64,000 nucleotides of DNA from Brachybacterium aquaticum (lineage in GTDB: Bacteria > Actinomycetota > Actinomycetes > Actinomycetales > Dermabacteraceae), in the NCBI RefSeq assembly GCF_014204755.1, contig NZ_JACHLZ010000001.1, positions 3,162,001 to 3,226,000 of the forward strand, in the 5' to 3' direction. Under the pieces are notes generated by a model. That model saw only the letters and a program-made list of their open reading frames with translations. It was not told the DNA's origin and did no database searches. Positions 1-64,000 of the stretch are shown here, one piece after another; position 1 is the first letter of the stretch; every line of letters starts with the position of its first letter. The translations under genes were made by a program, and so were the position numbers.

Positions 1-1653
1 TTCTTCATCCAGGACGGCATCAAGTTCCCCGACATCGTCCACGCCGCGAAGCCGCACCCCGACCGGGAGATCCCGCAGGCGCAGAGCGCGCACGACACCT
101 TCTGGGACTTCGTCTCCCTGCACACCGAGGCCCAGCACCACACCCTGTAGTTCATGGGCGACCGCGGCATCCCGCGCTCCTACCGGATGATGGAGGGCTT
201 CGGCATCCACACCTTCCGGCTCTCGAACGCCGACGGCGAGACGAGCCTCGTCAAGTTCCATTGGAAGCCGAAGCTCGGCGTCCACTCGCTGACCTGGGAG
301 GAGGCCCAGCTCCTCGGCGGCACCGATCCCGACTTCCACCGTCGCGACCTCGCCGACGCGATCGAGTCCGGAGCCCATCCCTCCTGGGAGCTCGGCATCC
401 AGGTGTTCCCCGACACCGAGGAGCAGACCTTCGAGGGCATCGACCTGCTGGACCCCACGAAGTTCGTCCCCGAGGAGCTCGCACCGGTGCAGGGCGTCGG
501 CCGCCTCACGCTGGACCGCAACCCCAGCAACTATTTCGCCGAGACCGAGCAGGTCGCCTTCCATCCCGGTCATCTCGTCCCGGGGATCGACGTCACCGAC
601 GACCCGCTGCTGCAGGTGCGGCTGTTCTCCTACCTCGACACCCAGCTCACGCGGCTGGGCGGGCCGAACTTCGCCCAGCTCCCCATCAACCGCGCCCATG
701 CCCCGATCAACGACATGCTCCGCGACGGCTTCGGCCAGCAGGCCGATCACGCCGGGGTCGCGCCCTACCACCCGAACTCCCTGGACGGCGGCTGCCCCTT
801 CATGGCCGGGGAGCACGACGGCGCCCTCACCGACCTGCCGGTGCGGGTGCCCGAGGGCGTGAAGGAGCGGGAGCTCTCGGCGACCTTCGAGGACCACTAC
901 AGCCAGGCCCGCCTGTTCTGGCGCAGCATGACCGAGGTCGAGAAGGACCACATCGTCGACGCCTACTCCTTCGAGCTCGGCAAGTGCTTTGAGGACACGA
1001 TCCGCGAACGCCAGCTGCAGTGCCTGGCGAACATCGACGGCGAGCTCTGCGCCCGGGTCGCCGCGGCGCTCGGCATGCCCGCCCCGGAGCCGACGATCGC
1101 CGCCGATCAGGGGGCCGACGGACCGGTGGTCACCAGCGGGCCGCTGTCCCAGCTCGGCGGCAGCTGGCCCGTCGACGGCCGCATGATCGGCATCGTCGTC
1201 GACCCCGACGCCGACAACGAGGACCTGCTCGCCCTGCACGAGACGATCGTCAGCGCCTCCATGACCCCCGTGGTCATCGCGCCCCGCGGCGGAGAGGTCG
1301 CCGGGATCCCGGTGGGCCGCACCCTCGGCACCGCGGCCTCCGTCGAGTTCGACGCCCTGCTGCTCGCGGGCAACCCGCTGATCGCCCCGGACTCGCGCCC
1401 CTCGGTGGATCCGAAGGCCGGGGCACCGGGATCCGGCGAGGTCGAGCCCCGGGTCGGGAAGCTGATCGACGAGTGCTGGCGCCATGCGAAGGCGATCGGC
1501 GCCTGGGGCACCGGCCGGGAGGCGCTCGAGGCGCGCACCGCCCCCCGGGGCGCGGGCCTCGTCGCCGGGGAGGACGGGCAGGCCGTGCTCGGCGAGATCA
1601 TCCCGCTGCTGGAGAACCACCGCGTCTGGGAGCGGTTCCCGGCCGGCCTCTGA
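1..1653 (+). pseudogene. katE: large-subunit (clade 2) catalase, 5' truncated by the window, in-frame amber
   Basis: Haem catalase degrading H2O2 to water and oxygen in the cytoplasm. The frame is already open at base 1 and runs to a TGA at 1651-1653. The core block with GIPRSYRMMEGFG and the proximal haem-ligand motif RLFSYLDTQ (Tyr codon 631-633) are intact. From about 1180 a flavodoxin/DJ-1-like C-terminal domain follows (RMIGIVVDPDADNED, VVIAPRGG), which marks the HPII-type large-subunit class. One codon, 148-150, is TAG where the family normally has Trp just before the MGDRGIPRSYR block; reading frame and similarity continue unbroken on both sides. It is either a nonsense mutation (TGG to TAG) or a base-call error. 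The N-terminal part lies outside the window. Confidence 0.9.
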
Positions 1654-1666
1654 CCCCGCGGCCTGC

Positions 1667-3001
1667 TCAGGCGGCGTCGACCCGCCCGGCCTCCTCGGCC
1701 GGGCGACGGCGCCGCCGCCACGCGGCGATGCCGGCCAGCAGCGCCGCCACCGCGAGGAACGGCAGTCCGAGCCGCCAGACCGCCCACTCCACCTGCGTCA
1801 TCAGCAGCAGGCACGAGACCAGGCCTCCGATCGGCAGCACCACGGGCACCCGGTAGTGACGGTGCCCCGGCCGGTCGCGGCGCAGCACCAGCACGGCCGC
1901 GTTCACGGAGAGGAAGACGACCAGCAGGAGCAGCACCATCGTGCCGGCGAGCACGTCGATGGTGCCGGTGAGGGCGAGGACGATCGACAGGGCCGTGGTC
2001 ACGAGGATCGCCACCCAGGGGGTGCGGCGCCCGCGCAGGATCCGGGTGAGGACCTGCGGCAGCAGGGCGTCGGTGGCCATCCCGTAGGCCAGGCGCGAGC
2101 TCATGATGCCCGTCAGCAGGGCGCCGTTGGCCACCGCGATCAGTGCGATCGCGCTGAACACGACCGGCGGCACGATCCCCGCCGCCTCGACCACCAGCGC
2201 GAGCGGCGCGGTGGAGCCCGCGAGCTCGGCGGTCGGCACCGCGGCGGCGGCGACCACTCCGATCAGCGCGTAGACGACGCCGGTCACCAGCAGCGCGCCG
2301 AACAGCGCCCGCGGGTAGGAGCGGGCCGGGTCCTTCGTCTCCTCGGCGATGTTCACGCTGGTCTCGAAGCCGACGTAGGAGTAGAAGGCGAGCACCGTCC
2401 CGGCCAGCACCGCGGCGACGGGACCGTTCTCCGGGGTCCCGAGCTCCGTCAGGCGACCCAGGTCGCCCTCGCCGCGGCCGATCACGATCGCGCCGAGCAC
2501 GATCACCATCAGCAGACCGCCCACCTCGATCACGGTCGCCACCCGGTTCGCGCCGAGCGACTCGGAGATCCCGCGGGTGTTCAGCGCGGCGAGCAGGCCG
2601 AGGAAGACGATCACGACCAGGGCCGTCGGCAGGCTGACGAAGGCGCCGAGGTAGTCCCCGGCGAAGCCCAGCGCCAGGGCTCCCACGGAGACGATGCCGG
2701 CCGAGAGCATGCAGAACCCGACCAGGAAGCCCGCGAAGGGGCCGAAGGCGCGGGTGGCGTAGTGGGAGGAGCCGCCGGCCCGCGGGTACTTGGTGGCGAG
2801 CTCGGCGTACGAGCCCGCGGTCAGCAGTGCCAGCAGGAGGGCGACGACCAGCGGCACCCACAGGGCCCCGCCCGCGATGCCTGCGATCTCCCCGGCGAGG
2901 ACGTAGACCCCCGCGCCGAGGACGTCTCCCAGGATGAACAGGAACAGGCCGGTGGTGGTGACGGAGCGGCGCAGCGAGGTGCGTTCGTCGGTGCTGGTCA
3001 T
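1667..3001 (-). CDS. APC-superfamily amino acid permease
   Basis: Predicted 444-residue membrane transporter for amino acids or related amines, driven by ion symport or exchange. The N-terminus carries the APC signature around [18 protein letters not shown] in TM1, followed by about 12 hydrophobic segments and a motif [19 protein letters not shown] after TM6 that is typical of the family. The C-terminus is short and Arg-rich ([14 protein letters not shown]). It converges on katE with only 13 bases between stops. Substrate cannot be read from sequence. It is one of three APC permeases in the window; they are only distantly similar to each other. Confidence 0.88.
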
Positions 3002-3190
3002 GGGGCCACGCTAGTGGGCGGACGGCCGTGGACCCGGACCGATCGGTCACGGCGGCGCGGAAGCGTCGCGGCGCGCCGGTCTGTGATGCGCCGCGCACCC
3101 GTCGGCGTCCCCTGGCCGATGCTCGGGCGCGCGGGTACGCTGGGCCGGTCCGTGACGTGCATCGCCGATGCCCGAGCGGATGGCATGAAC

Positions 3191-3233
3191 CCTCCTGCCA
3201 CGGAAAGACCGTGGCCGCAGAGACCACAGGAGG
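3191..3233 (+). promoter_or_regulatory. S6:S18-binding leader of the rpsF operon
   Basis: CCTCCTG (3191-3197) can pair with CAGGAGG (3227-3233), which contains the rpsF Shine-Dalgarno. Inside lies a perfect hairpin CCACGG-AAAGA-CCGTGG (3198-3214), followed at once by an unpaired CCG (3215-3217) in the 3' strand. This arrangement (closing stem, apical hairpin, conserved CCG in the 3' bulge) matches the known S6:S18 autoregulatory motif found upstream of rpsF in many bacteria. Excess S6-S18 complex would stabilise the fold and hide the ribosome binding site. Structure seen in sequence; regulation is inferred from the family. Confidence 0.72.
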
Positions 3234-3246
3234 TGGGTACCAGAAC

Positions 3247-3537
3247 ATGCGCAAGTACGAAATGGTCGTGATCCTCGACCCGTCCGTCGATGAGCGGACC
3301 GTCAGCGGAACCTTCGAGAAGCTCGTCCAGGTCATCCCGACCGAGGGCGGCACCATCGACAACGTCGACGTCTGGGGCAAGCGGAAGTTCGCCTACGAGA
3401 TCGACAAGAAGCCCGAGGGCATCTACATCGTCCTGCAGTTCACCGCGAAGTCCTCGACCGCGCAGGAGCTCGACCGCCAGCTGGGGCTCAACGAGTCCGT
3501 GCTGCGCACCAAGCTCATGCGTCTCGACGCCGAGTGA
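3247..3537 (+). CDS. rpsF: 30S ribosomal protein S6
   Basis: 96-residue S6, which pairs with S18 on the platform of the small subunit. The start [16 protein letters not shown] and the internal [15 protein letters not shown] block are family hallmarks, and length is normal. The ATG at 3247 follows AGGAGG (3228-3233) and was chosen over an in-frame upstream ATG at 3028 because the upstream part has no S6 similarity and would run through the leader fold. First gene of the rpsF-ssb-rpsR-rplI cassette. Confidence 0.97.
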
Positions 3538-3593
3538 CCTGCAGCCGCTGATCCTCGCACCACCCACCCCCCACACGGAGCACAGGAGCATCC

Positions 3594-4145
3594 ATGGCGA
3601 ATGACACCGTCATCACCGTGATCGGCAACCTCACCGCCGACCCCGAGCTGCGGTTCACGCAGTCCGGCGTTGCGGTGGCGTCCTTCACCATCGCGTCCAC
3701 CCCCCGCACCTTCGACCGTCAGTCGAACGAGTGGAAGGACGGCGAGGCCCTGTTCCTGCGCTGCTCCATCTGGCGCGACGCCGCCGAGAACGTGGCCGAG
3801 TCCCTCGAGAAGGGCTCCCGCGTGATCGCGCAGGGTCGCCTCAAGCAGCGCTCCTTCACGGACCGTGAGGGCAACAACCGCACCTCCATCGAGCTGGACG
3901 TCGACGAGATCGGCCCCTCGCTCCGCTACGCGACCGCGAAGGCCAATCGGGTCCAGCGCGGCGGTGGCGGTGGCGGTGGCCGCGGCGGCTTCGGCGGCGG
4001 CGCCCCCCAGGGCGGCGGCCAGGGAGGCTACGGCAACCAGGGCGGTCAGGGCGGCGGCTACAACAGCGCCCCGCAGGGCGCTCCCGACTCCGACCCCTGG
4101 GCCGGAGGCGGCAACCAGGGCGGGTACGACGACCCGCCCTTCTGA
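3594..4145 (+). CDS. ssb: single-stranded DNA-binding protein
   Basis: 183-residue SSB that coats ssDNA in replication, repair and recombination. The OB-fold covers about residues 1-110 ([21 protein letters not shown] at the start, [14 protein letters not shown] in the middle), followed by a long Gly/Gln-rich flexible linker and the acidic tip DDPPF that recruits partner proteins. Encoded between rpsF and rpsR, the standard arrangement. The Gly-rich linker is typical of actinobacterial SSBs. Confidence 0.97.
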
Positions 4146-4229
4146 TCGGCCCTGCCGAGCAGTAAAGACCACAGAACAACCCCATCCCGGGTCCATGCCC
4201 GGGCTCCCCAGGAAAGAAGGAGCACCACG

Positions 4230-4466
4230 ATGGCCAAGCCTGTTCTTCGCAAGCCGAAGAAGAAGCAGAACCCGCTGAAGGCCGCCGGTCTCGAGACCGT
4301 CGACTACAAGGACGCCGCGCTGCTGCGCAAGTTCATTTCCGACCGCGGAAAGATCCGCGCCCGTCGGGTCACCGGCGTCTCCGTCCAGGAGCAGCGCAAG
4401 ATCGCGAAGGCCGTGAAGAACGCCCGCGAGATCGCCCTGCTGCCGTACTCGACCTCCGGTCGCTGA
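4230..4466 (+). CDS. rpsR: 30S ribosomal protein S18
   Basis: 78-residue S18, partner of S6 on the small-subunit platform. Recognised by [18 protein letters not shown] and by the C-terminal [18 protein letters not shown] block. The basic N-terminus (KPKKKQ) is normal. Shine-Dalgarno AAAGAAGGAG lies just upstream of the ATG. Together with S6 it is expected to bind the leader at 3191-3233. Confidence 0.97.
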
Positions 4467-4483
4467 GCGAGGAAGGGAAGCAC

Positions 4484-4954
4484 ATGACCAGCAAGCTCAT
4501 CCTCACCAACGAGGTCTCCGGCCTCGGCGCCGCCGGCGATGTCGTCGAGGTCAAGGACGGCTACGCCCGCAACTACCTCCTCCCGCGCGGTCTGGCGACC
4601 CCGTGGACCAAGGGCGGTCAGCGTCAGCTCGACCAGATCCGCGCCGCGCGCGGCAAGCGTGCGATCGCCAGCCTCGAGGAGGCCCAGGCGCTCAAGGCGA
4701 CCCTGGAGTCCAAGCCCGTCGTCATCGCGGAGCGCGCCGGCCAGAACGGCCGCCTCTTCGGCGCCGTGTCCTCCAAGGACCTGGCCGAGGGCGTCAAGGA
4801 GCTGTTCGGCAAGGACATCGACCGTCGCACGGTCGAGTTCCCGACCTCCATCCGCTCGCTCGGCGAGCACAAGGCGACCGTCCGACTGCACGACGACATC
4901 TTCGCGAACCTCGTCGTCCAGGTCGTCGCCGCGAAGGGCTCGGCCAAGGCCTGA
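4484..4954 (+). CDS. rplI: 50S ribosomal protein L9
   Basis: 156-residue L9, a two-domain protein with an N-terminal rRNA-binding domain (VSGLGAAGDVVEVKDGYARN, with the diagnostic YARNYLLPRGLA segment) joined by a long helix to a C-terminal domain. Slightly longer than E. coli L9 because of the linker. Starts 17 bases after the rpsR stop and is followed by a strong hairpin terminator. Confidence 0.97.
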   Translation: MTSKLILTNEVSGLGAAGDVVEVKDGYARNYLLPRGLATPWTKGGQRQLDQIRAARGKRAIASLEEAQALKATLESKPVVIAERAGQNGRLFGAVSSKDLAEGVKELFGKDIDRRTVEFPTSIRSLGEHKATVRLHDDIFANLVVQVVAAKGSAKA

Positions 4955-4988
4955 TCGGCTCCGGCTGACCCCCTCTGCACGACCCTCG

Positions 4989-5027
4989 AAGGACCCCGCC
5001 CCCCGCACCCCGGGAGGCGGGGTCCTT
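4989..5027 (+). terminator. rho-independent-type terminator of the rpsF operon
   Basis: A perfect 12-base stem, AAGGACCCCGCC at 4989-5000 with GGCGGGGTCCTT at 5016-5027, encloses a 15-base loop and sits 35 bases after the rplI stop. The T-run is short, as usual in GC-rich actinobacteria. Confidence 0.85.
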
Positions 5028-5138
5028 CCGCATCCCGCGCCCTGCCACCCGGTCGGCCCCGTCGGCCGCCCCCGCCGCCCCCGTCGGCCGATGGCAGGAT
5101 GGGTGCCCCCGCACCCCGCCCCCAGACGAGGAGCCGCC

Positions 5139-5420
5139 ATGTTCGGCCGCAGCGCCCAGCAGCAGAAGCCGATCGAGACCCTCCAGAAGCAGGTCCGCGA
5201 CCTCGAGGGCCTGGTCGCGCACCTTGCGGAGCGCGCCGGCGTCGGCGAGGCGGAGCTGTTCCGCCTGCGCGGCGAGATCGGCCAGCAGATCCCCGAGCGC
5301 AGCCGGCAGCTCCTCGCCGAGGGCAAGAAGATCGAGGCGATCAAGGTCTACCGCGAGGAGACGGGCGCGGGCCTCAAGGACGCGAAGGACGCGGTCGAGG
5401 CGTACGAGGCACGGGGCTGA
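5139..5420 (+). CDS. small protein with ribosomal L7/L12 C-terminal-like fold
   Basis: 93 residues. The N-terminal part (IETLQKQVRDLEGLVAHLAE) looks like an amphipathic or coiled-coil helix. The C-terminal part (GKKIEAIKVYREETGAGLKDAKDAVEAYE) matches the conserved end of the L7/L12 C-terminal domain, where that segment contacts translation factors. It lacks the N-terminal dimerisation domain of L12, so it is a paralogous stand-alone domain seen in many actinobacteria. Role unknown. Start chosen at ATG 5139, preceded by GAGGAG. Confidence 0.75.
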   Translation: MFGRSAQQQKPIETLQKQVRDLEGLVAHLAERAGVGEAELFRLRGEIGQQIPERSRQLLAEGKKIEAIKVYREETGAGLKDAKDAVEAYEARG

Positions 5421-5530
5421 CCACGGGGTCGACCCCCACGACCTTCGTCGGCCGCCCCCGCGACCAACTCCCTCCTCGCCTCCGCCGATCGCAGGATGTG
5501 GCGCGCGGCACGCTCCGGCAGAGTCGTCCC

Positions 5531-5791
5531 ATGACGACCTTCGACCCCGCCCTCCGCCCCTCGCCCCCTCGACGCCCGCGCCGACCTGGACCCCGCGGTC
5601 CTCGCCGTCCCCGCGGTCCCGCCGCGATGGTGCTCGTCGCCCTCGCGGTCCTCCTGCTCTCCCTCGGCTACGGCCTCACCCTCGTCCCCGGGATCGGCGG
5701 AATGGGTCTGCTGGTGCTCGTCCCCGCCGGCGTGCTGCTCCTGGTGGGCCTGAACGCCACCGTGCGTGACGACCTCGACACCGAGGGCTGA
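5531..5791 (+). CDS. small Pro/Arg-rich two-TM membrane protein
   Basis: 86 residues, not assigned to a family. An N-terminal Pro/Arg-rich stretch of about 32 residues (PSPPRRPRRPGPRGP) is followed by two hydrophobic segments (MVLVALAVLLLSLGYGL and MGLLVLVPAGVLLLVGL) and a short acidic end. The frame is open further upstream, but the ATG at 5531 is the first start before the hydrophobic part. It may be a real small membrane protein; biased composition in such GC-rich DNA makes a chance ORF possible. Confidence 0.5.
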   Translation: MTTFDPALRPSPPRRPRRPGPRGPRRPRGPAAMVLVALAVLLLSLGYGLTLVPGIGGMGLLVLVPAGVLLLVGLNATVRDDLDTEG

Positions 5792-5836
5792 CCCCAGGTC
5801 CCGTGCGGCCCCGCCGGCCCGGACTACCCTCGACGG

Positions 5837-7264
5837 GTGACCTCCTCCACCACCGACATCCCCCAGGGCGACGGGCACCTCGCCCGCTCCCTCGGCCACG
5901 GCCAGATGGCGATGATCGCCATGGGCTCGGCGCTCGGCACCGGCCTGTTCCTCGGCTCCGGCGAGGCGATCGGCATCGCCGGCCCCGCCGTGATCATCTC
6001 CTTCGCCGTCGGCTCCCTGATCGCCGCGACCATCGCGCTGGCCATGGGCGAGATGGCCTCCCGCCACCCCGTGCGCGGCGGCTTCGGCACCCTCGCCGCC
6101 CGCTACCTCTCCCCGTTCTGGGGCTACCTCAGCCGCTGGCTGTACTGGATCGTCACGGTGTGCGTGACCGGCACCGAGCTCGTCGCCTGCGCCGCCTACC
6201 TCGCCTATTGGTTCCCCGGGGTGCCGATCTGGGCCGGGATCCTCCTGTTCGCCGCGGTGATCATCGCGATCAACCTCGCCACCGTCGGCTCCTTCGGCGT
6301 GATCGAGTTCTTCCTGTCCTCGATCAAGGTCATCGCAGTGGTCGTGTTCATCCTGATCGGCGCGCTCCTCGTGCTCTTCGGGATGCCCGGCCAGCCGGCG
6401 GCCGGCTTCTCGGCGCTCACGGCCGACGGGGGCTTCGCCCCCATGGGCTGGCCGGCCGTGTGGATCGCCCTGTCGGTCGTGATGTTCTCCTTCGGCGGCA
6501 TCGAGCTGCTGTCCATCACCGCCGCCGAGGCGAAGGACCCCGCCCGCTCCATCCGCACCGCGGCGCGCACCACGATCGTGCGCCTCGCGTTCTTCTACGT
6601 GCTCTGCATAGGCATCGTGCTGTGCCTGGTGCCGTGGCAGCAGGCGGCCGGCACCGGCGGGGACGTCGCCACCTCCCCGTTCGTGATGGTCTTCGACCGG
6701 ATCGGCGTCCCCGGCGCCGCCCACATCACGAACCTCCTGGTGCTCATCGCGGCGCTGTCCGCCGCGAACGCGAACCTCTATGCCGGCAGCCGGATCCTGC
6801 ACTCCCTCGCGTCCGACGGCCTCGCCCCGCGCATCGCCGCCCACCTCACCGCGCGCCGCGTCCCCGCGGTCGGCATCGCCTTCTCCTCGATCGGCCTGGT
6901 CGGTGCGGCGCTGCTCGCCTTCACCGGCGTGGGCGGCGTGTTCGGCTACATGATGAGCCTCGTGGTCTTCTCCGTGATCATGGTGTGGGCGCTGATCCTG
7001 GTCACCTACCTCTCGTTCCGCCGCCACGGCGGCCACGGCACCTCCTTCCGGATGCCCGGCGGCGTGGTCACCGCATGCGGGGGCCTGGTGGGCCTGGCCG
7101 CCGTGTTCGCGACCGTGTTCGTGCGCCCGAGCATGCAGATCGCCGCGATGGTGGGCATCCCGGCGGTGCTGGTCGCGACGATCCTGTACGTCGCCGTCGG
7201 CCGACGCCGGCTGGTCCCCGAGGACATCGACGCCGCCTTTGAGGAGGCCGAGGCCCTGCGGTGA
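5837..7264 (+). CDS. APC-superfamily amino acid permease
   Basis: 475-residue transporter with a GTG start. The TM1 region MGSALGTGLFLGSGEAIGIA is the amino-acid-transporter signature, and about 12 hydrophobic segments follow, with SFGGIELLSITAAEAKDPARS after TM6. Overall similar to the D-serine/alanine/glycine or GABA permease branch, which is inference from general resemblance. Followed by tRNA-Leu; no obvious operon partner. Confidence 0.87.
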   Translation: MTSSTTDIPQGDGHLARSLGHGQMAMIAMGSALGTGLFLGSGEAIGIAGPAVIISFAVGSLIAATIALAMGEMASRHPVRGGFGTLAARYLSPFWGYLSRWLYWIVTVCVTGTELVACAAYLAYWFPGVPIWAGILLFAAVIIAINLATVGSFGVIEFFLSSIKVIAVVVFILIGALLVLFGMPGQPAAGFSALTADGGFAPMGWPAVWIALSVVMFSFGGIELLSITAAEAKDPARSIRTAARTTIVRLAFFYVLCIGIVLCLVPWQQAAGTGGDVATSPFVMVFDRIGVPGAAHITNLLVLIAALSAANANLYAGSRILHSLASDGLAPRIAAHLTARRVPAVGIAFSSIGLVGAALLAFTGVGGVFGYMMSLVVFSVIMVWALILVTYLSFRRHGGHGTSFRMPGGVVTACGGLVGLAAVFATVFVRPSMQIAAMVGIPAVLVATILYVAVGRRRLVPEDIDAAFEEAEALR

Positions 7265-7415
7265 CGCGGGCCCGCGCGGCTGCGGACGGGCGCCGACGCG
7301 CTCGGCGAGTGGCGTTGGTTACTGTGCGGTGTCTGAGTTCGCGCCGACGGCCTGGCCGGGGGTACTCTGGAGGAACCTTCGACCTCGGCGCTTCGAGACC
7401 CGGTGTCGGAGACAC

Positions 7416-7499
7416 GCGCAAGTGGCGGAATTGGTAGACGCGCACGGTTCAGGTCCGTGTGCCGGAAACGGCGTGGGGGTTCAAGTCCCCCCTTGCGCA
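7416..7499 (+). tRNA. tRNA-Leu (CAG anticodon)
   Basis: An 84-base class II tRNA. Acceptor stem GCGCAAG (7416-7422) pairs with CTTGCGC (7492-7498). The D-arm contains GGAATTGGTAGACGC, and the anticodon stem CACGG/CCGTG (7443-7447/7455-7459) holds loop TTCAGGT with anticodon CAG at 7450-7452. A long variable arm (TGCCGGAAACGGCG region) and a T-arm with GGTTCAAGTCC follow. CCA is not encoded. The CAG anticodon reads CUG, the major Leu codon of this genome. Confidence 0.97.
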
Positions 7500-7507
7500 C
7501 CGTGGTG

Positions 7508-7549
7508 AGAACCCCCGTGATCAGCAGAAATGCTGATCGCGGGGGTTCT
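7508..7549 (+). terminator. terminator after tRNA-Leu
   Basis: Stem AGAACCCCCG / CGGGGGTTCT with an inner stem GATCAGCA / TGCTGATC around a GAAA tetraloop, 9 bases after the tRNA end and followed by TCTCGTTT. A very stable intrinsic-type hairpin. Confidence 0.88.
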
Positions 7550-7574
7550 TCTCGTTTCCGGGGACGGACTCACA

Positions 7575-7602
7575 TTGAGACATAAGACAGGATCTGTATC
7601 AT
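7575..7602 (+). promoter_or_regulatory. putative TetR operator upstream of ALDH
   Basis: The stretch beginning TTGAGACATAAGACAG and ending CTGTATCAT is an imperfect palindrome. It aligns base for base with the reverse complement of the ADH-tetR intergenic site (TTGAGACATGAGACAG, with a TGTCTTATG right half). The shared sequence in two places next to the same regulator supports a common operator. Confidence 0.65.
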
Positions 7603-7652
7603 CGTCGCCATCGCGCGTTGCCGCGCGCGTCCCGACACGAATGAGTGACGTG

Positions 7653-9032
7653 ATGGCGTACCAGTCCATCGACCCCATGTCCGGCGAAGAGGTCTTCCCC
7701 GCCCCCACCGCGACCGATGCCGAGGTCGAGCAGGCGCTCGCCACCGCGCACGAGGCCTTCCGCAGCTGGAGCGCCCTGAGCTTCGCCGAGCGCGCCGAGC
7801 CGATCCGCCGCGCTGCAGCCCTCTTCCGCGAGCGCGCCGAGGAGCTCGGCGCCCTGCAGACCGCCGAGATGGGCATGCCGATCGGCTTCTCGGTGATGAT
7901 GTCCGGCGAGATGATCGCGGACATGCTCGAGTACTACGCGGACAACGCCGAGTCGTTCGTCGCCGACGAGCCCATCGCCGCCGCGCCCGAGGGCGGCACC
8001 GACTACCTCTCCCACGAGCCGATGGGCATCATCTACGCCATCGAGTTCTGGAACGTTCCCTACTACCAGCCCGTCCGTCCCGCCTGCGGCAACCTCATGG
8101 CTGGCAACGTCGTCATCCTCAAGCACGCCAGCAACGTGCCAGGCTGCGCGAACGCCGTGGCCGATATCTTCCGCGAGGCGGGCCTGCCCGAGGGCGTGTT
8201 CACCAATCTCTACGCCTCCCATGCGCAGTCCGACGCGACCATCGCCGACTCCCGCGTGCGCGGCGTGACCCTCACCGGCAGCGACGCCGCCGGTGCGCGC
8301 ATCGCCGAGAAGGCCGACGTGGCCATCAAGCCCGCCGTGCTCGAGCTCGGCGGCTCCGACCCGATGGTCGTGCTCGAGGACGCGGACCTGGCGGTCACCG
8401 CCCAGTGCTCCATGTTCCGCTTCCTCAACGCCGGCCAGGCCTGCATCTCGAACAAGCGGATCATCGTCGCGGGCGAGATCTTCGACGAGTACCTCGAGCA
8501 GTTCCGCTTCCTCGGCGACTCCATGGTGGCCGGCGATCCGAAGGATCAGGCGACCACCTACGGCCCCATGGTCTCGGTCCAGGCCGCCGACGAGGTTCGG
8601 GACCAGATCCGCCGCGCTGTCGAGGCAGGTGCGACCGCGGTCTAGATGGGCCCGAAGGTGCCCGACATCGCCACCTTCGTCCAGCCCACGCGGCTGCTGG
8701 ACGTCACCCCGGACAACCCGGTCTTCCACGAGGAGATCTTCGGTCCGGTCCCGATGATCTTCCGCGTCGCGGACGAGGAGGAGGCGATCGCGCTCGCGAA
8801 CGACTCGCAGTACGGCCTCGGCGGTTCGGTCTTCTCGACCGACATCGAGCGCGCCCAGCGCGTCGCCCGCCGCCTCGACACCGGCATGGTCGCCATCAAC
8901 CAGTCGATCAACAACCAGTCCGGCGTGCTCTTCGGCGGCACCAAGCGCTCGGGCCTCGGCAAGGAGATGGGTCCCCACGGCATCCGCGAGTTCGTGAACT
9001 CCACGTTCATCCAGGTCCCGGCGACCGTCTGA
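7653..9032 (+). pseudogene. aldehyde dehydrogenase family protein, in-frame amber
   Basis: NAD(P)-dependent oxidation of an aldehyde to the acid. From ATG 7653 (MAYQSIDPMSGEEVF; an ATG at 7641 is also possible) the frame gives 459 residues. Visible motifs are ELGGSDP with the catalytic-site Glu and NAGQACIS with the nucleophile Cys (codon 8442-8444); FGGTKRSGLG lies near the C-terminus. Codon 8643-8645 is TAG, between VEAGATAV and MGPKVPD, in a region where related enzymes have a polar residue; the frame continues past it to TGA 9030-9032. It is either inactivated by truncation at residue 330 or miscalled. It carries the same operator as the ADH/TetR pair and probably acts in series with that alcohol dehydrogenase. 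Confidence 0.85.
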
Positions 9033-9067
9033 CGTCGGCTCGGCGTCCCGGCCCCCCGGACGGGCAA

Positions 9068-9103
9068 AGGCCCCGGCACCCGCTCTCGCGGGTCCCGGGG
9101 CCT
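9068..9103. terminator. bidirectional terminator between ALDH and ADH
   Basis: Stem AGGCCCCGG (9068-9076) with CCGGGGCCT (9095-9103) and an inner hairpin CACCCGC-TCTC-GCGGGT. It lies between two convergent genes. Confidence 0.8.
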
Positions 9104-9138
9104 CTCCGTCGGCCGCCGAGAGGCGGCGGCCGGAAGGC

Positions 9139-10225
9139 TCAGAAGGTGATGACGCTGCGGCCGACGATGCCGGCCATGGCCGCGTAGCCCTCGTTGATCT
9201 CCTCGAGCGAGATGGTCTGGGCGACCAGCTCGTCGAGCTTCAGGCGGCCCTGGAGGTAGAGGTCCGCATAGAAGGCGATGTCGCGCTTGATGTTCGAGGA
9301 GCCCATGTAGGTGCCGCGCAGACCCTTGATGCCGAGCACCATGCCGCCGGTGATGTCCACGGGCAGCTTCGTGCCGGGCTTCGCGACGCCCACGGCGTAG
9401 CACATGCCGCCGCGGCGGGTCATGTCCAGCGCCTGGCGCAGGGTGGGCTCGAGGCCGATGACCTCGTAGGCCACGTCGACGCCCTCGCCGGTGAGCTCGC
9501 GGACCGCCTCGACGGGGTCGACCTCGCGGGAGTTGACGACGTCGGTCGCGCCGAAGCTGCGGGCGAGCTCGAGCTTGTCGTCGGCCACGTCGATCGCGAT
9601 GATCCGCGAGGCCGAGGCCGGGTGCGCGCCATAGATGGTGTTCAGGCCCACGCCGCTGCAGCCGATCACGGCGACGGTGGAGCCGTGCTTCACGTCGGCC
9701 ACGTTCAGCACCACGCCGACGCCGGTGATCGCGCCGCAGCCCAGCAGTGCGGCCTTGTCGAAGGGGATCTCGTCGGGGAACTTCACGACGTAGTTCTCGT
9801 GGAGGATCATCTGCTCGGCGAAGGTGCCGACGTTGCCGGCGAGGTACACCGGGGTGCCGTCCTCGCGGCCACGCGGGGCGCCTCGCCCTCGGCGCGGACC
9901 AGCGGGGCGAGGTTCGTGCACCAGGCGCGCGCGCCGCGCAGGCAGCTCGCGCAGTAGCCGCAGTACCCGGCGGTGGAGCCGATGACGTGGTCGCCGACCG
10001 CGATCCCTCGACGTCGGGGCCGACCGCGGTGACGATGCCCGCGGGCTCGTGACCGGCGAGGATCGGCATCGGGAAGCCGTAGTCGTAGTTCTTGGTGCCG
10101 AGGTCCGAGTGGCACAGGCCCGAGGCCTTGACGTCGATGAGCACCTCCTTGCCGATCGGCTCCGCGATGCTCACCTCCTCGATCTCGAACCGTCCGCCGA
10201 GCTCGTTGATGAGCGCTGCCTTCAT
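9139..10225 (-). pseudogene. zinc-dependent alcohol dehydrogenase, two frameshifts
   Basis: MDR-family alcohol dehydrogenase, about 362 residues if repaired. The N-terminal frame from ATG 10225 gives MKAALINELGGRFEIEEVS, the catalytic zinc Cys in GLCHSDLG and GHEPAGIV. A second frame carries AVGDHVIGSTAGYCGYCASC with the structural zinc cysteines. A third carries the Rossmann domain (AVIGCSGVGLNTIYG) to the end IVGRSVITF. The frame changes near 10010 and near 9875, each consistent with one lost base in a short G or C run. Divergent from the TetR gene with a shared palindrome, so it is likely controlled by it. Could be a true pseudogene or a sequencing artefact. Confidence 0.83.
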
Positions 10226-10281
10226 GGGAGTTCCTCCTCCGTCAGGCGTCCGCACGTCCGCGTGCGATCTTCCCTCCGACT

Positions 10282-10313
10282 ATACATAAGACACTAGCTG
10301 TCTCATGTCTCAA
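10282..10313. promoter_or_regulatory. putative TetR operator between ADH and tetR
   Basis: Palindrome AGACA-CTAGC-TGTCT inside ATACATAAGACACTAGC and TGTCTCATGTCTCAA. Its reverse complement matches the site upstream of ALDH at 7575-7602. The position between divergent ADH and tetR start codons suits repression of both. Confidence 0.65.
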
Positions 10314-10347
10314 CCCGTGCGCAGGCGTCTCTGGCTACCATGAGCGG

Positions 10348-10938
10348 ATGCCCACCACGCCACGCCCGGACACCCGCGAGCGGATCCTCGACGCCGCGCT
10401 GCGGACCCTGCTCCGGCTGGGCATCGCGAAGACCACGATGAAGGACGTCTCCCGCGCCGCCGGCGTCTCCCGCGCCTCGCTCTACCGCTACTTCGCCGAC
10501 CGCGAGACCCTCGTCGAGGCCACCGTGCGCCACCACGTGCTGAAGGTCGTCGCCGAGGAGCAGCCCCCGCCGCACCTGCGCCCCGAGGCGTCCCGCCGCC
10601 CCTTCGCCGATCGTCTGGTCGAGGGGATCGTCCACGACGTCTCCCGCGGCTCCGCCGACCCGCTGCTGAGCACGGATCCGCGCGGCGCCTCGACCTCCAT
10701 CGGCCGGCCGCGTCTGTATGCCGAGCTGAACCAGCAGGTCTGGGAGCCGCTGCTGAGCGAGGCGCAGGAGACCGGGCAGCTGCGCGAGGACCTCGCGATC
10801 GAGGATGTCGCCGATTGGATCGTGCGCCTGGAGATCATGTTCATGTCGCAGTCCGACGGCCGCCCCGAGACGGCCGACGAGGTCCGCCGCTACCTGAGGC
10901 TGTTCGTCGTGCCCTCGCTGGTGCCCGCCGGAGACTGA
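10348..10938 (+). CDS. TetR/AcrR family transcriptional regulator
   Basis: 196 residues. The N-terminal HTH (TTMKDVSRAAGVSRASLYRYF, helix 2-turn-helix 3, about residues 31-52) is a textbook TetR domain; the C-terminal ligand domain has no recognisable specificity. It lies divergent to the alcohol dehydrogenase, with a palindrome in the intergenic space that recurs upstream of the aldehyde dehydrogenase. It is therefore the likely regulator of that small alcohol/aldehyde regulon; the ligand is unknown, perhaps an alcohol or aldehyde. Confidence 0.88.
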   Translation: MPTTPRPDTRERILDAALRTLLRLGIAKTTMKDVSRAAGVSRASLYRYFADRETLVEATVRHHVLKVVAEEQPPPHLRPEASRRPFADRLVEGIVHDVSRGSADPLLSTDPRGASTSIGRPRLYAELNQQVWEPLLSEAQETGQLREDLAIEDVADWIVRLEIMFMSQSDGRPETADEVRRYLRLFVVPSLVPAGD

Positions 10939-11091
10939 GTCGTGCCCGTCGGCCGACCCCGTCGGACGCGGAGCCCCGTCGGCCGCCCGGCCCTGTCGGC
11001 CGCGCCCTCGCGCGCCCCGCCCGCCCCGGTGTGTGAGGATACGGGGTCGACCGGCGCAGCCGGTCCGCCGGCGCACCGAAGGAGCTCTCAC

Positions 11092-12180
11092 ATGGCGATC
11101 CGCCGCCCCCGCCCCACCGTCGGCCCCACCCCGGAGCCGACCCCTGAGCCCGGCTCCGACGCCCTCATCCGCTACGTCCAGGACGGCGTCCCCTCCGTCG
11201 CGCCGACGGGGACGAGCGCGGGCGACGCGCTCGAGTTCGCCGCCTCCGCTCCCGATCGGATGGCGATGTTCTTCTACCCCCAGCCGCGGAAGGAGGACGT
11301 GCTCGCTCTCGGCGAGGCCTGGGACCTCCACCCCGTGCTCATGGAGGACCTGCTCACCGGTCGCCAGAGGCCCAAGTTCGAGCGCTACGGGGACGTGCGC
11401 TTCCTCGTGCTGCGCTCGGCCCGCTACGACGATGCCCGCGAGGAGATCGACGTGGCCGAGTTCCACGTGCTGCTGCGCCCCGGCGCCGTCGCCGTGCTCT
11501 GCCAGGACGGACGCTGGATCGACGGCACCGCGAGCCCCGAGCTCGACGCCGACCACCCGCTCACCTCCACCCGTCGGGAGCGCTCCATGCCCGCCGGCAC
11601 CAACCTGCTCACCCTCGGCCCCGAGGCGGTCGTGTACCGGGTGCTCGACGTGATCGTCGACGGCTACGAGCCCGTGCTACGCGGCCTGCTCATCGACAAG
11701 GAGCAGATCGAGCGGCAGGTCTTCGGCGCGGATGCCGCGGTCACCGAGCGCATCTACCGACTCAGCCAGGAGGTCGTCGAGATGCAGCAGATCGTCACCT
11801 CGCTCGAGGACGTCATCGAGGCGCTGCGCGGCGGCTTCGACAAGTACGCCATCCCCGAGGCTCTCCAGGCCTACCTCGACGACGTCTCCGACCACCTCAC
11901 CCGGGCGATCCACCGCGTGGCCGAGCTGCGCGAGGCGCTGACGCAGATCCTCTCCGTCAACGCGACCCTTGTCGCCCAGCGGCAGAACGAGGACATGAAG
12001 AAGATCTCCGGCTGGGCCGCGATCCTCTTCGCGCCCACGCTGATCGGCGCGATCTACGGCATGAACTTCGACCACATGCCCGAGCTGCACTGGGCCTTCG
12101 GCTACCCGATGGCGCTGGGGATGATGCTCGGCCTCGGCGTGCTGCTGTACGTCGTGTTCAAGAAGCTGAAGTGGATGTGA
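11092..12180 (+). CDS. CorA-family divalent metal channel
   Basis: 362-residue Mg2+/Co2+ transporter. A long soluble N-terminal domain is followed by two C-terminal TM helices. The signature IYGMNFDHMPEL (GMN plus the periplasmic loop) lies at the end of TM1, and TM2 is LGMMLGLGVLLYVVFKKLKWM. ATG 11092 follows AAGGAG at 11079-11084; the frame is open further upstream but that part is Pro/Arg-rich and low-complexity. Monocistronic by position. Confidence 0.9.
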   Translation: MAIRRPRPTVGPTPEPTPEPGSDALIRYVQDGVPSVAPTGTSAGDALEFAASAPDRMAMFFYPQPRKEDVLALGEAWDLHPVLMEDLLTGRQRPKFERYGDVRFLVLRSARYDDAREEIDVAEFHVLLRPGAVAVLCQDGRWIDGTASPELDADHPLTSTRRERSMPAGTNLLTLGPEAVVYRVLDVIVDGYEPVLRGLLIDKEQIERQVFGADAAVTERIYRLSQEVVEMQQIVTSLEDVIEALRGGFDKYAIPEALQAYLDDVSDHLTRAIHRVAELREALTQILSVNATLVAQRQNEDMKKISGWAAILFAPTLIGAIYGMNFDHMPELHWAFGYPMALGMMLGLGVLLYVVFKKLKWM

Positions 12181-12213
12181 GCAGGGCGCGGGGCGCGGAC
12201 GCCGCCGACGTGC

Positions 12214-12762
12214 TCAGATGAACTCCAGCGGGTCGAACTCGTCGATGTCGATGATCCGCACGCGGGGCAGGCGGTTCGTGAACGCCGAGACGTCGTACTC
12301 CAGGTCGTGGAACTCGATCCCCGGGATGTCCTGCAGGTCCGCCGCCATGAACTCGCGGAAGCCCACGAGCCCCGTGCGGCGCTCCGGCGTCGAGGCCAGG
12401 TCCTCCATCTGCGGGACGAAGTCCTTGTCGTGGCTGACCAGCATGACGTCCGCCGGACGCTCCTGCAGTGCCTCCGCGGTGCGCTGGATCGCGATGTCCA
12501 CGACCTTGCCCTCGCCGCGCAGCGGCACGGCCTTGTAGCCCAGCGCGATCAGCGCCTGCACGAACCCCGAGGGCAGGTTGTCGCCCACCGCGAGGAAGAA
12601 CAGGCCCTTCACCGGCTGCTGCCAGGCGTTCTCCGCGTGCTGGATCAGCTTGTTCCAGCGCGGCCGCTCCTCGGGCTGCGGCCGACGCCCCAGCACCGAG
12701 ACGCCGAGCGTCGCATCGATGTTCTCGCCGTCCACCAGGAGGTACGTGGTGCGTTCCGTCAT
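12214..12762 (-). CDS. NYN-domain (LabA/PIN-like) protein
   Basis: 182 residues. It starts MTERTTYLLVDGENIDATLG: the LLVDGENID block with its acidic residues is the N-terminal motif of NYN domains, a PIN-like nuclease fold thought to act on RNA. Further acidic residues occur in VMLVSHDKDFVPQME, matching the S-x-D-x-D-F motif of the family. ATG 12762 was chosen because the upstream frame is Pro/Arg-rich intergenic-type sequence. No neighbour suggests a specific RNA target. Confidence 0.82.
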   Translation of the reverse strand: MTERTTYLLVDGENIDATLGVSVLGRRPQPEERPRWNKLIQHAENAWQQPVKGLFFLAVGDNLPSGFVQALIALGYKAVPLRGEGKVVDIAIQRTAEALQERPADVMLVSHDKDFVPQMEDLASTPERRTGLVGFREFMAADLQDIPGIEFHDLEYDVSAFTNRLPRVRIIDIDEFDPLEFI

Positions 12763-13409
12763 GGTGCGAACCCTACGCGCTCGCCGGGGTCGGCGTGCCG
12801 GGGTGGGTGCTGCGGGGCGGCCGACGGGGTGGGCGTTCGCCGGGCGCCCGGGGCCGGGCTCGGGGAGTGAGAGCGGGTGCGAGGACGTGATCGCGGGGGC
12901 GGGCAGAATTCTTTGTGCGGGGGTGATGGATTCTCCACATGACCCACGTTTCCACAATTCACTCGGGGTCTGGCTTCGTTTGTCGGAGGTTCCTGGTAGG
13001 GCGTGCGGGGATTTCCCGAGGTGGGCTCGCGTAGGCGTCGAGATGGACGTCGGAGTGCTCGCCAGCGCCGGGCGGGTGGTCCGTCATGACTCCGGGATCC
13101 GCATCTGGAATGTCCATGCTGCCTGCGGTGAGATCCACTTTGGGGGTTCGGCCGGTACGGGAGGACTCGTGTCGCGGGGTGTCCGATCGACGTCCCGTGG
13201 CCGCCCTCTTGGTGCCCGCGGTTCGTCCTCTCGGCTGTGGCGCACCACTCCCTGTCGCTGACCTTTCCTCCACGCTCCAGGGTTATCCACAAATTCGTCC
13301 CCATATGGTTCTGACTCTTTAGTAATAGGGGGTGTGGTCGGTAGGGTGGGGGTATTCGAAATGGAGCGCCCATAGGTGGGTGTTCGAGGGGTTCGCGGAG
13401 GGGGTGAGT
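12763..13409. other. 647-base intergenic region before the HNH gene
   Basis: No convincing gene on either strand. GC content falls towards the right end. It contains a consensus DnaA-box 9-mer TTATCCACA at 13283-13291 and weaker relatives TTCTCCACA (12931-12939) and GTTTCCACA (12948-12956). An AT-rich stretch near 13310-13330 (CTCTTTAGTAATAG) may hold the promoter of the HNH gene. Confidence 0.5.
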
Positions 13410-15140
13410 GTGGTGGGGGAGTTCGAGGACGACGTGCCGGGTAAGACCGGGAAGACGAGCAAGTCCGGGGACGCTGAGACGTCGTCGCGACGCGCGCCCG
13501 CGTCGGATGCTGTCGCTGCCCAGGACGTCCCGCCGAGGCCTGTTCACTTCCCGGTTCCGATGCCTGCTGTGGACGATGCGGAGGCGGTAGACCCCTCGGA
13601 TTCTGCGCCGGAGCCTGCGCGGTCGTTCCACACCCGTGCGCGGCGGAAGCTGGACGCATCGGTGGTGGTGGAGGATGCGGGTGGGTTCGAGTCTCCGCTG
13701 GCGGGGTCGGTGCTGGAGATCCATCTGCTGATGCGTGAACGCGCCCACCTGTACGGCCTGCATCTGCAGCTGGTCGCGGACCTGTTCACTGACGATTCGG
13801 AGAATGAGGGGTCGCTGGACTGGGCAGAGGTGACGGCGGTGAAGATCGCGACCGGCCTCAGGGTCTCGAACCTGTCGGCGACGGCGCTGGTCCACGACGC
13901 CCACCGCGCTGTGAAGGACATGCCTTCGACGTTCGCTGTCCTGCTGGCGGGGGACATGCCGGAGTCGTTCCACCGCTACCTGCTGCGGCATGCGCGTCGT
14001 CTCACGCCGGAGCAGGCGCGGCGCCTGGATGAGTACATGGCGGGGGTGGAGATCGCGAACGTTCCCCAGCTCGCGTTCGAGAAACAGGTGAGGGTCGGGA
14101 CGAAGCTCGTCACCGCCGGCGCCGTCCCGATTCTTCCGTCGAAGGCCCGCTCGGTGGATCTGGTCGGGATCGATGAGGACGCCGGGACGGCGACGCTCAC
14201 GATCACGGGCCCGATCCTGGAGATCAAAGCTCTCATGCACCGCCTCGATGTTGCTGCGCACACGGTCCAGAAGGAGCAGCGGCGGATGCTGCAGGACGAG
14301 GAGGAAGGCCCTCTCCCGTTCGACCTCGACGATGTGCTGCGGGAGCAGGGCCGGCCGATGTCTCTGCGTCATCTGCGCTACGCGATCCTGACCCATTCGG
14401 TGATCGACATCGACCCGGTCCAGGAGACCACCAGTGCGGTGAAGCTGTTGATGACGGTGCCGGTGACCACGATGATGGGGTACTCGAACACGCCCGCGAT
14501 GCTGGAGGGGATGACCCCGATCCCGGCCGAGCAGGCCCGCCGTCTCGCGGCGGGGGAGAAGACGTGGCAGAGGATCCTCACCGACCCGATCACCGGCGCA
14601 TACCTTCCCGTGAACGCCTCCACCTACACCCCCACAGCGCAGATGCGATTACAGCTCCGGCTCAGACACCCCGTCTGCGCCATGCCCGGGTGTGACAGAC
14701 CCACAGTCCTCATGGCCGAGGACGATCACATCCTCGAATACGACCATGACCATCCCGACGAAGGGGGCCAGACGAGTCTGTTCAACCTCCACCGCCTCTG
14801 TCACATCCACCATCAAGTGAAGACAAAGCAGCTCCTCGACCCGGTGCGGGACGAGGCACTGGACCCTGCTCGCGGGGACGGCACCACGATCGCCGGTCCC
14901 TACCCGACGACATGGCACCTCGGTGACGGGATCACCACCACCAGTTACGAGGACACGGACCTGCTCACCCCGATAGTCGCCGCGGAACTCGAGATGGCCG
15001 CCCGCATCCACGAACGCACCTACGCCGAGAAGCTCTCGATCCATGAGCAGCTCAAAGCCCTCACGCGGGAGCAGCGGATCGAGCTCGAGCGGCGCCGCAT
15101 CATCCCGCCCCACCCCGACTACGGCGAACCACCCTTCTGA
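13410..15140 (+). CDS. DUF222 (13E12-repeat) HNH endonuclease-like protein
   Basis: About 576 residues. The first ~80 residues are low-complexity Pro/Ala/Asp; the middle carries a DUF222-type helical region (GLHLQLVADLF, ARRLTPEQARRLDEYM); the C-terminus has an HNH domain with CAMPGCDRP, then ILEYDHDHP and NLHRLCHIHHQVK, giving the two Cys and the His/Asn residues expected for metal binding. These proteins occur in multiple copies in actinobacteria and behave like mobile or rapidly evolving genes; their role is unsettled. Start uncertain: GTG codons at 13404, 13410 and 13413 follow GGAGG at 13397-13401. Codon use is less GC-biased than its neighbours, which suggests transfer. Confidence 0.8.
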   Translation: MVGEFEDDVPGKTGKTSKSGDAETSSRRAPASDAVAAQDVPPRPVHFPVPMPAVDDAEAVDPSDSAPEPARSFHTRARRKLDASVVVEDAGGFESPLAGSVLEIHLLMRERAHLYGLHLQLVADLFTDDSENEGSLDWAEVTAVKIATGLRVSNLSATALVHDAHRAVKDMPSTFAVLLAGDMPESFHRYLLRHARRLTPEQARRLDEYMAGVEIANVPQLAFEKQVRVGTKLVTAGAVPILPSKARSVDLVGIDEDAGTATLTITGPILEIKALMHRLDVAAHTVQKEQRRMLQDEEEGPLPFDLDDVLREQGRPMSLRHLRYAILTHSVIDIDPVQETTSAVKLLMTVPVTTMMGYSNTPAMLEGMTPIPAEQARRLAAGEKTWQRILTDPITGAYLPVNASTYTPTAQMRLQLRLRHPVCAMPGCDRPTVLMAEDDHILEYDHDHPDEGGQTSLFNLHRLCHIHHQVKTKQLLDPVRDEALDPARGDGTTIAGPYPTTWHLGDGITTTSYEDTDLLTPIVAAELEMAARIHERTYAEKLSIHEQLKALTREQRIELERRRIIPPHPDYGEPPF

Positions 15141-15239
15141 CCGCCGGGCATGCGCGGCCCCAGCTCCCCCCACGGACCCTGACCCCCGCGACCCCGGACC
15201 GCCGTGGCACCGGTGGCCCCCACCCTGACAGCCGCGTGA

Positions 15240-15284
15240 GGAATGCCGCCGACCTGGGTCGACATCCCCGGTCGGCGGCATTCC
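15240..15284 (+). terminator. terminator after the HNH gene
   Basis: A perfect 15-base stem, GGAATGCCGCCGACC (15240-15254) and GGTCGGCGGCATTCC (15270-15284), with a 15-base loop. It lies between the HNH gene and the convergent formaldehyde dehydrogenase and may serve both. Confidence 0.82.
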
Positions 15285-15392
15285 TGACATCAGTGTGAGG
15301 TGCGAGCGAGAGATCCCCTCGGCCGCCCACGGCGCACCCGCCGAACCCAGCGAGCCCGACTCGCGTGTCCCGCGCGCCTCACCGACGAGCCG

Positions 15393-16619
15393 TCAGGCGG
15401 CCTGCACCTTCCCTGTCACGCCGTGCGGATCGATGACGTACTTCTTCGCGACACCCGAATTGAACTCGGCGTAGCCCTTCGGGGCGTCGTCGAGAGAGAT
15501 CGCGGTGGCGTTCACGGCGTCGGCGATCTTCACCTTGTCGTGCAGGATCGCCTCCATCAGCTGGCGGTGGTAGCTCATCACCGGGCACTGGCCCGTGGTG
15601 AACGACAGCGCCTTCGCCCAGCCGAGGCGGAGCCGCAGGGAGAGCGAGCCCTCCTGCGCCGCCGCGTCCACGCCGCCCGGATCGCCGGTGACGTACAGCC
15701 CCGGGATGCCGAGCCGGCCGCCCGCGCGGGTCACGTCCATCAGCGTGTTCAGCACCGTCGCCGGCGCCTCGCCCGCGTCCTTGCCGTGGCCGCGAGCCTC
15801 GAAGCCCACCGCGTCCACGCCCGCATCGACCTCCTCGCGACCGAGGATCCGGGCGATCCCCTCGCGCGGATCCTCCGTCGACACGTCGATCGTCTCGCAG
15901 CCGAACTTCGCGGCGTTCGCCAGGCGGTCCGCGTTCATGTCGGCCATGATCACCACCGAGGCGCCCAGCAGCTGCGCGCCCACCGCGGCGGCGGTGCCCA
16001 CCGGGCCCGCGCCGGCGATGTACACGGACTTGCCGGGGCCCACGCCCGCGGTGACCGCGCCGTGGAAGCCGGTGGGGAAGATGTCCGAGAGCATGGTCAG
16101 ATCCAGGATCTTCTCCATCGCCTGGTCCTTGTCGGGGAACTTCAGCAGGTTCCAGTCGGCGTAGGGGACCACGACGTACTCGGCCTGGCCACCCACCCAG
16201 CCGCCCATGTCGACATAACCGTAGGCGCTGCCGGGACGGTCGGGGTTCACGTTCAGACAGATCTCAGTGCGGCGCGTCTTGCACATCTCGCAGCGACCGC
16301 AGGAGATGTTGAAGGGTACCGAGACGAGATCGCCCTCCTTGATGAACTCGACGCCCGGACCGGTCTCGATCACCTCGCCGGTGATCTCGTGGCCGAGCAC
16401 CAGGCCCTCGGGCGCGGTGGTGCGGCCGCGGACCATGTGCTGGTCCGAACCGCAGATGTTGGTGGTGACGACCTTGAGGATCGCTGCATGGGGCAGCTGG
16501 CGGCCGACGTTCGCAGGGTTCACGCCCGGGCCGTCCTTCAGCTCGAAGGTGGGGTAGTCGATGTCGACGACCTCGACTTTTCCGGGGCCCTGATAGGCGA
16601 TCGCGCGGTTGCTGGACAT
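15393..16619 (-). CDS. fdhA: glutathione-independent formaldehyde dehydrogenase
   Basis: 408-residue zinc-dependent MDR enzyme oxidising formaldehyde (or a related short aldehyde) with NAD. N-terminal MSSNRAIAYQGPGKVEVVDID and GSDQHMVRGRTTAPEGLVLG are diagnostic of the Pseudomonas-type FdhA group. The catalytic zinc Cys is in TNICGSDQHM, the structural zinc cysteines in CGRCEMCKTRRTEIC, and the nucleotide site is VYIAGAGPVGTAAA. Start at ATG 16619, with GGAGG just upstream; the longer frame has no family similarity. Divergent from selO. Confidence 0.9.
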   Translation of the reverse strand: MSSNRAIAYQGPGKVEVVDIDYPTFELKDGPGVNPANVGRQLPHAAILKVVTTNICGSDQHMVRGRTTAPEGLVLGHEITGEVIETGPGVEFIKEGDLVSVPFNISCGRCEMCKTRRTEICLNVNPDRPGSAYGYVDMGGWVGGQAEYVVVPYADWNLLKFPDKDQAMEKILDLTMLSDIFPTGFHGAVTAGVGPGKSVYIAGAGPVGTAAAVGAQLLGASVVIMADMNADRLANAAKFGCETIDVSTEDPREGIARILGREEVDAGVDAVGFEARGHGKDAGEAPATVLNTLMDVTRAGGRLGIPGLYVTGDPGGVDAAAQEGSLSLRLRLGWAKALSFTTGQCPVMSYHRQLMEAILHDKVKIADAVNATAISLDDAPKGYAEFNSGVAKKYVIDPHGVTGKVQAA

Positions 16620-16744
16620 GAGGGAGGCCTCCTTGCCTGCCGTGGCCCGCCGGTGCGAGCCGACCCCGCCACCCTCTGTGTTCCACGTCACGAAGTCAAC
16701 GGGTGGTCGCACGGGGCTACCGTGGAGCCCGAAGGAGGTGCGCG

Positions 16745-18178
16745 ATGACCGCTCCGAGCACGGCTGCGCCGACGCTCCACCAGACCTACGCCGACGCCCT
16801 CCCCGAGCTGTCCGTCGCCTTCCGCGCCGACGTGCCGCCCGACCCCGAGCTCCAGTGGCTGAACGAGGACCTCGCCCGCGAACTCGGAATCGACCCCGCC
16901 TGGCTGCGCAGCGAGGACGGCCTCGCCCTGCTCACCGGCCAGATCGACGGCACCACCGCCCAGGCCTACGCCGGCCACCAGTTCGGCACCCCGAACTCCG
17001 TGCTCGGCGACGGCCGCGCCGTGCTGCTCGGCGACCTCGTCGACACCCTCGGCCACCGCCGCGACCTGCATCTCAAGGGCGCCGGTCGCACCCCCTTCGC
17101 CCGCGGCGGCGACGGGAAGGCGCCGCTCGGCCCGATGCTGCGCGAGGCCGTGCTCGGCGAATGGCTCCACGCCTGCGGCGTCCCCACCACCCGCGCCCTC
17201 GCCGTGCTCACCACCGGCGAGCGGATCGCCCCGCGCCAGGGCATCACCCCCGAACCGGGCGCGCTGCTGGTCCGCGTCGCCGCGAGCCACCTGCGCGTCG
17301 GCACCTTCGAGTACGCCGCCTGGCATCTCGACCCCGGCGTACGCCGCGCCCTGGTCGACCACACCATCGCCCGCCACCACCCGTCGGCCGACGGGCCCCT
17401 CGGCCTCCTCGAGGCCGTCACCCGCGCCCAGGCGCGGCTCGTCGCGCAGTGGATGCTGCTCGGCCTCGTCCACGGCGTGATGAACACCGACAACATGGCG
17501 CTGTCCGGCGAGGGCATCGACTACGGCCCCGTCGCCGTGCTCGATGCGCACCGTCGCGGCGCCGTGTTCAGCTCGATCGACCGCGGCGGCCGCTACGCCT
17601 ACGGCAACCAGCCCGGCATCGCGCTGTGGAACCTCTCCCGCTTCGCCGAGACTCTCGTCCAGCGTATCGACGAGGACGACCCGAACGGTGCGGTCGCCCG
17701 CGCCACCGCCGTGCTCGAGCAGTACGAGGGCTGGTACCTCGAGGCCTACGCCGACGGGCTCGCGAGGAAGCTCGGGATCCGCGCGGAGCAGTCGGCGGTG
17801 CTCGCGCTCGGCGAGGAGCTGTTCGCGCTGCTCGAGGAGCACGGCCTCGACCACACGGGCACCTTCCGCACCCTCGAGGAGGGGCGGGCGAGCGAGCTGC
17901 CTGCGGGGATGGGGGCGTGGATCGCGCGCTGGGAGGCGCTGCGCGCCTCGTCGGCCGACGGGAGCGCGGACGACAGGACCCCGGCGCGCAATCCTCTGTA
18001 TGCGCCGCGCAACCTCCACCTCGATGCGGCGCTGCGTGCCGCGCACCTCGGCGACCTCGCGCCGGTGCGCGAGATGCTCGACGCGGTGAGGGCACCGTTC
18101 ACGCGCCGGCCGGGGCTCGAGCACCTCGAGGGCCCGGGCGAGGGCGGCGAGCACTTCATGACCTTCTGCGGGACCTGA
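16745..18178 (+). CDS. selO: SelO/YdiU protein adenylyltransferase
   Basis: 477 residues. SelO is a pseudokinase-fold enzyme that transfers AMP to Ser/Thr/Tyr of proteins and responds to oxidative stress. Visible features are AYAGHQFGTPNSVLGDGRAVLLG, DLHLKGAGRTPFARGGDGK (Gly-rich nucleotide region), GVPTTRALA, and MNTDNMALSGEGIDYGP, which holds the Asn/Asp metal ligands. The protein ends FMTFCGT with the C-terminal Cys typical of bacterial members (Sec in some eukaryotes). ATG 16745 follows GAAGGAGG with good spacing. Confidence 0.93.
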   Translation: MTAPSTAAPTLHQTYADALPELSVAFRADVPPDPELQWLNEDLARELGIDPAWLRSEDGLALLTGQIDGTTAQAYAGHQFGTPNSVLGDGRAVLLGDLVDTLGHRRDLHLKGAGRTPFARGGDGKAPLGPMLREAVLGEWLHACGVPTTRALAVLTTGERIAPRQGITPEPGALLVRVAASHLRVGTFEYAAWHLDPGVRRALVDHTIARHHPSADGPLGLLEAVTRAQARLVAQWMLLGLVHGVMNTDNMALSGEGIDYGPVAVLDAHRRGAVFSSIDRGGRYAYGNQPGIALWNLSRFAETLVQRIDEDDPNGAVARATAVLEQYEGWYLEAYADGLARKLGIRAEQSAVLALGEELFALLEEHGLDHTGTFRTLEEGRASELPAGMGAWIARWEALRASSADGSADDRTPARNPLYAPRNLHLDAALRAAHLGDLAPVREMLDAVRAPFTRRPGLEHLEGPGEGGEHFMTFCGT

Positions 18179-18195
18179 GACCCGCGGAGCAGCGA

Positions 18196-18411
18196 TCAGT
18201 CCTCGCCGTCCGGCACCCATTCGAGCAGGTCCCCGGGCTGGCAGTCGAGGACCTCGCACATCGCCTCGAGGGTGCTGAACCGCACCGCCTTGGCGCGGCC
18301 GTTCTTCAGCACCGCGACGTTCGCGGGGGTGATGCCCACCCGCTCGGCGAACTCGCCGACGGACATCTTGCGCCGGGCGAGCTCGATGTCGATCCGCACC
18401 ACGATCGGCAT
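18196..18411 (-). CDS. Cro/C1-type (YozG-like) HTH regulator
   Basis: 71-residue protein that is almost entirely one HTH domain: MSVGEFAERVGITPANVAVLKNGRAKAVRF, then LEAMCEVLDCQPGDLLEW. Small regulators of this type are regularly encoded just after a DUF2975 membrane protein, as here; the two genes overlap (TGATG). Probably autoregulates the pair through the AT-rich inverted repeats at 18909-18955. Confidence 0.87.
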   Translation of the reverse strand: MPIVVRIDIELARRKMSVGEFAERVGITPANVAVLKNGRAKAVRFSTLEAMCEVLDCQPGDLLEWVPDGED

Positions 18412-18899
18412 CAGATCACCGCCTCCATCTCCCGGCGCAGGGTCGTGGCCTGCACGAGGAGGGTGCGCATCACGCTCATCAGCAGCGCCATCCCGACCCC
18501 GCCGAGCGTGGTGAGGAGCAGCAGGAGGGTCCAGGCGGGCGGTCCGCCGACGGTGAAGGACTGGTAGACGAGGGTCGCGACGCACACGGCGGCGCCCACG
18601 ACGAAGGCGACGATGATCCCGTCGACCCAGCGCAGCGAGCTCTCGGCGAAGACCTCGCCGCGGCGGGTGATGCCGAGCAGGCGCAGTGTGCATACGATCC
18701 CCACCTCCACGCAGGCCAGGCCCGCCACGGCGAGCAGAAGCACCGGCCAGCGCATGTATGCCTCGTCGGGCAGGGCCTCGGCGAGAGCGCCGGACAGCCA
18801 GGGCAGCACGCCGAGCTGGAGGACGAGGACGAGGACCAGGGCGAGAACGAGCAGAGCGCGGAGCACGTCGATCCGGAGGCGCGAAGCGGGTGATGTCAT
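18411..18899 (-). CDS. DUF2975 four-TM membrane protein
   Basis: 162 residues with four hydrophobic segments (ALLVLALVLVLVLQLGVL, VLLLAVAGLACVEVGIVC, IIVAFVVGAAVCVATLVY, LLLLLTTLGGVGMALLMSV). The motif RRGEVFAESSLRWVDG between TM2 and TM3 is the family signature. Function unknown; always close to a small HTH gene, whose start codon overlaps its stop here. Confidence 0.85.
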   Translation of the reverse strand: MTSPASRLRIDVLRALLVLALVLVLVLQLGVLPWLSGALAEALPDEAYMRWPVLLLAVAGLACVEVGIVCTLRLLGITRRGEVFAESSLRWVDGIIVAFVVGAAVCVATLVYQSFTVGGPPAWTLLLLLTTLGGVGMALLMSVMRTLLVQATTLRREMEAVI

Positions 18900-18908
18900 G
18901 CGACGAGT

Positions 18909-18955
18909 ATCGAGGGATATCTATCGAAAAGCAATAGATCGACCCGGTCGCGATA
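18909..18955. promoter_or_regulatory. AT-rich inverted repeats upstream of DUF2975
   Basis: A set of TATCG/CGATA-type repeats in otherwise GC-rich DNA: ATCTAT at 18919-18924 mirrors ATAGAT at 18934-18939, with TATCGA at 18909-18914 and CGATA at 18951-18955. Likely operator and promoter of the DUF2975-HTH pair, which reads to the left. Confidence 0.5.
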
Positions 18956-18961
18956 AATCCG

Positions 18962-18990
18962 TTGCCGCGCGCGTCGCACGGTCCTACCGT
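18962..18990 (+). promoter_or_regulatory. sigma-A-type promoter for the 19023 micro-ORF
   Basis: TTGCCG at 18962-18967 and TACCGT at 18985-18990 are separated by exactly 17 bases, fitting the actinobacterial TTGNCN-N17-TANNNT pattern. It points right, towards the extended Shine-Dalgarno at 19005. Confidence 0.5.
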
Positions 18991-19022
18991 GGTAGCCCAC
19001 AGGGAAGGAGGTGATCCGAGAA

Positions 19023-19061
19023 GTGATTTCTTATCGGACGTGTGAGGTGGCTCGCCGCTGA
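19023..19061 (+). CDS. possible 12-residue micro-ORF with extended Shine-Dalgarno
   Basis: GTG ATT TCT TAT CGG and so on encodes MISYRTCEVARR and ends in TGA. It is preceded at 19005-19017 by AAGGAGGTGATCC, the full complement of the usual 16S rRNA tail, and a promoter-like pair lies 33 bases further up. An in-frame GTG at 19011 would add four residues but overlaps the Shine-Dalgarno. A GC hairpin (GACCCC-CA-GGGGTC) follows near 19109-19122. No homologue recognised. It could be a leader peptide or a true microprotein; it does not obviously control the esterase at 19196. Confidence 0.4.
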   Translation: MISYRTCEVARR

Positions 19062-19195
19062 GGCGACCGTTCATCCGGACGCGCAGCGAATACCACCGAG
19101 CTGCCGGGACCCCCAGGGGTCGGATCTCGTCCCTCCGACCAGCGCGCCGCTCAGTGCACCGCGCGACCTGGGGGTTCTTCCCCTACTCTGGCGCC

Positions 19196-19873
19196 ATGAC
19201 TACTCCCGCGCAGCACGGCGACTTCACGCTGATCTCCCCCCGCATCGACGAGGACGCGGCGGTGCGCATGCAGGACGACGGTGCGAAGCCGATCGTCGTG
19301 CTCCTGCACGGCCTCGGCAGCCACGAGCGCGACCTGACGGGCCTGGTCCCCTTCCTCCCGCCGGACTTCGCCTACGTCTCCCTGCGCGGCATCCTCGCCT
19401 ACGTCCAGGGCTACGCCTGGTTCGAGATGCCCGTGGACCCGGCGCGCCCCGAGATGATCGAGCCTGCCGCCGAGGCGGTCGAGGCGTGGATCTCCGCGCA
19501 GCGCGAGGCCGGGCGCAAGATCGCCGGCATCATCGGTTTCTCGCAGGGCGGTCTGCTCGCCCTGCACCTGCTGCGCCGCGACCCCGCCTCCCTCGACTTC
19601 GTCGTGAACCTCTCCGGCCGTCCCTTCCCCGCCCCGCTGCCCGGCGACGAGCACCTCGCCGAGGTGCGCCCGCGCGTGATGTGGGGGCACGGCGGGCTGG
19701 ACCCGCTGTTCGGCGGCGAGATCGAGGAGCAGGTGCGCGAGTTCCTCACCGCGCACACCCGGGTCGAGGAGGAGCGTCGGCCCTACCTCGGCCACGCCGT
19801 GGACGAGCCTGAGCTGCGGGCCGTCGCCGCGTTCCTCCAGCGTCGGGCCGACGAGCGCGCCGCCGCCTCCTGA
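19196..19873 (+). CDS. alpha/beta-hydrolase (phospholipase/carboxylesterase family)
   Basis: 225-residue soluble serine hydrolase. The oxyanion-side motif VVLLHGLGSHERDL is followed by the nucleophile elbow GFSQGG (about residue 122), a candidate Asp in GHGGLDPLFG and the His in YLGHAVDEPE, which together form the catalytic triad. Size and motif spacing match the phospholipase/carboxylesterase (LypLA-like) branch. Start at ATG 19196. Substrate unknown. Confidence 0.87.
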   Translation: MTTPAQHGDFTLISPRIDEDAAVRMQDDGAKPIVVLLHGLGSHERDLTGLVPFLPPDFAYVSLRGILAYVQGYAWFEMPVDPARPEMIEPAAEAVEAWISAQREAGRKIAGIIGFSQGGLLALHLLRRDPASLDFVVNLSGRPFPAPLPGDEHLAEVRPRVMWGHGGLDPLFGGEIEEQVREFLTAHTRVEEERRPYLGHAVDEPELRAVAAFLQRRADERAAAS

Positions 19874-20068
19874 ACCGCCGTCCGAGACGTCGTCCACACA
19901 CCCTGCCGCGTCCAGGCACCGGGTTGTAGCATTCCCTCAGCCCTCGCCGAGAGCCGGCGGGGATCTTGAGGAGCACCAGGAGATCATGAGCGCCGCCAGC
20001 GACGCCCCGAGTGACAGTCCCAGGCCTTCGGGCCTGCACACATTCACGAACCTCGGGGGGATCCGTCC

Positions 20069-21466
20069 ATGGATCTGATCGGTCCCCTCCTCTCGCTGGC
20101 GATCGGGCTCCTGCTCGTGCTGGCCTGCGGCGCCTTCGTCGCCGCCGAGTTCTCCCTGATCACGGTCAACCGCAACGACGTCGAGAAGGCCGCGGCCTCC
20201 GGCGACAAGCGCGCCGGCGGGGTGCTGGAGGGCATGAAGACCCTCTCCACCCAGCTCTCCGGAGCCCAGCTCGGCATCACCGTCACCAACCTCGCCATCG
20301 GCTTCCTCGCCGAGCCCGCGATCGCGGCGCTCGTGAGCCCGCCGCTCGAGGACGCGGGGCTCAGCCCCGTCGCCGCCCGCTCCGCCTCCGTGGCCCTCGC
20401 CCTCGTGCTCGCCACGGGCATGACCATGGTCTTCGGCGAGCTGGTCCCCAAGAACATGGCGATCTCCCAGCCCCTGCGCACGGCCAAGGCCGTCGTCGGC
20501 TTCCAGCGCCTGTTCACCAAGATCCTCGCCCTGCCGATCCGGCTGTTCAACGGCAACGCCAACGCCGTGGTGCGCGCCCTCGGCGTGGAGCCGCAGGAGG
20601 AGCTCGGCTCCGCCCGCAGCGCCGACGAGCTGTCCGTGCTGGTCAAGCGCTCGGCCGACGAGGGCGCCCTCGCCGAGGAGACCGCCTTCCTCGTGCAGCG
20701 CACCCTTGCCTTCGGCGACCGCCGCGCCCACGACGCGATGGTGCCGCGCGGCCGCGTGGACTCCCTCGAGGTCGACCAGTCCGTCGCCGACCTGCTCGAG
20801 CTCGCCCGGGAGACCGGCCACTCGCGCTTCCCGGTGATCGACGACGAGAACGAGATCGCGGGCGTCGCCCACATCCGCCACGGCCTCGCCGTCCCCTTCG
20901 ACCAGCGCCCCACCACCCGCGTGGACGCCGTGATGGGGCCCGCGACGTTCGTGCCCGACACCGTGCCGCTGGACGACCTCATGGACACCCTGCGGGCCGG
21001 CGGCCTCCAGATGGCGATAGTGGTCGACGAGTTCGGCGACCACGCCGGCCTCATCACCCTCGAGGACCTCGTCGAGGAGATCGTGGGCGAGGTCCGCGAC
21101 GAGCACGACGAGGAGACCGACGACGCCCCCGAGGCCGACGGCTCCTGGGACCTCGACGCGCGCCTGCGCCCCGACGAGGCCACCGCGCGCCTCGGCGTGA
21201 CCGTCCCCGAGCACGAGGACTACGACACCCTCGGCGGCCTGGTCACCATGGAACTCGGCCGCTTCGCCGAGGTCGGCGACGAGATCGTGGTGGACACCGA
21301 CCCCGCTCCCGGCGAGGACCCCGCCCAGCTGCGCATCGAGGTCACCGAGATCGACGGGATGCGGATCGAGACCGTGCACGTGAAGGTCGAGGCCGCGCCC
21401 GACGAGGACACCGAGTCCGATCGGTCCGACGAGAGCGCCGACGACGAGCGCGAGGAGCAGCGATGA
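20069..21466 (+). CDS. CNNM/CorC-type membrane protein (hemolysin-C family)
   Basis: 465 residues. An N-terminal CNNM transmembrane domain (LLVLACGAFVAAEFSLITVNRNDVE, then GAQLGITVTNLAIGFLAEPA and VFGELVPKNMAIS), a CBS pair (MVPRGRVDSLEVDQSVADLL to VDEFGDHAGLITLEDLVEEIVGE) and a C-terminal CorC/HlyC domain ending in an acidic tail. The family is linked to Mg2+ (and Co2+) efflux or transport. Overlaps the next, related gene by four bases (ATGA), so the two are probably co-translated and may form a heteromer. Confidence 0.92.
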   Translation: MDLIGPLLSLAIGLLLVLACGAFVAAEFSLITVNRNDVEKAAASGDKRAGGVLEGMKTLSTQLSGAQLGITVTNLAIGFLAEPAIAALVSPPLEDAGLSPVAARSASVALALVLATGMTMVFGELVPKNMAISQPLRTAKAVVGFQRLFTKILALPIRLFNGNANAVVRALGVEPQEELGSARSADELSVLVKRSADEGALAEETAFLVQRTLAFGDRRAHDAMVPRGRVDSLEVDQSVADLLELARETGHSRFPVIDDENEIAGVAHIRHGLAVPFDQRPTTRVDAVMGPATFVPDTVPLDDLMDTLRAGGLQMAIVVDEFGDHAGLITLEDLVEEIVGEVRDEHDEETDDAPEADGSWDLDARLRPDEATARLGVTVPEHEDYDTLGGLVTMELGRFAEVGDEIVVDTDPAPGEDPAQLRIEVTEIDGMRIETVHVKVEAAPDEDTESDRSDESADDEREEQR

Positions 21467-22503
21467 ACGACTACATCGGCCTGATCGCCACCCTCGTCCT
21501 GCTCCTGTTCAACGCCTTCTTCGTGGGTGCGGAGTTCTCCCTGATCTCCGCCCGCCGCTCCGTCATCGAGCCCAAGGCCCTCGAGGGCAACTGGGCCGCG
21601 AAGGTCACCATCTCCGCGATGGAGCAGGTGTCCCTCATGATGGCCGGCGCCCAGATGGGCATCACCGTGTGCTCCCTCGCGCTCGGCGCGATCAGCGAGC
21701 CCGCGATCGCCCACCTCATCGAGGCGCCCCTGGAGTGGCTGCACGTGCCCGGCGCGCTCACCCACCCGATCGCCTTCGTGATCGCCCTGTCCCTGGTCAC
21801 CTACCTCCACGTCGTCTTCGGCGAGATGGTGCCCAAGAACATCGCGCTCGCCGGCCCGGAGCGGATGGCGATGATCCTCAGCCCCGTGCTGGTGGCCGTG
21901 GTGACCGTGCTGCGACCGCTGCTGTGGCTGCTGAACTCCACCGGCAACCTCGTGCTGCGGATGATGAAGATCGAGCCCAAGGACGAGGTCACCAGCGCCT
22001 TCACCCGCGACGAGGTCGCGGCGATGGTCAGCGAGTCCCGCGAGGGCGGACTGCTCGAGGACAACGACGAGGCGCTGCTGCTCGGCGCGCTGCGGTTCGA
22101 GGCGCGCAGCGTCGCGAACCTGGTCATCCCGCTCGAGAAGGTCTCCACCCTCCCCGAGGGCGTCACCGCCGCCCAGGCGGAGGCCGCGGCCGTCGAGGGC
22201 TACTCCCGCTTCCCCATGAAGGCGGCCGACGGGACCCTGACCGGCTACGTCCACATCAAGGACCTGCTCGACTCGGTCCAGGAGCACCGCGACGAGCCGA
22301 TCCCCGCCGCGCGCATCCGCGCCCTCCCCCGCATCGGCGGCGACCAGCCGCTGCGCGACGCGCTCGCCGAGATGCAGGACTCCGGCGCCCACCTCGGCGC
22401 CGCGACCAACAGGGACGGACGCGTCATCGGCGTGGTCACCCTCGAGGACATGCTCGAGGAGCTCGTGGGCCAGATCCGCGACGACTCCCGCGTAATGGCC
22501 TGA
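21463..22503 (+). CDS. second CNNM/CorC-type membrane protein
   Basis: 346 residues, paralogous to the preceding gene: LLLFNAFFVGAEFSLISARRS, AGAQMGITVCSLALGAISEPA and VFGEMVPKNIALAGPER in the CNNM domain, then a CBS pair ending GVVTLEDMLEELVGQIRDD. It lacks the C-terminal CorC/HlyC domain found in its partner. Such long/short pairs in tandem are common in actinobacteria. ATG 21463 overlaps the upstream stop. Confidence 0.92.
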   Translation: MNDYIGLIATLVLLLFNAFFVGAEFSLISARRSVIEPKALEGNWAAKVTISAMEQVSLMMAGAQMGITVCSLALGAISEPAIAHLIEAPLEWLHVPGALTHPIAFVIALSLVTYLHVVFGEMVPKNIALAGPERMAMILSPVLVAVVTVLRPLLWLLNSTGNLVLRMMKIEPKDEVTSAFTRDEVAAMVSESREGGLLEDNDEALLLGALRFEARSVANLVIPLEKVSTLPEGVTAAQAEAAAVEGYSRFPMKAADGTLTGYVHIKDLLDSVQEHRDEPIPAARIRALPRIGGDQPLRDALAEMQDSGAHLGAATNRDGRVIGVVTLEDMLEELVGQIRDDSRVMA

Positions 22504-22512
22504 GGCGCGGCG

Positions 22513-23733
22513 GTGCCCGTGTCGCTTCGCAGGCGCCGCCTCGCGCTCTTCGCGCTGTTCCTCATGCCGGGGCTCGCGATGTCCTCGTGGGTCACCCGCA
22601 CCCCGGCGGTGCGGGACCTGCTGGACGCCTCCACCGCGGAGATGGGCATGGTGCTGGCCGGACTGTCCGTCGGGTCGATGCTCGGGATCCTCTCCTCGGG
22701 ACCGCTGGTCCTGCGGCTCGGGACCCGGCCCGTGATCACGATCGGCTCGTCCCTCGTGGTCGTGTCGATGCCGGTGATCGCGCTCGGCGCGGCGCTCGGG
22801 CAGCCCGTCCTCACCGCGTTCGGGCTGGCGCTGTTCGGCGGCGGCATGGGCGCCGGCGAGGTCGCGATGAACGTGGAGGGCGGTGAGGTCGAGAAGCTCG
22901 GCGGGCGGCCCTTCCTCCTGGCCATGCACGGCTTCTTCAGCTTCGGCACCGTGCTCGGCGCGCTGCTCGGCATCCTCGCCAATGCCGCCGGCTTCCCGGT
23001 GGTCGCGCACCTCGTGCTCGCCGCCGTGGTCGGGGCGGGACTACTCGCCTATGCCCTGCCTGCGATCCCCTCCGGCACCGGGAAGGTCACCGCCGCCGAG
23101 CGCGCCGGCCGGGCGGAGTCCCCGCGTCCCGCGCTGTGGAAGGACGCGCGCCTGCTGCTCCTCGGCCCGATCGTGCTGGCCATGGCGCTCGCCGAGGGCA
23201 CCGCCAACGACTGGCTGCCGCTGATCATGGTCGACGGCCACGGCCTCGACGCGACGCTCGGCTCCGCGGTGTTCGCCCTGTTCGCCGCCTCGATGACCGT
23301 GGGCCGCTTCGTGGGCGGACCGATCGTGGAGCGCGTGGGCCGCTCCCGGGTGCTGACGGTCAGCGCCCTGTTCGCCGCGCTCGGCCTCGGGCTCGTCGCC
23401 TACGTTGACCACGCGGGCGTGGCGCTCGCCGCCGTGGTGCTGTGGGGCCTCGGCGCCTCCCTCGGCTTCCCCCTCGCCCTCTCCGCCGCCGGGGACTCCG
23501 GCCCGGATCCTGCGGCCCGCATGGCGCTGACCTCCACGGTCGGCTACCTCGCCTTCCTCGTCGGCCCGCCCGTGCTCGGGCTGCTCGGCGAGCAGATCGG
23601 GCTGCGCGGCGCGCTGATCGTGCCGCTCGCCGTGGTGCTCGTCGCGGCGGTGCTCGCCCCTGCGGTCGCGCCGCGCCCGACGGCTCGGGTCGAGGAGGAG
23701 CGCGAGGTCGCGGCGGCCGACGGGGCACCATAG
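22513..23733 (+). CDS. MFS transporter
   Basis: 406 residues with about 12 TM segments and a short Glu-rich tail. The N-terminus (LALFALFLMPGLAMSSWVTRTPAVRDLL) and MGMVLAGLSVGSMLGILSSGPLVLRLGTR resemble the YbjJ-like MFS subgroup, which has the TRxPxVRD motif. GTG start 9 bases after the CNNM gene. It ends in TAG, one of very few amber terminators here, with a TGA two codons later. Substrate unknown. Confidence 0.88.
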   Translation: MPVSLRRRRLALFALFLMPGLAMSSWVTRTPAVRDLLDASTAEMGMVLAGLSVGSMLGILSSGPLVLRLGTRPVITIGSSLVVVSMPVIALGAALGQPVLTAFGLALFGGGMGAGEVAMNVEGGEVEKLGGRPFLLAMHGFFSFGTVLGALLGILANAAGFPVVAHLVLAAVVGAGLLAYALPAIPSGTGKVTAAERAGRAESPRPALWKDARLLLLGPIVLAMALAEGTANDWLPLIMVDGHGLDATLGSAVFALFAASMTVGRFVGGPIVERVGRSRVLTVSALFAALGLGLVAYVDHAGVALAAVVLWGLGASLGFPLALSAAGDSGPDPAARMALTSTVGYLAFLVGPPVLGLLGEQIGLRGALIVPLAVVLVAAVLAPAVAPRPTARVEEEREVAAADGAP

Positions 23734-23738
23734 GGTCC

Positions 23739-24377
23739 ATGAGCCGTACCGACCCTTCCTCCGATCGCGCCTCCGGACCCGCCGAGAACCTCTGGAGCGC
23801 CGCCGTGCGCCGGAACCCCGAGCACGCCCGCGGCTACGCCGCGCGCTGGCGCCGCATCGAGGCGTCGGGGCAGGACATCCACGGCGAGGCGCGGCTGCTG
23901 GACGCCATGGCCGCACGCGGGTCGCGGATCCTGGATGCGGGCTGCGGCACCGGGAGGGTCGGCGGATATCTCGCGGCGCGGGGGCATGCGGTCGTCGGCG
24001 TCGACCTCGATGCGGAGCTGATCGAGGTGGCCCGCGCCGACCACCCCGGCTCCCGCTGGGAGGCCGGGAACCTCGCTGCGCTCGACCTGTGGGGCGAGGA
24101 CGGGGAGCGGCTGGAGTTCGATCTCGCGGTGTGCGCCGGGAACGTCCTCACCTTCCTCGCCGCCTCCGAGCGTCGGCCCGCGCTCGCGGCGCTCGCCGCG
24201 CACCTCGCGGAGGACGGACGCCTCGTGGTCGGCTTCGGCCTGGACCGCGGATACGCGCTCGCGGACTTCGAGGCCGACGCCGCCGCGGCCGAGCTGGGGC
24301 TCACCCAGCGCTTCTCCACCTGGGACCTGCGCCCCGCGGCCGACGACTTCCTCGTCGGAGTGCTGAGCCATGGCTGA
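23739..24377 (+). CDS. class I SAM-dependent methyltransferase
   Basis: 212 residues. Motif I is ILDAGCGTGRVGGYLAARGH (about residues 64-83), followed by VVGVDLDAELIEVAR with the acidic ribose-binding residue; FDLAVCAGNVLTFL is motif IV. Substrate unknown. It overlaps the next membrane-protein gene by 8 bases, which suggests a functional link with the tandem 8-TM pair downstream. Confidence 0.88.
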   Translation: MSRTDPSSDRASGPAENLWSAAVRRNPEHARGYAARWRRIEASGQDIHGEARLLDAMAARGSRILDAGCGTGRVGGYLAARGHAVVGVDLDAELIEVARADHPGSRWEAGNLAALDLWGEDGERLEFDLAVCAGNVLTFLAASERRPALAALAAHLAEDGRLVVGFGLDRGYALADFEADAAAAELGLTQRFSTWDLRPAADDFLVGVLSHG

Positions 24378-25740
24378 GAGCGGCGGCGGGATCGCGGACT
24401 CCCGCTGGCGGTACCTGCCGCTCGGGCCGGCCGCGGCGCTGCCGCATCAGATCGCGTCCGCACTGCGCTTCGCGCTGTTCGGCCTTCTGGGACTCGCCGG
24501 CACGGCGATGGTGGCGGGGTTTCTCGGCGAGGAGCTGCTCGCCGGCACGGAGGTGGGCACCACGCTCGACCTCGTGGGCCGCGGCGTGCTCGGTGCCCTG
24601 CTGAGCCTCGGTGCGGCAGGGCTGCTGGCGTGGGGTCTCGCTCGCGCGTTCCACGGACCGCTCAGTGCCCGGGGGCTCTCCCGCGCCGCGGGGTCCACGC
24701 CTCCGTCGGCCGTCCCCTACCCCGTCCAGTGGGAGGCGGCGCGCGAACCCAGCGGGGCGGGATACCTGCTCGTCGCCGTCATCGTGCTCTTCGTCGCGAG
24801 CATCGGCCTCGCGGCGGCGGTGTGGGGCGTGATGGACGGGACCGACGGCTCCTGGGCCATCCTCGCCGGCATCGGAGGAGGGATGGCGCTGCTCGCCGGG
24901 GGCATCCCCCTCACGAGGGGTGTGATGGGTCGGTGGCAGAGGCGGCATTTCGAGGTCGTGCGCGCGCATTGGACCGAGCCGCACCGCATCATCGCCGCGG
25001 GGCACGTGATCACCCGGGCCGAGTTCGGGGCGCGGCGGAAGGGACTGCCGCCCGAGGAGCACCCCGCTCCCGGCGTGCGATGGCTCGGGCGGGCGCTGTT
25101 CGCGATCCTCGGCACCGCTGCCGCCGTGGGGCTGACCGCTCTGCAGGCGGCCCTCGCCCTCGTCTTCCCGGACCGGGAGCCTTGGCCCGGCGGACGGCCG
25201 GGGGACCGGGCCGACCTCAGCGACACCGGAGAGCAGCTCGTCGATCTGCTGATCCTGATCTTCTCCGTCTGCGCACTGATCGGGCTGCTCGCCTACCTGG
25301 GGACCGTGGCCTGCGACGTGGTGATCCACCGGGTGGCGACGCGCAGGTTCCGCGCCGTGCTCGCCGACCCGGAGGCGACGTTGCCGCCGCATCGGAGGCT
25401 CGTGGCGCAGCTGGCGCCGACGTCCCCGCCGTCGCTGCGCCTGCTGCAGGCCCTCGCGGGGGCGGCGGTCGGATTCGGCGCCGCACTGTGGTTCGTCGGT
25501 GCCGTCGCCGATGATCCCGACTGGAGGACCTACTCCGTCGCCGGCTCGGCGCTGCGGGCCGCGGGTCCGCTCGGCGGGTGGAGCGCACTCGGTGCCCTTG
25601 CCCTGCTGACGCTCTCCGCCGTCGTCGGCACGTGGCTCCACCAGCGTAAGCAGCCGCTGCGGGACGTGCTCGTGCAGCGCTGGCCCGTGCGGGCGGAAGT
25701 TGGACCGAACGACGACGCCGACGACGAGGGAGAGGGATGA
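24370..25740 (+). CDS. 8-TM membrane protein, paralogue 1
   Basis: 456 residues, no family recognised. About eight hydrophobic segments are visible, including FALFGLLGLAGTAMVAGF, YLLVAVIVLFVASIGLAA, ALFAILGTAAAVGLTALQ and LIFSVCALIGLLAYLGTV. Conserved soluble features between TM4 and TM5 are HRIIAAGHVITRAEFGARRKGLPPEEHPAP. The next gene is a full-length tandem duplicate. It overlaps the methyltransferase by 8 bases. Function unknown. Confidence 0.8.
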   Translation: MAESGGGIADSRWRYLPLGPAAALPHQIASALRFALFGLLGLAGTAMVAGFLGEELLAGTEVGTTLDLVGRGVLGALLSLGAAGLLAWGLARAFHGPLSARGLSRAAGSTPPSAVPYPVQWEAAREPSGAGYLLVAVIVLFVASIGLAAAVWGVMDGTDGSWAILAGIGGGMALLAGGIPLTRGVMGRWQRRHFEVVRAHWTEPHRIIAAGHVITRAEFGARRKGLPPEEHPAPGVRWLGRALFAILGTAAAVGLTALQAALALVFPDREPWPGGRPGDRADLSDTGEQLVDLLILIFSVCALIGLLAYLGTVACDVVIHRVATRRFRAVLADPEATLPPHRRLVAQLAPTSPPSLRLLQALAGAAVGFGAALWFVGAVADDPDWRTYSVAGSALRAAGPLGGWSALGALALLTLSAVVGTWLHQRKQPLRDVLVQRWPVRAEVGPNDDADDEGEG

Positions 25741-25743
25741 GAC

Positions 25744-27126
25744 ATGAGTGAGCTGGGCAGTCGTATCGCGGAGTCCCGGTGGCGGTACCTGCGGCTGGGG
25801 CTGCTCGCGGCGCTGCCCCTGGAGCTCGCCGGGGCGCTGCTGTTCGGGCTCGGTGGCCTGGTCCTGCTGTTCGTCATGGCCCTCATCGGGGGATTCGCCG
25901 GTGAGGAGGTCCTCGCGGGCACCGAGGTGGGGACCACGATGGACCTGGTGGCGCGCGCGTCCGCGGGTGCCGCACTGGTGCTCGGCGCGGTCGGAGGACT
26001 GCTCATGGCCTTCGCCGGATCTCTCCACGGGCCGGCACATGCATGGGCGCTTGACCGCGCCGCGGAGAGGACGCCACCGCAGGAGGTGCCGCACCCGGAG
26101 CAGTGGAGGTGGGGGCAGGAGCCCACTGGGTCTCCGTACAAGTACGTGGCGATCGCCGTGCTGGTCGTCGGCGGATTCTTCTACCTGCTCTGGGTGGCGG
26201 CGGGGATCTCTTCGGGTGACGGCGCGGACGGGATCGTCCTCGGCGGCGGTCTCGCGCTCGCGCTCGTCGCCGGCGGGATCCCCCTGACCGGACGCGTGAT
26301 GGGCGGGTGGCAGGAGACGCGGTTCCGGAGGGCCGAGGAGCACTGGACCGAGCAGCACCGGATCATCGCCGCAGGGCACGTCCTCACCCGCGCAGAGGTC
26401 GAGGCGCGGCGGGCGGGGCTGCCGCCCGAGCGGCACCCCGCCCCCACGGCGAAGCGGCTCGAACAGGCGCTGTTCGCGATTCTCGGCCCCGCGGCGGGCG
26501 TAGGGCTCATCGCCCTGCAGCTGATCTTCGTCATCGCCTACCCGGACGCGGAGAGGGGTCCCGGCGGGCAGGTGGGGGAGCGGGCCGAGCTCACCGAGGC
26601 CGCGGAGCAGGTCGTGGATCTGCTGGCAGTGATCATGGCCGTCTGCGCGCTGCTGGCACTGCTCGCGTTCGCGGGGGCCGTGGCCTGCGACGTGGTGATC
26701 CACCGGGCCGCGACGCGCAGGTTCCGCGCCGTGCTCGCCGACCCCGGGGCGCCGCTCCCTGAGCACGCGAGCCCCGTGGCGGAGCTGGAACCCTCGACCC
26801 CGCCCTCGCTGCGCGTGGTGCAGGTTCTCGTCGGGACCGCGGTCGGGCTCGGTGCCGCTCTGTGGTTCGTCGACGCTATCGCCGATCAGCCCGATTGGCA
26901 GACCTACGCCGCCGCCGGGCCCGCGCTGCGGGCCGCGGCGCCGCTGGGTGCGTGGCTGGCGCTCGCGGCCTTCGTCGTCCTGCTGCTCACCGCCGTCGTC
27001 GGCGTCTGGCTCCACCAGCGCGAGCAGCCGCTGAGGGACGCGGTCGTGCAGCGCTGGCCCGTGCGGGCGGAGGCCGCCCCGAAGGAGGAATCCGACGAGG
27101 AGAGCGAGGCCGAGACCGAGGGCTGA
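25744..27126 (+). CDS. 8-TM membrane protein, paralogue 2
   Basis: 460 residues, 3 bases after its paralogue and collinear with it throughout: the same start (IAESRWRYLRLG), the same EEVLAGTEVGTTMDLVAR loop, the same HRIIAAGHVLTRAEVEAR segment and the same C-terminal WLHQREQPLRDAVVQRWPVRAE. The strict conservation of the RIIAAGHV and ACDVVIHRAATRRFRAVLADP blocks marks likely functional sites. No known family; role unknown. Confidence 0.8.
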   Translation: MSELGSRIAESRWRYLRLGLLAALPLELAGALLFGLGGLVLLFVMALIGGFAGEEVLAGTEVGTTMDLVARASAGAALVLGAVGGLLMAFAGSLHGPAHAWALDRAAERTPPQEVPHPEQWRWGQEPTGSPYKYVAIAVLVVGGFFYLLWVAAGISSGDGADGIVLGGGLALALVAGGIPLTGRVMGGWQETRFRRAEEHWTEQHRIIAAGHVLTRAEVEARRAGLPPERHPAPTAKRLEQALFAILGPAAGVGLIALQLIFVIAYPDAERGPGGQVGERAELTEAAEQVVDLLAVIMAVCALLALLAFAGAVACDVVIHRAATRRFRAVLADPGAPLPEHASPVAELEPSTPPSLRVVQVLVGTAVGLGAALWFVDAIADQPDWQTYAAAGPALRAAAPLGAWLALAAFVVLLLTAVVGVWLHQREQPLRDAVVQRWPVRAEAAPKEESDEESEAETEG

Positions 27127-27317
27127 GACGCCCCGTCGGCCGCGCTCTGCGCGAACGCGCACGGGTGAGCGCACACCCCGGCGATCTCGCGCAAAGGCGG
27201 GGTGAGCCGCGCCACTGTCACGAACCTGCAGGACGCGCGGCGCATGCTCCGGTTACGGTGTGGCCAGCACGTCGACGTGCACCCGGTCCCGGCCGGGCTT
27301 CGAGCAAGGGGCGCCGA

Positions 27318-28235
27318 ATGAACGCATCGCTACCGATACCGCCGCCGCTGCCCGATCGCGCCCGCGCCCCGGACCGTCCGGGCCCGTCGGCCGCCCCCGC
27401 CGCGAGCGGCGCCCACGGCGCAGTGCCGGTCTACTTCATCTCCGACTCCACCGGCATCAGCGCCGAGACCATGGGCAACGCCCTGCTGCTCCAGTTCCCC
27501 TCGGTCCCCTTCGAACGCCGCCTGATCCCCTTCGTGCGCAGCGTCGAGGAGGCGCGCGAGGTGCGCGACGATCTCGACGCCGCGATGGACGGCCCCGTCG
27601 CGCCGCTGGTGTTCCTCACCGTCGTCGATGACGCCGTCCGCCAGGAGCTGCTGACCACGAAGGCGCCGGTCATCGACTTCGTCAGCAACCACCTCGCCCA
27701 GCTCGAGGCCCGCCTCGGCGTCACCGGCGACCACGCCCCCGCCCGCCTGCACGGCGTGGGCGACTCCCGCCGCTACAACCGCCGCATGCAGGCCGTCGAG
27801 TTCGCGATCGAGCACGACGACGGCCAGTCCGTGCGCGCGATCGAGAAGGCCGACGTCATCCTCATCGCCCCCTCGCGCTGCGGCAAGACCCCCACCTCGA
27901 TGTATCTCGCGCTCATGCACGGCATCTTCGTGGCGAACTATCCGCTGGTGGACGAGGACCTCCAGGGCGAGGTGCTGCCCCGCACCATCGCCGAGGCGGC
28001 GGACCGCTGCTTCGGCCTGCTCACCTCCCCGCAGCGCCTCTCCGCCGTGCGCTCCGAGCGCCGCCCCGACTCCCGGTACGCCTCCGTCGAGCAGACGCGC
28101 TGGGAGCTGTCCCGGGCCCGCCGCGTCTACGACGTGCACAGGATCCCCTTCGTCGATTCCTCGAACAAGTCCGTCGAGGAGATGTCCACCCTCATCCTCC
28201 AGACCCTCGCCCGGCGCGGCACCACCGCCCGCTGA
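27318..28235 (+). CDS. ppsR: PEP synthase regulatory protein (bifunctional kinase/pyrophosphorylase)
   Basis: 305 residues of the DUF299 family. It inactivates PEP synthase by ADP-dependent phosphorylation of a Thr next to the catalytic His and reactivates it by Pi-dependent removal. It starts VYFISDSTGISAETMGNALL after a Pro-rich leader of about 35 residues; the P-loop-like motif APSRCGKTPTSMYLA (about residue 190) and the C-terminal IPFVDSSNKSVEEMS are diagnostic. ppsA follows 39 bases downstream, which fixes the substrate. Confidence 0.95.
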   Translation: MNASLPIPPPLPDRARAPDRPGPSAAPAASGAHGAVPVYFISDSTGISAETMGNALLLQFPSVPFERRLIPFVRSVEEAREVRDDLDAAMDGPVAPLVFLTVVDDAVRQELLTTKAPVIDFVSNHLAQLEARLGVTGDHAPARLHGVGDSRRYNRRMQAVEFAIEHDDGQSVRAIEKADVILIAPSRCGKTPTSMYLALMHGIFVANYPLVDEDLQGEVLPRTIAEAADRCFGLLTSPQRLSAVRSERRPDSRYASVEQTRWELSRARRVYDVHRIPFVDSSNKSVEEMSTLILQTLARRGTTAR

Positions 28236-28274
28236 GCCGCCACCGCCTCACCCCCACCCCCCGAAGGAGCAGCA

Positions 28275-30665
28275 ATGACGCAGAGCATCCGATGGTTCTC
28301 CGAGCTCGCCATGGCAGACCTCGAGCAGGTCGGAGGCAAGAACGCCTCCCTCGGCGAGATGGTCTCGAACCTCTCCCGGCTCGGGGTGCAGGTGCCCGAC
28401 GGCTTCGCCACCACCGCCGACGCGTATCGCGAGTTCCTCGGGGCGACGGGTCTCGCCGAGCGGATCGAGGAACGGCTGAAGGACCTCGACACCGACGACA
28501 CCCTCGCGCTCGCCGAGGCGGGGCGCGAGATCCGCGGCCTCGTCATCGACCAGCCCTTCCCCGCCACGCTCGAGGAGGGCATCCGCGAGGCCTACGAGAA
28601 GCTCGCCGCCGGCAGCGGCGACGAGGCATCCTTCGCGGTGCGCTCCTCCGCCACCGCCGAGGACCTGCCCGATGCGTCCTTCGCCGGCCAGCAGGAGACC
28701 TTCCTGAACGTGCGCGGCATCGACGACGTGCTCCTGGCGATCCGCGAGGTCTTCGCGTCCCTGTACAACGACCGGGCGATCGCCTACCGCGTCCACCACT
28801 CCTTCGACCACGCTGCCGTGGCGCTCAGCGCAGGCGTGCAGAAGATGGTCCGCTCCGACATCGGCTCCTCCGGCGTCATGTTCACCGTCGACACCGAGTC
28901 CGGCTTCGAGGACGCCGTGTTCATCACCTCCGCTTACGGGCTCGGCGAGGGCGTGGTCCAGGGCGCCGTCAACCCCGACGAGTTCTACGTCCACAAGCCC
29001 GGACTGCGCGAGGGTCGCCCCGCGATCCTCAAGCGCCAGGTCGGCGAGAAGGCCACCAAGATGGTCTACACGACCGACTCCGCCGTGGGCCGCACCACGG
29101 CCTTCGTGGACGTCGATGCGGCCGAGCGCACCCGCCTGTCCCTCACGGACCAGCAGGTCACGGACCTGGCGAAGCAGGCGCTGATCATCGAGGAGCACTA
29201 CGGGCGCCCGATGGACATCGAGTGGGGCCTCGACGGCGCCGACGGCCAGCTGTACATCCTCCAGGCCCGGCCCGAGACCGTGCAGTCCCGCGCCGGCGGC
29301 ACTGTGGAGAAGTACCTCCTGTCCGCGCGCGGCCCCGTGCGCGTGGAGGGCCGCGCGATCGGCGCGAAGATCGGCGCCGGCCCCGTGCGGGTGCTGGACT
29401 CCATCGACCGCATGCACGAGTTCCAGCCCGGCGAGGTGCTCGTCGCGGACATGACCGACCCCGACTGGGAGCCGATCATGAAGCGCGCCAGCGCCATCGT
29501 CACCAACCGCGGCGGCCGCACCTGCCACGCCGCGATCATCGCCCGCGAGCTGGGGATCCCGGCCGTGGTCGGCACCGGCGGGGCGACCTCCGCGCTCGCC
29601 GACGGGGACGAGGTCACCGTCTCCGCCGCCGAGGGCGACACCGGCTACGTCTACGACGGCCTGCTGGACTTCACGGTCTCCTCCTCCGAGGTGGACTCCA
29701 TGCCGCCGCTGCGCACCAAGATCATGATGAACGTGGGCAACCCGGAGCAGGCCTTCGCCTTCTCCCGCCTGCCCAACGCCGGCGTGGGCCTCGCACGCCT
29801 GGAGTTCATCGTGAACCGCCAGATCGGCATCCACCCCCGCGCCCTGCTCGAGCTGGACCGCCTGGAGAAGGACGAGCCCCAGGTGGCCGCGCAGGTGAAG
29901 GAGAGGATCGCCGCCTACGAGAGCCCGCGGCAGTACTTCGTCCAGCGCGTCGCCGAGGGCGTCGCCACGATCGCCGCGGCCTTCCACCCCGAGCCCGTGA
30001 TCGTGCGGATGAGCGACTTCAAGTCCAACGAGTACGCGAACCTGCTGGCCGGTCCGCTGTTCGAGCCGCACGAGGAGAACCCGATGATCGGCTACCGCGG
30101 CGCCTCGCGGTACCTGTCCGAGGACTTCGCCGAGTGCTTCGCCATGGAGTGCGAGGCCCTGCGCTACGTGCGCGAGGACATGGGGCTGACGAACGTGAAG
30201 CTCATGATCCCCTTCGTGCGCACCCCCGCCGAGGGCAAGGGCGTCATCGACCTGCTCGCCACCCATGGGCTGGTGCGCGGGAAGGACGGGCTCGAGGTGA
30301 TCATGATGTGCGAGATCCCCTCGAACGCTGCGACGCCCGAGCTGTTCCTCGAGCACTTCGACGGCTTTTCGATCGGCTCGAACGACATGACCCAGCTGAC
30401 CCTGGGTCTGGACCGCGACTCCGCCCTGGTCGCCGAGGCCTTCGACGAGCGCGACCCGGCGGTGCTGTTCATGCTCTCCCGCGCCATCGAGGCGTGCCGC
30501 GCCGCCGGGAAGTACGTCGGCATCTGCGGTCAGGGCCCGAGCGACCACCCGGACCTCGCCGAGTGGCTGCTGGACCAGGGCATCGCCTCGATGTCCCTGA
30601 ACCCCGACACCGTCGTGGACACCTGGCTGCGCCTGGCGAGCCAGGGCGGCGGTGAGGTGGGGTGA
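28275..30665 (+). CDS. ppsA: phosphoenolpyruvate synthase
   Basis: 796 residues: pyruvate + ATP + H2O to PEP + AMP + Pi, for gluconeogenesis. An N-terminal ATP-grasp domain ([36 protein letters not shown]), the phosphohistidine domain with [17 protein letters not shown] (catalytic His codon 29526-29528, with the regulatory Thr two residues before), and the PEP/pyruvate barrel ending in [16 protein letters not shown]. Length is normal. AAGGAG precedes the ATG. Paired with ppsR. Confidence 0.96.
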
Positions 30666-30679
30666 GCCGCTGAGCGGGC

Positions 30680-31102
30680 TCAGGCGCCGCCGACGCGCTC
30701 CCGCTCGGCGGCGCTGAGCTCCTCCTCGCGGAGCCGGCGCAGCTCGCCGGTCTTCGTGCCCGGCCCGCCGTGGCTCTCGGAGCCGGGGACGGAGGTGACC
30801 GTGGTCAGCAGGAACACCGAGTCGTCGAGCGCCTCGACGCTGTGGCGGTGATGGGTGAGGGCGGCGACCTCGCCGGTCTCGAGCACCACCGGCTCCTCGC
30901 CGGTGACCTTCACGCGGCCGCGGATCATCTGGATCGAGGCGGCGGGCGGGGAGTTGTGCTCGGCCAGGCGCACTCCCTGCTTCAGGGCGAGGACCGTCTG
31001 GCGCAGCGGCCCGTCGTGGATCAGCAGCTCGGCGTGGCGGCCGTGCTCCGCCTTGCGGGCCTGGGCGATGGCGACGTTGATCGCGTCGGACAGGGTGGCC
31101 AT
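30680..31102 (-). CDS. cupin-domain protein
   Basis: 140 residues. A single small beta-barrel of the cupin type: HGRHAELLIHDGPLRQTVLALKQGVRLAEHNSPPAASIQMI and LTHHRHSVEALDDSVFLLTTV hold candidate metal-binding His residues. No enzyme activity can be assigned. It converges with ppsA and lies just downstream of larC on the same strand. Confidence 0.75.
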   Translation of the reverse strand: MATLSDAINVAIAQARKAEHGRHAELLIHDGPLRQTVLALKQGVRLAEHNSPPAASIQMIRGRVKVTGEEPVVLETGEVAALTHHRHSVEALDDSVFLLTTVTSVPGSESHGGPGTKTGELRRLREEELSAAERERVGGA

Positions 31103-31146
31103 GGGGTCCTCCTCGTGGAGCGTCGGTGGTCCGTCCCCAGTATCGG

Positions 31147-32649
31147 TCAGGCCCGCCCGTCCGCGAGGCCGGATGCGGATTCCCGTGCGAGATCGAGCAT
31201 CGCCCGCTCGCTGACGCCGAGCACCCGCGCGGCCGCGGCGACGTCGCGGAACTCGGGCTCGCGGCGCACCACGGCGCCGTCCCCGTCGCGGGCGATCTTC
31301 ACCGCGATCCGCTGCCCGCGCACCTCGACATGGGTGAACTCGCGGGTGCGGATCGTGCGCTCGACGCGGTGGCGGCGCACGCCGAGGGTGCCGGTGCGGT
31401 CCATGAGCAGGTCCGAGGCGGCCTGCTCCTCGCCCTCGCGCACGAGCGCGTGGATGGTCACGGCCGGGCGGCCATGCTTCATCGAGATCGGGACCAGCCA
31501 GGCGTCCAGCGCCCCGTTCTCGAGCAGCTCGTCCACGACCCGCGGCCACAGGCGCGGGTCGAGGTCGTCGACGTTGGCCTCGAGCTGGACGGCGGCGGTG
31601 GGGGTCTGGTGGGCGTCGGCGGGGTGCGGGGCGTCGGCCGACGGGGTCGCGCCCCACGCGCGGCCGACGAGCACGCGCACCACGTTCGGGCGGCCGAGGG
31701 TGTCCTTGGTCCCCGCGCCGACGCCGAGCGCGTCGGCGACCAGCATCGGCTGGGGGCCGGCGGTCGTGGCGAGGCCGCGCAGCAGCGCGACGCCGGTGGG
31801 GGTGGCGAGCTCGCCGATGCCGGGGGCGACCCCGTCCGGCACGCGCCGGCCGCCGTGCTCGTGCGGGCCGCCCTGGGCGTGGGCGGGCAGGGTCGCGTCG
31901 GAGTCGGGGACGGGGGAGTGCGGGTGGTCGTGGGGGTGGCTGTGGTCGTGGGGGTGGTCGTGCTCCTCGCCGTGCTCCTCGCCATGTGCGTGGGTGTGGC
32001 TGTGGGAGTGCCCGTGGCTGTGTCCGTGGCCGTGGCCGTGCGCGTGCCCATGACCGCGGGGCGGGAGGAGCTCGCCGGCGACCGTCGGCCAGCCGAGCGC
32101 GAGCCGCGTCACCGCCGGGACCGGCACGGGGATGTCGCCGTGCGCGGCGCGGATCCGGCCGGAGCCGACGGCGAGCACGCTGCCGGTCGCGGTCTCGATC
32201 CCGAGCTGCCGCCACGCCTCGCACGCCCCGATCACGTCGGCCAGCGAGTCCAGCGCCCCCACCTCGTGGAAGTGGACCTCGTCGGCCGGGACCCCGTGGG
32301 TCGCGCCCTCCGCGTCGGCGAGACGGCCGAACACCGCCAGCGCCAGGTCGAGGGTGCGCCCGGGGACGTCGTCCCGGCCCCGCGCGTCCTCGAGCATCGC
32401 CCGGATCGAAGCCCAGGTGCGGTGCGGCGGGTCCTCCACCAGCACCTCCACGTCGACCTTCACCGCCCGCTGCCCGCCGCGGTCCACGTCGTCGCGCACG
32501 AAGCGCACGGAGCCCGGCACCAGCGCGTCGAGCACGGCCTGCACGCCGGCGAGATCCGCCCCGGCATCGATAAGGGCCGCCAGCAGCATGTCCCCGGCGA
32601 TCCCCGCGGTCGCGTCGATGTGGGCGGTGCGAGCGGCGATGACATCCAT
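31147..32649 (-). CDS. larC: LarC nickel insertion protein (nickel-pincer cofactor synthesis)
   Basis: 500 residues. LarC inserts nickel into the pyridinium-dithiocarboxylate precursor to make the nickel-pincer cofactor of LarA. N-terminal HIDATAGIAGDMLLAALIDAGAD and EVHFHEVGALDSLADVIGAC are the family signature; the C-terminal half starts AAVQLEANVDDLDPRLWPRV. Between them is an extreme His-rich loop of roughly 45 residues (positions near 31920-32055), a plausible nickel store. In lactobacilli LarC needs a programmed frameshift to join its halves; here it is one continuous frame. The larA-larE-larB genes sit about 25 kb away at 57.2-60.3 kb. Confidence 0.93.
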   Translation of the reverse strand: MDVIAARTAHIDATAGIAGDMLLAALIDAGADLAGVQAVLDALVPGSVRFVRDDVDRGGQRAVKVDVEVLVEDPPHRTWASIRAMLEDARGRDDVPGRTLDLALAVFGRLADAEGATHGVPADEVHFHEVGALDSLADVIGACEAWRQLGIETATGSVLAVGSGRIRAAHGDIPVPVPAVTRLALGWPTVAGELLPPRGHGHAHGHGHGHSHGHSHSHTHAHGEEHGEEHDHPHDHSHPHDHPHSPVPDSDATLPAHAQGGPHEHGGRRVPDGVAPGIGELATPTGVALLRGLATTAGPQPMLVADALGVGAGTKDTLGRPNVVRVLVGRAWGATPSADAPHPADAHQTPTAAVQLEANVDDLDPRLWPRVVDELLENGALDAWLVPISMKHGRPAVTIHALVREGEEQAASDLLMDRTGTLGVRRHRVERTIRTREFTHVEVRGQRIAVKIARDGDGAVVRREPEFRDVAAAARVLGVSERAMLDLARESASGLADGRA

Positions 32650-32678
32650 GACCGGAGCGTATCGGGCATCATGCTGCG

Positions 32679-34601
32679 GTGACCTCCAGTTCCCTCGCGG
32701 TGCCACGCGCCCGGCTCGACGACCTCGTCACCGGCGAGGTGCTGCAGTTCGAGCGCTTCACGCGCGAGATCCGCGCCGAGCGGCCCGAGGAGGTGCGCCC
32801 GGCGCTCGCCGAGATCGAGCAGGCCGTCGCCGCGGGCTCCTGGGCGGTGGTGATGCTCGCCTACGAGGCCGCCGCCGGGCTCGACCCGCAGGCGCAGACG
32901 CACCCCGGCGACGGGAGCGTGCCGCTGGTGTGGGCAGGGATCGCCGACGGCCCCGACCCGCACCCCGCCCCGCTCACCCCCGCCGGCGGCTACGCGCTCG
33001 AGCCCTGGCGCCCCGACTGGTCCCGCGCCGAGCACGCCGACCGCATCGCCGCCGTCCGCGGCGCGATCGCCAAGGGGGACACCTACCAGACGAACCTCAC
33101 CACCCGCCTGCGCTCGCAGCTCACCGGCGATCCGTACGGGCTGTACGGGGACCTCGCCCGCCGCCAGCGCGGCGCCCACCACGCCTACCTCGACCTGGGC
33201 GACGCCGTGATCGTCAGCGCGAGCCCCGAGACCTTCCTGACCTGGGACGGCGAAGAGGTCACCACCGCCCCCATGAAGGGCACCGCCGTGCGCACCGGCG
33301 ACCCCGCCCGCGACCGCGCCGCCCGGGAGGCGCTGGTGGGCGGGGAGAAGGACCGCGCCGAGAACGTCATGATCGTGGACCTGCTGCGCAACGACCTCGC
33401 CCGCATCAGCGAGCCAGGCAGCGTCCAGGTCACCGAGCTGCTCGGTGTGGAGGAGTACCCGACAGTGCTCCAGCTGGTCTCGCGCCTGCGCGCCCGCACC
33501 CGGCCCGGCACCGGGCTGGTGGACGTGCTCGCGGCGATGTTCCCGTGCGGGTCCATCACCGGCGCCCCGAAGCTGTCCACGATGGAGCTGATCACCCGCC
33601 TCGAGGACTCCCCGCGCGGCGTGTACTGCGGCGCGATCGGTGTGGTGGCCCCCGGTGACAGGCCCCGGGCGCGCTTCTCCGTCGCGATCCGCACCGTGGT
33701 GCAGGATCGGGCCGACGGCACCGCCGTCTACGGCGCCGGAGGCGGCATCACCTGGGGGTCCACGGCCGACGGCGAGTACGACGAGCTCCTCGCGAAGGCC
33801 GCCGTGCTGCCGGTGGGGGAGCGCGAGCCCTTCGCGCTGCTGGAGACGATCGCCGTGCATGAGGGGCACGCCCGGCACCTCGAGCACCACCTGCGCCGGC
33901 TGCGGGCCTCGGCCGCGCACTTCCGGATCGCGGTGGACGAGGAGTCGCTCACCGCGGCGCTGGCACGGCTCGCCTCCCTGGACGGTGCCCAGCTGGTGCG
34001 GCTGCGACTGCGCCGGGACGGCAGCTGCGCCGCGGAGCCGCGCCCGCTCACCGCCGCGCCGGAGCCGGTGCTCCTCGCCGTCGACGACCAGCTCACCGAC
34101 ATCCCCACCGAGCTCAGCGCGCACAAGACCACCGTGCGCGACCACTTCGTCGCGGCGCGCGCCCGCCACCCGCAGGCCGACGACGTGATCCTCCGCGGCG
34201 TCCACGGGCGGCTGGTGGAGACCACCATCGCGTCCCTGGCTCTGCGCCTGGACGGCACCTGGTGCACGCCGCCGCTGGCCGACGGCTGCCTGGACGGGGT
34301 GGGGCGACGCCTCGCGCGCGAGGACGGGACGCTCGTGGAGCGAGAGCTCACCGTGGCGGACCTGCACCGGGCCGAGGAGATCGCGCTGCTCAGCTCCGCC
34401 CGCGGGTGGCGACGGGCCGTGCTCGCGGCGGACTGGATCAGGCCGCGGTCCGACACCAGGTGTGGTCGGCCCCGAGAGGAATCGTCGTCACCGTCGAAGT
34501 GCTTGGGCGGGATCAATGCGACTGGCGCGAAGCGCGGGGACCGTTCCGGCGATCACTCCGATGAGCACCGCAGCCAGAGGTGCGGAGAGGAGGAGTCGTA
34601 G
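32679..34601 (+). CDS. pabB: PabB-PabC fusion: aminodeoxychorismate synthase component I / lyase
   Basis: 640 codons from GTG 32679. Residues ~60-390 are a chorismate-binding domain (SASPETFLTWDGEEVTTAPMKGT, MIVDLLRNDLARI, PCGSITGAPKLSTMELI); residues ~390-590 are a class IV aminotransferase-like lyase domain (LLETIAVHEGHARHLEHHLRRL, VHGRLVETTIASLALR). It supplies p-aminobenzoate for folate. Similarity should end soon after SSARGWRRAVLAADW; the last ~50 codons (about 34440-34601) are unrelated, run into lower-GC DNA antisense to the permease gene and end in TAG. The native 3' end was probably replaced when the adjoining island arrived. Confidence 0.87.
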   Translation: MTSSSLAVPRARLDDLVTGEVLQFERFTREIRAERPEEVRPALAEIEQAVAAGSWAVVMLAYEAAAGLDPQAQTHPGDGSVPLVWAGIADGPDPHPAPLTPAGGYALEPWRPDWSRAEHADRIAAVRGAIAKGDTYQTNLTTRLRSQLTGDPYGLYGDLARRQRGAHHAYLDLGDAVIVSASPETFLTWDGEEVTTAPMKGTAVRTGDPARDRAAREALVGGEKDRAENVMIVDLLRNDLARISEPGSVQVTELLGVEEYPTVLQLVSRLRARTRPGTGLVDVLAAMFPCGSITGAPKLSTMELITRLEDSPRGVYCGAIGVVAPGDRPRARFSVAIRTVVQDRADGTAVYGAGGGITWGSTADGEYDELLAKAAVLPVGEREPFALLETIAVHEGHARHLEHHLRRLRASAAHFRIAVDEESLTAALARLASLDGAQLVRLRLRRDGSCAAEPRPLTAAPEPVLLAVDDQLTDIPTELSAHKTTVRDHFVAARARHPQADDVILRGVHGRLVETTIASLALRLDGTWCTPPLADGCLDGVGRRLAREDGTLVERELTVADLHRAEEIALLSSARGWRRAVLAADWIRPRSDTRCGRPREESSSPSKCLGGINATGAKRGDRSGDHSDEHRSQRCGEEES

Positions 34602-35687
34602 ATCTATGACCGGGACCCAGCCCTGAGCAGCGCAGACTGCAAGAACCGTGATGGTAGCGAGGACGAGGCCCAGCAGCCCTCCAGCGAGCCCGACGACGCC
34701 GCTTTCGGCGATGAACTGGACTCCGATCTGCGAGCGGCGTGCACCGAGAGACCGACGCAACCCGATCTCGCCGATCCGAGAGGCGACACCTCCCATCGCC
34801 TGGGCGGCCACGACGATGGCGCCGACGAGGGCAGCCAATGCGCTTGCCCCGAGCCCGAGTCGGATGATCAGAGAGTCGACGTCGCCCCGCAATCCGGAGC
34901 CCGTACCGACGGCGGTGACCTGGAGCAGCTCGGGGTGGTAAGGATCCAGGACCATCGGAAGAGCGTCTGCGACGGCCGAGGCTGCGCCATCGTCGGCAGC
35001 AACGACGAGGGAACTCGGCGGCATTGCAGCGAGTGACCGGAGCGGGGCGTCCGTGGGGACGAGGACTCCCACGGTCAGCGCCTCCATTCGTGGACTGGAC
35101 TCGATCACGCCGATGATCGTCACGGCGTCGCCATCGAGGAACAGGGAGCGACTGCCGAACTCCTCCGGACGCAGATCGATCTCGTCAGCAAGGCTTCGAC
35201 CGATCACCGCCACAGGCAGCGCCGGATCCACCCCGGTCAAGGAACGACCGCTGACACGAGCATCGACGGTGTCGAGGAAGCCCGCATCGGAGGCGAACAC
35301 CGGGACCCGGTGCCCGAGTGCGGACTCGCGCACGCTCGAGGTGGCCACGGAGATGCCTGCCGAAGAAGCATCGATGTATCGGGCGGCTCTCCGCACTCCC
35401 GTGAGGGACGCCGCGCGTGCGACGTGCTCCGGGGTGAGGGACTGGTCTGCGCCGCTGGTGTCGGGCTGCGTCGTGGCGTGCACAGTTGACGCGGCATAGG
35501 CGTCGAAGTTGTCAGAGACCTGGAATCGCACGGTGCTGACGAGTGAGTTCACCGTGATGACGAGGGTGACGGCAAGGGCGAGGGCGATGACGGCGACGGC
35601 GCTTCGGGCCGGGTCGCCACGTACGGCGGAAACAGCTTCGGCGACGGAAGGTCGGGGAGAGGCGTGCAGTTCCCGGGTTCGGATCAT
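34488..35687 (-). CDS. MacB/FtsX-type ABC transporter permease
   Basis: 399 residues. One TM near the N-terminus (AVAVIALALAVTLVITVNSL), a large extracytoplasmic MacB-core domain of about 200 residues, then three C-terminal TMs with the FtsX motif GEIGLRRSLGARRSQIGVQF between the first two and the end PALRASRIDPAQALRR. This architecture belongs to mechanotransmission-type ABC systems that move substrates from the outer side rather than across the membrane, including peptide export and antimicrobial-peptide resistance. It overlaps the ATPase gene by 4 bases. Last gene of the island operon; its 3' end overlaps the pabBC read-through tail. Confidence 0.9.
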   Translation of the reverse strand: MIRTRELHASPRPSVAEAVSAVRGDPARSAVAVIALALAVTLVITVNSLVSTVRFQVSDNFDAYAASTVHATTQPDTSGADQSLTPEHVARAASLTGVRRAARYIDASSAGISVATSSVRESALGHRVPVFASDAGFLDTVDARVSGRSLTGVDPALPVAVIGRSLADEIDLRPEEFGSRSLFLDGDAVTIIGVIESSPRMEALTVGVLVPTDAPLRSLAAMPPSSLVVAADDGAASAVADALPMVLDPYHPELLQVTAVGTGSGLRGDVDSLIIRLGLGASALAALVGAIVVAAQAMGGVASRIGEIGLRRSLGARRSQIGVQFIAESGVVGLAGGLLGLVLATITVLAVCAAQGWVPVIDLRLLLSAPLAAVLIGVIAGTVPALRASRIDPAQALRR

Positions 35688-36373
35688 TGCATGTCATCCG
35701 AAACACTCTGACCGTCGATGATCTCGATGACGCGATCGGCACGTTCGGCGACAGCAGGATCGTGGGTGACGGTGATGCGCGAGGACTCGTCAGTGCGCAA
35801 CGAGTCCAGGAGATCCAGGATCTGAGCGCCGCGGGCGCTGTCGAGATTTCCGGTTGGTTCATCGGCGAGCAGCAGTCGGGGTCGGTGCACCACGGCGCGA
35901 GCAATCGCCACTCGCTGCGCTTCGCCGCCGGAGAGGTCACTGCAGCGTGCATTGCGCCGGGCGTCGAGTCCGACTGCGCTCACGGCGTCGCGGACGCGGT
36001 GTGTGGTGATCGCACGTGTTCGTGTGGTGTAGCGAAGCCCGAGGGCCACGTTCTGCAGGACGGTGCGGTACGGGATCAGGTGGAACGATTGAAAGATGAA
36101 TCCGAGCTCTTGGCCGCGGAGTCGCGAGAGCTCGTCGTCCCCGAGGTTGCTGATGTCCTGGCCGTCGAGCAGGACACGACCACGGGTCGGGGTGTCGAGC
36201 AAGCCCAACATATTCAGTGCAGTCGACTTTCCTGCACCGCTTGGGCCGATCAAAGCCACACTCTCACCAGCGTGCACGCGGAGGTCGAGACCCCGCAGGG
36301 CGTCTACCTGCGGTGGTCCGGCGAAGGAGCGGTGTACGCCGTCGAGAGCTATCACCGGCGCAGCGGTGATCAC
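35684..36373 (-). CDS. ABC transporter ATPase (MacB/LolD type)
   Basis: 229 residues. Walker [11 protein letters not shown]-loop [21 protein letters not shown], signature [16 protein letters not shown], Walker [14 protein letters not shown] and switch His in [13 protein letters not shown] are all intact. The sequence around the signature and the [10 protein letters not shown] block is characteristic of the LolD/MacB family that pairs with FtsX-like permeases. Four-base overlaps with both neighbours indicate translational coupling. Confidence 0.94.
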
Positions 36374-37638
36374 GAGCCATCCCCGTCACCCGCGTCATCA
36401 CTGGCCGGCGAGGTGCCGCGTTCCGATTGCGCGACGATCACCTCTGCGCCCTCCGGAGGGGCGGTGCCCTCATCGAGCACTGCGGCACCGTCGATGACCT
36501 CACGGACCACGACGGGGTGACGTTCGGGCAGCGCCGTCTCGTCGTTCGCGCGCTCCGGGGCGAGAAGCACATAGTCAGAACCGGAGGAGTCGCTGCGCAC
36601 CGCGCCGATCGGCACGACGAGGACGGCGCCATCGGTGGAAGCGGTCACGACCTCGGCTCGGGCGTCACGGCCCACGGCGTCGGCCGGAAGGGCGGTGTCG
36701 GGGGTGATGAAGATCGACGAAAGATCGGGGTTGTCTGGGTCGCTCTCTACGCCGCTCACCGTGCCGGTGAGTTCACCATCCTGGTCCTGCACCGTGAAGG
36801 TGACGGACTGTCCCTCGGTGACGTTCGCAGCCTGGACCGTAGAGATCGACGCAGTGACGACGAGTGGACCGTTGGTGACGCTCATAAGCGTAGAGGTCTC
36901 GTCCAGCGGATCGCCCACGGAAACGCCCACGTCGACTATGGACACCGGAAGATCTGTCATCACCACGAAGAGGCTCCGCGGGACCAGCAGCGGGGCGGAA
37001 TCACCTCCTGACGCCGAGGATTCCCTCCCTTCGTCGGCGCTTCCGTCGTAGAGAAGATCCGGGGGATACCCGGCATCGCGCAACAGGTGCTCAAGCGCTC
37101 GCTGGGTGGAGGACCGGAGTTCCCCATCAAGCTCTCCCGGAGAGTAGCCAGCTTGCTCGAGACCCTTCTGCAACTGGGCGACGTCTTCGCCGGTGTCTCC
37201 GAGAGTGAGATCCCGGTAGAACGGGAAAGCCCCGGATATGGCGAAGACAGGATATCCCGAAATTTCGGCAAGGAACATCCCCGGATCGACGTTTTCTCCG
37301 CGTTTCATGTTCGACTTCACCAACACCGACGCCGAACCATCCTGCGGGAGCGCAGGACGGACAGCGATGGTGTCTGAGTTCTCCACGGCGCCGGTGAGGG
37401 TGACCGTCTGCTGCCTCTCCTCTCGCAACACAGGAGCGGTCACTGTGAGCGGCTCCAGCGGTGACGCTGCTGCCGCGCGCTGCTCCGGGGTGGCCATCTG
37501 CGATCGGAGTACCACGTATCCGAGGCCGAGGCCGAGCATGATGCCGACGGTGAGGACCACCGCGAGGACGACGACGGAGCGGCGCGGGGTGAAGACGCCC
37601 CGTTCCGCCTGCTCGGGCCGATCAGCCTTGGATGGCAT
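36370..37638 (-). CDS. HlyD-like adaptor with peptidoglycan-binding domain
   Basis: 422 residues. An N-terminal TM anchor (SVVVLAVVLTVGIMLGLGLGYVVL, about residues 20-43), a periplasmic-adaptor-like beta region (PLTVTAPVLREERQQTVTLTG), a PG_binding_1 domain (LGDTGEDVAQLQKGLEQAGY, about residues 150-205) and a C-terminal barrel region. In monoderm actinobacteria such proteins partner MacB-type pumps in the cell wall. Start ATG 37638 (MPSKADRPEQ) overlaps the lipoprotein stop by 17 bases; a longer in-frame start is less likely. Confidence 0.85.
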   Translation of the reverse strand: MPSKADRPEQAERGVFTPRRSVVVLAVVLTVGIMLGLGLGYVVLRSQMATPEQRAAAASPLEPLTVTAPVLREERQQTVTLTGAVENSDTIAVRPALPQDGSASVLVKSNMKRGENVDPGMFLAEISGYPVFAISGAFPFYRDLTLGDTGEDVAQLQKGLEQAGYSPGELDGELRSSTQRALEHLLRDAGYPPDLLYDGSADEGRESSASGGDSAPLLVPRSLFVVMTDLPVSIVDVGVSVGDPLDETSTLMSVTNGPLVVTASISTVQAANVTEGQSVTFTVQDQDGELTGTVSGVESDPDNPDLSSIFITPDTALPADAVGRDARAEVVTASTDGAVLVVPIGAVRSDSSGSDYVLLAPERANDETALPERHPVVVREVIDGAAVLDEGTAPPEGAEVIVAQSERGTSPASDDAGDGDGS

Positions 37639-38419
37639 CTGCAATGACGACGAGATCGTCGTGGTGCTGCTCGATGTACTCGGCACGATCATCAGCGACG
37701 ATCTCTGCTTGAGCTTCCGTAAGAGGCGTAAGACAGTCAGCGAAGATCCGTCCGCCTCGGAGGTTCTCTTCCTCGGTCATAGCCGCCTCGCCTCCGTGCT
37801 GATCAGGCCACCAATACAGGAACTCGTAGATCGTCACCGAAGTCCCTGCATCAGTCTGTCCACCGGGAAACCCTGTCTCCTTGAACAGGCATGTCTCGAA
37901 TTCTGCAAACTCCGACGGCAAACGCGACGGATCGGCCGTCAACTCCACTTTCGAAGTCCATTCCGAGTGAAGAGAATCGAAAAACGAGACCGCTTGGTTC
38001 TGCTGGCCCCGCGTCGCATCGAAATAGCACTGGAGTGTTGCGTCGTTCGCCGAAAGTTCGGCGTCAGGAATCCCGTTCAATGTACCTGCGGGCCTCACTC
38101 CGCCGTTCCGGTATCGATCCGGATCAGGGAAGGCGAACTCGTTCATTTCCTCATGGTATGCGACGTAGTCGCTTGCTCTGGCGACCGCATCTGCGCGCCC
38201 CGCATCTTCTAAGCAGTCTTCGATGTCGGGCATGAGTGTCGCCCTGAGCTGATTGCGGAGCCAGACCGGATCTTTGTAGGCGCCTTCGCCCGGCGAGGTG
38301 ACGACCGCATTAACTATACGTGCGTCCAGCTCCCTGTTTCCGGGATCAGGGCTTCCACACGCTGACAGTGTGAGCGCTGTAAGAACCACCGCAGGCCAGA
38401 CCGAATTCCGCCACTGCAT
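37622..38419 (-). CDS. lipoprotein of unknown function in the island operon
   Basis: 265 residues from ATG 38419, preceded by GGAGG at 10 bases. Signal peptide MQWRNSVWPAVVLTALTLSAC with lipobox LSAC, so membrane-anchored outside the cell. The mature part has four Cys (in DIEDCLEDAG, LQCYFDATRG, FETCLFKET, FADCLTPLT) that could form two disulfides. No family recognised. It lies between the small secreted protein gene and the transporter genes and overlaps the latter; an immunity or substrate-binding role is possible but unproven. Codon use is clearly less GC-biased than the backbone. Confidence 0.75.
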   Translation of the reverse strand: MQWRNSVWPAVVLTALTLSACGSPDPGNRELDARIVNAVVTSPGEGAYKDPVWLRNQLRATLMPDIEDCLEDAGRADAVARASDYVAYHEEMNEFAFPDPDRYRNGGVRPAGTLNGIPDAELSANDATLQCYFDATRGQQNQAVSFFDSLHSEWTSKVELTADPSRLPSEFAEFETCLFKETGFPGGQTDAGTSVTIYEFLYWWPDQHGGEAAMTEEENLRGGRIFADCLTPLTEAQAEIVADDRAEYIEQHHDDLVVIADAIQG

Positions 38420-38469
38420 GCTTCGAACCTCCGACGGTGCGATCGAACGCGATTGCCGTATGAAAGCAT

Positions 38470-38867
38470 TCACACACGAAGGTCAAACCGCGTATTGACG
38501 TCCGAGTTGATGCGGAACTTCGATCCGGAGGCAAGATTCTTGATGGCTACCCATTGGCTTTGAGAAAATCCCCAAGTGTGCTTCTTGGAGCCCATGATCG
38601 AGTTGTGCCAAACGCCGTTCGATTGATACTGTCCCCAGCTAGTCACATACGGTGTGAGTGCGGGGAAATAAACGCGATTTACGTTGACGTCAAGGCAATC
38701 GCTACCAACGGCTTCGTTCGGGCTTCACGCGTATCGACACTATTCATCGAAACGCAATTTGCTGCAGAGCTGGGCGTAGCGTTGGTGGCCTGGACTACAC
38801 CGATGAGCCCAAAGGTGATCAGCCCGATCGCCAGGAGTCGCGGGATCCGGTCTTTGACCGTGAACAT
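38470..38867 (-). pseudogene. small secreted protein, first gene of the island operon, apparent frameshift
   Basis: From ATG 38867 (preceded by AGGGGG) the frame encodes a signal peptide (MFTVKDRIPRLLAIGLITFG) with likely cleavage after ATNA or SSAA, then stops early at 38679. A second frame starting within the same stretch continues with protein-like sequence (DCLDVNVNRVYFPALTPY, SNGVWHNSIMGSKKHTWGF, FRINSDVNTRFDLRV) to a TGA at 38470-38472. Adding one base in the GGG at 38720-38722 (CCC on the coding strand) joins them into about 132 residues. Aromatic-, Asn- and Ser-rich mature part with two Cys. No family recognised. Position ahead of a dedicated export-type operon suggests a secreted peptide or bacteriocin-like factor. 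Confidence 0.6.
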
Positions 38868-39236
38868 GGGTCCCCCTAGGTTGATGTGGTAAAAGTCGCC
38901 TCCAAGGCTTTTCCCTCCGAAGGCTACAGCGGCGCAGTGTGGGTCCTGCCCGTTCACAGGAACCGTTACAGTTTAGTTATCTGGATCTTCAGAGCTGAGT
39001 GTGGGCGCGCCGGTGGCGCGGGATGGCTGGGGATAGGCGTCGAGGTCCTCGATGATGAGTGGACTCTAACCTCGATCTTTCACGGGGTAGGCCGGTCAGC
39101 TCGGTCGGCGTCGTCGCCGATGTTCGCAGCTGATTCTGGCATCGGGGTGTGACGGTCCGCCGCGTGTCGGTCGCGGTGGTCGGGCGTCCAGTGCCTGTGG
39201 TCCTCGGGGAGTGCTGTCAGCGGCGAGATCATGTGG
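38868..39236. other. 369-base gap between island operon and IS1380 remnant
   Basis: No gene seen. It should contain the promoter of the leftward operon; an AT-rich stretch near 38966-38985 (GTTACAGTTTAGTTATC) is the best candidate. Near 39064-39088 the sequence CTCTAACCTCGATC followed by TTTCACGGGG may be the outer end of the IS1380-type element, judged only by its position. Confidence 0.4.
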
Positions 39237-39737
39237 CTATCCAGCGGGGGCGGGGAGTTGGACGTGGCGGGCGTGGCCTGCCAGGACGATCTCGGCCCAG
39301 CGCGAACGGTCCGAGACGTGGAGGACCTGCTGACGGGCATGCCGTGCGATGCTCGCGGGGATCTGGAACAGGCGGTGGCGCACGCGCTTTGGCTCCCACC
39401 GCCGGGCGGGCTGGTCGGTGTAGCCGAGCAGCCCCATCCAGGCAGTGATCTCGCTGGCCAGGCCCACGATCTGGCACCAGATCCGGTTCTGCGCGAACGA
39501 TGTCAGAGGCAGGTTCCGCAGGCCCATGTCCTTCGCAGCCCGAATCCGGCCCTCGCAGCGAGCACGCCGACGGTGACGGACTTCGAGGTCCGCCAGCTGA
39601 CCCTGCGTCGTGTTGGTCGCAAACGCGGTCAAACGGTATCCCTCGACGTCGTCGAACCGCAGCTGCGCCCCGGGATGAGGACGCTCGCGACGGACGATGA
39701 CACGCATCCCCGCAGGCCACTCCTCGTCAAGGTCGGG
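39237..39737 (-). pseudogene. IS1380-family transposase, C-terminal remnant
   Basis: About 166 codons of a DDE transposase: MRVIVRRERPHPGAQLRF, ADLEVRHRRRARCEGRI, AKDMGLRNLP, FAQNRIWCQIVGLASEITAW and ARRWEPKRVRHRL are the C-terminal blocks of IS1380-type transposases. The reading frame opens with a TGA (39738-39740) exactly where the IS256-type element begins, so the N-terminal two thirds are missing and are not found on the far side of that element. Confidence 0.8.
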
Positions 39738-39740
39738 TCA

Positions 39741-39762
39741 AGTCCCGGGAAGTGGTGTAGCG
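39741..39762 (+). repeat. left terminal inverted repeat of the IS256-type element
   Basis: AGTCCCGGGAAGTGGTGTAG plus CG. Its reverse complement begins CGCTACACCACT and ends CGGGACT, like the right end. Confidence 0.8.
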
Positions 39763-39786
39763 GTCGGATCCTTCGGTGTGGGTGGT

Positions 39787-40974
39787 TCAGGCGGTCAGGG
39801 CGGGGGTCGTGTGGTCTGGGGTAGTCACCTCCTGGACGGTGGTCTCGGTGGCGATGAGGTGGAGCTGGGAGCGGCGGAGGACGTCGAGGCCGAGGTAGCG
39901 ACGACCCTCGAGCCATTCATCGGTCTGCTCGGCCAGGACCGCGCCGACGAGGCGGATGATCGCGTCGCGATGGGGGAAGATCGAGACGGCGTCGGTGCGT
40001 CGTCGGATCTCGCGGTTGAGGCGCTCCTAGGGGTTGTTCGACCAGATCTGTCGCCAGATCTCCTTGGGAAACGCGGTGAACGCCAGCAGGTCCTCCCGTA
40101 CGGCGGCGAGGTGGTCGGCGACCTCGGGCAGACGCTCGCTGGTCTGTTCCAGCAGCCGGTCGAACTGATCGTTCACGGACGCCGCGTCGGGCTGGTCGAA
40201 GACCGCGTGCAGACCGGCCTTCACCGCGGGCCAGGCCGCCTTGGGGCAGACGCTCATCAGGTTCGCCGCGTAGTGGGTGCGGCATCGCTGCCAGGCGGTG
40301 CCGGGCAGGTTCGCCGCGATTGCCTCGACCAGTCCCCGGTGGGCGTCAGAGGTCACCAGGCGCACCCCGGTCAGGCCGCGAGCGACGAGGTCGGCGAAGA
40401 ACGTGTTCCACGCTGCGGCGGTCTCGCTGGTCGCAACCTGCATACCGAGCACCTCGCGGTGCCCGTCGTTGTTCACCCCGGTTGCGACCAGCACGACAGC
40501 ATTGATCACGCGCCCGCCCTCGCGGACCTTCATCGTCAGAGCGTCCGCGGCGACGAACGTGAAGGGACCGGCCTCGCCGAGCGGGCGGTGGCGGAAGGTC
40601 TTGACCTGTTCGTCGAGCTCGCCAGCCATGCGGGAGACCTGGGAGCGGGAGAGCCCGTCGATGCCGAGGGTCTTGACGAGCTTATCCATGCGGCGGGTCG
40701 AGACGCCGGCGAGATAGCAGTCCGCGACCACGGTGATCAGCGCGGCCTCGGCTCGCTTTCGTCGTTCGAGCAGCCAGTGGGGGAAGTAGCTGCCCGTGCG
40801 GAGCTTGGGCACGGCCACGTCGATCGTGCCGACGCGGGTGTCGAGCTCGCGGTGGCGGTAGCCGTTGCGCTGGGCGGTCCGGGACTGGCTGGCCTGGCCG
40901 TACTCGGCGCCGGCGACGAGGTCGGCGTCCGCGGAAAGCAGCACGTTGATGGTGTTCTGAAGCAGGTCACGCAT
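39787..40974 (-). pseudogene. IS256-family mutator transposase, internal amber
   Basis: Mutator-type DDE transposase. The frame from ATG 40974 reads MRDLLQNTINVLLSADADLV, AQRNGYRHRELDTRVG, FVAADALTMKVREGGR (first catalytic Asp region), LVTSDAHRGLVEAI and WQRCRTHYAANLM. At 40027-40029 the codon is TAG, after WRQIWSNNP; the frame then resumes with [18 protein letters not shown] and [10 protein letters not shown] to TGA 39787-39789. Homologues have NNPQERLN or similar, so CAG to TAG is likely. The usual N-terminus (APHIVDPHGLLSHALSEASP) is also present upstream of 40974 but begins with ATC instead of ATG. Probably dead. Confidence 0.88.
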
Positions 40975-41141
40975 CAGATCCGGTGATGCTTCGGACAGAG
41001 CGTGGCTGAGCAGGCCATGAGGGTCGACAATATGAGGAGCGGTCGTCGTGATGACTCCGTTCGAGAGAGCTTTGGTAGGTGAACTCGAAGGATCACACGG
41101 TGACCGCGTTCACGTCCGGGACGTTCACGACGAGGCCACCG

Positions 41142-41163
41142 CGCTACACCACTATGCGGGACT
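41142..41163 (+). repeat. right terminal inverted repeat of the IS256-type element
   Basis: CGCTACACCACTATGCGGGA plus CT; 19 of 22 positions match the left end in inverted orientation. Confidence 0.8.
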
Positions 41164-41271
41164 CAACTGCCAGTAACCGTGAACTGGCACTTCCCAGTCG
41201 CTCCCCAGGTAACGTGGATCACGCGGTCGGAGAAGCCCGCGCCGCTCAGCCAACCAGCCGGAGGATCACCG

Positions 41272-41958
41272 ATGATCACGAAGCCCCGCCGCCTCTTCGC
41301 AGCTCTCGCCGTCGCCACACTGTCGGCGGTATCGCTTGCCGCCCCCGCCAACGCCGAGGGGGGAACAAGCGCGCTCACCGCAGAGGAGCGAGCCGAGATC
41401 GAGCAGAACATGGACTCGCTTGGTATCGCCGATGCCACACAGCAACAGCTTGTCCAGAAGCTCGAGCGAGGCGAATTGCTCGACTCCTTCAATGTCGCTG
41501 CAGAGCCGATCGACACCATCCCCGTCGACCAGCCAGGCTTCGAAAGCACCATCTACGTCTATGAGGATGGATCTCGCACCAAATCTGACCTCGAGACAGG
41601 GGCCGAATCAGTAGACGGCATTACTACCAGGGGAATCACTGGCTGCACCACTAGCACGTTCAGTGGAGGCTCCAGTATGAGCGACTGCAAGGTGAAGGTC
41701 AGCACTATTCTCTACGTGGGACAGTTCAACGCGAACTATACTCTCGTCAACGGCGGCAACAGCTACATTTCCAAGGCTTACAACTGGGGCTGCGCCGGGT
41801 TCGGTTGTAACATCGAGAAGACCGGCATCGTCAAGAAGACGGCGGACCTGAACGGGCCGGCCAAGGCAGAGATGCGCGTTCAGGTGGGCGGACTTGGTGC
41901 CACCACGACCGGATATATTCAGCTATTCGTTAGGGGGTCCAGCGCATGGACAAACTGA
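41272..41958 (+). CDS. secreted protein of unknown function next to the IS
   Basis: 228 residues from ATG 41272, chosen because GGAGG lies at 41260-41264 and a clean signal peptide follows (ITKPRRLFAALAVATLSAVS, cleavage after ANA). The mature protein starts AEGGTSALTAEERAEIEQNM, has an amphipathic N-terminal helix region, then a region rich in Gly, Ser, Thr, Asn and Tyr with four Cys (GITGCTTSTFSG, MSDCKVKV, NWGCAGFGCNIEK). No catalytic motif. General resemblance to uncharacterised actinobacterial exported proteins only. It overlaps the following one-TM gene by 13 bases, so the two act together. Confidence 0.78.
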   Translation: MITKPRRLFAALAVATLSAVSLAAPANAEGGTSALTAEERAEIEQNMDSLGIADATQQQLVQKLERGELLDSFNVAAEPIDTIPVDQPGFESTIYVYEDGSRTKSDLETGAESVDGITTRGITGCTTSTFSGGSSMSDCKVKVSTILYVGQFNANYTLVNGGNSYISKAYNWGCAGFGCNIEKTGIVKKTADLNGPAKAEMRVQVGGLGATTTGYIQLFVRGSSAWTN

Positions 41959-42146
41959 TTGCCGAAGCTCCCCGGCTGTTCACCCCGGGGGTTGCAGAAA
42001 CACTTCCGATCATCGCGACGATTGTAATCGTGACTGCACTGGTTGGAGTGGCGGTTTTTATGATCGTGCGGCACCTCTTGCGGAAGGGTAGTTCCAAGCA
42101 GGTAAGGAATCCCGCCCCGCGCCCGGAGTCGTTCAGCAACCACTGA
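41946..42146 (+). CDS. small one-TM membrane protein coupled to the secreted protein
   Basis: 66 residues: a short N-terminus, one strong TM segment (TLPIIATIVIVTALVGVAVFMIV, about residues 19-41) and a basic tail (RHLLRKGSSKQVRNPAPRPE). ATG 41946 lies inside the end of the secreted-protein gene, so translation is coupled. Immunity protein, membrane tether or phage-like small protein are all possible; nothing in the sequence decides. Confidence 0.65.
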   Translation: MDKLIAEAPRLFTPGVAETLPIIATIVIVTALVGVAVFMIVRHLLRKGSSKQVRNPAPRPESFSNH

Positions 42147-42331
42147 GTGCCACTATTCGGCTGACGGCCTGGAGGTCTACTCCTGGTCGTCGGCCGAAGT
42201 GGGACTGGTGCACGGTTGGGTGACAGCTGGGGTTAGGTGTAGTTGGTCATGACGTTGTCGACGCCGGCGTGGAGGCGTGAGGCCGGGGGCACGGGGCCGG
42301 CAGGCCGCGGCATGCGGGCGGGTACGCCTGC

Positions 42332-43009
42332 TCAGCAGCACCCACCGCCCTCCTTCCCGCTGTCTTCCTGCACGAGCGCGGAGACCGGCTGCGCGCACGC
42401 CTCCCCGCGCCAGGCCTCCACTCCCTCGCGCACGGCGAAGACGGCGATGATCAGGGCGGCGACCGGATCTGCCCAGGACCAGCCCAGCAGGCTGTTGGCC
42501 ACCAGCCCCATCAGCACCGCGGCGGAGAGGTACGCGCAGATCAGCGTCTGCTTCGAGTCGGCGACCGCGCTCGCGGAGCCGAGCTCGCGGCCGGTGCGCC
42601 GCTCGAACAGGGAGAAGGCGGGCATCAGCACCACGCTCACGGCCGCCAGGGTGATGCCCACGGAAGAATGCTCCGCCGCGCCGGTGCCGAGCAGGGAGCG
42701 CAGCGCATCGATCGTGACGACGAGGGCGAGGGCGAAGAAGGCCACGGCGATCACCGGCAGGGCGATCCGCTCGCGCCGCTGCGGGTCGGGCCCGGCGAAC
42801 TGCCAGGCCACCGCCGCGGCGGAGAGCACCTCCACGATCGAGTCCAGACCGAAGCCGATCAGCGCGGAGGAGGACGCCGCACGCCCTGCGGCCAGCGCGA
42901 TCACTGCTTCGATGACGTTGTAGGTGATGGTCGCGGCGACCACCCAGCGGATCCGGCGCTGTAGGATGCGCCGACGGGCAGGCGTGAGTGCGGTGTGCGA
43001 CGTGCTCAT
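42332..43009 (-). CDS. CDF-like cation transporter, ArsR-linked
   Basis: 225 residues with about six TM segments. ALIGFGLDSIVEVLSAAAVAWQF carries the D-x-x-x-E type metal-site spacing of cation diffusion facilitators, and ASAVADSKQTLICAYLSAAVL matches the CDF AxxxDxxxD-type region in TM5. It ends in EGGGCC, a possible extra metal ligand. It lacks the long C-terminal cytoplasmic domain of classic CDFs. Its start overlaps the ArsR stop by 4 bases, so it is probably an efflux system induced by a thiophilic or divalent metal. Confidence 0.8.
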   Translation of the reverse strand: MSTSHTALTPARRRILQRRIRWVVAATITYNVIEAVIALAAGRAASSSALIGFGLDSIVEVLSAAAVAWQFAGPDPQRRERIALPVIAVAFFALALVVTIDALRSLLGTGAAEHSSVGITLAAVSVVLMPAFSLFERRTGRELGSASAVADSKQTLICAYLSAAVLMGLVANSLLGWSWADPVAALIIAVFAVREGVEAWRGEACAQPVSALVQEDSGKEGGGCC

Positions 43010-43341
43010 GCGCAGCGGCACTCCGCGCCGGTGCAGCAGTCGGGGTCGACCACGAGCGCGAGCTCCACGAGGCCCGAGAGGGCGTCGGCCACCTGCGGGT
43101 CGGCGAGCCGGTACCAGGTGTGTCGCCCCTCCCGCACTCCCTCGACCAGCCCGCAGCCGCGCAGGCAGGCGAGATGGTTCGACATCGTCTGCCGGGAGAC
43201 GCCGAGGGCGTCGGCGAGATCCGAGGGGAGCCCGGGGGCCTCCCGCAGCGCGAGCAGGGCGCGCGCCCGCGTCGCATCGGAGAGCGCGTGGCCCAGCCGG
43301 GCCAGCGACGCGGTATGGCTCAGGGTGACGGTCTCATGCAT
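43006..43341 (-). CDS. ArsR/SmtB-family metal-responsive repressor (CmtR-like)
   Basis: 111 residues. A winged HTH (LALREAPGLPSDLADALGVSRQTMSNHLACLRGCGLVEGVREGRHTWYRL) and a C-terminal Cys cluster DPDCCTGAECRCA. The HTH Cys in HLACLRGCG plus C-terminal cysteines resemble the CmtR-type Cd/Pb sites. First gene of a two-gene operon with the CDF-like transporter. Confidence 0.88.
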   Translation of the reverse strand: MHETVTLSHTASLARLGHALSDATRARALLALREAPGLPSDLADALGVSRQTMSNHLACLRGCGLVEGVREGRHTWYRLADPQVADALSGLVELALVVDPDCCTGAECRCA

Positions 43342-43392
43342 GCCTCGATAGTTCAGCGGGCGATGTACTGTCTGGCGGTGGGGTCCGCCCGC

Positions 43393-44055
43393 TCAGCGCG
43401 TGACGTCGAGCTTCCCCACCCAGGAGATCGGGGCGACGCGCCCCTCCTCGAGCTGGTACTGGCAGCCGACGATCCCGAGCTCACCCGCGGCGACCGCGTC
43501 GGAGATGACGGTGGACTGGCGCATGAGCGCGTTGACGGTCTCGGCGAGGTGGCGGCGGCCCACGGCGTCGGCCTCGATGAGGTCCGTGTCGACGTACGGG
43601 CTGACCTGCTGGGTCGCGAACCACTCCTGCTGCACGGCGGGGCGGATCTCCTCCAGCTCCTTGCGGATCGCCGGCGTGACGGGGCTCGGATCGGCGGTGG
43701 TCTGGTCGATCGCGGCCTTCACCGCACCGCAGGAGCCGTGGGCGAGCACCACGATCACGGACACGCCCAGCGCCGAGACCGCGAACTCCATCGTCGCGAC
43801 CGTGTTCTCGTTGGCGATCTGGCCGATGTTGCGCACCACGAAGAGATCCCCCAGGCCGCAGTCGAAGAGGATCTCCGCCGCGACGCGCGAATCGGAGCAC
43901 CCCAGGAACGCCGCGTTCGGCGCCTGGAAGGTGCTCAGCTCGCTGCGCCGGGCCGCGCTCTGCTGGGGGTGGTTCAGCGTCCCCGCCATGAATCGCTCGT
44001 TCCCCTCGGCGAGGGCATCCCAGGCCTGCTGGGGGGTGACGCGGGGGTTGCTCAT
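43393..44055 (-). CDS. beta-class carbonic anhydrase
   Basis: 220 residues; CO2 + H2O to bicarbonate. Zinc ligands are in FLGCSDSRVAAEI (Cys, with the Asp-Arg dyad) and VLAHGSCGAV (His and Cys). The N-terminal EGNERFMAGTLNHPQQS and VVRNIGQIANEN blocks are typical. ATG 44055 was chosen; the longer frame upstream is Arg/Pro-rich. Confidence 0.93.
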   Translation of the reverse strand: MSNPRVTPQQAWDALAEGNERFMAGTLNHPQQSAARRSELSTFQAPNAAFLGCSDSRVAAEILFDCGLGDLFVVRNIGQIANENTVATMEFAVSALGVSVIVVLAHGSCGAVKAAIDQTTADPSPVTPAIRKELEEIRPAVQQEWFATQQVSPYVDTDLIEADAVGRRHLAETVNALMRQSTVISDAVAAGELGIVGCQYQLEEGRVAPISWVGKLDVTR

Positions 44056-44231
44056 GAGGGGATCCAATCGTGCGGGGACCGCCGAGCGGGACCGCTCGGC
44101 GCGGGGACGCGGCCTCGTGGGGTCACGTCCCGCCGCAGGATACTCCTGGGTCCGGTGCGGGGAGGCGGCGTCCGCGACAGTCCGGCGAGGGCTGCGCTGA
44201 CCTGTACATTCGTGATCCGAGCGTGGGTGGT

Positions 44232-45191
44232 TCACGTCTCCTGGAGCGCAGGGAGGGTGTCGTCCGCGGAGGGATAGCTCGGCTGGGCGCCCTCGCCGGT
44301 CGCCGCGTACGCGCCGACGCGCGAGGCGAGTCGGGCCGCCGTGGCGAGGTCGTCGCCGCGCGCGAGGCCCAGGGCGAGCGCGCCGATGAAGGCGTCGCCT
44401 GCGCCGGTGGTGTCGACCGCGTCGACGGGTGCGGGCGGGATGGGTTGAATGCCGTCCGCGTCCGCGACCCGGGCGCCGTCCGCGCCGAGGGTGAGGACCA
44501 CGGAGGCGATCGCCTGCGCCTGCAGGGCGCGGACCACCGCATCCGGATCCGTCGGCGCGGGCGTGTCAGGAGCGTCGGGGGCCTCGCCGGCGAGCTGGGC
44601 GAGGACGAGCCCGGCCTCGTGCTGGTTCACGACCAGCGGGTCCGACGCACGCAGCACCGCCGGATCCAGCTCCATCACAGGTGCCGGATTGTGCAGGAAA
44701 CGTCCCGTGACCAGGGCGGGCAGCGCCTCGATGCCGTCCCGCGGGATCTCGCCCTGGCACACCACGATGCGCGCCGCGGCGATCGCCTCGCGCGCCGCGC
44801 GCACCCGCCCGGCATCCATTGCGTCGTTCGCGCCCGCGATGACGACGATGGAGTTCTCGCCGTCCTCCGCGACCGTGACGATCGCGAGGCCCGTCGGCCC
44901 CTCGATCTCGGCGAGATGGGTGAGGTCCACCCCGGCCTCGCGCAGCGCGGACAGCGCCACCTCGGCCTGCGCATCGGTCCCGACGGCGCCCACCATCGTG
45001 ACGCGCGCGCCGAGCCGCGCGGCCGCGACGGCCTGGTTCGCGCCCTTCCCGCCGGGCAGCATCTGCCCGCCCGTGCCGTGGAGGGTCTCCCCGGGCGCGG
45101 GATGGCGCTGCACCTGCGCGAGGAGGTCGACGTTCACGGAGCCGACGACGACGATCGAGCCGTCGGCCGGAGGCGGGGTCGAGGCGTTCAT
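44232..45191 (-). CDS. rbsK: ribokinase
   Basis: 319-residue PfkB-family sugar kinase, ATP-dependent phosphorylation of ribose. The first signature is GGQMLPGGKGANQAVAAARLG; the second, with the catalytic Asp, is DAVDTTGAGDAFIGALALGLARG. SVNVDLLAQVQRHPAPGETL at the start suits ribokinases over other PfkB members. No ribose transporter or nucleosidase is adjacent, so nucleoside salvage or free ribose are both possible. Confidence 0.88.
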   Translation of the reverse strand: MNASTPPPADGSIVVVGSVNVDLLAQVQRHPAPGETLHGTGGQMLPGGKGANQAVAAARLGARVTMVGAVGTDAQAEVALSALREAGVDLTHLAEIEGPTGLAIVTVAEDGENSIVVIAGANDAMDAGRVRAAREAIAAARIVVCQGEIPRDGIEALPALVTGRFLHNPAPVMELDPAVLRASDPLVVNQHEAGLVLAQLAGEAPDAPDTPAPTDPDAVVRALQAQAIASVVLTLGADGARVADADGIQPIPPAPVDAVDTTGAGDAFIGALALGLARGDDLATAARLASRVGAYAATGEGAQPSYPSADDTLPALQET

Positions 45192-45207
45192 ACGGCGAAG
45201 CCTACGG

Positions 45208-45447
45208 TCAGGCGGCGTGGTCCACGCAGGTCCGCGCCGTGGGCCGCACCTCGAGCCGGGCGCGCGGGATCTCCCGGCCGCACACCTCGCAGCGGCCGTA
45301 GGTCCCCTCCTCGAGCCGCTGCTCCGCGGCGTCGAGATCGACGAGATGCTGCTCGGCGCTCGCCAGAAGCGCCTCGGTACGGGAGCGGTCCACCGCGGTG
45401 GTCTGCCCCTCGGGGTCGTGCTCGTCGTCCGTGGAGGTCAGCTCCAT
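45208..45447 (-). CDS. DksA/TraR-type zinc-finger protein, true start unclear
   Basis: 79 residues from ATG 45447: ELTSTDDEHDPEGQTTAVDR, a helical segment, then GTYGRCEVCGREIPRARLEVRP and TCVDHA, the zinc-finger of DksA/TraR proteins (the fourth ligand position is His or lacks Cys: CEVC...TCVDH). Family-like sequence (DDLRALLEAERSRTRERIAALRRDHAAILDG) continues about 35 codons upstream in the same frame, up to the TGA that ends the VOC gene, but contains no ATG, GTG or TTG. Either an unusual start is used or the start has been lost. Confidence 0.7.
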   Translation of the reverse strand: MELTSTDDEHDPEGQTTAVDRSRTEALLASAEQHLVDLDAAEQRLEEGTYGRCEVCGREIPRARLEVRPTARTCVDHAA

Positions 45448-45549
45448 CCCGTCGAGGATCGCGGCGTGGTCGCGTCGCAGCGCGGCGATCCTCTCCCGGG
45501 TGCGGGAGCGCTCCGCCTCGAGCAGGGCGCGGAGGTCGTCGGCGACGTC

Positions 45550-45978
45550 TCAGCCCTCGCCGCCGGAGATGTTCACCTGCCACACGATGCCGAAGCGGTC
45601 GGTGAAGGAGCCGTAGACGTCGCCCCACATCTGCTTCTCGAGCGGCATCGTGATCTCGCCGCCCTCGGAGAGCTTCTCGAAGGCGCTGCGGAGCACCTGC
45701 TCGTCGTCGCCCATCAGGGAGAGGGTGACGTTGTTGCCCACGGTGAACTTCCCGGGGCTCATCCCCTCGATGTAGTCCGAGACGTACAGGCGGATCAGGT
45801 CGGTGACCTCGAGCGCGCCGTGCATGATCAGGTCCGAGGCCGGGTGGCCCTCGGGAACGGCCTGGAACTCGCCGAAGGTGGAGAACTGCGGCGTCCCACC
45901 CAGGGCCTGGCCGTAGAACTCGAACGCCTCGCGGGCCTTGCCGTCGAAGTTGAGGTAGGGGTGCAGGGCTGCGGGCAT
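45550..45978 (-). CDS. VOC/PhnB-like (DUF3830-type glyoxalase fold) protein
   Basis: 142 residues. MPAALHPYLNFDGKAREAFEFYGQ, ALEVTDLIRLYVSDYI and a C-terminal MWGDVYGSFTDRFGIVWQVN are typical of PhnB-like proteins of the vicinal-oxygen-chelate superfamily. Function of this subgroup is unclear. The DksA-like gene follows in the same frame directly after its TGA. Confidence 0.85.
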   Translation of the reverse strand: MPAALHPYLNFDGKAREAFEFYGQALGGTPQFSTFGEFQAVPEGHPASDLIMHGALEVTDLIRLYVSDYIEGMSPGKFTVGNNVTLSLMGDDEQVLRSAFEKLSEGGEITMPLEKQMWGDVYGSFTDRFGIVWQVNISGGEG

Positions 45979-46077
45979 GATGCCTCCTCGGCATGGCGAA
46001 CGGCACCGTGCCGGACGCTCAGTGCGAGCGTAGGCCCAGGGGCTGACGGACGGAACCGCCCGGACCCGCCGGTACGG

Positions 46078-46569
46078 TCAGCGGATGTACCGGAGCTCCG
46101 TGAACCCGAGTCCTTCGTCGAGGTGGCGGGCACCGTCGGGGGTGAAGCCGTTGCGCTCGTAGAAGCGCCTGGCCCGGGGGTTGTCGTCGAGCACCCACAG
46201 CTGTGCGGGGGTGCCCGGCGGGAGCGCCGTATCGAGCAGGGCCTGACCGGCGCCGGTGCCGTGGTGCTCGGCGAGGACGTAGAGCGTGGACAGCTCGCGG
46301 TCGCGCACCGGGCCGTGCGCCCCGATCGTCCTGCCGGGAACGGCCAGGGCGAGGCCGACGATCCGTCCGTCGACCTCGGCGACGGGAACCTCGAAGCCAT
46401 CGCGGAGCACCCGGGTCCACAGGGCTGCGCGACGCTCCACCGTGTCGGTCCTCCAGTGCTCCGGGGGCAGCAGGTGGGAGTAGGTCTCGACCCAGGACCG
46501 GTGGTGGACGGCGCCGCATGCCTCGGCGTCGTCGGGGGTGGCGAGCCGGAGGCGGAAGGGGGCATCCAT
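46078..46569 (-). CDS. GNAT-family N-acetyltransferase
   Basis: 163 residues. Strand and loop elements in order: FRLRLATPDDAEACGAVHH, VPVAEVDGRIVGLALAV, ELSTLYVLAEHHGTGAGQALL (acetyl-CoA pyrophosphate loop, HHGTGAG) and LWVLDDNPRARRFYERNGF (motif B). Substrate unknown. Start at ATG 46569. Confidence 0.88.
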   Translation of the reverse strand: MDAPFRLRLATPDDAEACGAVHHRSWVETYSHLLPPEHWRTDTVERRAALWTRVLRDGFEVPVAEVDGRIVGLALAVPGRTIGAHGPVRDRELSTLYVLAEHHGTGAGQALLDTALPPGTPAQLWVLDDNPRARRFYERNGFTPDGARHLDEGLGFTELRYIR

Positions 46570-46655
46570 GAGGCGAGCGTACGTGCGCCCCGGCCGGCAG
46601 GGGCCCGGCATCGGTGCTCCGTCGCGCTCTAAGTGGGGCTATGACCTGGCAGAAC

Positions 46656-47375
46656 TCAGCCGCCGAGGAACTCCCGGCACAGGGTCACCAGCTCGGCGTT
46701 CGAGCCGACGGGAGCACCCCCGGGGCCGGTCAGCGTGTCCTCGAGTCCGATCCGGGTGTCCGCGCCGGCCTCGAGGGCGAGCAGGACGCCGGGCCAGGCG
46801 GAGCGCTCCTCGCCGTGCAGGAGCAGCGGGCGGCGGTGACCCGCGGCGATGAGCGCTGTGCGGATCCCCTCGGCGGCGGGACGGAGGTGGCCGGCGGGCA
46901 CGTCCGGCAGCTCCACGAGCACCCGGTGGCAGTGCGGTGCGAGCGGGGAGCGGGCCCAGGCCTCGGCGGCCTCGGCGGTCCACAGCCCCGCCTCGACGTC
47001 GACGCCGCGCTCGAGCAGGTGCCGGGCGAGCTGCGCGGCCCCTTCCTCGTGCCAGTTCACCGAGGCGAGATCCGGCAGCGTCTCCCAGGAGCGGACCAGG
47101 GCGAGTCGCTCCGCCGGCCCGTCGGCCGCCCAGAGCCCGGTCGTCACGCCGAGCCTCACCCCCGGCAGGACCCGGCGGAACACCTCCAGCCAGCGGGCCA
47201 CGTCCTCGCCTCGCAGGGAGTCGTGCCCGGCGGGGTCCTTCGGGTGCAGGTGGACCTCGTCGGCCCCGGCCGCGATCGCGCGAGAGGCATCGCGGGCGAG
47301 GACCTCGGGGTCCGCGGAGAGGGCCGGATGGGCCGACGGGAGTCGGGCACCGTTCACGCAGACGGTCAGCAGCAC
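46656..47375 (-). CDS. BKACE-family beta-keto acid cleavage enzyme
   Basis: 239 residues. The TIM-barrel BKACE family condenses a beta-keto acid with acetyl-CoA. MLLTVCVNGARLPSAHPAL, EVHLHPKDPAGHDSL (metal-binding HxH), LASVNWHEEGAAQLARHLLERGVDVEAGLW and IGLEDTL at the end are recognisable. Shorter than typical members (about 270-300), so the substrate may differ. No pathway partners nearby. Confidence 0.75.
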   Translation of the reverse strand: MLLTVCVNGARLPSAHPALSADPEVLARDASRAIAAGADEVHLHPKDPAGHDSLRGEDVARWLEVFRRVLPGVRLGVTTGLWAADGPAERLALVRSWETLPDLASVNWHEEGAAQLARHLLERGVDVEAGLWTAEAAEAWARSPLAPHCHRVLVELPDVPAGHLRPAAEGIRTALIAAGHRRPLLLHGEERSAWPGVLLALEAGADTRIGLEDTLTGPGGAPVGSNAELVTLCREFLGG

Positions 47376-47446
47376 GGCATCGGCTCCTTCCGAGTCGGGG
47401 TGCGGAACGCCTTCGACGGCGGCACATCCGAACCTATCGTGGAGGC

Positions 47447-47986
47447 ATGACTCCCGAGCACGGAACCCTGCCCCTCGACTGGACCCCGCTCACCGAGGCC
47501 CTCGACCTCGTTGCCCCGGCCACCGCGGAGGCCGCGCGCGCCGGTGCGGCGCCGAGCGCCCGCGTGGCCCCCGTCGAGGACCATCTCGCCGACACCGCCG
47601 AGTTCTGCGCCGCCTACGGCGTGGACGAGTCCGTCACCGCGAACTGCGTGATCGTCAAGGGCCGCGGCGGCGGCCAGGACATCCTCGCCGCGGTCCTCGT
47701 GCGTGCGAGCGACCGCGCCGATGTGAACCGCACCGTGAAGAAGCATCTGGGCGCGAGCAAGCTGTCCTTCGCGCCGGGTGAGCTCACCGAGGAGCTGACC
47801 GGGATGACCGGCGGCGGCGTCACCCCGATCGGTCTGCCCGAGGGATGGCCGGTGCTCATCGACCCGGCCGTCGCGGAGCTCGACGAGGCGCTGATCGGCG
47901 GCGGTGTGCGCACCTCCAAGATCCTCGTGCCCGGCCGGGAGCTGGCCGCGCTGCCCGGGGCCGAGGTCGTCCCGCTCGCGCTGTGA
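47447..47986 (+). CDS. YbaK/EbsC-type aminoacyl-tRNA deacylase
   Basis: 179 residues. The YbaK domain covers most of the protein: DHLADTAEFCAAYGVDESVTANCVIVKG, VKKHLGASKLSFAP (with the conserved Lys), and GMTGGGVTPIGLPEGWPVLID. These enzymes hydrolyse misacylated tRNA, for example Cys-tRNAPro. Its stop overlaps the next gene (GTGA). Confidence 0.88.
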   Translation: MTPEHGTLPLDWTPLTEALDLVAPATAEAARAGAAPSARVAPVEDHLADTAEFCAAYGVDESVTANCVIVKGRGGGQDILAAVLVRASDRADVNRTVKKHLGASKLSFAPGELTEELTGMTGGGVTPIGLPEGWPVLIDPAVAELDEALIGGGVRTSKILVPGRELAALPGAEVVPLAL

Positions 47987-48396
47987 GCGCGTACCCCGAG
48001 CTCCTGCACACGGCTCTCGACGCCCGCGACCCGCGCGCGCTCGCCGAGTTCTACCGGGAGCTGCTCGCACTCCGGTATCGGCCGGGCGATGAGCCGCCGG
48101 CGGCGCCTGCGGCCGACGAGGCCGACTGGTTGGTGCTCCTGGATCAGTCCGGCCTACGGGTTCTCGCCGTCCAGGCCAAGCCTGATCTGCGCCCCTCCAC
48201 CTGGCCGAGCGAGGAGGTGCCCATGCAGCTGCACATGGACTTCCGCGTGCCCGATGTCGACGCGCTCGAGACCCACCGCGCCCGCGCCGAGCAGCTCGGG
48301 GCGAGGGTGCTCATGGATCGCTCCGATGATCCCGGGGAGCCGCTGTACGTGATCGGCGACCCCGAGGGGCATCCGTTCTGCCTGCTGGTGGGGTGA
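47983..48396 (+). CDS. VOC-family glyoxalase-like protein
   Basis: 137 residues with GTG start overlapping the ybaK stop. LLHTALDARDPRALAEFYRELLAL, MQLHMDFRVPDVDALETH and PLYVIGDPEGHPFCLL are the usual VOC half-repeat elements with the final DPEGHPFCL. Substrate unknown. Confidence 0.86.
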   Translation: MSAYPELLHTALDARDPRALAEFYRELLALRYRPGDEPPAAPAADEADWLVLLDQSGLRVLAVQAKPDLRPSTWPSEEVPMQLHMDFRVPDVDALETHRARAEQLGARVLMDRSDDPGEPLYVIGDPEGHPFCLLVG

Positions 48397-48403
48397 GCAG
48401 GAG

Positions 48404-49363
48404 CTACTCGTGCAGGCCCTTGCCCGCCTCGCGCTCGCGCACGGCGGGGCTCTCCATCTGGATCGTGGCGTGCTCGAAGGCGACGGGGAAGTGGGTGCGC
48501 ACGCAGTCCTGGACCTCCTCGAGGATGGCCAGGGCGTGCGCGGACTCGAAGCATTCCTCGGAGACCACCACGTGGGCGGAGATGATCGGCAGGCGGCTGC
48601 CGACGCTCGAGGCGTGCAGGTCGTGCACGTCCTGCACGTGCTCGAGGGCCAGGAGATGCTCGCGCACCTCGTCGAGGTCGACCCCGGCCGGGGCGTACTC
48701 CATGAGGATCCGCAGCGTCTCGCGCAGGATCCGGATCGCCCGCGGCACGATGAGCGCCGCGATGAACAGGCCCGCGAGCGCGTCGGCCTGCTGGAAACCG
48801 GTGAACGTGATGATGAGCGCCGCGGCGATCACCCCGAGGGAGCCGAGGGCGTCGTTCAGCACCTCGAGGAAGGCGGCGCGCAGGTTCAGGCTCGTGCCCC
48901 GCCCGCCGGCGAGGACCAGGATCGCGATCAGGTTCGCGACGAGCCCGATCACGCCGAAGACCAGCAGCTGCCCCGAGGCGATCTCGGGCGGGGCGCCGAG
49001 GCGGGAGATGCCCTCGATCGCCGTGTAGGTGCCGACCACGATGAGGAGGGTGGCCTGGGCGAGGGCGGCGAGCACCTCGATCCGGGCGAAGCCCCAGGTG
49101 CGGGTGCTGGTCGCAGGGCGGGCCACCATCGTCGCCGCGATCAGCGCGATCAGCAGGCCCGAGGCGTCCACGACCGCGTGCGCGGTGTCGGTGAGCAGGG
49201 CGAGGGATCCGGTGACGATGCTTCCCACCAGCTGCGCGAGGGCGATCGCGGCGGTGAGGCCGAAGGCGATCGCGAGCCGGGTGCGGCCGGTGTCGGCGCC
49301 GGCATGCGAGTGGGAGTGGGAGTGCGAGGGGGAGCTCCCGCCGTGCGCGTGGCCCGCGGTCAT
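48404..49363 (-). CDS. cation diffusion facilitator (CzcD-like zinc exporter)
   Basis: 319 residues. A His-rich N-terminus (SHSHSHSHAGADTGR) is followed by six TMs. LLTDTAHAVVDASGLLIALIAA carries the TM2 HxxxD-type metal site and AFLEVLNDALGSLGVIAAALI the TM5 site; a C-terminal cytoplasmic domain follows. The HxxxD/NxxxD spacing suits Zn2+. Its start overlaps the ArsR stop by 4 bases. Confidence 0.92.
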   Translation of the reverse strand: MTAGHAHGGSSPSHSHSHSHAGADTGRTRLAIAFGLTAAIALAQLVGSIVTGSLALLTDTAHAVVDASGLLIALIAATMVARPATSTRTWGFARIEVLAALAQATLLIVVGTYTAIEGISRLGAPPEIASGQLLVFGVIGLVANLIAILVLAGGRGTSLNLRAAFLEVLNDALGSLGVIAAALIITFTGFQQADALAGLFIAALIVPRAIRILRETLRILMEYAPAGVDLDEVREHLLALEHVQDVHDLHASSVGSRLPIISAHVVVSEECFESAHALAILEEVQDCVRTHFPVAFEHATIQMESPAVREREAGKGLHE

Positions 49364-49749
49364 CGCAGCTCGCCGCCGACGGGATCGTCGTGGTCGTGAT
49401 GTCGCAGGGCGAGCGAGGCGCCCGAGGCGCCGAGCAGGACGTCGGCCGCCGCGAGCAGCTCGACGAGACGCTCCGGGTCCGCGAGGGAGAACCAGGAGGC
49501 GCGCCCCTCGGTCCGGCCGCGCACCAGCCCGCAGTCGCGCAGGCAGGCCAGGTGCGTGCTCACCGTCGACTGGGCCAGGTGCATGTGGTCCACGAGGTCC
49601 CGCACCCGGTGCTCGCCGGTGGACAGGTGGCGCAGCAGCGCCAGGCGAGTCGGCTCGGACAGCGCGTGGAACAGCGCGGCCTGGGACTCGTCCACCTCGA
49701 AGAGGGGCGTGGCGGGGTCGCGGACCACGTCCGCCGGATTCATCGACAT
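49360..49749 (-). CDS. ArsR/SmtB-family repressor of the zinc exporter
   Basis: 129 residues. A winged HTH: FHALSEPTRLALLRHLSTGEHRV, VDHMHLAQSTVSTHLACLRDCGLVRGRTEGRASWFSL. The C-terminal tail LALRHHDHDDPVGG is His/Asp-rich, as expected for an alpha5-type Zn site. ATG 49749 was chosen; upstream is the operator palindrome. Operon with the CDF gene. Confidence 0.88.
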   Translation of the reverse strand: MSMNPADVVRDPATPLFEVDESQAALFHALSEPTRLALLRHLSTGEHRVRDLVDHMHLAQSTVSTHLACLRDCGLVRGRTEGRASWFSLADPERLVELLAAADVLLGASGASLALRHHDHDDPVGGELR

Positions 49750-49757
49750 GAAGCGAT

Positions 49758-49779
49758 CATATCGCCGAACAGCGATGTG
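49758..49779. promoter_or_regulatory. putative ArsR operator
   Basis: Imperfect palindrome CATATCGC-CGAACA-GCGATGTG (7 of 8 positions paired) located 9 bases upstream of the arsR start codon. Position and AT/GC pattern fit ArsR/SmtB operators. Confidence 0.6.
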
Positions 49780-49818
49780 AACCAGGATGCAGAACCCGCC
49801 ACCCAGACCTCTCGACAG

Positions 49819-49838
49819 ATACCCCCGGGGGGTATAAT
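49819..49838 (+). promoter_or_regulatory. CsoR-type operator overlapping the copB promoter
   Basis: ATACCCCCGGGGGGTAT (49819-49835) is a G-tract palindrome of the CsoR class, overlapping a perfect -10 TATAAT at 49833-49838. A second near-identical palindrome lies at 52647-52663. The copB ATG is only 9 bases after the -10, so the mRNA should be nearly leaderless. Confidence 0.78.
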
Positions 49839-49847
49839 GTCGAGTCC

Positions 49848-52025
49848 ATGGCGACAGAGAGATCCACACGGCACGGAGAACATGGGGGCCATGGGTCGAC
49901 GCTAGGCCATGCGTCGATGACCGCCTCCACGGGGCATGACACTCACGCGGAGCAGGAGATACACGCGGGCCACGACATGCACGCGGGTCACGGTGCTCAC
50001 GCGGGCCACGCCATGCACGGCGACCACTCGGGGCATGGCGGCCACGGCGACCACGTCACGCAGTTTCGGCGTCTGTTCTGGATAAACCTGGTCCTCGCGG
50101 TGCCGGTCGTCGCGTTCTCACCGATGTTCGCGATGGTCCTCGGCTACGCGGTGCCGAGCTTCCCGGGAGCCATGTGGATCGCGCCGCTGCTCGGCACCGT
50201 CATGTACGTCTGGGGCGGTCGACCATTCCTCGTGGGCGCAGCGTCCGAGATCCGCGCCCGGAAGCCCGGGATGATGCTGCTGATCGGGCTCGCGATCACC
50301 GTCGCCTTCCTCGCCTCGTGGGGCTCTGCCCTCGGGATCCTCTCCCACGAGCTCGAGTTCTGGTGGGAGCTCGCGCTGCTGATCGTGATCATGCTGCTCG
50401 GCCACTGGGTCGAGATGCGGTCTCTCGCGCAGACCTCCTCCGCTCTGGACTCGCTCGCGGCCCTGCTCCCTGATGAGGCCGAGCGGATCGAGGGGGACCG
50501 GCTCGTCACCGTCGCCCCGTCGGACCTCCGCGTCGGCGACCTCGTGCTGGTACGGCCGGGCGCGAACGTCCCTGCCGACGGCATGGTCCGCGAGGGCCGC
50601 GCCGACGTCGACGAGTCCATGATCACGGGCGAGTCGCGGCCGGTCACCCGCGAGGTCGGGGACCGGGTCGTGGCCGGCACCGTCGCCACCGATTCGAGCC
50701 TGAGGATCGAGGTCACCGCGACCGGGGACGAGACCGCCCTCGCCGGGATCGAGCGCCTCGTGGCCGAGGCGCAGAACTCCTCCTCGCGCGCCCAGCGGAT
50801 CGCCGACAAGGCCGCCGGCTGGCTGTTCTGGTTCGCGCTCACCGCCGCGGTGATCACCGCGATCGTCTGGTCCGTGCTCGGCATGCCCGACCAGGCCGTC
50901 GTCCGCGCGGTGACCGTGCTGGTCATCGCCTGCCCCCACGCCCTGGGCCTCGCGATCCCGCTGGTCGTCTCGGTGTCGACCGAGCGCGCCGCCCGCGGGG
51001 GCGTCCTGATCAAGGACCGTTTGGCCCTCGAGCAGATGCGCACCGTGGACACGGTCCTGTTCGACAAGACCGGCACCCTCACCAAGGGCGAGCCCGTCCT
51101 CTCCGAGATCGCACCACGCGGCCTGGACGCCGCCGAAGTGCTGGCGCTCGCCGCCGCCGCCGAGGCGGAGAGCGAGCACCCGCTCGCCCGCGCGATCGTC
51201 GCGAAGGCCCAGGCCGACGGGGTCGAGATCCCCGCCGCCACCGGCGTCACCTCGACCCCGGCGCTCGGCGTCAGCGCGCAGGTCGACGGCCACGAGATCC
51301 GGGTGGGCGGCCCACGCCTGCTCGAGGAGGTAGGTGCCGCGGAGATCGAGGACGCCGAGGTGTGGCGCGAGGACGGCGCGATCATCCTCCACGTGCTGAG
51401 GGATGGCGAGGTCGTCGGCGGGCTGAAGCTCTCCGACGAGATCCGCTCCGAGTCCCGCGAGGCCGTCGAGGCCCTCCATGAGCGCGGGATCGAGGTCGTC
51501 ATGATCACGGGCGACGCCGAGGCCGTGGCCCACAGTGTCGGCCGCGAGCTCGGCATCGACCGGGTGTACGCCGGGGTGCGCCCCGAGGACAAGTCCTCGA
51601 AGGTCGCCGAGCTCCAGGCCGAGGGCAGGACTGTCGCGATGGTCGGCGACGGCGTCAACGACGCCCCCGCGCTCGCCCAGGCGGACGTCGGCATCGCCAT
51701 CGGCGCCGGCACCGACGTCGCGATCGGCTCGGCCGGGGTCGTGCTCGCCGGCTCCGACCCGCGCTCGGTGCTCTCGGTCCTCCGTCTCTCCGGCGCCGCT
51801 TACCGCAAGATGACGCAGAACCTCTGGTGGGCCGCCGGCTACAACCTCATCTCCGTGCCTCTCGCCGCGGGCGTCCTGGCACCGGTCGGAGTAATCATGC
51901 CGATGAGCGTCGGAGCGGTCCTCATGTCGCTCTCCACGATCATCGTCGCGCTGAACGCCCAGACGCTGCGGCGTCTGGACCTCACACCGGAGGCATCCGT
52001 CGAGACGGTGCGCGAACGCCGCTGA
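49848..52025 (+). CDS. copB: CopB-type (P1B-3) copper-translocating ATPase
   Basis: 725 residues. A long His/Gly-rich N-terminus (about 70 residues, many HxGH repeats) replaces the usual CxxC domains. The membrane metal site is CPH (VLVIACPHALGLAIP), the mark of P1B-3 pumps for Cu(II)/Ag(I). Other motifs are TGES in the actuator, phosphorylation site DKTGTLT, HP motif SEHPLARAI, and hinge GDGVNDAPALAQADVGIAIG. Export of copper from the cytoplasm. A CsoR-like palindrome covers its promoter, so it should be copper-induced. Confidence 0.95.
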   Translation: MATERSTRHGEHGGHGSTLGHASMTASTGHDTHAEQEIHAGHDMHAGHGAHAGHAMHGDHSGHGGHGDHVTQFRRLFWINLVLAVPVVAFSPMFAMVLGYAVPSFPGAMWIAPLLGTVMYVWGGRPFLVGAASEIRARKPGMMLLIGLAITVAFLASWGSALGILSHELEFWWELALLIVIMLLGHWVEMRSLAQTSSALDSLAALLPDEAERIEGDRLVTVAPSDLRVGDLVLVRPGANVPADGMVREGRADVDESMITGESRPVTREVGDRVVAGTVATDSSLRIEVTATGDETALAGIERLVAEAQNSSSRAQRIADKAAGWLFWFALTAAVITAIVWSVLGMPDQAVVRAVTVLVIACPHALGLAIPLVVSVSTERAARGGVLIKDRLALEQMRTVDTVLFDKTGTLTKGEPVLSEIAPRGLDAAEVLALAAAAEAESEHPLARAIVAKAQADGVEIPAATGVTSTPALGVSAQVDGHEIRVGGPRLLEEVGAAEIEDAEVWREDGAIILHVLRDGEVVGGLKLSDEIRSESREAVEALHERGIEVVMITGDAEAVAHSVGRELGIDRVYAGVRPEDKSSKVAELQAEGRTVAMVGDGVNDAPALAQADVGIAIGAGTDVAIGSAGVVLAGSDPRSVLSVLRLSGAAYRKMTQNLWWAAGYNLISVPLAAGVLAPVGVIMPMSVGAVLMSLSTIIVALNAQTLRRLDLTPEASVETVRERR

Positions 52026-52027
52026 GC

Positions 52028-52609
52028 TCAGGAGGCGGGCTGGAGCTCGCTCTCGACGACCCACTTGTGGTGCGTCATCATCATCCCGTCCGCCTCGTAG
52101 TCGACCATGTAGACCGTCTCATCGGTCGCGCTGTCGATGGTCGCCTCCGCGCCGTCCATGCCGGGCATGTGGTCGGCGCGGAGCATCACCTCGGTGCCCT
52201 CGGCGAGCGGGGCCTGCGCGGGAGAGTCCAGCTCCTCATGGACGACCCACCTGTGGTCGTTGACGGGGGCGCCGCCGTCGGTGGGGGTGTACGAGACCGC
52301 GTAGGTCGTGGTGTCGAACGCCCCGGAGACCGTGGCGCTCGCGCCCTCCATGCCCTCCATGTGATCCGCGGCGAGGGTCACTGCCGTGCCGACGGGGTAG
52401 GTGGGGTCGGCGGCCTGCGCGATCCCCTCCGGCGGGGCTCCGCCGTCCATGGCGTGCCCGGCGTGGGCGCCGCCCTGGTCGGATCCGTGGCCGCCGCCAT
52501 GGTCCATGCCGGGCATCTCCTCGCCGCCGCCGCCCGAGCAGGCGGCAAGGGTCGTGAGCCCGATGCCGACGAGCGCAGTCCGGCGGGTGAGCAGTCCATG
52601 GGTCGACAT
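52028..52609 (-). CDS. YdhK-like (DUF1541) copper-regulon lipoprotein
   Basis: 193 residues. Signal with lipobox TTLAACSG, then a His/Met-rich segment (MPGMDHGGGHGSDQGGAHAGH) and two DUF1541 repeats, each with the pattern G-x-x-V-x-L-x-A-D-H-M-x-G-M and ending H-K/R-W-V-V. Met/His content suggests extracellular copper binding. Converges with copB and shares the same operator type, so the two form one copper response. Confidence 0.9.
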   Translation of the reverse strand: MSTHGLLTRRTALVGIGLTTLAACSGGGGEEMPGMDHGGGHGSDQGGAHAGHAMDGGAPPEGIAQAADPTYPVGTAVTLAADHMEGMEGASATVSGAFDTTTYAVSYTPTDGGAPVNDHRWVVHEELDSPAQAPLAEGTEVMLRADHMPGMDGAEATIDSATDETVYMVDYEADGMMMTHHKWVVESELQPAS

Positions 52610-52646
52610 CGGGGTCCTCCTGAGCGGTGGCCTACGCGCCGATGCT

Positions 52647-52663
52647 ATACCCCCGGTGGGTAT
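52647..52663 (-). promoter_or_regulatory. CsoR-type operator upstream of the lipoprotein gene
   Basis: ATACCCCCGGTGGGTAT, one base from the copB palindrome. On the minus strand it merges into a -10-like TATAGC, and the ATG at 52609 follows AGGAGG. Confidence 0.75.
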
Positions 52664-52744
52664 CAGGATCGCTGGGCCGGTATGAAGACCCGGTACGCCG
52701 CGCCAGTCGTCGCGGACGGGGCGCGGCACCGACTGAGCATCCTC

Positions 52745-52935
52745 TCAGGGCAGCCGCCAGAACTCCCCGGTGAACCCGCAGTTTTCGAGCAGCAGCTGGT
52801 TGTGCTCGCGGGTGTGGGGCGTGAAGTCGGCGTCGAGGCGGTCCCCGTACCAGGGCTGGGCGAGCTCCCAGACCGCGCGGATCGGGGCGATATGCCCGGT
52901 GCCCGGCACCTGCCCCGCCCCGAGCCCGAGCGAGA
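52745..52935 (-). pseudogene. orphan C-terminal gene fragment
   Basis: On the minus strand a frame ending in TGA at 52745-52747 encodes protein-like sequence (IAPIRAVWELAQPWYGDRL, TPHTREHNQLLLENCGF, TGEFWRLP) of about 60 codons. It runs without a start into the 5' end of the MFS gene. It looks like the end of a lost gene left between the copper genes and the MFS gene. Family not identified. Confidence 0.4.
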
Positions 52936-52938
52936 CCG

Positions 52939-54239
52939 ATGACCACCAGCCCCGCCCCGCACCCCGGCGCCCGTCGGCGGATCCATCCCGCCTGGTGGGT
53001 GGCCGCCGTCGCCTTCCTCGCCCTGTTCGCCGCCGCCGGCTTCCGCGCTGCGCCCGGCGCGCTCATGGTGCCGCTGCACCACAAGTTCGGCTGGTCCACC
53101 TCGATCATGTCCCTCGCCGTGAGTGTGAACCTGCTGCTCTACGGGCTGGTCTCGCCCTTCGCCGCCGCGCTCATGGACCGCTTCGGCATGCGCCGCGTGA
53201 TCGCGATCGCGCTCACCCTCGTCGCCCTCGGCGCCGGCGGCAGCGTGCTCATGACCGCGTCCTGGCAGCGGCTGGTCTTCTGGGGCCTGCTGATCGGGGC
53301 CGGCACCGGATCGATGGCGCTCGTGCTCGCCGCCACCATCTCCAACCGCTGGTTCGTCGCCCGACGCGGCCTCGTGATGGGCGTGCTGACCGCAGGCTCC
53401 GCGACCGGGCAGCTCGTGATCCTGCCGCCGGTCGCCTCGCTCGCCGAGAACGTGGGCTGGCGCGCGGCGTCCCTGGTCATCGCCGCCGTCGCGCTCGCCG
53501 CCGTGCCGCTCGTGCTCGCCGTGATCCGCGACCACCCCGAGGACCGCGGCGTGCTGCCCTTCGGCGCCGACCCCGCCACCTACGTCGCCCCGCCCCGCGC
53601 CCACGGCGGCGCTATGCAGCGGGCGCTGGAGGGCCTCTCCGTCGCCGTGCGCCACCGCGCCATCTGGGCCCTCGCTCTCGCCTTCGCGATCTGCGGCGCG
53701 ACCACCAACGGCCTCATCGGCATCCACTTCATCCCCTCCGCGCACGACCACGGCATGGCCACCACCACCGCCGCCGGACTGCTCGCCGCGGTGGGCGTCT
53801 TCGACATCCTCGGCACCATCGCCTCGGGCTGGCTCACCGACACCTTCGACCCCCGCAAGCTGCTCGCGATCTACTACACCTTCCGCGGCGTGAGTCTCGT
53901 GCTGCTGCCGCTGCTGCTGGCCGAGACCGTGAACCCCCGATCGTGCTGTTCGTGATCATCTACGGCCTGGACTGGGTGGCGACCGTGCCGCCCACCGCCG
54001 TGCTGTGCCGGCGGATCTTCGGCCAGCGCGGCACCATCGTGTTCGGCTGGGTCTTCGCCAGCCACCAGGTCGGTGCCGCGATCGCCGCCGCCGGCGCCGG
54101 CATCATCCGCGACGTGTTCGGCACCTACGCCTACGCCTTCTGGGGCGGTGCGGCGCTGTGCGCGATTGCCGCGGTGCTCTCGATCATGGTCCGCCACGAC
54201 GGCAAGCCCGTCGGCGAGGAGGAGCTGGAGCGGGTCTGA
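52939..54239 (+). pseudogene. MFS transporter, one-base frameshift
   Basis: Twelve-TM MFS permease of the oxalate/formate-antiporter-like group, 433 residues if repaired. The first frame from ATG 52939 covers TM1-9 (MVPLHHKFGWSTSIMSLAVSVNLLLYGLVSPF, AALMDRFGMRRVIAIALTL) and fails at about 53936; the second continues IVLFVIIYGLDWVATVPP to RHDGKPVGEEELERV. The break is in AACCCCCGATC: six C instead of five restores the frame. Either a recent pseudogene, a slip-prone run, or an error. Confidence 0.86.
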
Positions 54240-54294
54240 GTTCGGCGGGGCGGCGCCCGCCGTCCCCGTCAACCGCTGCACGAAGGAGAGCACC

Positions 54295-54675
54295 ATGCCA
54301 CTGGTCCGCATCGACGTCCCCGAGATCACCACCCCGCTCGAGCAGGAGGCGATCGGCGAGGTCGTCCACCGCGCCCTCGTCGAGGTCGCCGGCGCCCCGG
54401 CCGACGACCGCTTCCAGGTGATCACCTCCCACCCCCGCACTGGTCTCGTCATGGACCCGACCTACTTCGTCGAGCGCACAGAGCGGGCGCTGATCATCCA
54501 GATCACCCTGAACGCCGGACGCACCACGGAGCTGAAGAAGGCGCTCTACGCGGCGATCGCCGACGGGCTCCACGAGGCGATCGGCCTGCGGCGCGAGGAC
54601 GTGATGATCTCCCTCGTCGAGGTCGCCAAGGAGAACTGGTCCTTCGGAGGAGGGGTCGCGCAGTACGCGCAGTGA
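54295..54675 (+). CDS. tautomerase-superfamily protein
   Basis: 126 residues. After Met removal the protein starts with Pro (MPLVRIDVPEITTPLEQEAI), the catalytic base of 4-oxalocrotonate-tautomerase-type enzymes. GLRREDVMISLVEVAKENWSFGGGVAQY at the end is the conserved block of the longer tautomerase group (Pfam Tautomerase_2-like). Natural substrate unknown. Confidence 0.87.
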   Translation: MPLVRIDVPEITTPLEQEAIGEVVHRALVEVAGAPADDRFQVITSHPRTGLVMDPTYFVERTERALIIQITLNAGRTTELKKALYAAIADGLHEAIGLRREDVMISLVEVAKENWSFGGGVAQYAQ

Positions 54676-54704
54676 CGGCCTGACGGCTCCGCGGGGCGGC
54701 GGCG

Positions 54705-56123
54705 TCAGTCCTCCGCGGGGAGACGGTGCCGGCCCGTGACCAGGTACAGCACGCTCATCAGCACCACGAAGCCCACGCCCACGGCGAGGGCAGTGTGGTA
54801 CTCGCGCTGCCAGACCATGATCCCGAAGGTGAACAGGATGAACGCGATCGCGAACAGCTGCCCGTAGGGCCACAGCGGCACCGGGAACGCGAGCGCATCC
54901 CGCTCCTCCCGCGACATGCCGCGACGGGAGGCGACCTGGGCCAGCAGGATCATCAGCCACACGAAGACGGTCGCGAAGGTCGCCAGCGACGCGACGATGG
55001 TGAACACCTCCTCGGGCAGGGCGTAGTTCAGCGCCACGCCCACCACCAGCACGCCGAGCATCGCGAGCGTCGTCACCACCGGCACCCCGTGCACCGTGCG
55101 GGCGAGGGCCGACGGGGCCAGGTGCGTGCGGGCCATGCCCGCCACCACACGGCCCGCACCGAACAGGTCGGCGTTGATCGCCGAGAGCGCCGCGGTGATC
55201 ACCACGACGTTCAGCAGACCGGCCGCCCAGTTCACCCCGAGCGTGTCGAAGATCTGCACGAAGGGCGACTCCTCGCCCGTGATCTCCCGCCACGGGTTCA
55301 GCAGCAGGATCACGCCGATCGCGAGCACGTAGAACAGCAGGATCCGCACGGGGACCGTGTTCACGGCCTTCGGGATCGCCCGCCCAGGGTCCTCCGCCTC
55401 GGTGCCGGCCACGCCGATGATCTCGGTGCCGCCGAAGGCGAAGAGCACCAGGATGAACGCCGAGATCATGCCGCCCGGGCCGTTCGGGAAGAAGCCCCCG
55501 TCGGCCGTGAGGTTGGAGAGGCCCGTCGGCGTCGAGGGATCCCCGAGGCCGAAGGCGAGGATCGCCGCGCCGCCCACGATCATCGCGATGACCGCGCCGA
55601 CCTTCACGACCGTGAAGACGATCTCGAGATCGCCGAACCAGCGCACGCTCGCGAGGTTCGCGGCGCCCACGATCAGCAGCGTCGCCGCGACCCACACCCA
55701 CTGTGCGGTGTCCGGGAACCAGAAGCTCATGTAGATCGCGATGGCGGTGAGGTCCGCCAGGCACACGATCAGCATCTCGAAGGCGAACATCCAGCCGGTG
55801 ATGTACCCCGCCCACGGGCCGAGGAAGCGCCGGGTGTACTCGGCGAAGGAGCCCGAGATGGGCATGCGCACGGCCATCTCGCCGAGCGCCCGCAGCATGA
55901 AGTACACGACCGCGCCGCCGAGCAGGTAGACCAGCAGCACGGAGGGGCCCGCGGCCTGGATCGCGCCGGCCGAGCCGTAGAACAGGCCCGTGCCGATCGC
56001 GGAGCCGAGCGCGATGAAGTGCAGGTGGCGGGCCTTCAGGCCGGGGGAGCGGCGGGCCGGTGCCGAGCCGTTGGACGAGGTGCCGGCGGCGGGGCCGCCG
56101 GGGGACGTGGTGGTCGTGCTCAT
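54705..56123 (-). CDS. APC-family amino acid permease
   Basis: 472 residues. GLKARHLHFIALGSAIGTGLF is the AAT-family TM1 signature, and ISGSFAEYTRRFLGPWAGYITGW plus FGGTEIIGVAGTEAEDPGRAIP are likewise typical of the proline/aromatic/GABA permease branch. Twelve TMs are visible. ATG 56123 follows a Pro-rich upstream frame that was not included. Converges with the tautomerase gene. Confidence 0.9.
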   Translation of the reverse strand: MSTTTTSPGGPAAGTSSNGSAPARRSPGLKARHLHFIALGSAIGTGLFYGSAGAIQAAGPSVLLVYLLGGAVVYFMLRALGEMAVRMPISGSFAEYTRRFLGPWAGYITGWMFAFEMLIVCLADLTAIAIYMSFWFPDTAQWVWVAATLLIVGAANLASVRWFGDLEIVFTVVKVGAVIAMIVGGAAILAFGLGDPSTPTGLSNLTADGGFFPNGPGGMISAFILVLFAFGGTEIIGVAGTEAEDPGRAIPKAVNTVPVRILLFYVLAIGVILLLNPWREITGEESPFVQIFDTLGVNWAAGLLNVVVITAALSAINADLFGAGRVVAGMARTHLAPSALARTVHGVPVVTTLAMLGVLVVGVALNYALPEEVFTIVASLATFATVFVWLMILLAQVASRRGMSREERDALAFPVPLWPYGQLFAIAFILFTFGIMVWQREYHTALAVGVGFVVLMSVLYLVTGRHRLPAED

Positions 56124-56367
56124 CGCGCGGGGACGCTCCGGGGTGGGGGACGGAGGCACTTCTTGTGCCCGTGACACCTGGTGTGCCACTGCCACGGTAC
56201 GACCGGGATGCCGGGTGGGGGTATGTGTGTCCGACCACGTCGAGCGGAGCTGCTGCACTGCGATCGGCCAGACCGGCCCCGCCTGGAAGGCCGCGAGGGC
56301 CATCGCCGACCGTCGACGGCTCGACGGGACGCCGGAGCGGGTCCGATCCCCTGCGGGGCGGCGGCGC

Positions 56368-56784
56368 TCAGGCGAGTCCAGGGTCGTCGGTGACCGGATC
56401 CAGGGTCCGCATGCCGATCTCCGCCGCGACCCGTTCCATCGCCCGGTCGTGGGTGACCAGCACGAGCCCCTCGATGCCGCTGCGCAGTGCGGAGGCCAGA
56501 TGGATGGCGTCCAGGGTCTTCACCGCCGGGACGATGGCCTCTGCCTCCTGCAGCACGGCGTGGTCCACCGGGAGGGTGCCGAGGTACTCGAGGACCTCGT
56601 CGCGCCGCTGCACCTCCACCCCGGTGCGTCGCAGAGCCCGGGTGATCTCCGTGCGCAGGAGCCGCGAGGAGACCAGGAGATGCTCGGGGGCGCCGGTCGT
56701 CGCGTCGAACCACGAGGCGGCGGCAGGGGAGTGGTGGAAGAGGATCCGAACGGCGACGGAGGTGTCGAGGTAGAAGACCGTCAC
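56368..56784 (-). CDS. vapC: VapC-like PIN-domain toxin
   Basis: 138 residues with GTG start. The PIN-domain acidic residues are in VFYLDTSVAVRIL (first Asp), LLRTEITRALRRTG (Glu), VKTLDAIHLASAL (Asp) and VLVTHDRAMERVA (Asp), the full set for a metal-dependent RNase. The start overlaps the antitoxin stop (GTGA), the standard toxin-antitoxin layout. Confidence 0.88.
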   Translation of the reverse strand: MTVFYLDTSVAVRILFHHSPAAASWFDATTGAPEHLLVSSRLLRTEITRALRRTGVEVQRRDEVLEYLGTLPVDHAVLQEAEAIVPAVKTLDAIHLASALRSGIEGLVLVTHDRAMERVAAEIGMRTLDPVTDDPGLA

Positions 56785-57032
56785 CGGTCCCCCGAGAGAT
56801 CGTCGAGGAACTCGTCCATCGACATACCGTCCGGGAGGTCGACGCGAGGAAGTCCGCTGGTGCGCGCGGGGCCGCTGCGCGCAGGCGGGATCAGGGAGGT
56901 CGACGACGCACTCGGCACGATGCGGGCGACCTCGTGGTTGTGCCGGGTGAGGACGTAGACCTCGCCCGCAGCGATGTCCTCGAGCATGCGGGTGGGGTTC
57001 TGCCGGAGCTCGCCGACCGAGATGGTGCGCAT
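56781..57032 (-). CDS. Phd/YefM-type antitoxin
   Basis: 83 residues. The N-terminal MRTISVGELRQNPTRMLEDIAAGEVYVLTRHNHEVARIVP is a Phd/YefM DNA-binding fold; the C-terminal MSMDEFLDDLSGDR would wrap the toxin. ATG 57032 was chosen at the domain start. Likely autorepressor of the pair. Confidence 0.86.
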   Translation of the reverse strand: MRTISVGELRQNPTRMLEDIAAGEVYVLTRHNHEVARIVPSASSTSLIPPARSGPARTSGLPRVDLPDGMSMDEFLDDLSGDR

Positions 57033-57196
57033 GCTCCAAGGTAGGCGCGAGTGTCTACTCATGTCTACGGATTCGATCAGTGGGGCGCGGGCAACCGACC
57101 CTCCGCCGACGATCCCGGCCGACGAGCCCGCCCGCACGCTATGGCAACCGACGGGCCATCCTTGTCCGGCCTGCGGCGACGGAGCATCATGGGGGC

Positions 57197-58549
57197 ATGA
57201 GTGCGAGGACGGACACCCGGACCCCCCAGATCACCCCGATCCCGGAAGGCCTCGCCGAGCGCGCGGCCCTCCTCGGCGGCCCCGAGGGCATCCTCGGCGA
57301 CCAGCAGATCCACGACTTCGTTCTCGAGCAGCTCGCCGGCCAGGACCTCGACGGCAAGAGCATCTGCCTCATCGTCCCCGACGGCACCCGCTCCGTCCCG
57401 CTGCCCAAGGTCCTCCCCGCCATCCACGGCGCCCTCGACGGCCGCGCCGCCTCCGTCACCGTGCTCATCGCGCTCGGCACCCACGCCGCGATGAGCGAGC
57501 AGGCCATCGACAGGCTCATGGGCTCCACCGAGCGCGGCGTCGCCGCGACCTACCCCGGCTGGGAGGTCGTCAACCACGCCTGGGACGACCCCGACCAGAT
57601 CGCCGACCTCGGCGTGATCTCCGCCGAGCAGATCTCCGAGCTCACCGGCGGGCTGCTGAACGGCCAGCCCATGGACGTGCAGATCAACAGGCTCGTCGTC
57701 GAGTCCGACGTCAACCTCATCGTCGGCCCCGTCTTCCCCCACGAGGTCGTCGGCTTCTCCGGCGGCAACAAGTACTTCTTCCCCGGCTGCTCCGTCCACG
57801 ACGTCATCGACATCTCCCACTGGGTGGGCGCGCTCATCACCGCCAGCCGCATCATCGGCGCCCTCGGAATCACCCCCGTGCGCCAGCTGATCGACGCCGC
57901 GAGCGACCTCATCCCCTCCGAGAAGCTCTGCTTCACCATGGACGTCGCCGAGGGCGGAGCGGATCTCGGCGCCATCGCCTTCGGCGACCCGCAGGCCGCC
58001 TGGGCCGCCTGCGCCAAGATCTCCGCGCAGACCCACATCACCTACGTCGACAAGCCCTACAAGCGCATCGTCGCGATCGTGCCCGAGATGTACGAGGACA
58101 TGTGGACCGGCGCGAAGGGCTTCTACAAGTCCGAGCCCGTGTGCGCCGACGGCGGCGAGGTCATCATCTACGCCCCGCACATCACCGAGGTCGCCGCGAT
58201 GCACCCCGGCCTGCGCGAGATCGGGTACCACAACATCGAGTACTTCACGAAGCAGTGGGACCGCTTCAAGGACCACCCGTGGGGCGAGCTCGCGCACTCC
58301 ACGCACGTGACGGGCCTGGGCACCTACGACCCCGAGACCGGCGAGGAGACGCAGCGCGTGAATCGCTACTTCGCCACCGCCATCTCGAAGGAGGAGACCG
58401 AGGCCTACAACGTCCTGTACATGGACCCGGCCTCCCTCGACCTCGACGCCCTGCGCGAGGACCCCGACACCCTGGTCATCGACCACGCCGGCGAGGTGCT
58501 CTTCCGCCTGGCCTCCGACCGCGACGGCGGGGCGACGACGGACCAGTGA
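57197..58549 (+). CDS. larA: lactate racemase family protein LarA
   Basis: 450 residues. LarA uses the nickel-pincer nucleotide to racemise lactate or a related 2-hydroxyacid. LIVPDGTRSVPLPKVLPAI, LIALGTHAAMSEQ (catalytic His region), VFPHEVVGFSGGNKYFFPGCS with the Lys that anchors the cofactor, and a C-terminal domain are present. Slightly longer than the lactobacillus enzyme; the actual substrate could be another 2-hydroxyacid. First gene of larA-larE-larB, with a 4-base overlap to larE. Confidence 0.93.
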   Translation: MSARTDTRTPQITPIPEGLAERAALLGGPEGILGDQQIHDFVLEQLAGQDLDGKSICLIVPDGTRSVPLPKVLPAIHGALDGRAASVTVLIALGTHAAMSEQAIDRLMGSTERGVAATYPGWEVVNHAWDDPDQIADLGVISAEQISELTGGLLNGQPMDVQINRLVVESDVNLIVGPVFPHEVVGFSGGNKYFFPGCSVHDVIDISHWVGALITASRIIGALGITPVRQLIDAASDLIPSEKLCFTMDVAEGGADLGAIAFGDPQAAWAACAKISAQTHITYVDKPYKRIVAIVPEMYEDMWTGAKGFYKSEPVCADGGEVIIYAPHITEVAAMHPGLREIGYHNIEYFTKQWDRFKDHPWGELAHSTHVTGLGTYDPETGEETQRVNRYFATAISKEETEAYNVLYMDPASLDLDALREDPDTLVIDHAGEVLFRLASDRDGGATTDQ

Positions 58550-59526
58550 CCTCCGCGCAGCACACCGACCCCAGTCCGTCCCGCGGCCCTGTGTCGCTCA
58601 CGCTCGGCACCGCCCCCAAGGCCCCGACCTCGCTGTTCGGCCCCGGCCACCCCGGCTTCGAGGCCGAGCGGATGACCCCCGAGTCCCTGCACGGGGAGGC
58701 GCTCGCCCTGGCCGACGCGGTCTCCGCCGACCTCGCCGGGGTGCGCCGCCTGGGCGTCGCCTACTCCGGCGGCGTCGACTCGGCGACCCTGCTCGCGCTC
58801 GCCGTGCGCGCCCTCGGCGAAGAGAACGTGGTCGCGCTCCTCGGAGTCTCGCCCTCCCTCGCCCGCCGCGAGCGGCGCCTGGCCCACCAGGTCGCCGCCG
58901 TGATCGGCGTGGAGGTCACCGAGGTGCACACCCACGAGGGCGAGAATCCTGAGTACCGCAAGAATGACGGCGCTCGCTGCTTCCACTGCAAGGACGAGCT
59001 GTTCACCCGCATCGGCGACGAGGTCGTCGAGGCGCACGCGCTCGACGCCGTCGCGTACGGCGAGAACGCCGACGACGCCACCCGCCACGACCGGCCCGGC
59101 GCCGGCGCCGCCACCCGTCACCGGGTGCTGCGTCCGCTCTCGGTCGTGGGGATGACGAAGTCGCAGGTCCGCGAGGTCGCCCGGCAGCTCTCCCTCCCGG
59201 TCGCGGACAAGCCCGCCGCCCCGTGCCTCGCCTCCCGCATCCCCTTCGGCCAGGAGGTCACCCCCGAGAAGCTGCGCCAGATCGACGACCTCGAGGACGT
59301 CGTCTACGAGCAGGGCTTCAGCGACTGCCGGGTGCGCCACCACGGCGCCGTCGGCCGCATCGAGCTGCCCACCGACGAGCTGCCCCGCGCGATGGAGCCC
59401 GCGATCCGCGAGGCCCTCGTCGCCGCCGGCAAGGAGGCGGGCTTCCAGCACGTCACGATCGACCTCGATGGCATCCGCTCGGGCCTGTTCTCCCTCCAGA
59501 TCGTCGGAAAGGGTGCGCGTGGCTGA
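58546..59526 (+). CDS. larE: LarE sulfur transferase for nickel-pincer cofactor
   Basis: 326 residues. PP-loop ATP pyrophosphatase motif VAYSGGVDSATLLALAV, then RKNDGARCFHCKDELFTRI with two Cys, and CLASRIPFGQEVTPEKLRQI. LarE adenylates the pincer precursor and inserts sulfur; the Cys pattern CFHCK suggests the cluster-dependent or sacrificial type remains to be decided. An N-terminal extension of about 40 residues precedes the domain. Overlaps larA by GTGA. Confidence 0.93.
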   Translation: MTSAQHTDPSPSRGPVSLTLGTAPKAPTSLFGPGHPGFEAERMTPESLHGEALALADAVSADLAGVRRLGVAYSGGVDSATLLALAVRALGEENVVALLGVSPSLARRERRLAHQVAAVIGVEVTEVHTHEGENPEYRKNDGARCFHCKDELFTRIGDEVVEAHALDAVAYGENADDATRHDRPGAGAATRHRVLRPLSVVGMTKSQVREVARQLSLPVADKPAAPCLASRIPFGQEVTPEKLRQIDDLEDVVYEQGFSDCRVRHHGAVGRIELPTDELPRAMEPAIREALVAAGKEAGFQHVTIDLDGIRSGLFSLQIVGKGARG

Positions 59527-60277
59527 CGGCGCGGGCGCGCTGGGCGCAGACGCGCCGGGCGCGGGCGGCGACGGTGCGGCCGACGGGCGCATCGAGGGCC
59601 TGCTCGAGCTGGACCTGGACCGCTCCCGCCGCCGCGGGGCGCCGGAGGCTGTGCTCTGCGACGCCAAGAGCGTCGAGCAGGTCGCCGCGATCGCCGGCGA
59701 GTACGCGCGCCTGGCCGCGGCCGGGCGCGAGGACCTCGGCCCGGTGCTCTTCACCCGGGCCGACGAGGCCCGCGCCGCGGTGGTCCTCGAGGCGCTGCCC
59801 GGCGCCCTCCACGACCCCGCCGCGCGCCTGCTCGCCTGGCCCGCGGAGCCGCCCGCGGAGACCGGCGGCCTCGTGATCGTGGCCTGCGCCGGCACGAGCG
59901 ACCTGCCCGCCGCGCGCGAGGCCGAGCTCACCGCCCGCTACCTGGGCCGCCCCACCCGCCTTATCGCCGACATCGGCATCGCGGGGCTCCACCGGCTCGT
60001 CGGCCGCCTGCCCGAGCTGCGCGAGGCCGCCTGCGTGGTCGTCGCCGCCGGGATGGACGGGGCGCTGCCCACCGTGGTCGCCGGTCAGATCAGCGCGCCC
60101 GTCGTCGCCCTGCCCACGTCGGTCGGCTACGGGGTCGCCAGCGGCGGCGTCACCGCGGCGCTCACCATGCTCTCGGCCTGCGCGCCCGGCATCGGCGTGG
60201 TCAACATCGACAACGGCTACGGCGCCGGCCACCTCGCCGCCCAGATCGCCCGCTGGGCCCCCGCGCCGGAAGAGTGA
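59519..60277 (+). CDS. larB: LarB pyridinium carboxylase/hydrolase
   Basis: 252 residues from GTG 59519, overlapping larE by 8 bases. LarB carboxylates nicotinic acid adenine dinucleotide in the first step of nickel-pincer synthesis. The AIR-carboxylase-like core is visible: VIVACAGTSDLPAAREAELTA, VVVAAGMDGALPTVVAGQISAPVVALPTSVGYG, and NIDNGYGAGHLAAQIA at the end. With larC at 31.1 kb the cofactor pathway is complete. Confidence 0.92.
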   Translation: MADGAGALGADAPGAGGDGAADGRIEGLLELDLDRSRRRGAPEAVLCDAKSVEQVAAIAGEYARLAAAGREDLGPVLFTRADEARAAVVLEALPGALHDPAARLLAWPAEPPAETGGLVIVACAGTSDLPAAREAELTARYLGRPTRLIADIGIAGLHRLVGRLPELREAACVVVAAGMDGALPTVVAGQISAPVVALPTSVGYGVASGGVTAALTMLSACAPGIGVVNIDNGYGAGHLAAQIARWAPAPEE

Positions 60278-60326
60278 GCGGGGCTCGAGCCCCTCGTGAC
60301 GCACGCGACGCCTCTCGGGGCCTGCG

Positions 60327-60349
60327 TTACTTAGCCGACCGGCAAGTAA
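60327..60349. promoter_or_regulatory. palindromic operator of the TetR-SMR operon
   Basis: TTACTT-A-GCCG-AC-CGGC-AAGTAA: a 23-base near-perfect palindrome 38 bases before the TetR start codon. TTACTT/AAGTAA arms stand out in GC-rich DNA and suit autorepression by the adjacent TetR protein. Confidence 0.75.
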
Positions 60350-60386
60350 AGTAAGTCGCGTTCCCGACAACTCCGGAGGAGGCTCC

Positions 60387-60974
60387 ATGGCACCCGCCGA
60401 TCCCGCGCGCCCCGCGCACCGCCCGTCGGCCCGCGAGGCGATGCTCGCCGCCGCCGAGGCACACCTCGGCGCGGACGGCACCCTCACCCTCGACTCCGCG
60501 GCCCGCGCCGCCGGGGTCACCAAGCCCGGGCTGATGTACCACTTCGCCACCAAGGAGGAGCTGCTCGCGGCCGTGCTCGAGCGCATCGCCGAGCGCTACG
60601 AGCGCGAGATGCTCGCCGAAGTCGCGGTGATGACCGGCGAGAACCCCGGCGAGATCTCCGCCGAGCAGCGCGTCCTCGCCTATCTCGACTGGGCCTGTCG
60701 AGCCGACCTCTCCGCCGCCGACCTCGTCATCTTCGCCGACCCGCACCTGCGCGTCGCGCTCACCGAGCGCTGGCAGGGTCAGATCGAGCGCTGGCTGCTC
60801 GTCCCCGCGGACGCCCCCGCGCCGCGGCGTGCGCGCCTGCTGGCCGTGCGGCTCATGGCCGACGGGCTCTGGTTCGACCGCGCGAGCGGGCTGCTCGAGA
60901 CCTCGGCCGACGAGGCGCCCGCGTTGCGCACGCTCGCCGAAGGGGTCCTCGTCGAGGGCAGGGGTGCGGCATGA
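60387..60974 (+). CDS. TetR-family repressor of the SMR efflux operon
   Basis: 195 residues. HTH LDSAARAAGVTKPGLMYHFATKEELLAAVLERI (about residues 33-65) and a C-terminal ligand domain of the TetR_C type common for SMR-linked regulators. Its stop overlaps the first SMR start (ATGA), and a strong palindrome lies upstream. Confidence 0.9.
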   Translation: MAPADPARPAHRPSAREAMLAAAEAHLGADGTLTLDSAARAAGVTKPGLMYHFATKEELLAAVLERIAERYEREMLAEVAVMTGENPGEISAEQRVLAYLDWACRADLSAADLVIFADPHLRVALTERWQGQIERWLLVPADAPAPRRARLLAVRLMADGLWFDRASGLLETSADEAPALRTLAEGVLVEGRGAA

Positions 60975-61522
60975 CCACCTGGATGCTGCTCGTCGCGGCG
61001 ATCCTCTCCGAGGTCACCGCCACCCTCTCCCTGCGCGGCGCGCTCGACCACCCCGCGCTGTACGGCGTGGTCGTCGCCGGCTACCTGCTCACCTTCGTGC
61101 TCCTCGCCCAGGTGCTCAGCCGGAGCATGGCTCTCGGCGTCGCCTACGGCATCTGGGGCGCGAGCGGCGTGGTCCTCACCGCCGGCGCCTCGGCGCTGCT
61201 CTTCGGCGAGTCGCTCACCGCCCTGAAGATCACCGGCATCGTGCTGATCGCCGCGGGGGTCGCGGTCGTCGAGCTCGGCTCCCAGCAGGCGCGGCGGGAG
61301 GCGGCGGCCGACGAGGCTGCCGCAGCCGACGAGGCCGGCGCCCATCGGTCGGATGACCCGTCGGCCGATTCGTCGGCCGACCCGTCGGCCGGTCCGAGCG
61401 CGCCCTTCGCGGCCGACGAGTGGCTCGCGGGGGCGACCGCGCTCGGCTCCCGTGGGGAGGCCGAGCTGCTCCACGAGCTCGAGGCCGGGATCACCGATGA
61501 CCGCGGGGAGAAGCGCGCATGA
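60971..61522 (+). CDS. SMR-family efflux subunit with Ser/Ala/Asp tail
   Basis: 183 residues. The first ~105 residues form a four-TM SMR unit (LLVAAILSEVTATLSLRGAL with the essential membrane Glu, VAYGIWGASGVVLTA). The C-terminal ~75 residues are a soluble low-complexity tail with repeats such as DPSADSSADPSAGPSAP, encoded by tandem copies of the GTCGGCCGA oligomer. Most SMRs stop at about 110 residues. Probably forms a heterodimer with the next gene product and exports cationic drugs or guanidinium-type compounds. Confidence 0.9.
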   Translation: MTTWMLLVAAILSEVTATLSLRGALDHPALYGVVVAGYLLTFVLLAQVLSRSMALGVAYGIWGASGVVLTAGASALLFGESLTALKITGIVLIAAGVAVVELGSQQARREAAADEAAAADEAGAHRSDDPSADSSADPSAGPSAPFAADEWLAGATALGSRGEAELLHELEAGITDDRGEKRA

Positions 61523-61839
61523 GCTGGCTGCTGCTCGCCGGCGCGATCGTCTCCGAGGTCGCCGCCACCCTGTGCCTGCGCGTCGCCGCGACCGGACGGC
61601 GCTGGGCGTACATCCCGGTCGCGCTCGGCTACGTGATCGCCTTCGGGCTGCTCTCCGCCACCCTCTCCGCGGGGATGCCGCTCGGGGTCGCCTACGGGAT
61701 CTGGACCGCAGCGGGGATCGTCGCGACCGCCGTCCTCTCGCGCGTGCTGTTCCACGAGCCGCTCACCCGGACCATGCTCGCGGGGATGGGGCTGATCGTC
61801 GTCGGCGTGCTCCTCGTCGAGCTCGGCGGGACCCACTGA
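61519..61839 (+). CDS. SMR-family efflux subunit, second of pair
   Basis: 106 residues, standard SMR length. LLLAGAIVSEVAATLCLRVAA carries the essential Glu, and GVAYGIWTAAGIVATAVLSRVLF and LAGMGLIVVGVLLVELGG are the later TMs. Its start overlaps the upstream stop (ATGA). Paired SMRs of this kind (EbrAB-like) work together with opposite topology. Confidence 0.92.
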   Translation: MSWLLLAGAIVSEVAATLCLRVAATGRRWAYIPVALGYVIAFGLLSATLSAGMPLGVAYGIWTAAGIVATAVLSRVLFHEPLTRTMLAGMGLIVVGVLLVELGGTH

Positions 61840-61850
61840 CGCACCCCCAC

Positions 61851-61900
61851 GGTCCGGCCCGGGCGCGCCGCGGCGCGAGCAGCGCGACCCGCGCCGGACC
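61851..61900 (+). terminator. possible terminator after the SMR operon
   Basis: GGTCCGGC (61851-61858) pairs with GCCGGACC (61893-61900), with further GC-rich inner pairing. It lies 11 bases after the SMR stop; no T-run. Confidence 0.45.
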
Positions 61901-61997
61901 TCGGATGTTGCCGCCGGTTGCCCCATCGTCGGGGTAGGATCGTCCCTCAGCGCATCGGGCGCAGGAGCCGCCGCAGAGGCGGGAGGGAGCCGCACGC

Positions 61998-62999
61998 ATG
62001 GCGGGCAAGCGCGTGACGATCTACGACGTCGCCAAGCAGGCCGGGGTCGCCCCGTCCACCGTCTCCCGCGCGTTCTCCCGGCCCGGCCGCGTCAGCGCCG
62101 CCACCCACGCCAAGGTCATGGCCGCCGCGAAGGAGCTGGACTACCGCACCTCCGCCCCGCCCTCGCAGGAGCGCGGCCACCGCCACCACCGCCTCGGCAT
62201 CGAGGTCCCCGACCTCACCAACCCCTACTTCGCCGAGCTCGTCTCCGGCATGCAGGAGGCCGCCCAGGAGCAGGACTTCCTGCTCCTGCTGCTGGACACC
62301 GTCGAGGACGAGGCCCGCGAGCGCTCGAGCCTGGAGAGCGCGGTGAACGTGGTCGACGGGATCGTGCTGTCCGGCACGCGACTGTCGGACGCGACCCTGA
62401 ACCACCTCTCCAAGCGCATCCCCGTCATGGTCATGAACCGCCGCGTCGCGGGACTGGACTCGGTGACCCCCGACTTCGAGCACGGCATGGGCCAGGCGAT
62501 GGCGCATCTGGCCGAGCACGGGCTGCGCACCGTCACCTACGTCGCCGGGCCCGTGAACTCCTGGTCCGACGGGGAGCGGTGGCGCGCCGCCCGCATGGCC
62601 GCCCGCCAGCACGGCCTGCAGATCCAGCGCCACGGCCCCTTCGCCCCCACCACCTCCGGCGGCGAGCAAGCCTTCGAGGAGCTGCGCGACTCCTTGCCCC
62701 ACGCAGTGGTCTGCTACAACGACCTGGTCGCCTTCGGCTTCCTCATCTCCGCCCTGCGCGCCGGGATCCGGGTGCCCGGCGAGCTGTCGGTGATGGGCCA
62801 CGACGACATCCAGCTCTCCCGCCTGGTCGGCGGCGGGCTCACCACCGTCGTCAGCCCCAAGCGCGCCCAGGGCCGCGCCGCCGTGGAGCGGCTCGTGCGC
62901 AGGATCGAGAACCCGTCGGCCCATCGCACCCCCGTCGAGGGCTCCCTGCCCGTGCGGCTCGTGCCGCGCGGCACCACCGGGCCCCGCGAGGTGCCCTGA
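61998..62999 (+). CDS. LacI-family transcriptional regulator
   Basis: 333 residues. N-terminal HTH VTIYDVAKQAGVAPSTVSRAFSRPGRVS and hinge, then a periplasmic-binding-protein-like sensor domain (LGIEVPDLTNPYFAELVSGM, VMVMNRRVAGLDSVTPD, AVVCYNDLVAFGFLISAL, VMGHDDIQLSRLVGGGLTTV). The next gene is glucuronate isomerase, so a hexuronate-type ligand is plausible. Confidence 0.93.
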   Translation: MAGKRVTIYDVAKQAGVAPSTVSRAFSRPGRVSAATHAKVMAAAKELDYRTSAPPSQERGHRHHRLGIEVPDLTNPYFAELVSGMQEAAQEQDFLLLLLDTVEDEARERSSLESAVNVVDGIVLSGTRLSDATLNHLSKRIPVMVMNRRVAGLDSVTPDFEHGMGQAMAHLAEHGLRTVTYVAGPVNSWSDGERWRAARMAARQHGLQIQRHGPFAPTTSGGEQAFEELRDSLPHAVVCYNDLVAFGFLISALRAGIRVPGELSVMGHDDIQLSRLVGGGLTTVVSPKRAQGRAAVERLVRRIENPSAHRTPVEGSLPVRLVPRGTTGPREVP

Positions 63000-63127
63000 G
63001 CCGGGGCTGTTGAGCCGGCGGCGCTGGGCCGCGCGAGCTGGGCCCCCAGCCTGGTATGACGCGCTGTGACCCCGGCAACCTGTGACAACCGCCCGTCGGG
63101 TCACGGAGTGATTGCGAGGATGGGGCC

Positions 63128-64000
63128 ATGAGCAACGACGCCTTCGTTCCGCACCCCGACCGACTCCTTCCCGCGGACCCGGCTGTCCGCGGGATCGCCC
63201 GCAGCCTCTACGAGCTGGAGAAGGACCAGCCGATCGTCTCGCCGCACGGCCATGTCGATCCCCGGCTGCTGCTCGACGACGAGCCCTTCCACGATCCGAC
63301 CTCGCTCTTCATCACGCCCGACCACTACGTCAACCGCCTCATGCACGCCCGCGGCGTGGACCTGGCGGACCTCGGCGTGAACCAGGGCCCGCTGGACGAG
63401 AAGGCCTCCCGCACGGCCTGGCACCTCCTGGCCGAGCACTGGCACGCCTACGCCGGCACCCCCTCGCGCTACTGGATGGAGCACGAGTTCTACGAGGTCT
63501 TCGGCCTGGAGACCGTGCTGAACCCGCGCACCGCCGACGCGATGTACGACGAGATCGCCGAGAAGTTCACCCGCCCGGAGTTCCGCCCCCGCGCCCTGTT
63601 CGACCAGTTCAAGATCGAGATCATGGCGACCACCGACGACCCAGTGGACGACCTGGCCCCGCACGACGCCCTCGCCGCGGACACGGCCTTCACCGGCCGC
63701 GTCCTGCCCACCTTCCGCCCGGACAAGTACCTCGAGCCCGGCCGCGAGGACTTCGTCGCCCTCGCCGACGCGCTCGGCGAGGCCGCGGGCGTGGACACCG
63801 GCACCTACGACGGCCACCTCGAGGCCATGCGCGTGCGCCGCCTCTACTTCCGCGACCACGGCGCGGTCTCCTCGGACCACGCGCACATCGACCCGGGCAC
63901 CGAGCGCCTCGCGCTCGAGGACGCCCGCCGCCTGTACACCGCCGCCCGCGAGGGCCGCATCTCGGCCGACGAGGCCACCGCGCTGCGCCGCCACCTGCTC
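63128..64000 (+). CDS. uxaC: glucuronate isomerase, 3' truncated by the window
   Basis: 291 codons are present and the frame is still open at the last base. UxaC converts D-glucuronate to D-fructuronate (and galacturonate to tagaturonate). DRLLPADPAVRGIARSLYE, the metal-site motif IVSPHGHVDPRLLLDDEPF, YWMEHEFYEVFGLETVLNPRTADAMYDEI and IEIMATTDDPVDDL are family blocks. ATG 63128 is 128 bases after the LacI gene, its likely regulator. Confidence 0.93.
   Translation, partial: MSNDAFVPHPDRLLPADPAVRGIARSLYELEKDQPIVSPHGHVDPRLLLDDEPFHDPTSLFITPDHYVNRLMHARGVDLADLGVNQGPLDEKASRTAWHLLAEHWHAYAGTPSRYWMEHEFYEVFGLETVLNPRTADAMYDEIAEKFTRPEFRPRALFDQFKIEIMATTDDPVDDLAPHDALAADTAFTGRVLPTFRPDKYLEPGREDFVALADALGEAAGVDTGTYDGHLEAMRVRRLYFRDHGAVSSDHAHIDPGTERLALEDARRLYTAAREGRISADEATALRRHLL

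Follow-up and report, generated by a model that had tools for sequence, protein, structure and literature searches.

What is the role of a compact gene set in which a small secreted protein, a cysteine-rich lipoprotein and a MacB-type ABC pump are encoded side by side? The question is raised by a 7.8 kb island of low GC content, located at about positions 34453..42295 of the analysed stretch of DNA (64,000 nucleotides, hereafter the window), where it is inserted beside the 3' end of pabB. In a blastn comparison, the counterparts of window positions 34452 and 42296 are separated by 15 bp in a close genome of the same genus (G021, locus L155; 91-97% identity), so that the flanks adjoin there and the island is absent. 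The GC content is 0.640 in the island vs 0.717 in window positions 1-34452, and it amounts to 0.579 in the lipoprotein gene and 0.535 in the peptide region. The original prediction had claimed both a low GC content relative to the backbone and remnants of insertion sequences beside the operon, and both claims hold: the C-terminal third of an IS1380-family transposase (39237..39707, minus strand; NF033539, E 2.6e-34, profile positions 287-417 of 419, below cut-off) is accompanied by a C-terminally truncated IS256-family transposase (40027..40974, minus strand; NF033543, E 2.5e-86, profile positions 4-302 of 338). The host is a Brachybacterium-like bacterium, to which the island is foreign.

The operon begins with the gene for the small secreted protein (38470..38867, minus strand), which had been read as a single protein. 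This reading had joined two frames, and the translations rule out a single open secreted protein in the assembly: the frame encoding the signal-peptide half starts at 38867 and stops at 38679 (62 aa), and the mature half (38724-38473, 84 aa) is open in a different frame. Both halves lie in one frame in the intact metagenomic homologue P0004 (132 aa; a further homologue, P0005, is partial), which identifies the window gene as frameshifted. Its end lies 50 bases ahead of the start of the lipoprotein gene. As the gene is broken in the assembly, the strain probably lacks the secreted-protein product, judging from the sequence, and the lipoprotein and pump remain. The window-type peptides P0004 and P0005 had no Pfam or NCBIfam match at an E limit of 10, and the window-type peptide had no match to PF03995 (Inhibitor_I36); structure modelling of the peptide gave no usable model (pLDDT 41). 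It represents a separate, rare family, unlike the I36/betagamma-crystallin-like proteins encoded at this place in relatives, to which it is tied by position only.

The next gene encodes a lipoprotein of 265 aa (37622..38419, minus strand) with the lipobox cysteine Cys21 and the further cysteines Cys69, Cys131, Cys177 and Cys229, all invariant among 61 aligned sequences of an actinobacterial lipoprotein family. The description as a four-Cys lipoprotein is thus correct for the cysteines beyond the lipobox, and the total is five. These four probably form two disulfides. An AF2 model of the protein is all-helical (pLDDT 75, pTM 0.71). Profile searches found no Pfam or NCBIfam match for the family members scanned, in agreement with the earlier statement that peptide and lipoprotein belong to no recognised family. 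With the lipoprotein-family profile, hits were obtained in 114 of 396 genomes of the order at E 0.001 (in 78 of these at better than 1e-5), and in a phylum sample 20 of 296 genomes had a hit at E 1e-6. The attachment of window-type lipoproteins to the remaining family is weak in profile comparison (hhalign probability 83%, 30 columns), which counts against the reading preferred below, and the profiles uniting them with the others (A4, A8) include the window sequence itself.

The lipoprotein gene is directly followed by genes for an adaptor, an ATPase and a MacB permease. As predicted, all four genes are open on the minus strand without internal stops and overlap by 17, 4 and 4 bases. The membrane-anchored adaptor (36370..37638, minus strand, 422 aa) has a TM anchor and a PG_binding_1 domain (PF01471, E 3.5e-06, above cut-off), and its match to an HlyD-like barrel is weak (HlyD_D23, E 0.14). 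The ABC ATPase of the MacB/LolD type (35684..36373, minus strand, 229 aa) contains Walker A, LSGGE, Walker B and THD motifs; its best NCBIfam profiles are MacB (205.7 bits), LolD (203.2 bits) and FtsE (198.2 bits), all under the equivalog cut-offs. The permease of the MacB/FtsX type (34488..35687, minus strand, 399 aa) has four TM segments predicted from hydropathy and a MacB_PCD domain (PF12704, E 8.7e-16, and PF02687, E 3e-13, both above cut-off). Its nearest PDB chain is 5xu1_M (E 1.7e-12), which we take to be the pneumococcal pump. With a MacB core, an FtsX C-terminal domain and four TM segments in the permease, and with the type and motifs of the ATPase, the pair has the features of a MacB-type ABC exporter. 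Members of this actinobacterial group are not known to have an outer membrane. A housekeeping function of the ABC genes is ruled out by the empty site in the same genus and by an adaptor match at E 0.001 in 7 of 47 family genomes, including the window's own, in accordance with the original prediction; G006 and G040, two of these seven genomes, contain separate cassettes (L050, L051).

Comparable sets, in which the secreted protein varies, are found repeatedly in other actinobacteria; they have the appearance of a system for attack and immunity, or for protecting the envelope, that has not been studied before. A strong lipoprotein-family place precedes 50 of 83 adaptor places within 1500 bp, neighbour counts being based on the 129 strongest lipoprotein-family places. 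Without the 20 first-fetched loci, 14 of which supplied the lipoprotein profile, the proportion is 31 of 63. On the secreted-protein side, 18 of 28 proteins picked upstream of the relatives' lipoproteins match PF03995. Conversely, 20 of 117 I36-domain places in the 396 genomes are followed by a lipoprotein-family place within 800 bp on the same strand, where uniform placement would yield about 0.01. The family thereby shows the above-chance adjacency of secreted and surface protein genes that is expected of a toxin-immunity pair. Against such a reading count the 97 of 117 I36 places and the 33 of 83 adaptor places without a listed lipoprotein alongside. In 15 of the 20 loci, identities of lipoprotein and adaptor are correlated (r 0.63, reached in 0 of 2000 permutations), which may reflect shared descent alone. 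The nearest full cassettes are assigned to Brevibacterium gallinarum (L040, taken to be L131) and B. luteolum (L041, taken to be L130); their lipoprotein matches at a BLASTP E of 6e-21, and their secreted protein shares the motif KPS..C.DVN with P0004. No description of the cassette was found in titles and abstract starts of the open-licence PMC literature, a scope that leaves subscription journals and preprints outside.

The pump set is optional in this family. It is absent beside the lipoprotein in 15 of 40 lipoprotein-selected loci, several of which still encode a secreted protein, so that secreted protein and lipoprotein look like the core and the pump like a frequent addition. Pairs without a pump are present at L090, L097, L117, L119, L123, L126 and L129. 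Homologues without transporter genes had been named as evidence against a dedicated system; this objection holds in part for the wider family. The signal sequences of the secreted proteins are Sec-like, as assigned by eye and with a simple script, which makes export by the pump improbable, and a dedicated peptide exporter is further disfavoured by their occurrence without a pump. Decay is asymmetric, which favours the reading preferred below: a broken secreted-protein gene lies beside an open lipoprotein gene in the window and at L057, L103 and L115, and lipoprotein arrays in which no peptide was detected occur at L104, L125 and L170. Lipoproteins decay too, as L175 contains broken lipoprotein and pump genes, which speaks against the preferred reading.

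Together, these data point tentatively (probability about 0.45) to a system of secreted antagonist, lipoprotein immunity and protective pump, which is reduced to immunity alone in the window strain. Its core would consist of a small protein secreted via Sec, which resembles betagamma-crystallins in many relatives, and of a lipoprotein encoded next to it and placed on the external side of the membrane; genes for a PG-binding adaptor and a MacB-type ABC pump often come after the lipoprotein gene. The secreted protein would act on the envelope of competing bacteria and be intercepted by the lipoprotein at the producer's surface, and the pump, anchored in peptidoglycan via its adaptor, would clear it from the membrane. 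We infer the antagonist role of the secreted protein, the immunity role of the lipoprotein and the cargo of the pump alike. With a frameshifted secreted-protein gene and open genes for lipoprotein and pump, the window strain would be an immune non-producer. The original prediction of a production/immunity locus for a secreted peptide with MacB pump and wall-bound adaptor is thus favoured here too, with the corrections that the peptide gene is broken and the pump optional. If this antagonism reading is true, a large set of unnamed secreted proteins and lipoproteins would gain a role, there would be a hint why MacB pumps of bacteria without outer membrane have PG-binding adaptors, and folded antagonists secreted via Sec would emerge as a new class whose partners can be tested. 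A more doubtful generalisation is an actinobacterial antagonism system not described before, in which interchangeable small Sec-secreted proteins (betagamma-crystallin/I36-like, peptidoglycan-binding or of the window's family) would each be countered on the outside of the membrane by a four-Cys immunity lipoprotein, backed by a PG-anchored MacB pump, and orphan immunity lipoproteins would accumulate in arrays after decay of their partners.

Two less probable alternatives to this reading are envelope-stress detoxification, which would protect against outside agents, and release of the lipoprotein. In the former case, pump and lipoprotein would guard against antimicrobial peptides of other organisms, and the secreted protein would be no weapon, rather an accessory such as a protease inhibitor or envelope binder. 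ECF-type sigma genes adjoining L042, L045 and L052 fit this function equally well, the peptide of L040 has a response regulator encoded at a distance of about 2 kb, and the I36 family (PF03995) is named after peptidase inhibitors. In addition, loss of the pneumococcal MacAB-like operon is stated in an excerpt of PMC5985334 to make the cells more susceptible to LL-37 and lincomycin. In conflict with this explanation, seven loci encode a secreted protein and a lipoprotein without a pump, and losing the secreted protein while keeping the lipoprotein would be odd for a joint shield; altogether, it appears rather unlikely. Should it be true, an accessory of these MacB-type pumps would still have been named. 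Release would resemble LolCDE, with the MacB-type ABC system lifting the neighbouring lipoprotein from the membrane, the adaptor passing it to the wall or outside and the secreted protein riding along. This would suit the frequent adjacency of lipoprotein and pump (50 of 83 places), the 203 bits of the ATPase to LolD and the MacB architecture of LolCDE, noted in the same excerpt (PMC5985334). The scores, however, are under the cut-offs (LolD 203.2 of 307.75 bits, LolC/E 28.9 of 362.45 bits), ruling out membership in LolCDE. Moreover, the lipoproteins also occur without a pump and these actinobacteria lack an outer membrane, which makes such release improbable.

A signalling function, in which the lipoprotein would sense the secreted protein as a pheromone and the ABC system would pass the signal on, would account for the grouping of these genes and for regulators near some loci. 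It is hardly compatible with secreted precursors of roughly 110-170 residues, unlike short pheromones, nor did the gene lists of the first 20 loci contain a constant sensor or regulator; it is the least credible of the explanations. The frameshift itself could be a sequencing or assembly error in a strain that is a full producer, as a single assembly stands behind it and a small error would be enough. This is very unlikely given a genome in a single contig rated 100% complete, four open downstream genes and the same kind of break at three other loci, each from a single assembly.

Among known systems, YknWXYZ of Bacillus and Spr0693-0695 of Streptococcus pneumoniae likewise combine adaptor, ATPase and MacB-type permease without an outer membrane. 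The window system differs from both in the PG_binding_1 domain of its adaptor, in the Cys-rich lipoprotein and secreted protein encoded upstream and in having no additional membrane-protein gene. According to the excerpt of PMC5985334, YknWXYZ is thought to clear the SDP toxin from the membrane and YknX is reported to bind peptidoglycan; AS-48EFGH, also a MacB-type ABC system with adaptor, is described there as necessary for protection against the strain's own enterocin AS-48, and the excerpt mentions no comparable lipoprotein. Unlike the window protein, AS-48 is a cyclic peptide of 70 residues. Both pump analogues speak for the preferred reading. LolCDE shares the MacB architecture and the adjoining lipoprotein gene, and the window system differs in its scores under the cut-offs, the missing outer membrane and the separate PG-binding adaptor. 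Lactococcin 972 loci (bacteriocin, predicted immunity, ABC) resemble the window in that genes of an ABC system come after that of a Sec-secreted protein. Membership in that family is ruled out, as the peptide does not match and the ATPase has 196 bits to TIGR03608 at a cut-off of 254.85; the window system also has an adaptor and a lipoprotein in addition. The I36/betagamma-crystallin proteins are matched by most of the secreted proteins picked in relatives and not by the window's peptide family. Loss of the peptide with retention of the remaining genes is also known from the pneumococcal scb locus: as stated in an excerpt of PMC11796350, some pneumococci without functional streptococcin B peptide retain the genes predicted to serve immunity and transport, a parallel in favour of the preferred reading. 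Against it, these strains show no expression of the locus on their own and suffer inhibition by producers, and that paper calls the roles of the immunity and transport genes unverified.

Beyond the transposase remnants, the island encodes a second secreted protein of 228 aa (41272..41958, plus strand), which belongs to no family in the Pfam/NCBIfam profile search, and its gene is overlapped by that of a 66-aa protein with one TM segment (41946..42146, plus strand).

The window locus is a degraded copy of a cassette found in actinobacteria, best assigned to the secreted-peptide and MacB-protection kind, and the original prediction of secreted-peptide production/immunity with a MacB-type pump or of peptide signaling is partly supported. 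The searched libraries contain no family name for this cassette. On the minus strand of the window, four genes without internal stops encode a 265-aa lipoprotein, a 422-aa membrane-anchored adaptor with a peptidoglycan-binding domain, a 229-aa ATPase in which the motifs are present, and a 399-aa permease of the MacB/FtsX type, with successive overlaps of 17, 4, and 4 bases. The layout predicted originally is real except for the small secreted protein encoded upstream of the lipoprotein, which spans two frames and not one: the signal-peptide part terminates at 38679, and an open stretch in another frame, 38724-38473, encodes the mature part. Both halves are found in a single frame in the 132-aa metagenomic homolog P0004, which is 97% identical to the open mature piece across 93% of the latter. 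Therefore, the peptide gene of the window is frameshifted in the present assembly, and intact copies occur elsewhere. The peptide family is rare. P0004, a second, shorter homolog (P0005), and the Brevibacterium-type P0006 were the sole matches in a profile search, and the mature piece was present in one of 47 family genomes, namely that of the window.

As a single query against 5.8 billion proteins, the window lipoprotein yielded three relatives (92, 79, and 69% identical), and the one homolog with a named source, P0003, comes from an unclassified Brachybacterium; Pfam and NCBIfam gave no family of note, and among the 47 family genomes it matched itself alone. The wider family came to light by way of neighboring genes: at an E-value of 1e-12, the adaptor search gave matches in 66 genomes out of 396 from the order. 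From the 83 adaptor places listed, 20, chiefly with long alignments, were taken with their flanks, and a lipoprotein gene lies directly upstream of the adaptor in all 20 according to a profile partly derived from these same loci. Seventeen lipoproteins, of which the adaptor-selected loci supplied 14, were combined into a profile that matched 114 of the 396 genomes at an E-value of 0.001 (78 better than 1e-5). In a sample of 296 genomes from the phylum, a 61-row profile gave matches in 20 at 1e-6, including other classes. The lipobox cysteine and four further cysteines are invariant in the 61-row alignment (C21, C69, C131, C177, and C229 in window numbering). The Brevibacterium sequence (BLASTP E-value of 6e-21 in one comparison), the cysteine pattern, and the gene position suggest that the window-type lipoprotein belongs with this wider family; similarity to the remaining lipoproteins, profile against profile, is only moderate. 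The predicted model is all-helical (pLDDT 75, pTM 0.71), and a convincing match was not found among solved structures.

A lipoprotein place is located within 1500 bp before the adaptor in 50 of the 83 adaptor places, or in 31 of 63 when the 20 first-fetched loci are subtracted; the other 33 of 83, some at contig edges, have none before them. Identities of lipoproteins and adaptors are correlated (r 0.63, 0/2000 permutations, 15 of the 20 loci), which shows joint history and points to no particular function.

The pair of secreted protein and lipoprotein appears to be central to the cassette, and the pump appears to be optional. Among 40 further loci chosen on the lipoprotein, it directly precedes the adaptor in 21 and, once overlapping ORF starts are allowed, in two more (L106, L107). 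The pump is present in a different order or orientation in L093 and L101, and 15 loci have no adaptor-ABC-MacB set beside the lipoprotein. Peptide and lipoprotein without transporter genes had been regarded as speaking against a dedicated system, and this arrangement is found in part: several of the 15 pump-less loci retain the secreted protein (L090, L097, L117, L119, L123, L126, L129); thus, export probably does not require the pump.

The nearest full cassettes are those of Brevibacterium gallinarum and B. luteolum, in which a 122-aa secreted protein is encoded before the lipoprotein; it has KPS..C.DVN and later residues in common with P0004 (24% identity). Many other cassettes have a different small secreted protein in this position. 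From the upstream candidates, 28 secreted proteins were chosen by eye, of which 18 match the I36 inhibitor family and one contains a peptidoglycan-binding domain (PG_binding_1); betagamma-crystallins with solved structures are among the matches of a profile built from all 28. By eye, peptidoglycan-binding-like partners replace the I36 fold at L173 5915-6430, L111 8103-7678, and L043 8940-8419. A less selected, genome-wide test covered the 396 genomes and compared the 117 I36 places that passed the Pfam cut-off with the 129 strongest lipoprotein places; 20 of the 117 were followed by one of these lipoprotein places within 800 bp on the same strand, with about 0.01 expected from uniform placement. 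The other 97 have no such lipoprotein after them; thus, I36 proteins also exist in other settings.

By analogy, the secreted protein would be an envelope-acting antagonist, the lipoprotein would provide immunity at the cell surface, and the MacB-type pump would serve clearance. MacB-type pumps of bacteria that lack an outer membrane confer protection from self-made or foreign peptides (PMC5985334): YknWXYZ acts against SDP, AS-48EFGH against AS-48, and a pump of pneumococci against LL-37 and lincomycin. The main rival explanation is that the cassette protects against outside agents, and ECF-type sigma factor genes adjoining or near the cassette in L042, L045, and L052 speak for it. Lactococcin 972-type bacteriocins, thought to be Sec-secreted beta-sandwich proteins, are encoded together with genes that have predicted, and by the paper's account unverified, roles in immunity and transport; in some pneumococci the peptide is gone and these genes remain, and such strains do not express them on their own and are inhibited by producers (PMC11796350). 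In L057, L103, and L115, as in the window, the secreted-protein sequence is in two pieces in different frames adjoining an open lipoprotein gene. A broken or undetected peptide with a kept lipoprotein is the pattern expected for toxin loss with retained immunity; it is not proof of a toxin/immunity function because the lipoprotein and pump genes of L175 are broken as well. Three to five divergent lipoproteins form tandem arrays beside the pump genes in L103, L104, L105, L125, and L170, the last with two before and three after these genes. Partners were detected for only some of the lipoproteins in the L103 and L105 arrays and for none in L104, L125, and L170.

The genome carrying the window is a single contig of 3.45 Mb, and the GC content of the island is 0.640 versus 0.717 for window 1-34452. 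Positions 34452 and 42296 are only 15 bp apart in the alignment with the same-genus genome G021 (flank identity 91-97%); therefore, about 7.8 kb are missing from G021. No similarity to the island was found in stretches from two other same-genus genomes (L156, L157), where the neighboring sequence differs as well. The pabB gene (32679-34601) has lost its stop, with TGG in place of the TAG of G021, so that its reading frame continues past the island boundary and lies antisense to the end of the permease gene. Immediately right of the island, 42332-43341 encodes a CDF-type metal exporter and a CmtR/ArsR-type regulator; this stretch is alignable in G021 and gives no alignment at the corresponding place in L156 and L157. 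Within the island, 41272-42146 encodes a second secreted protein of 228 aa, with distant relatives in two other genomes (58 searched), and an overlapping 66-aa protein with one transmembrane segment; these may be another pair of secreted protein and membrane partner.
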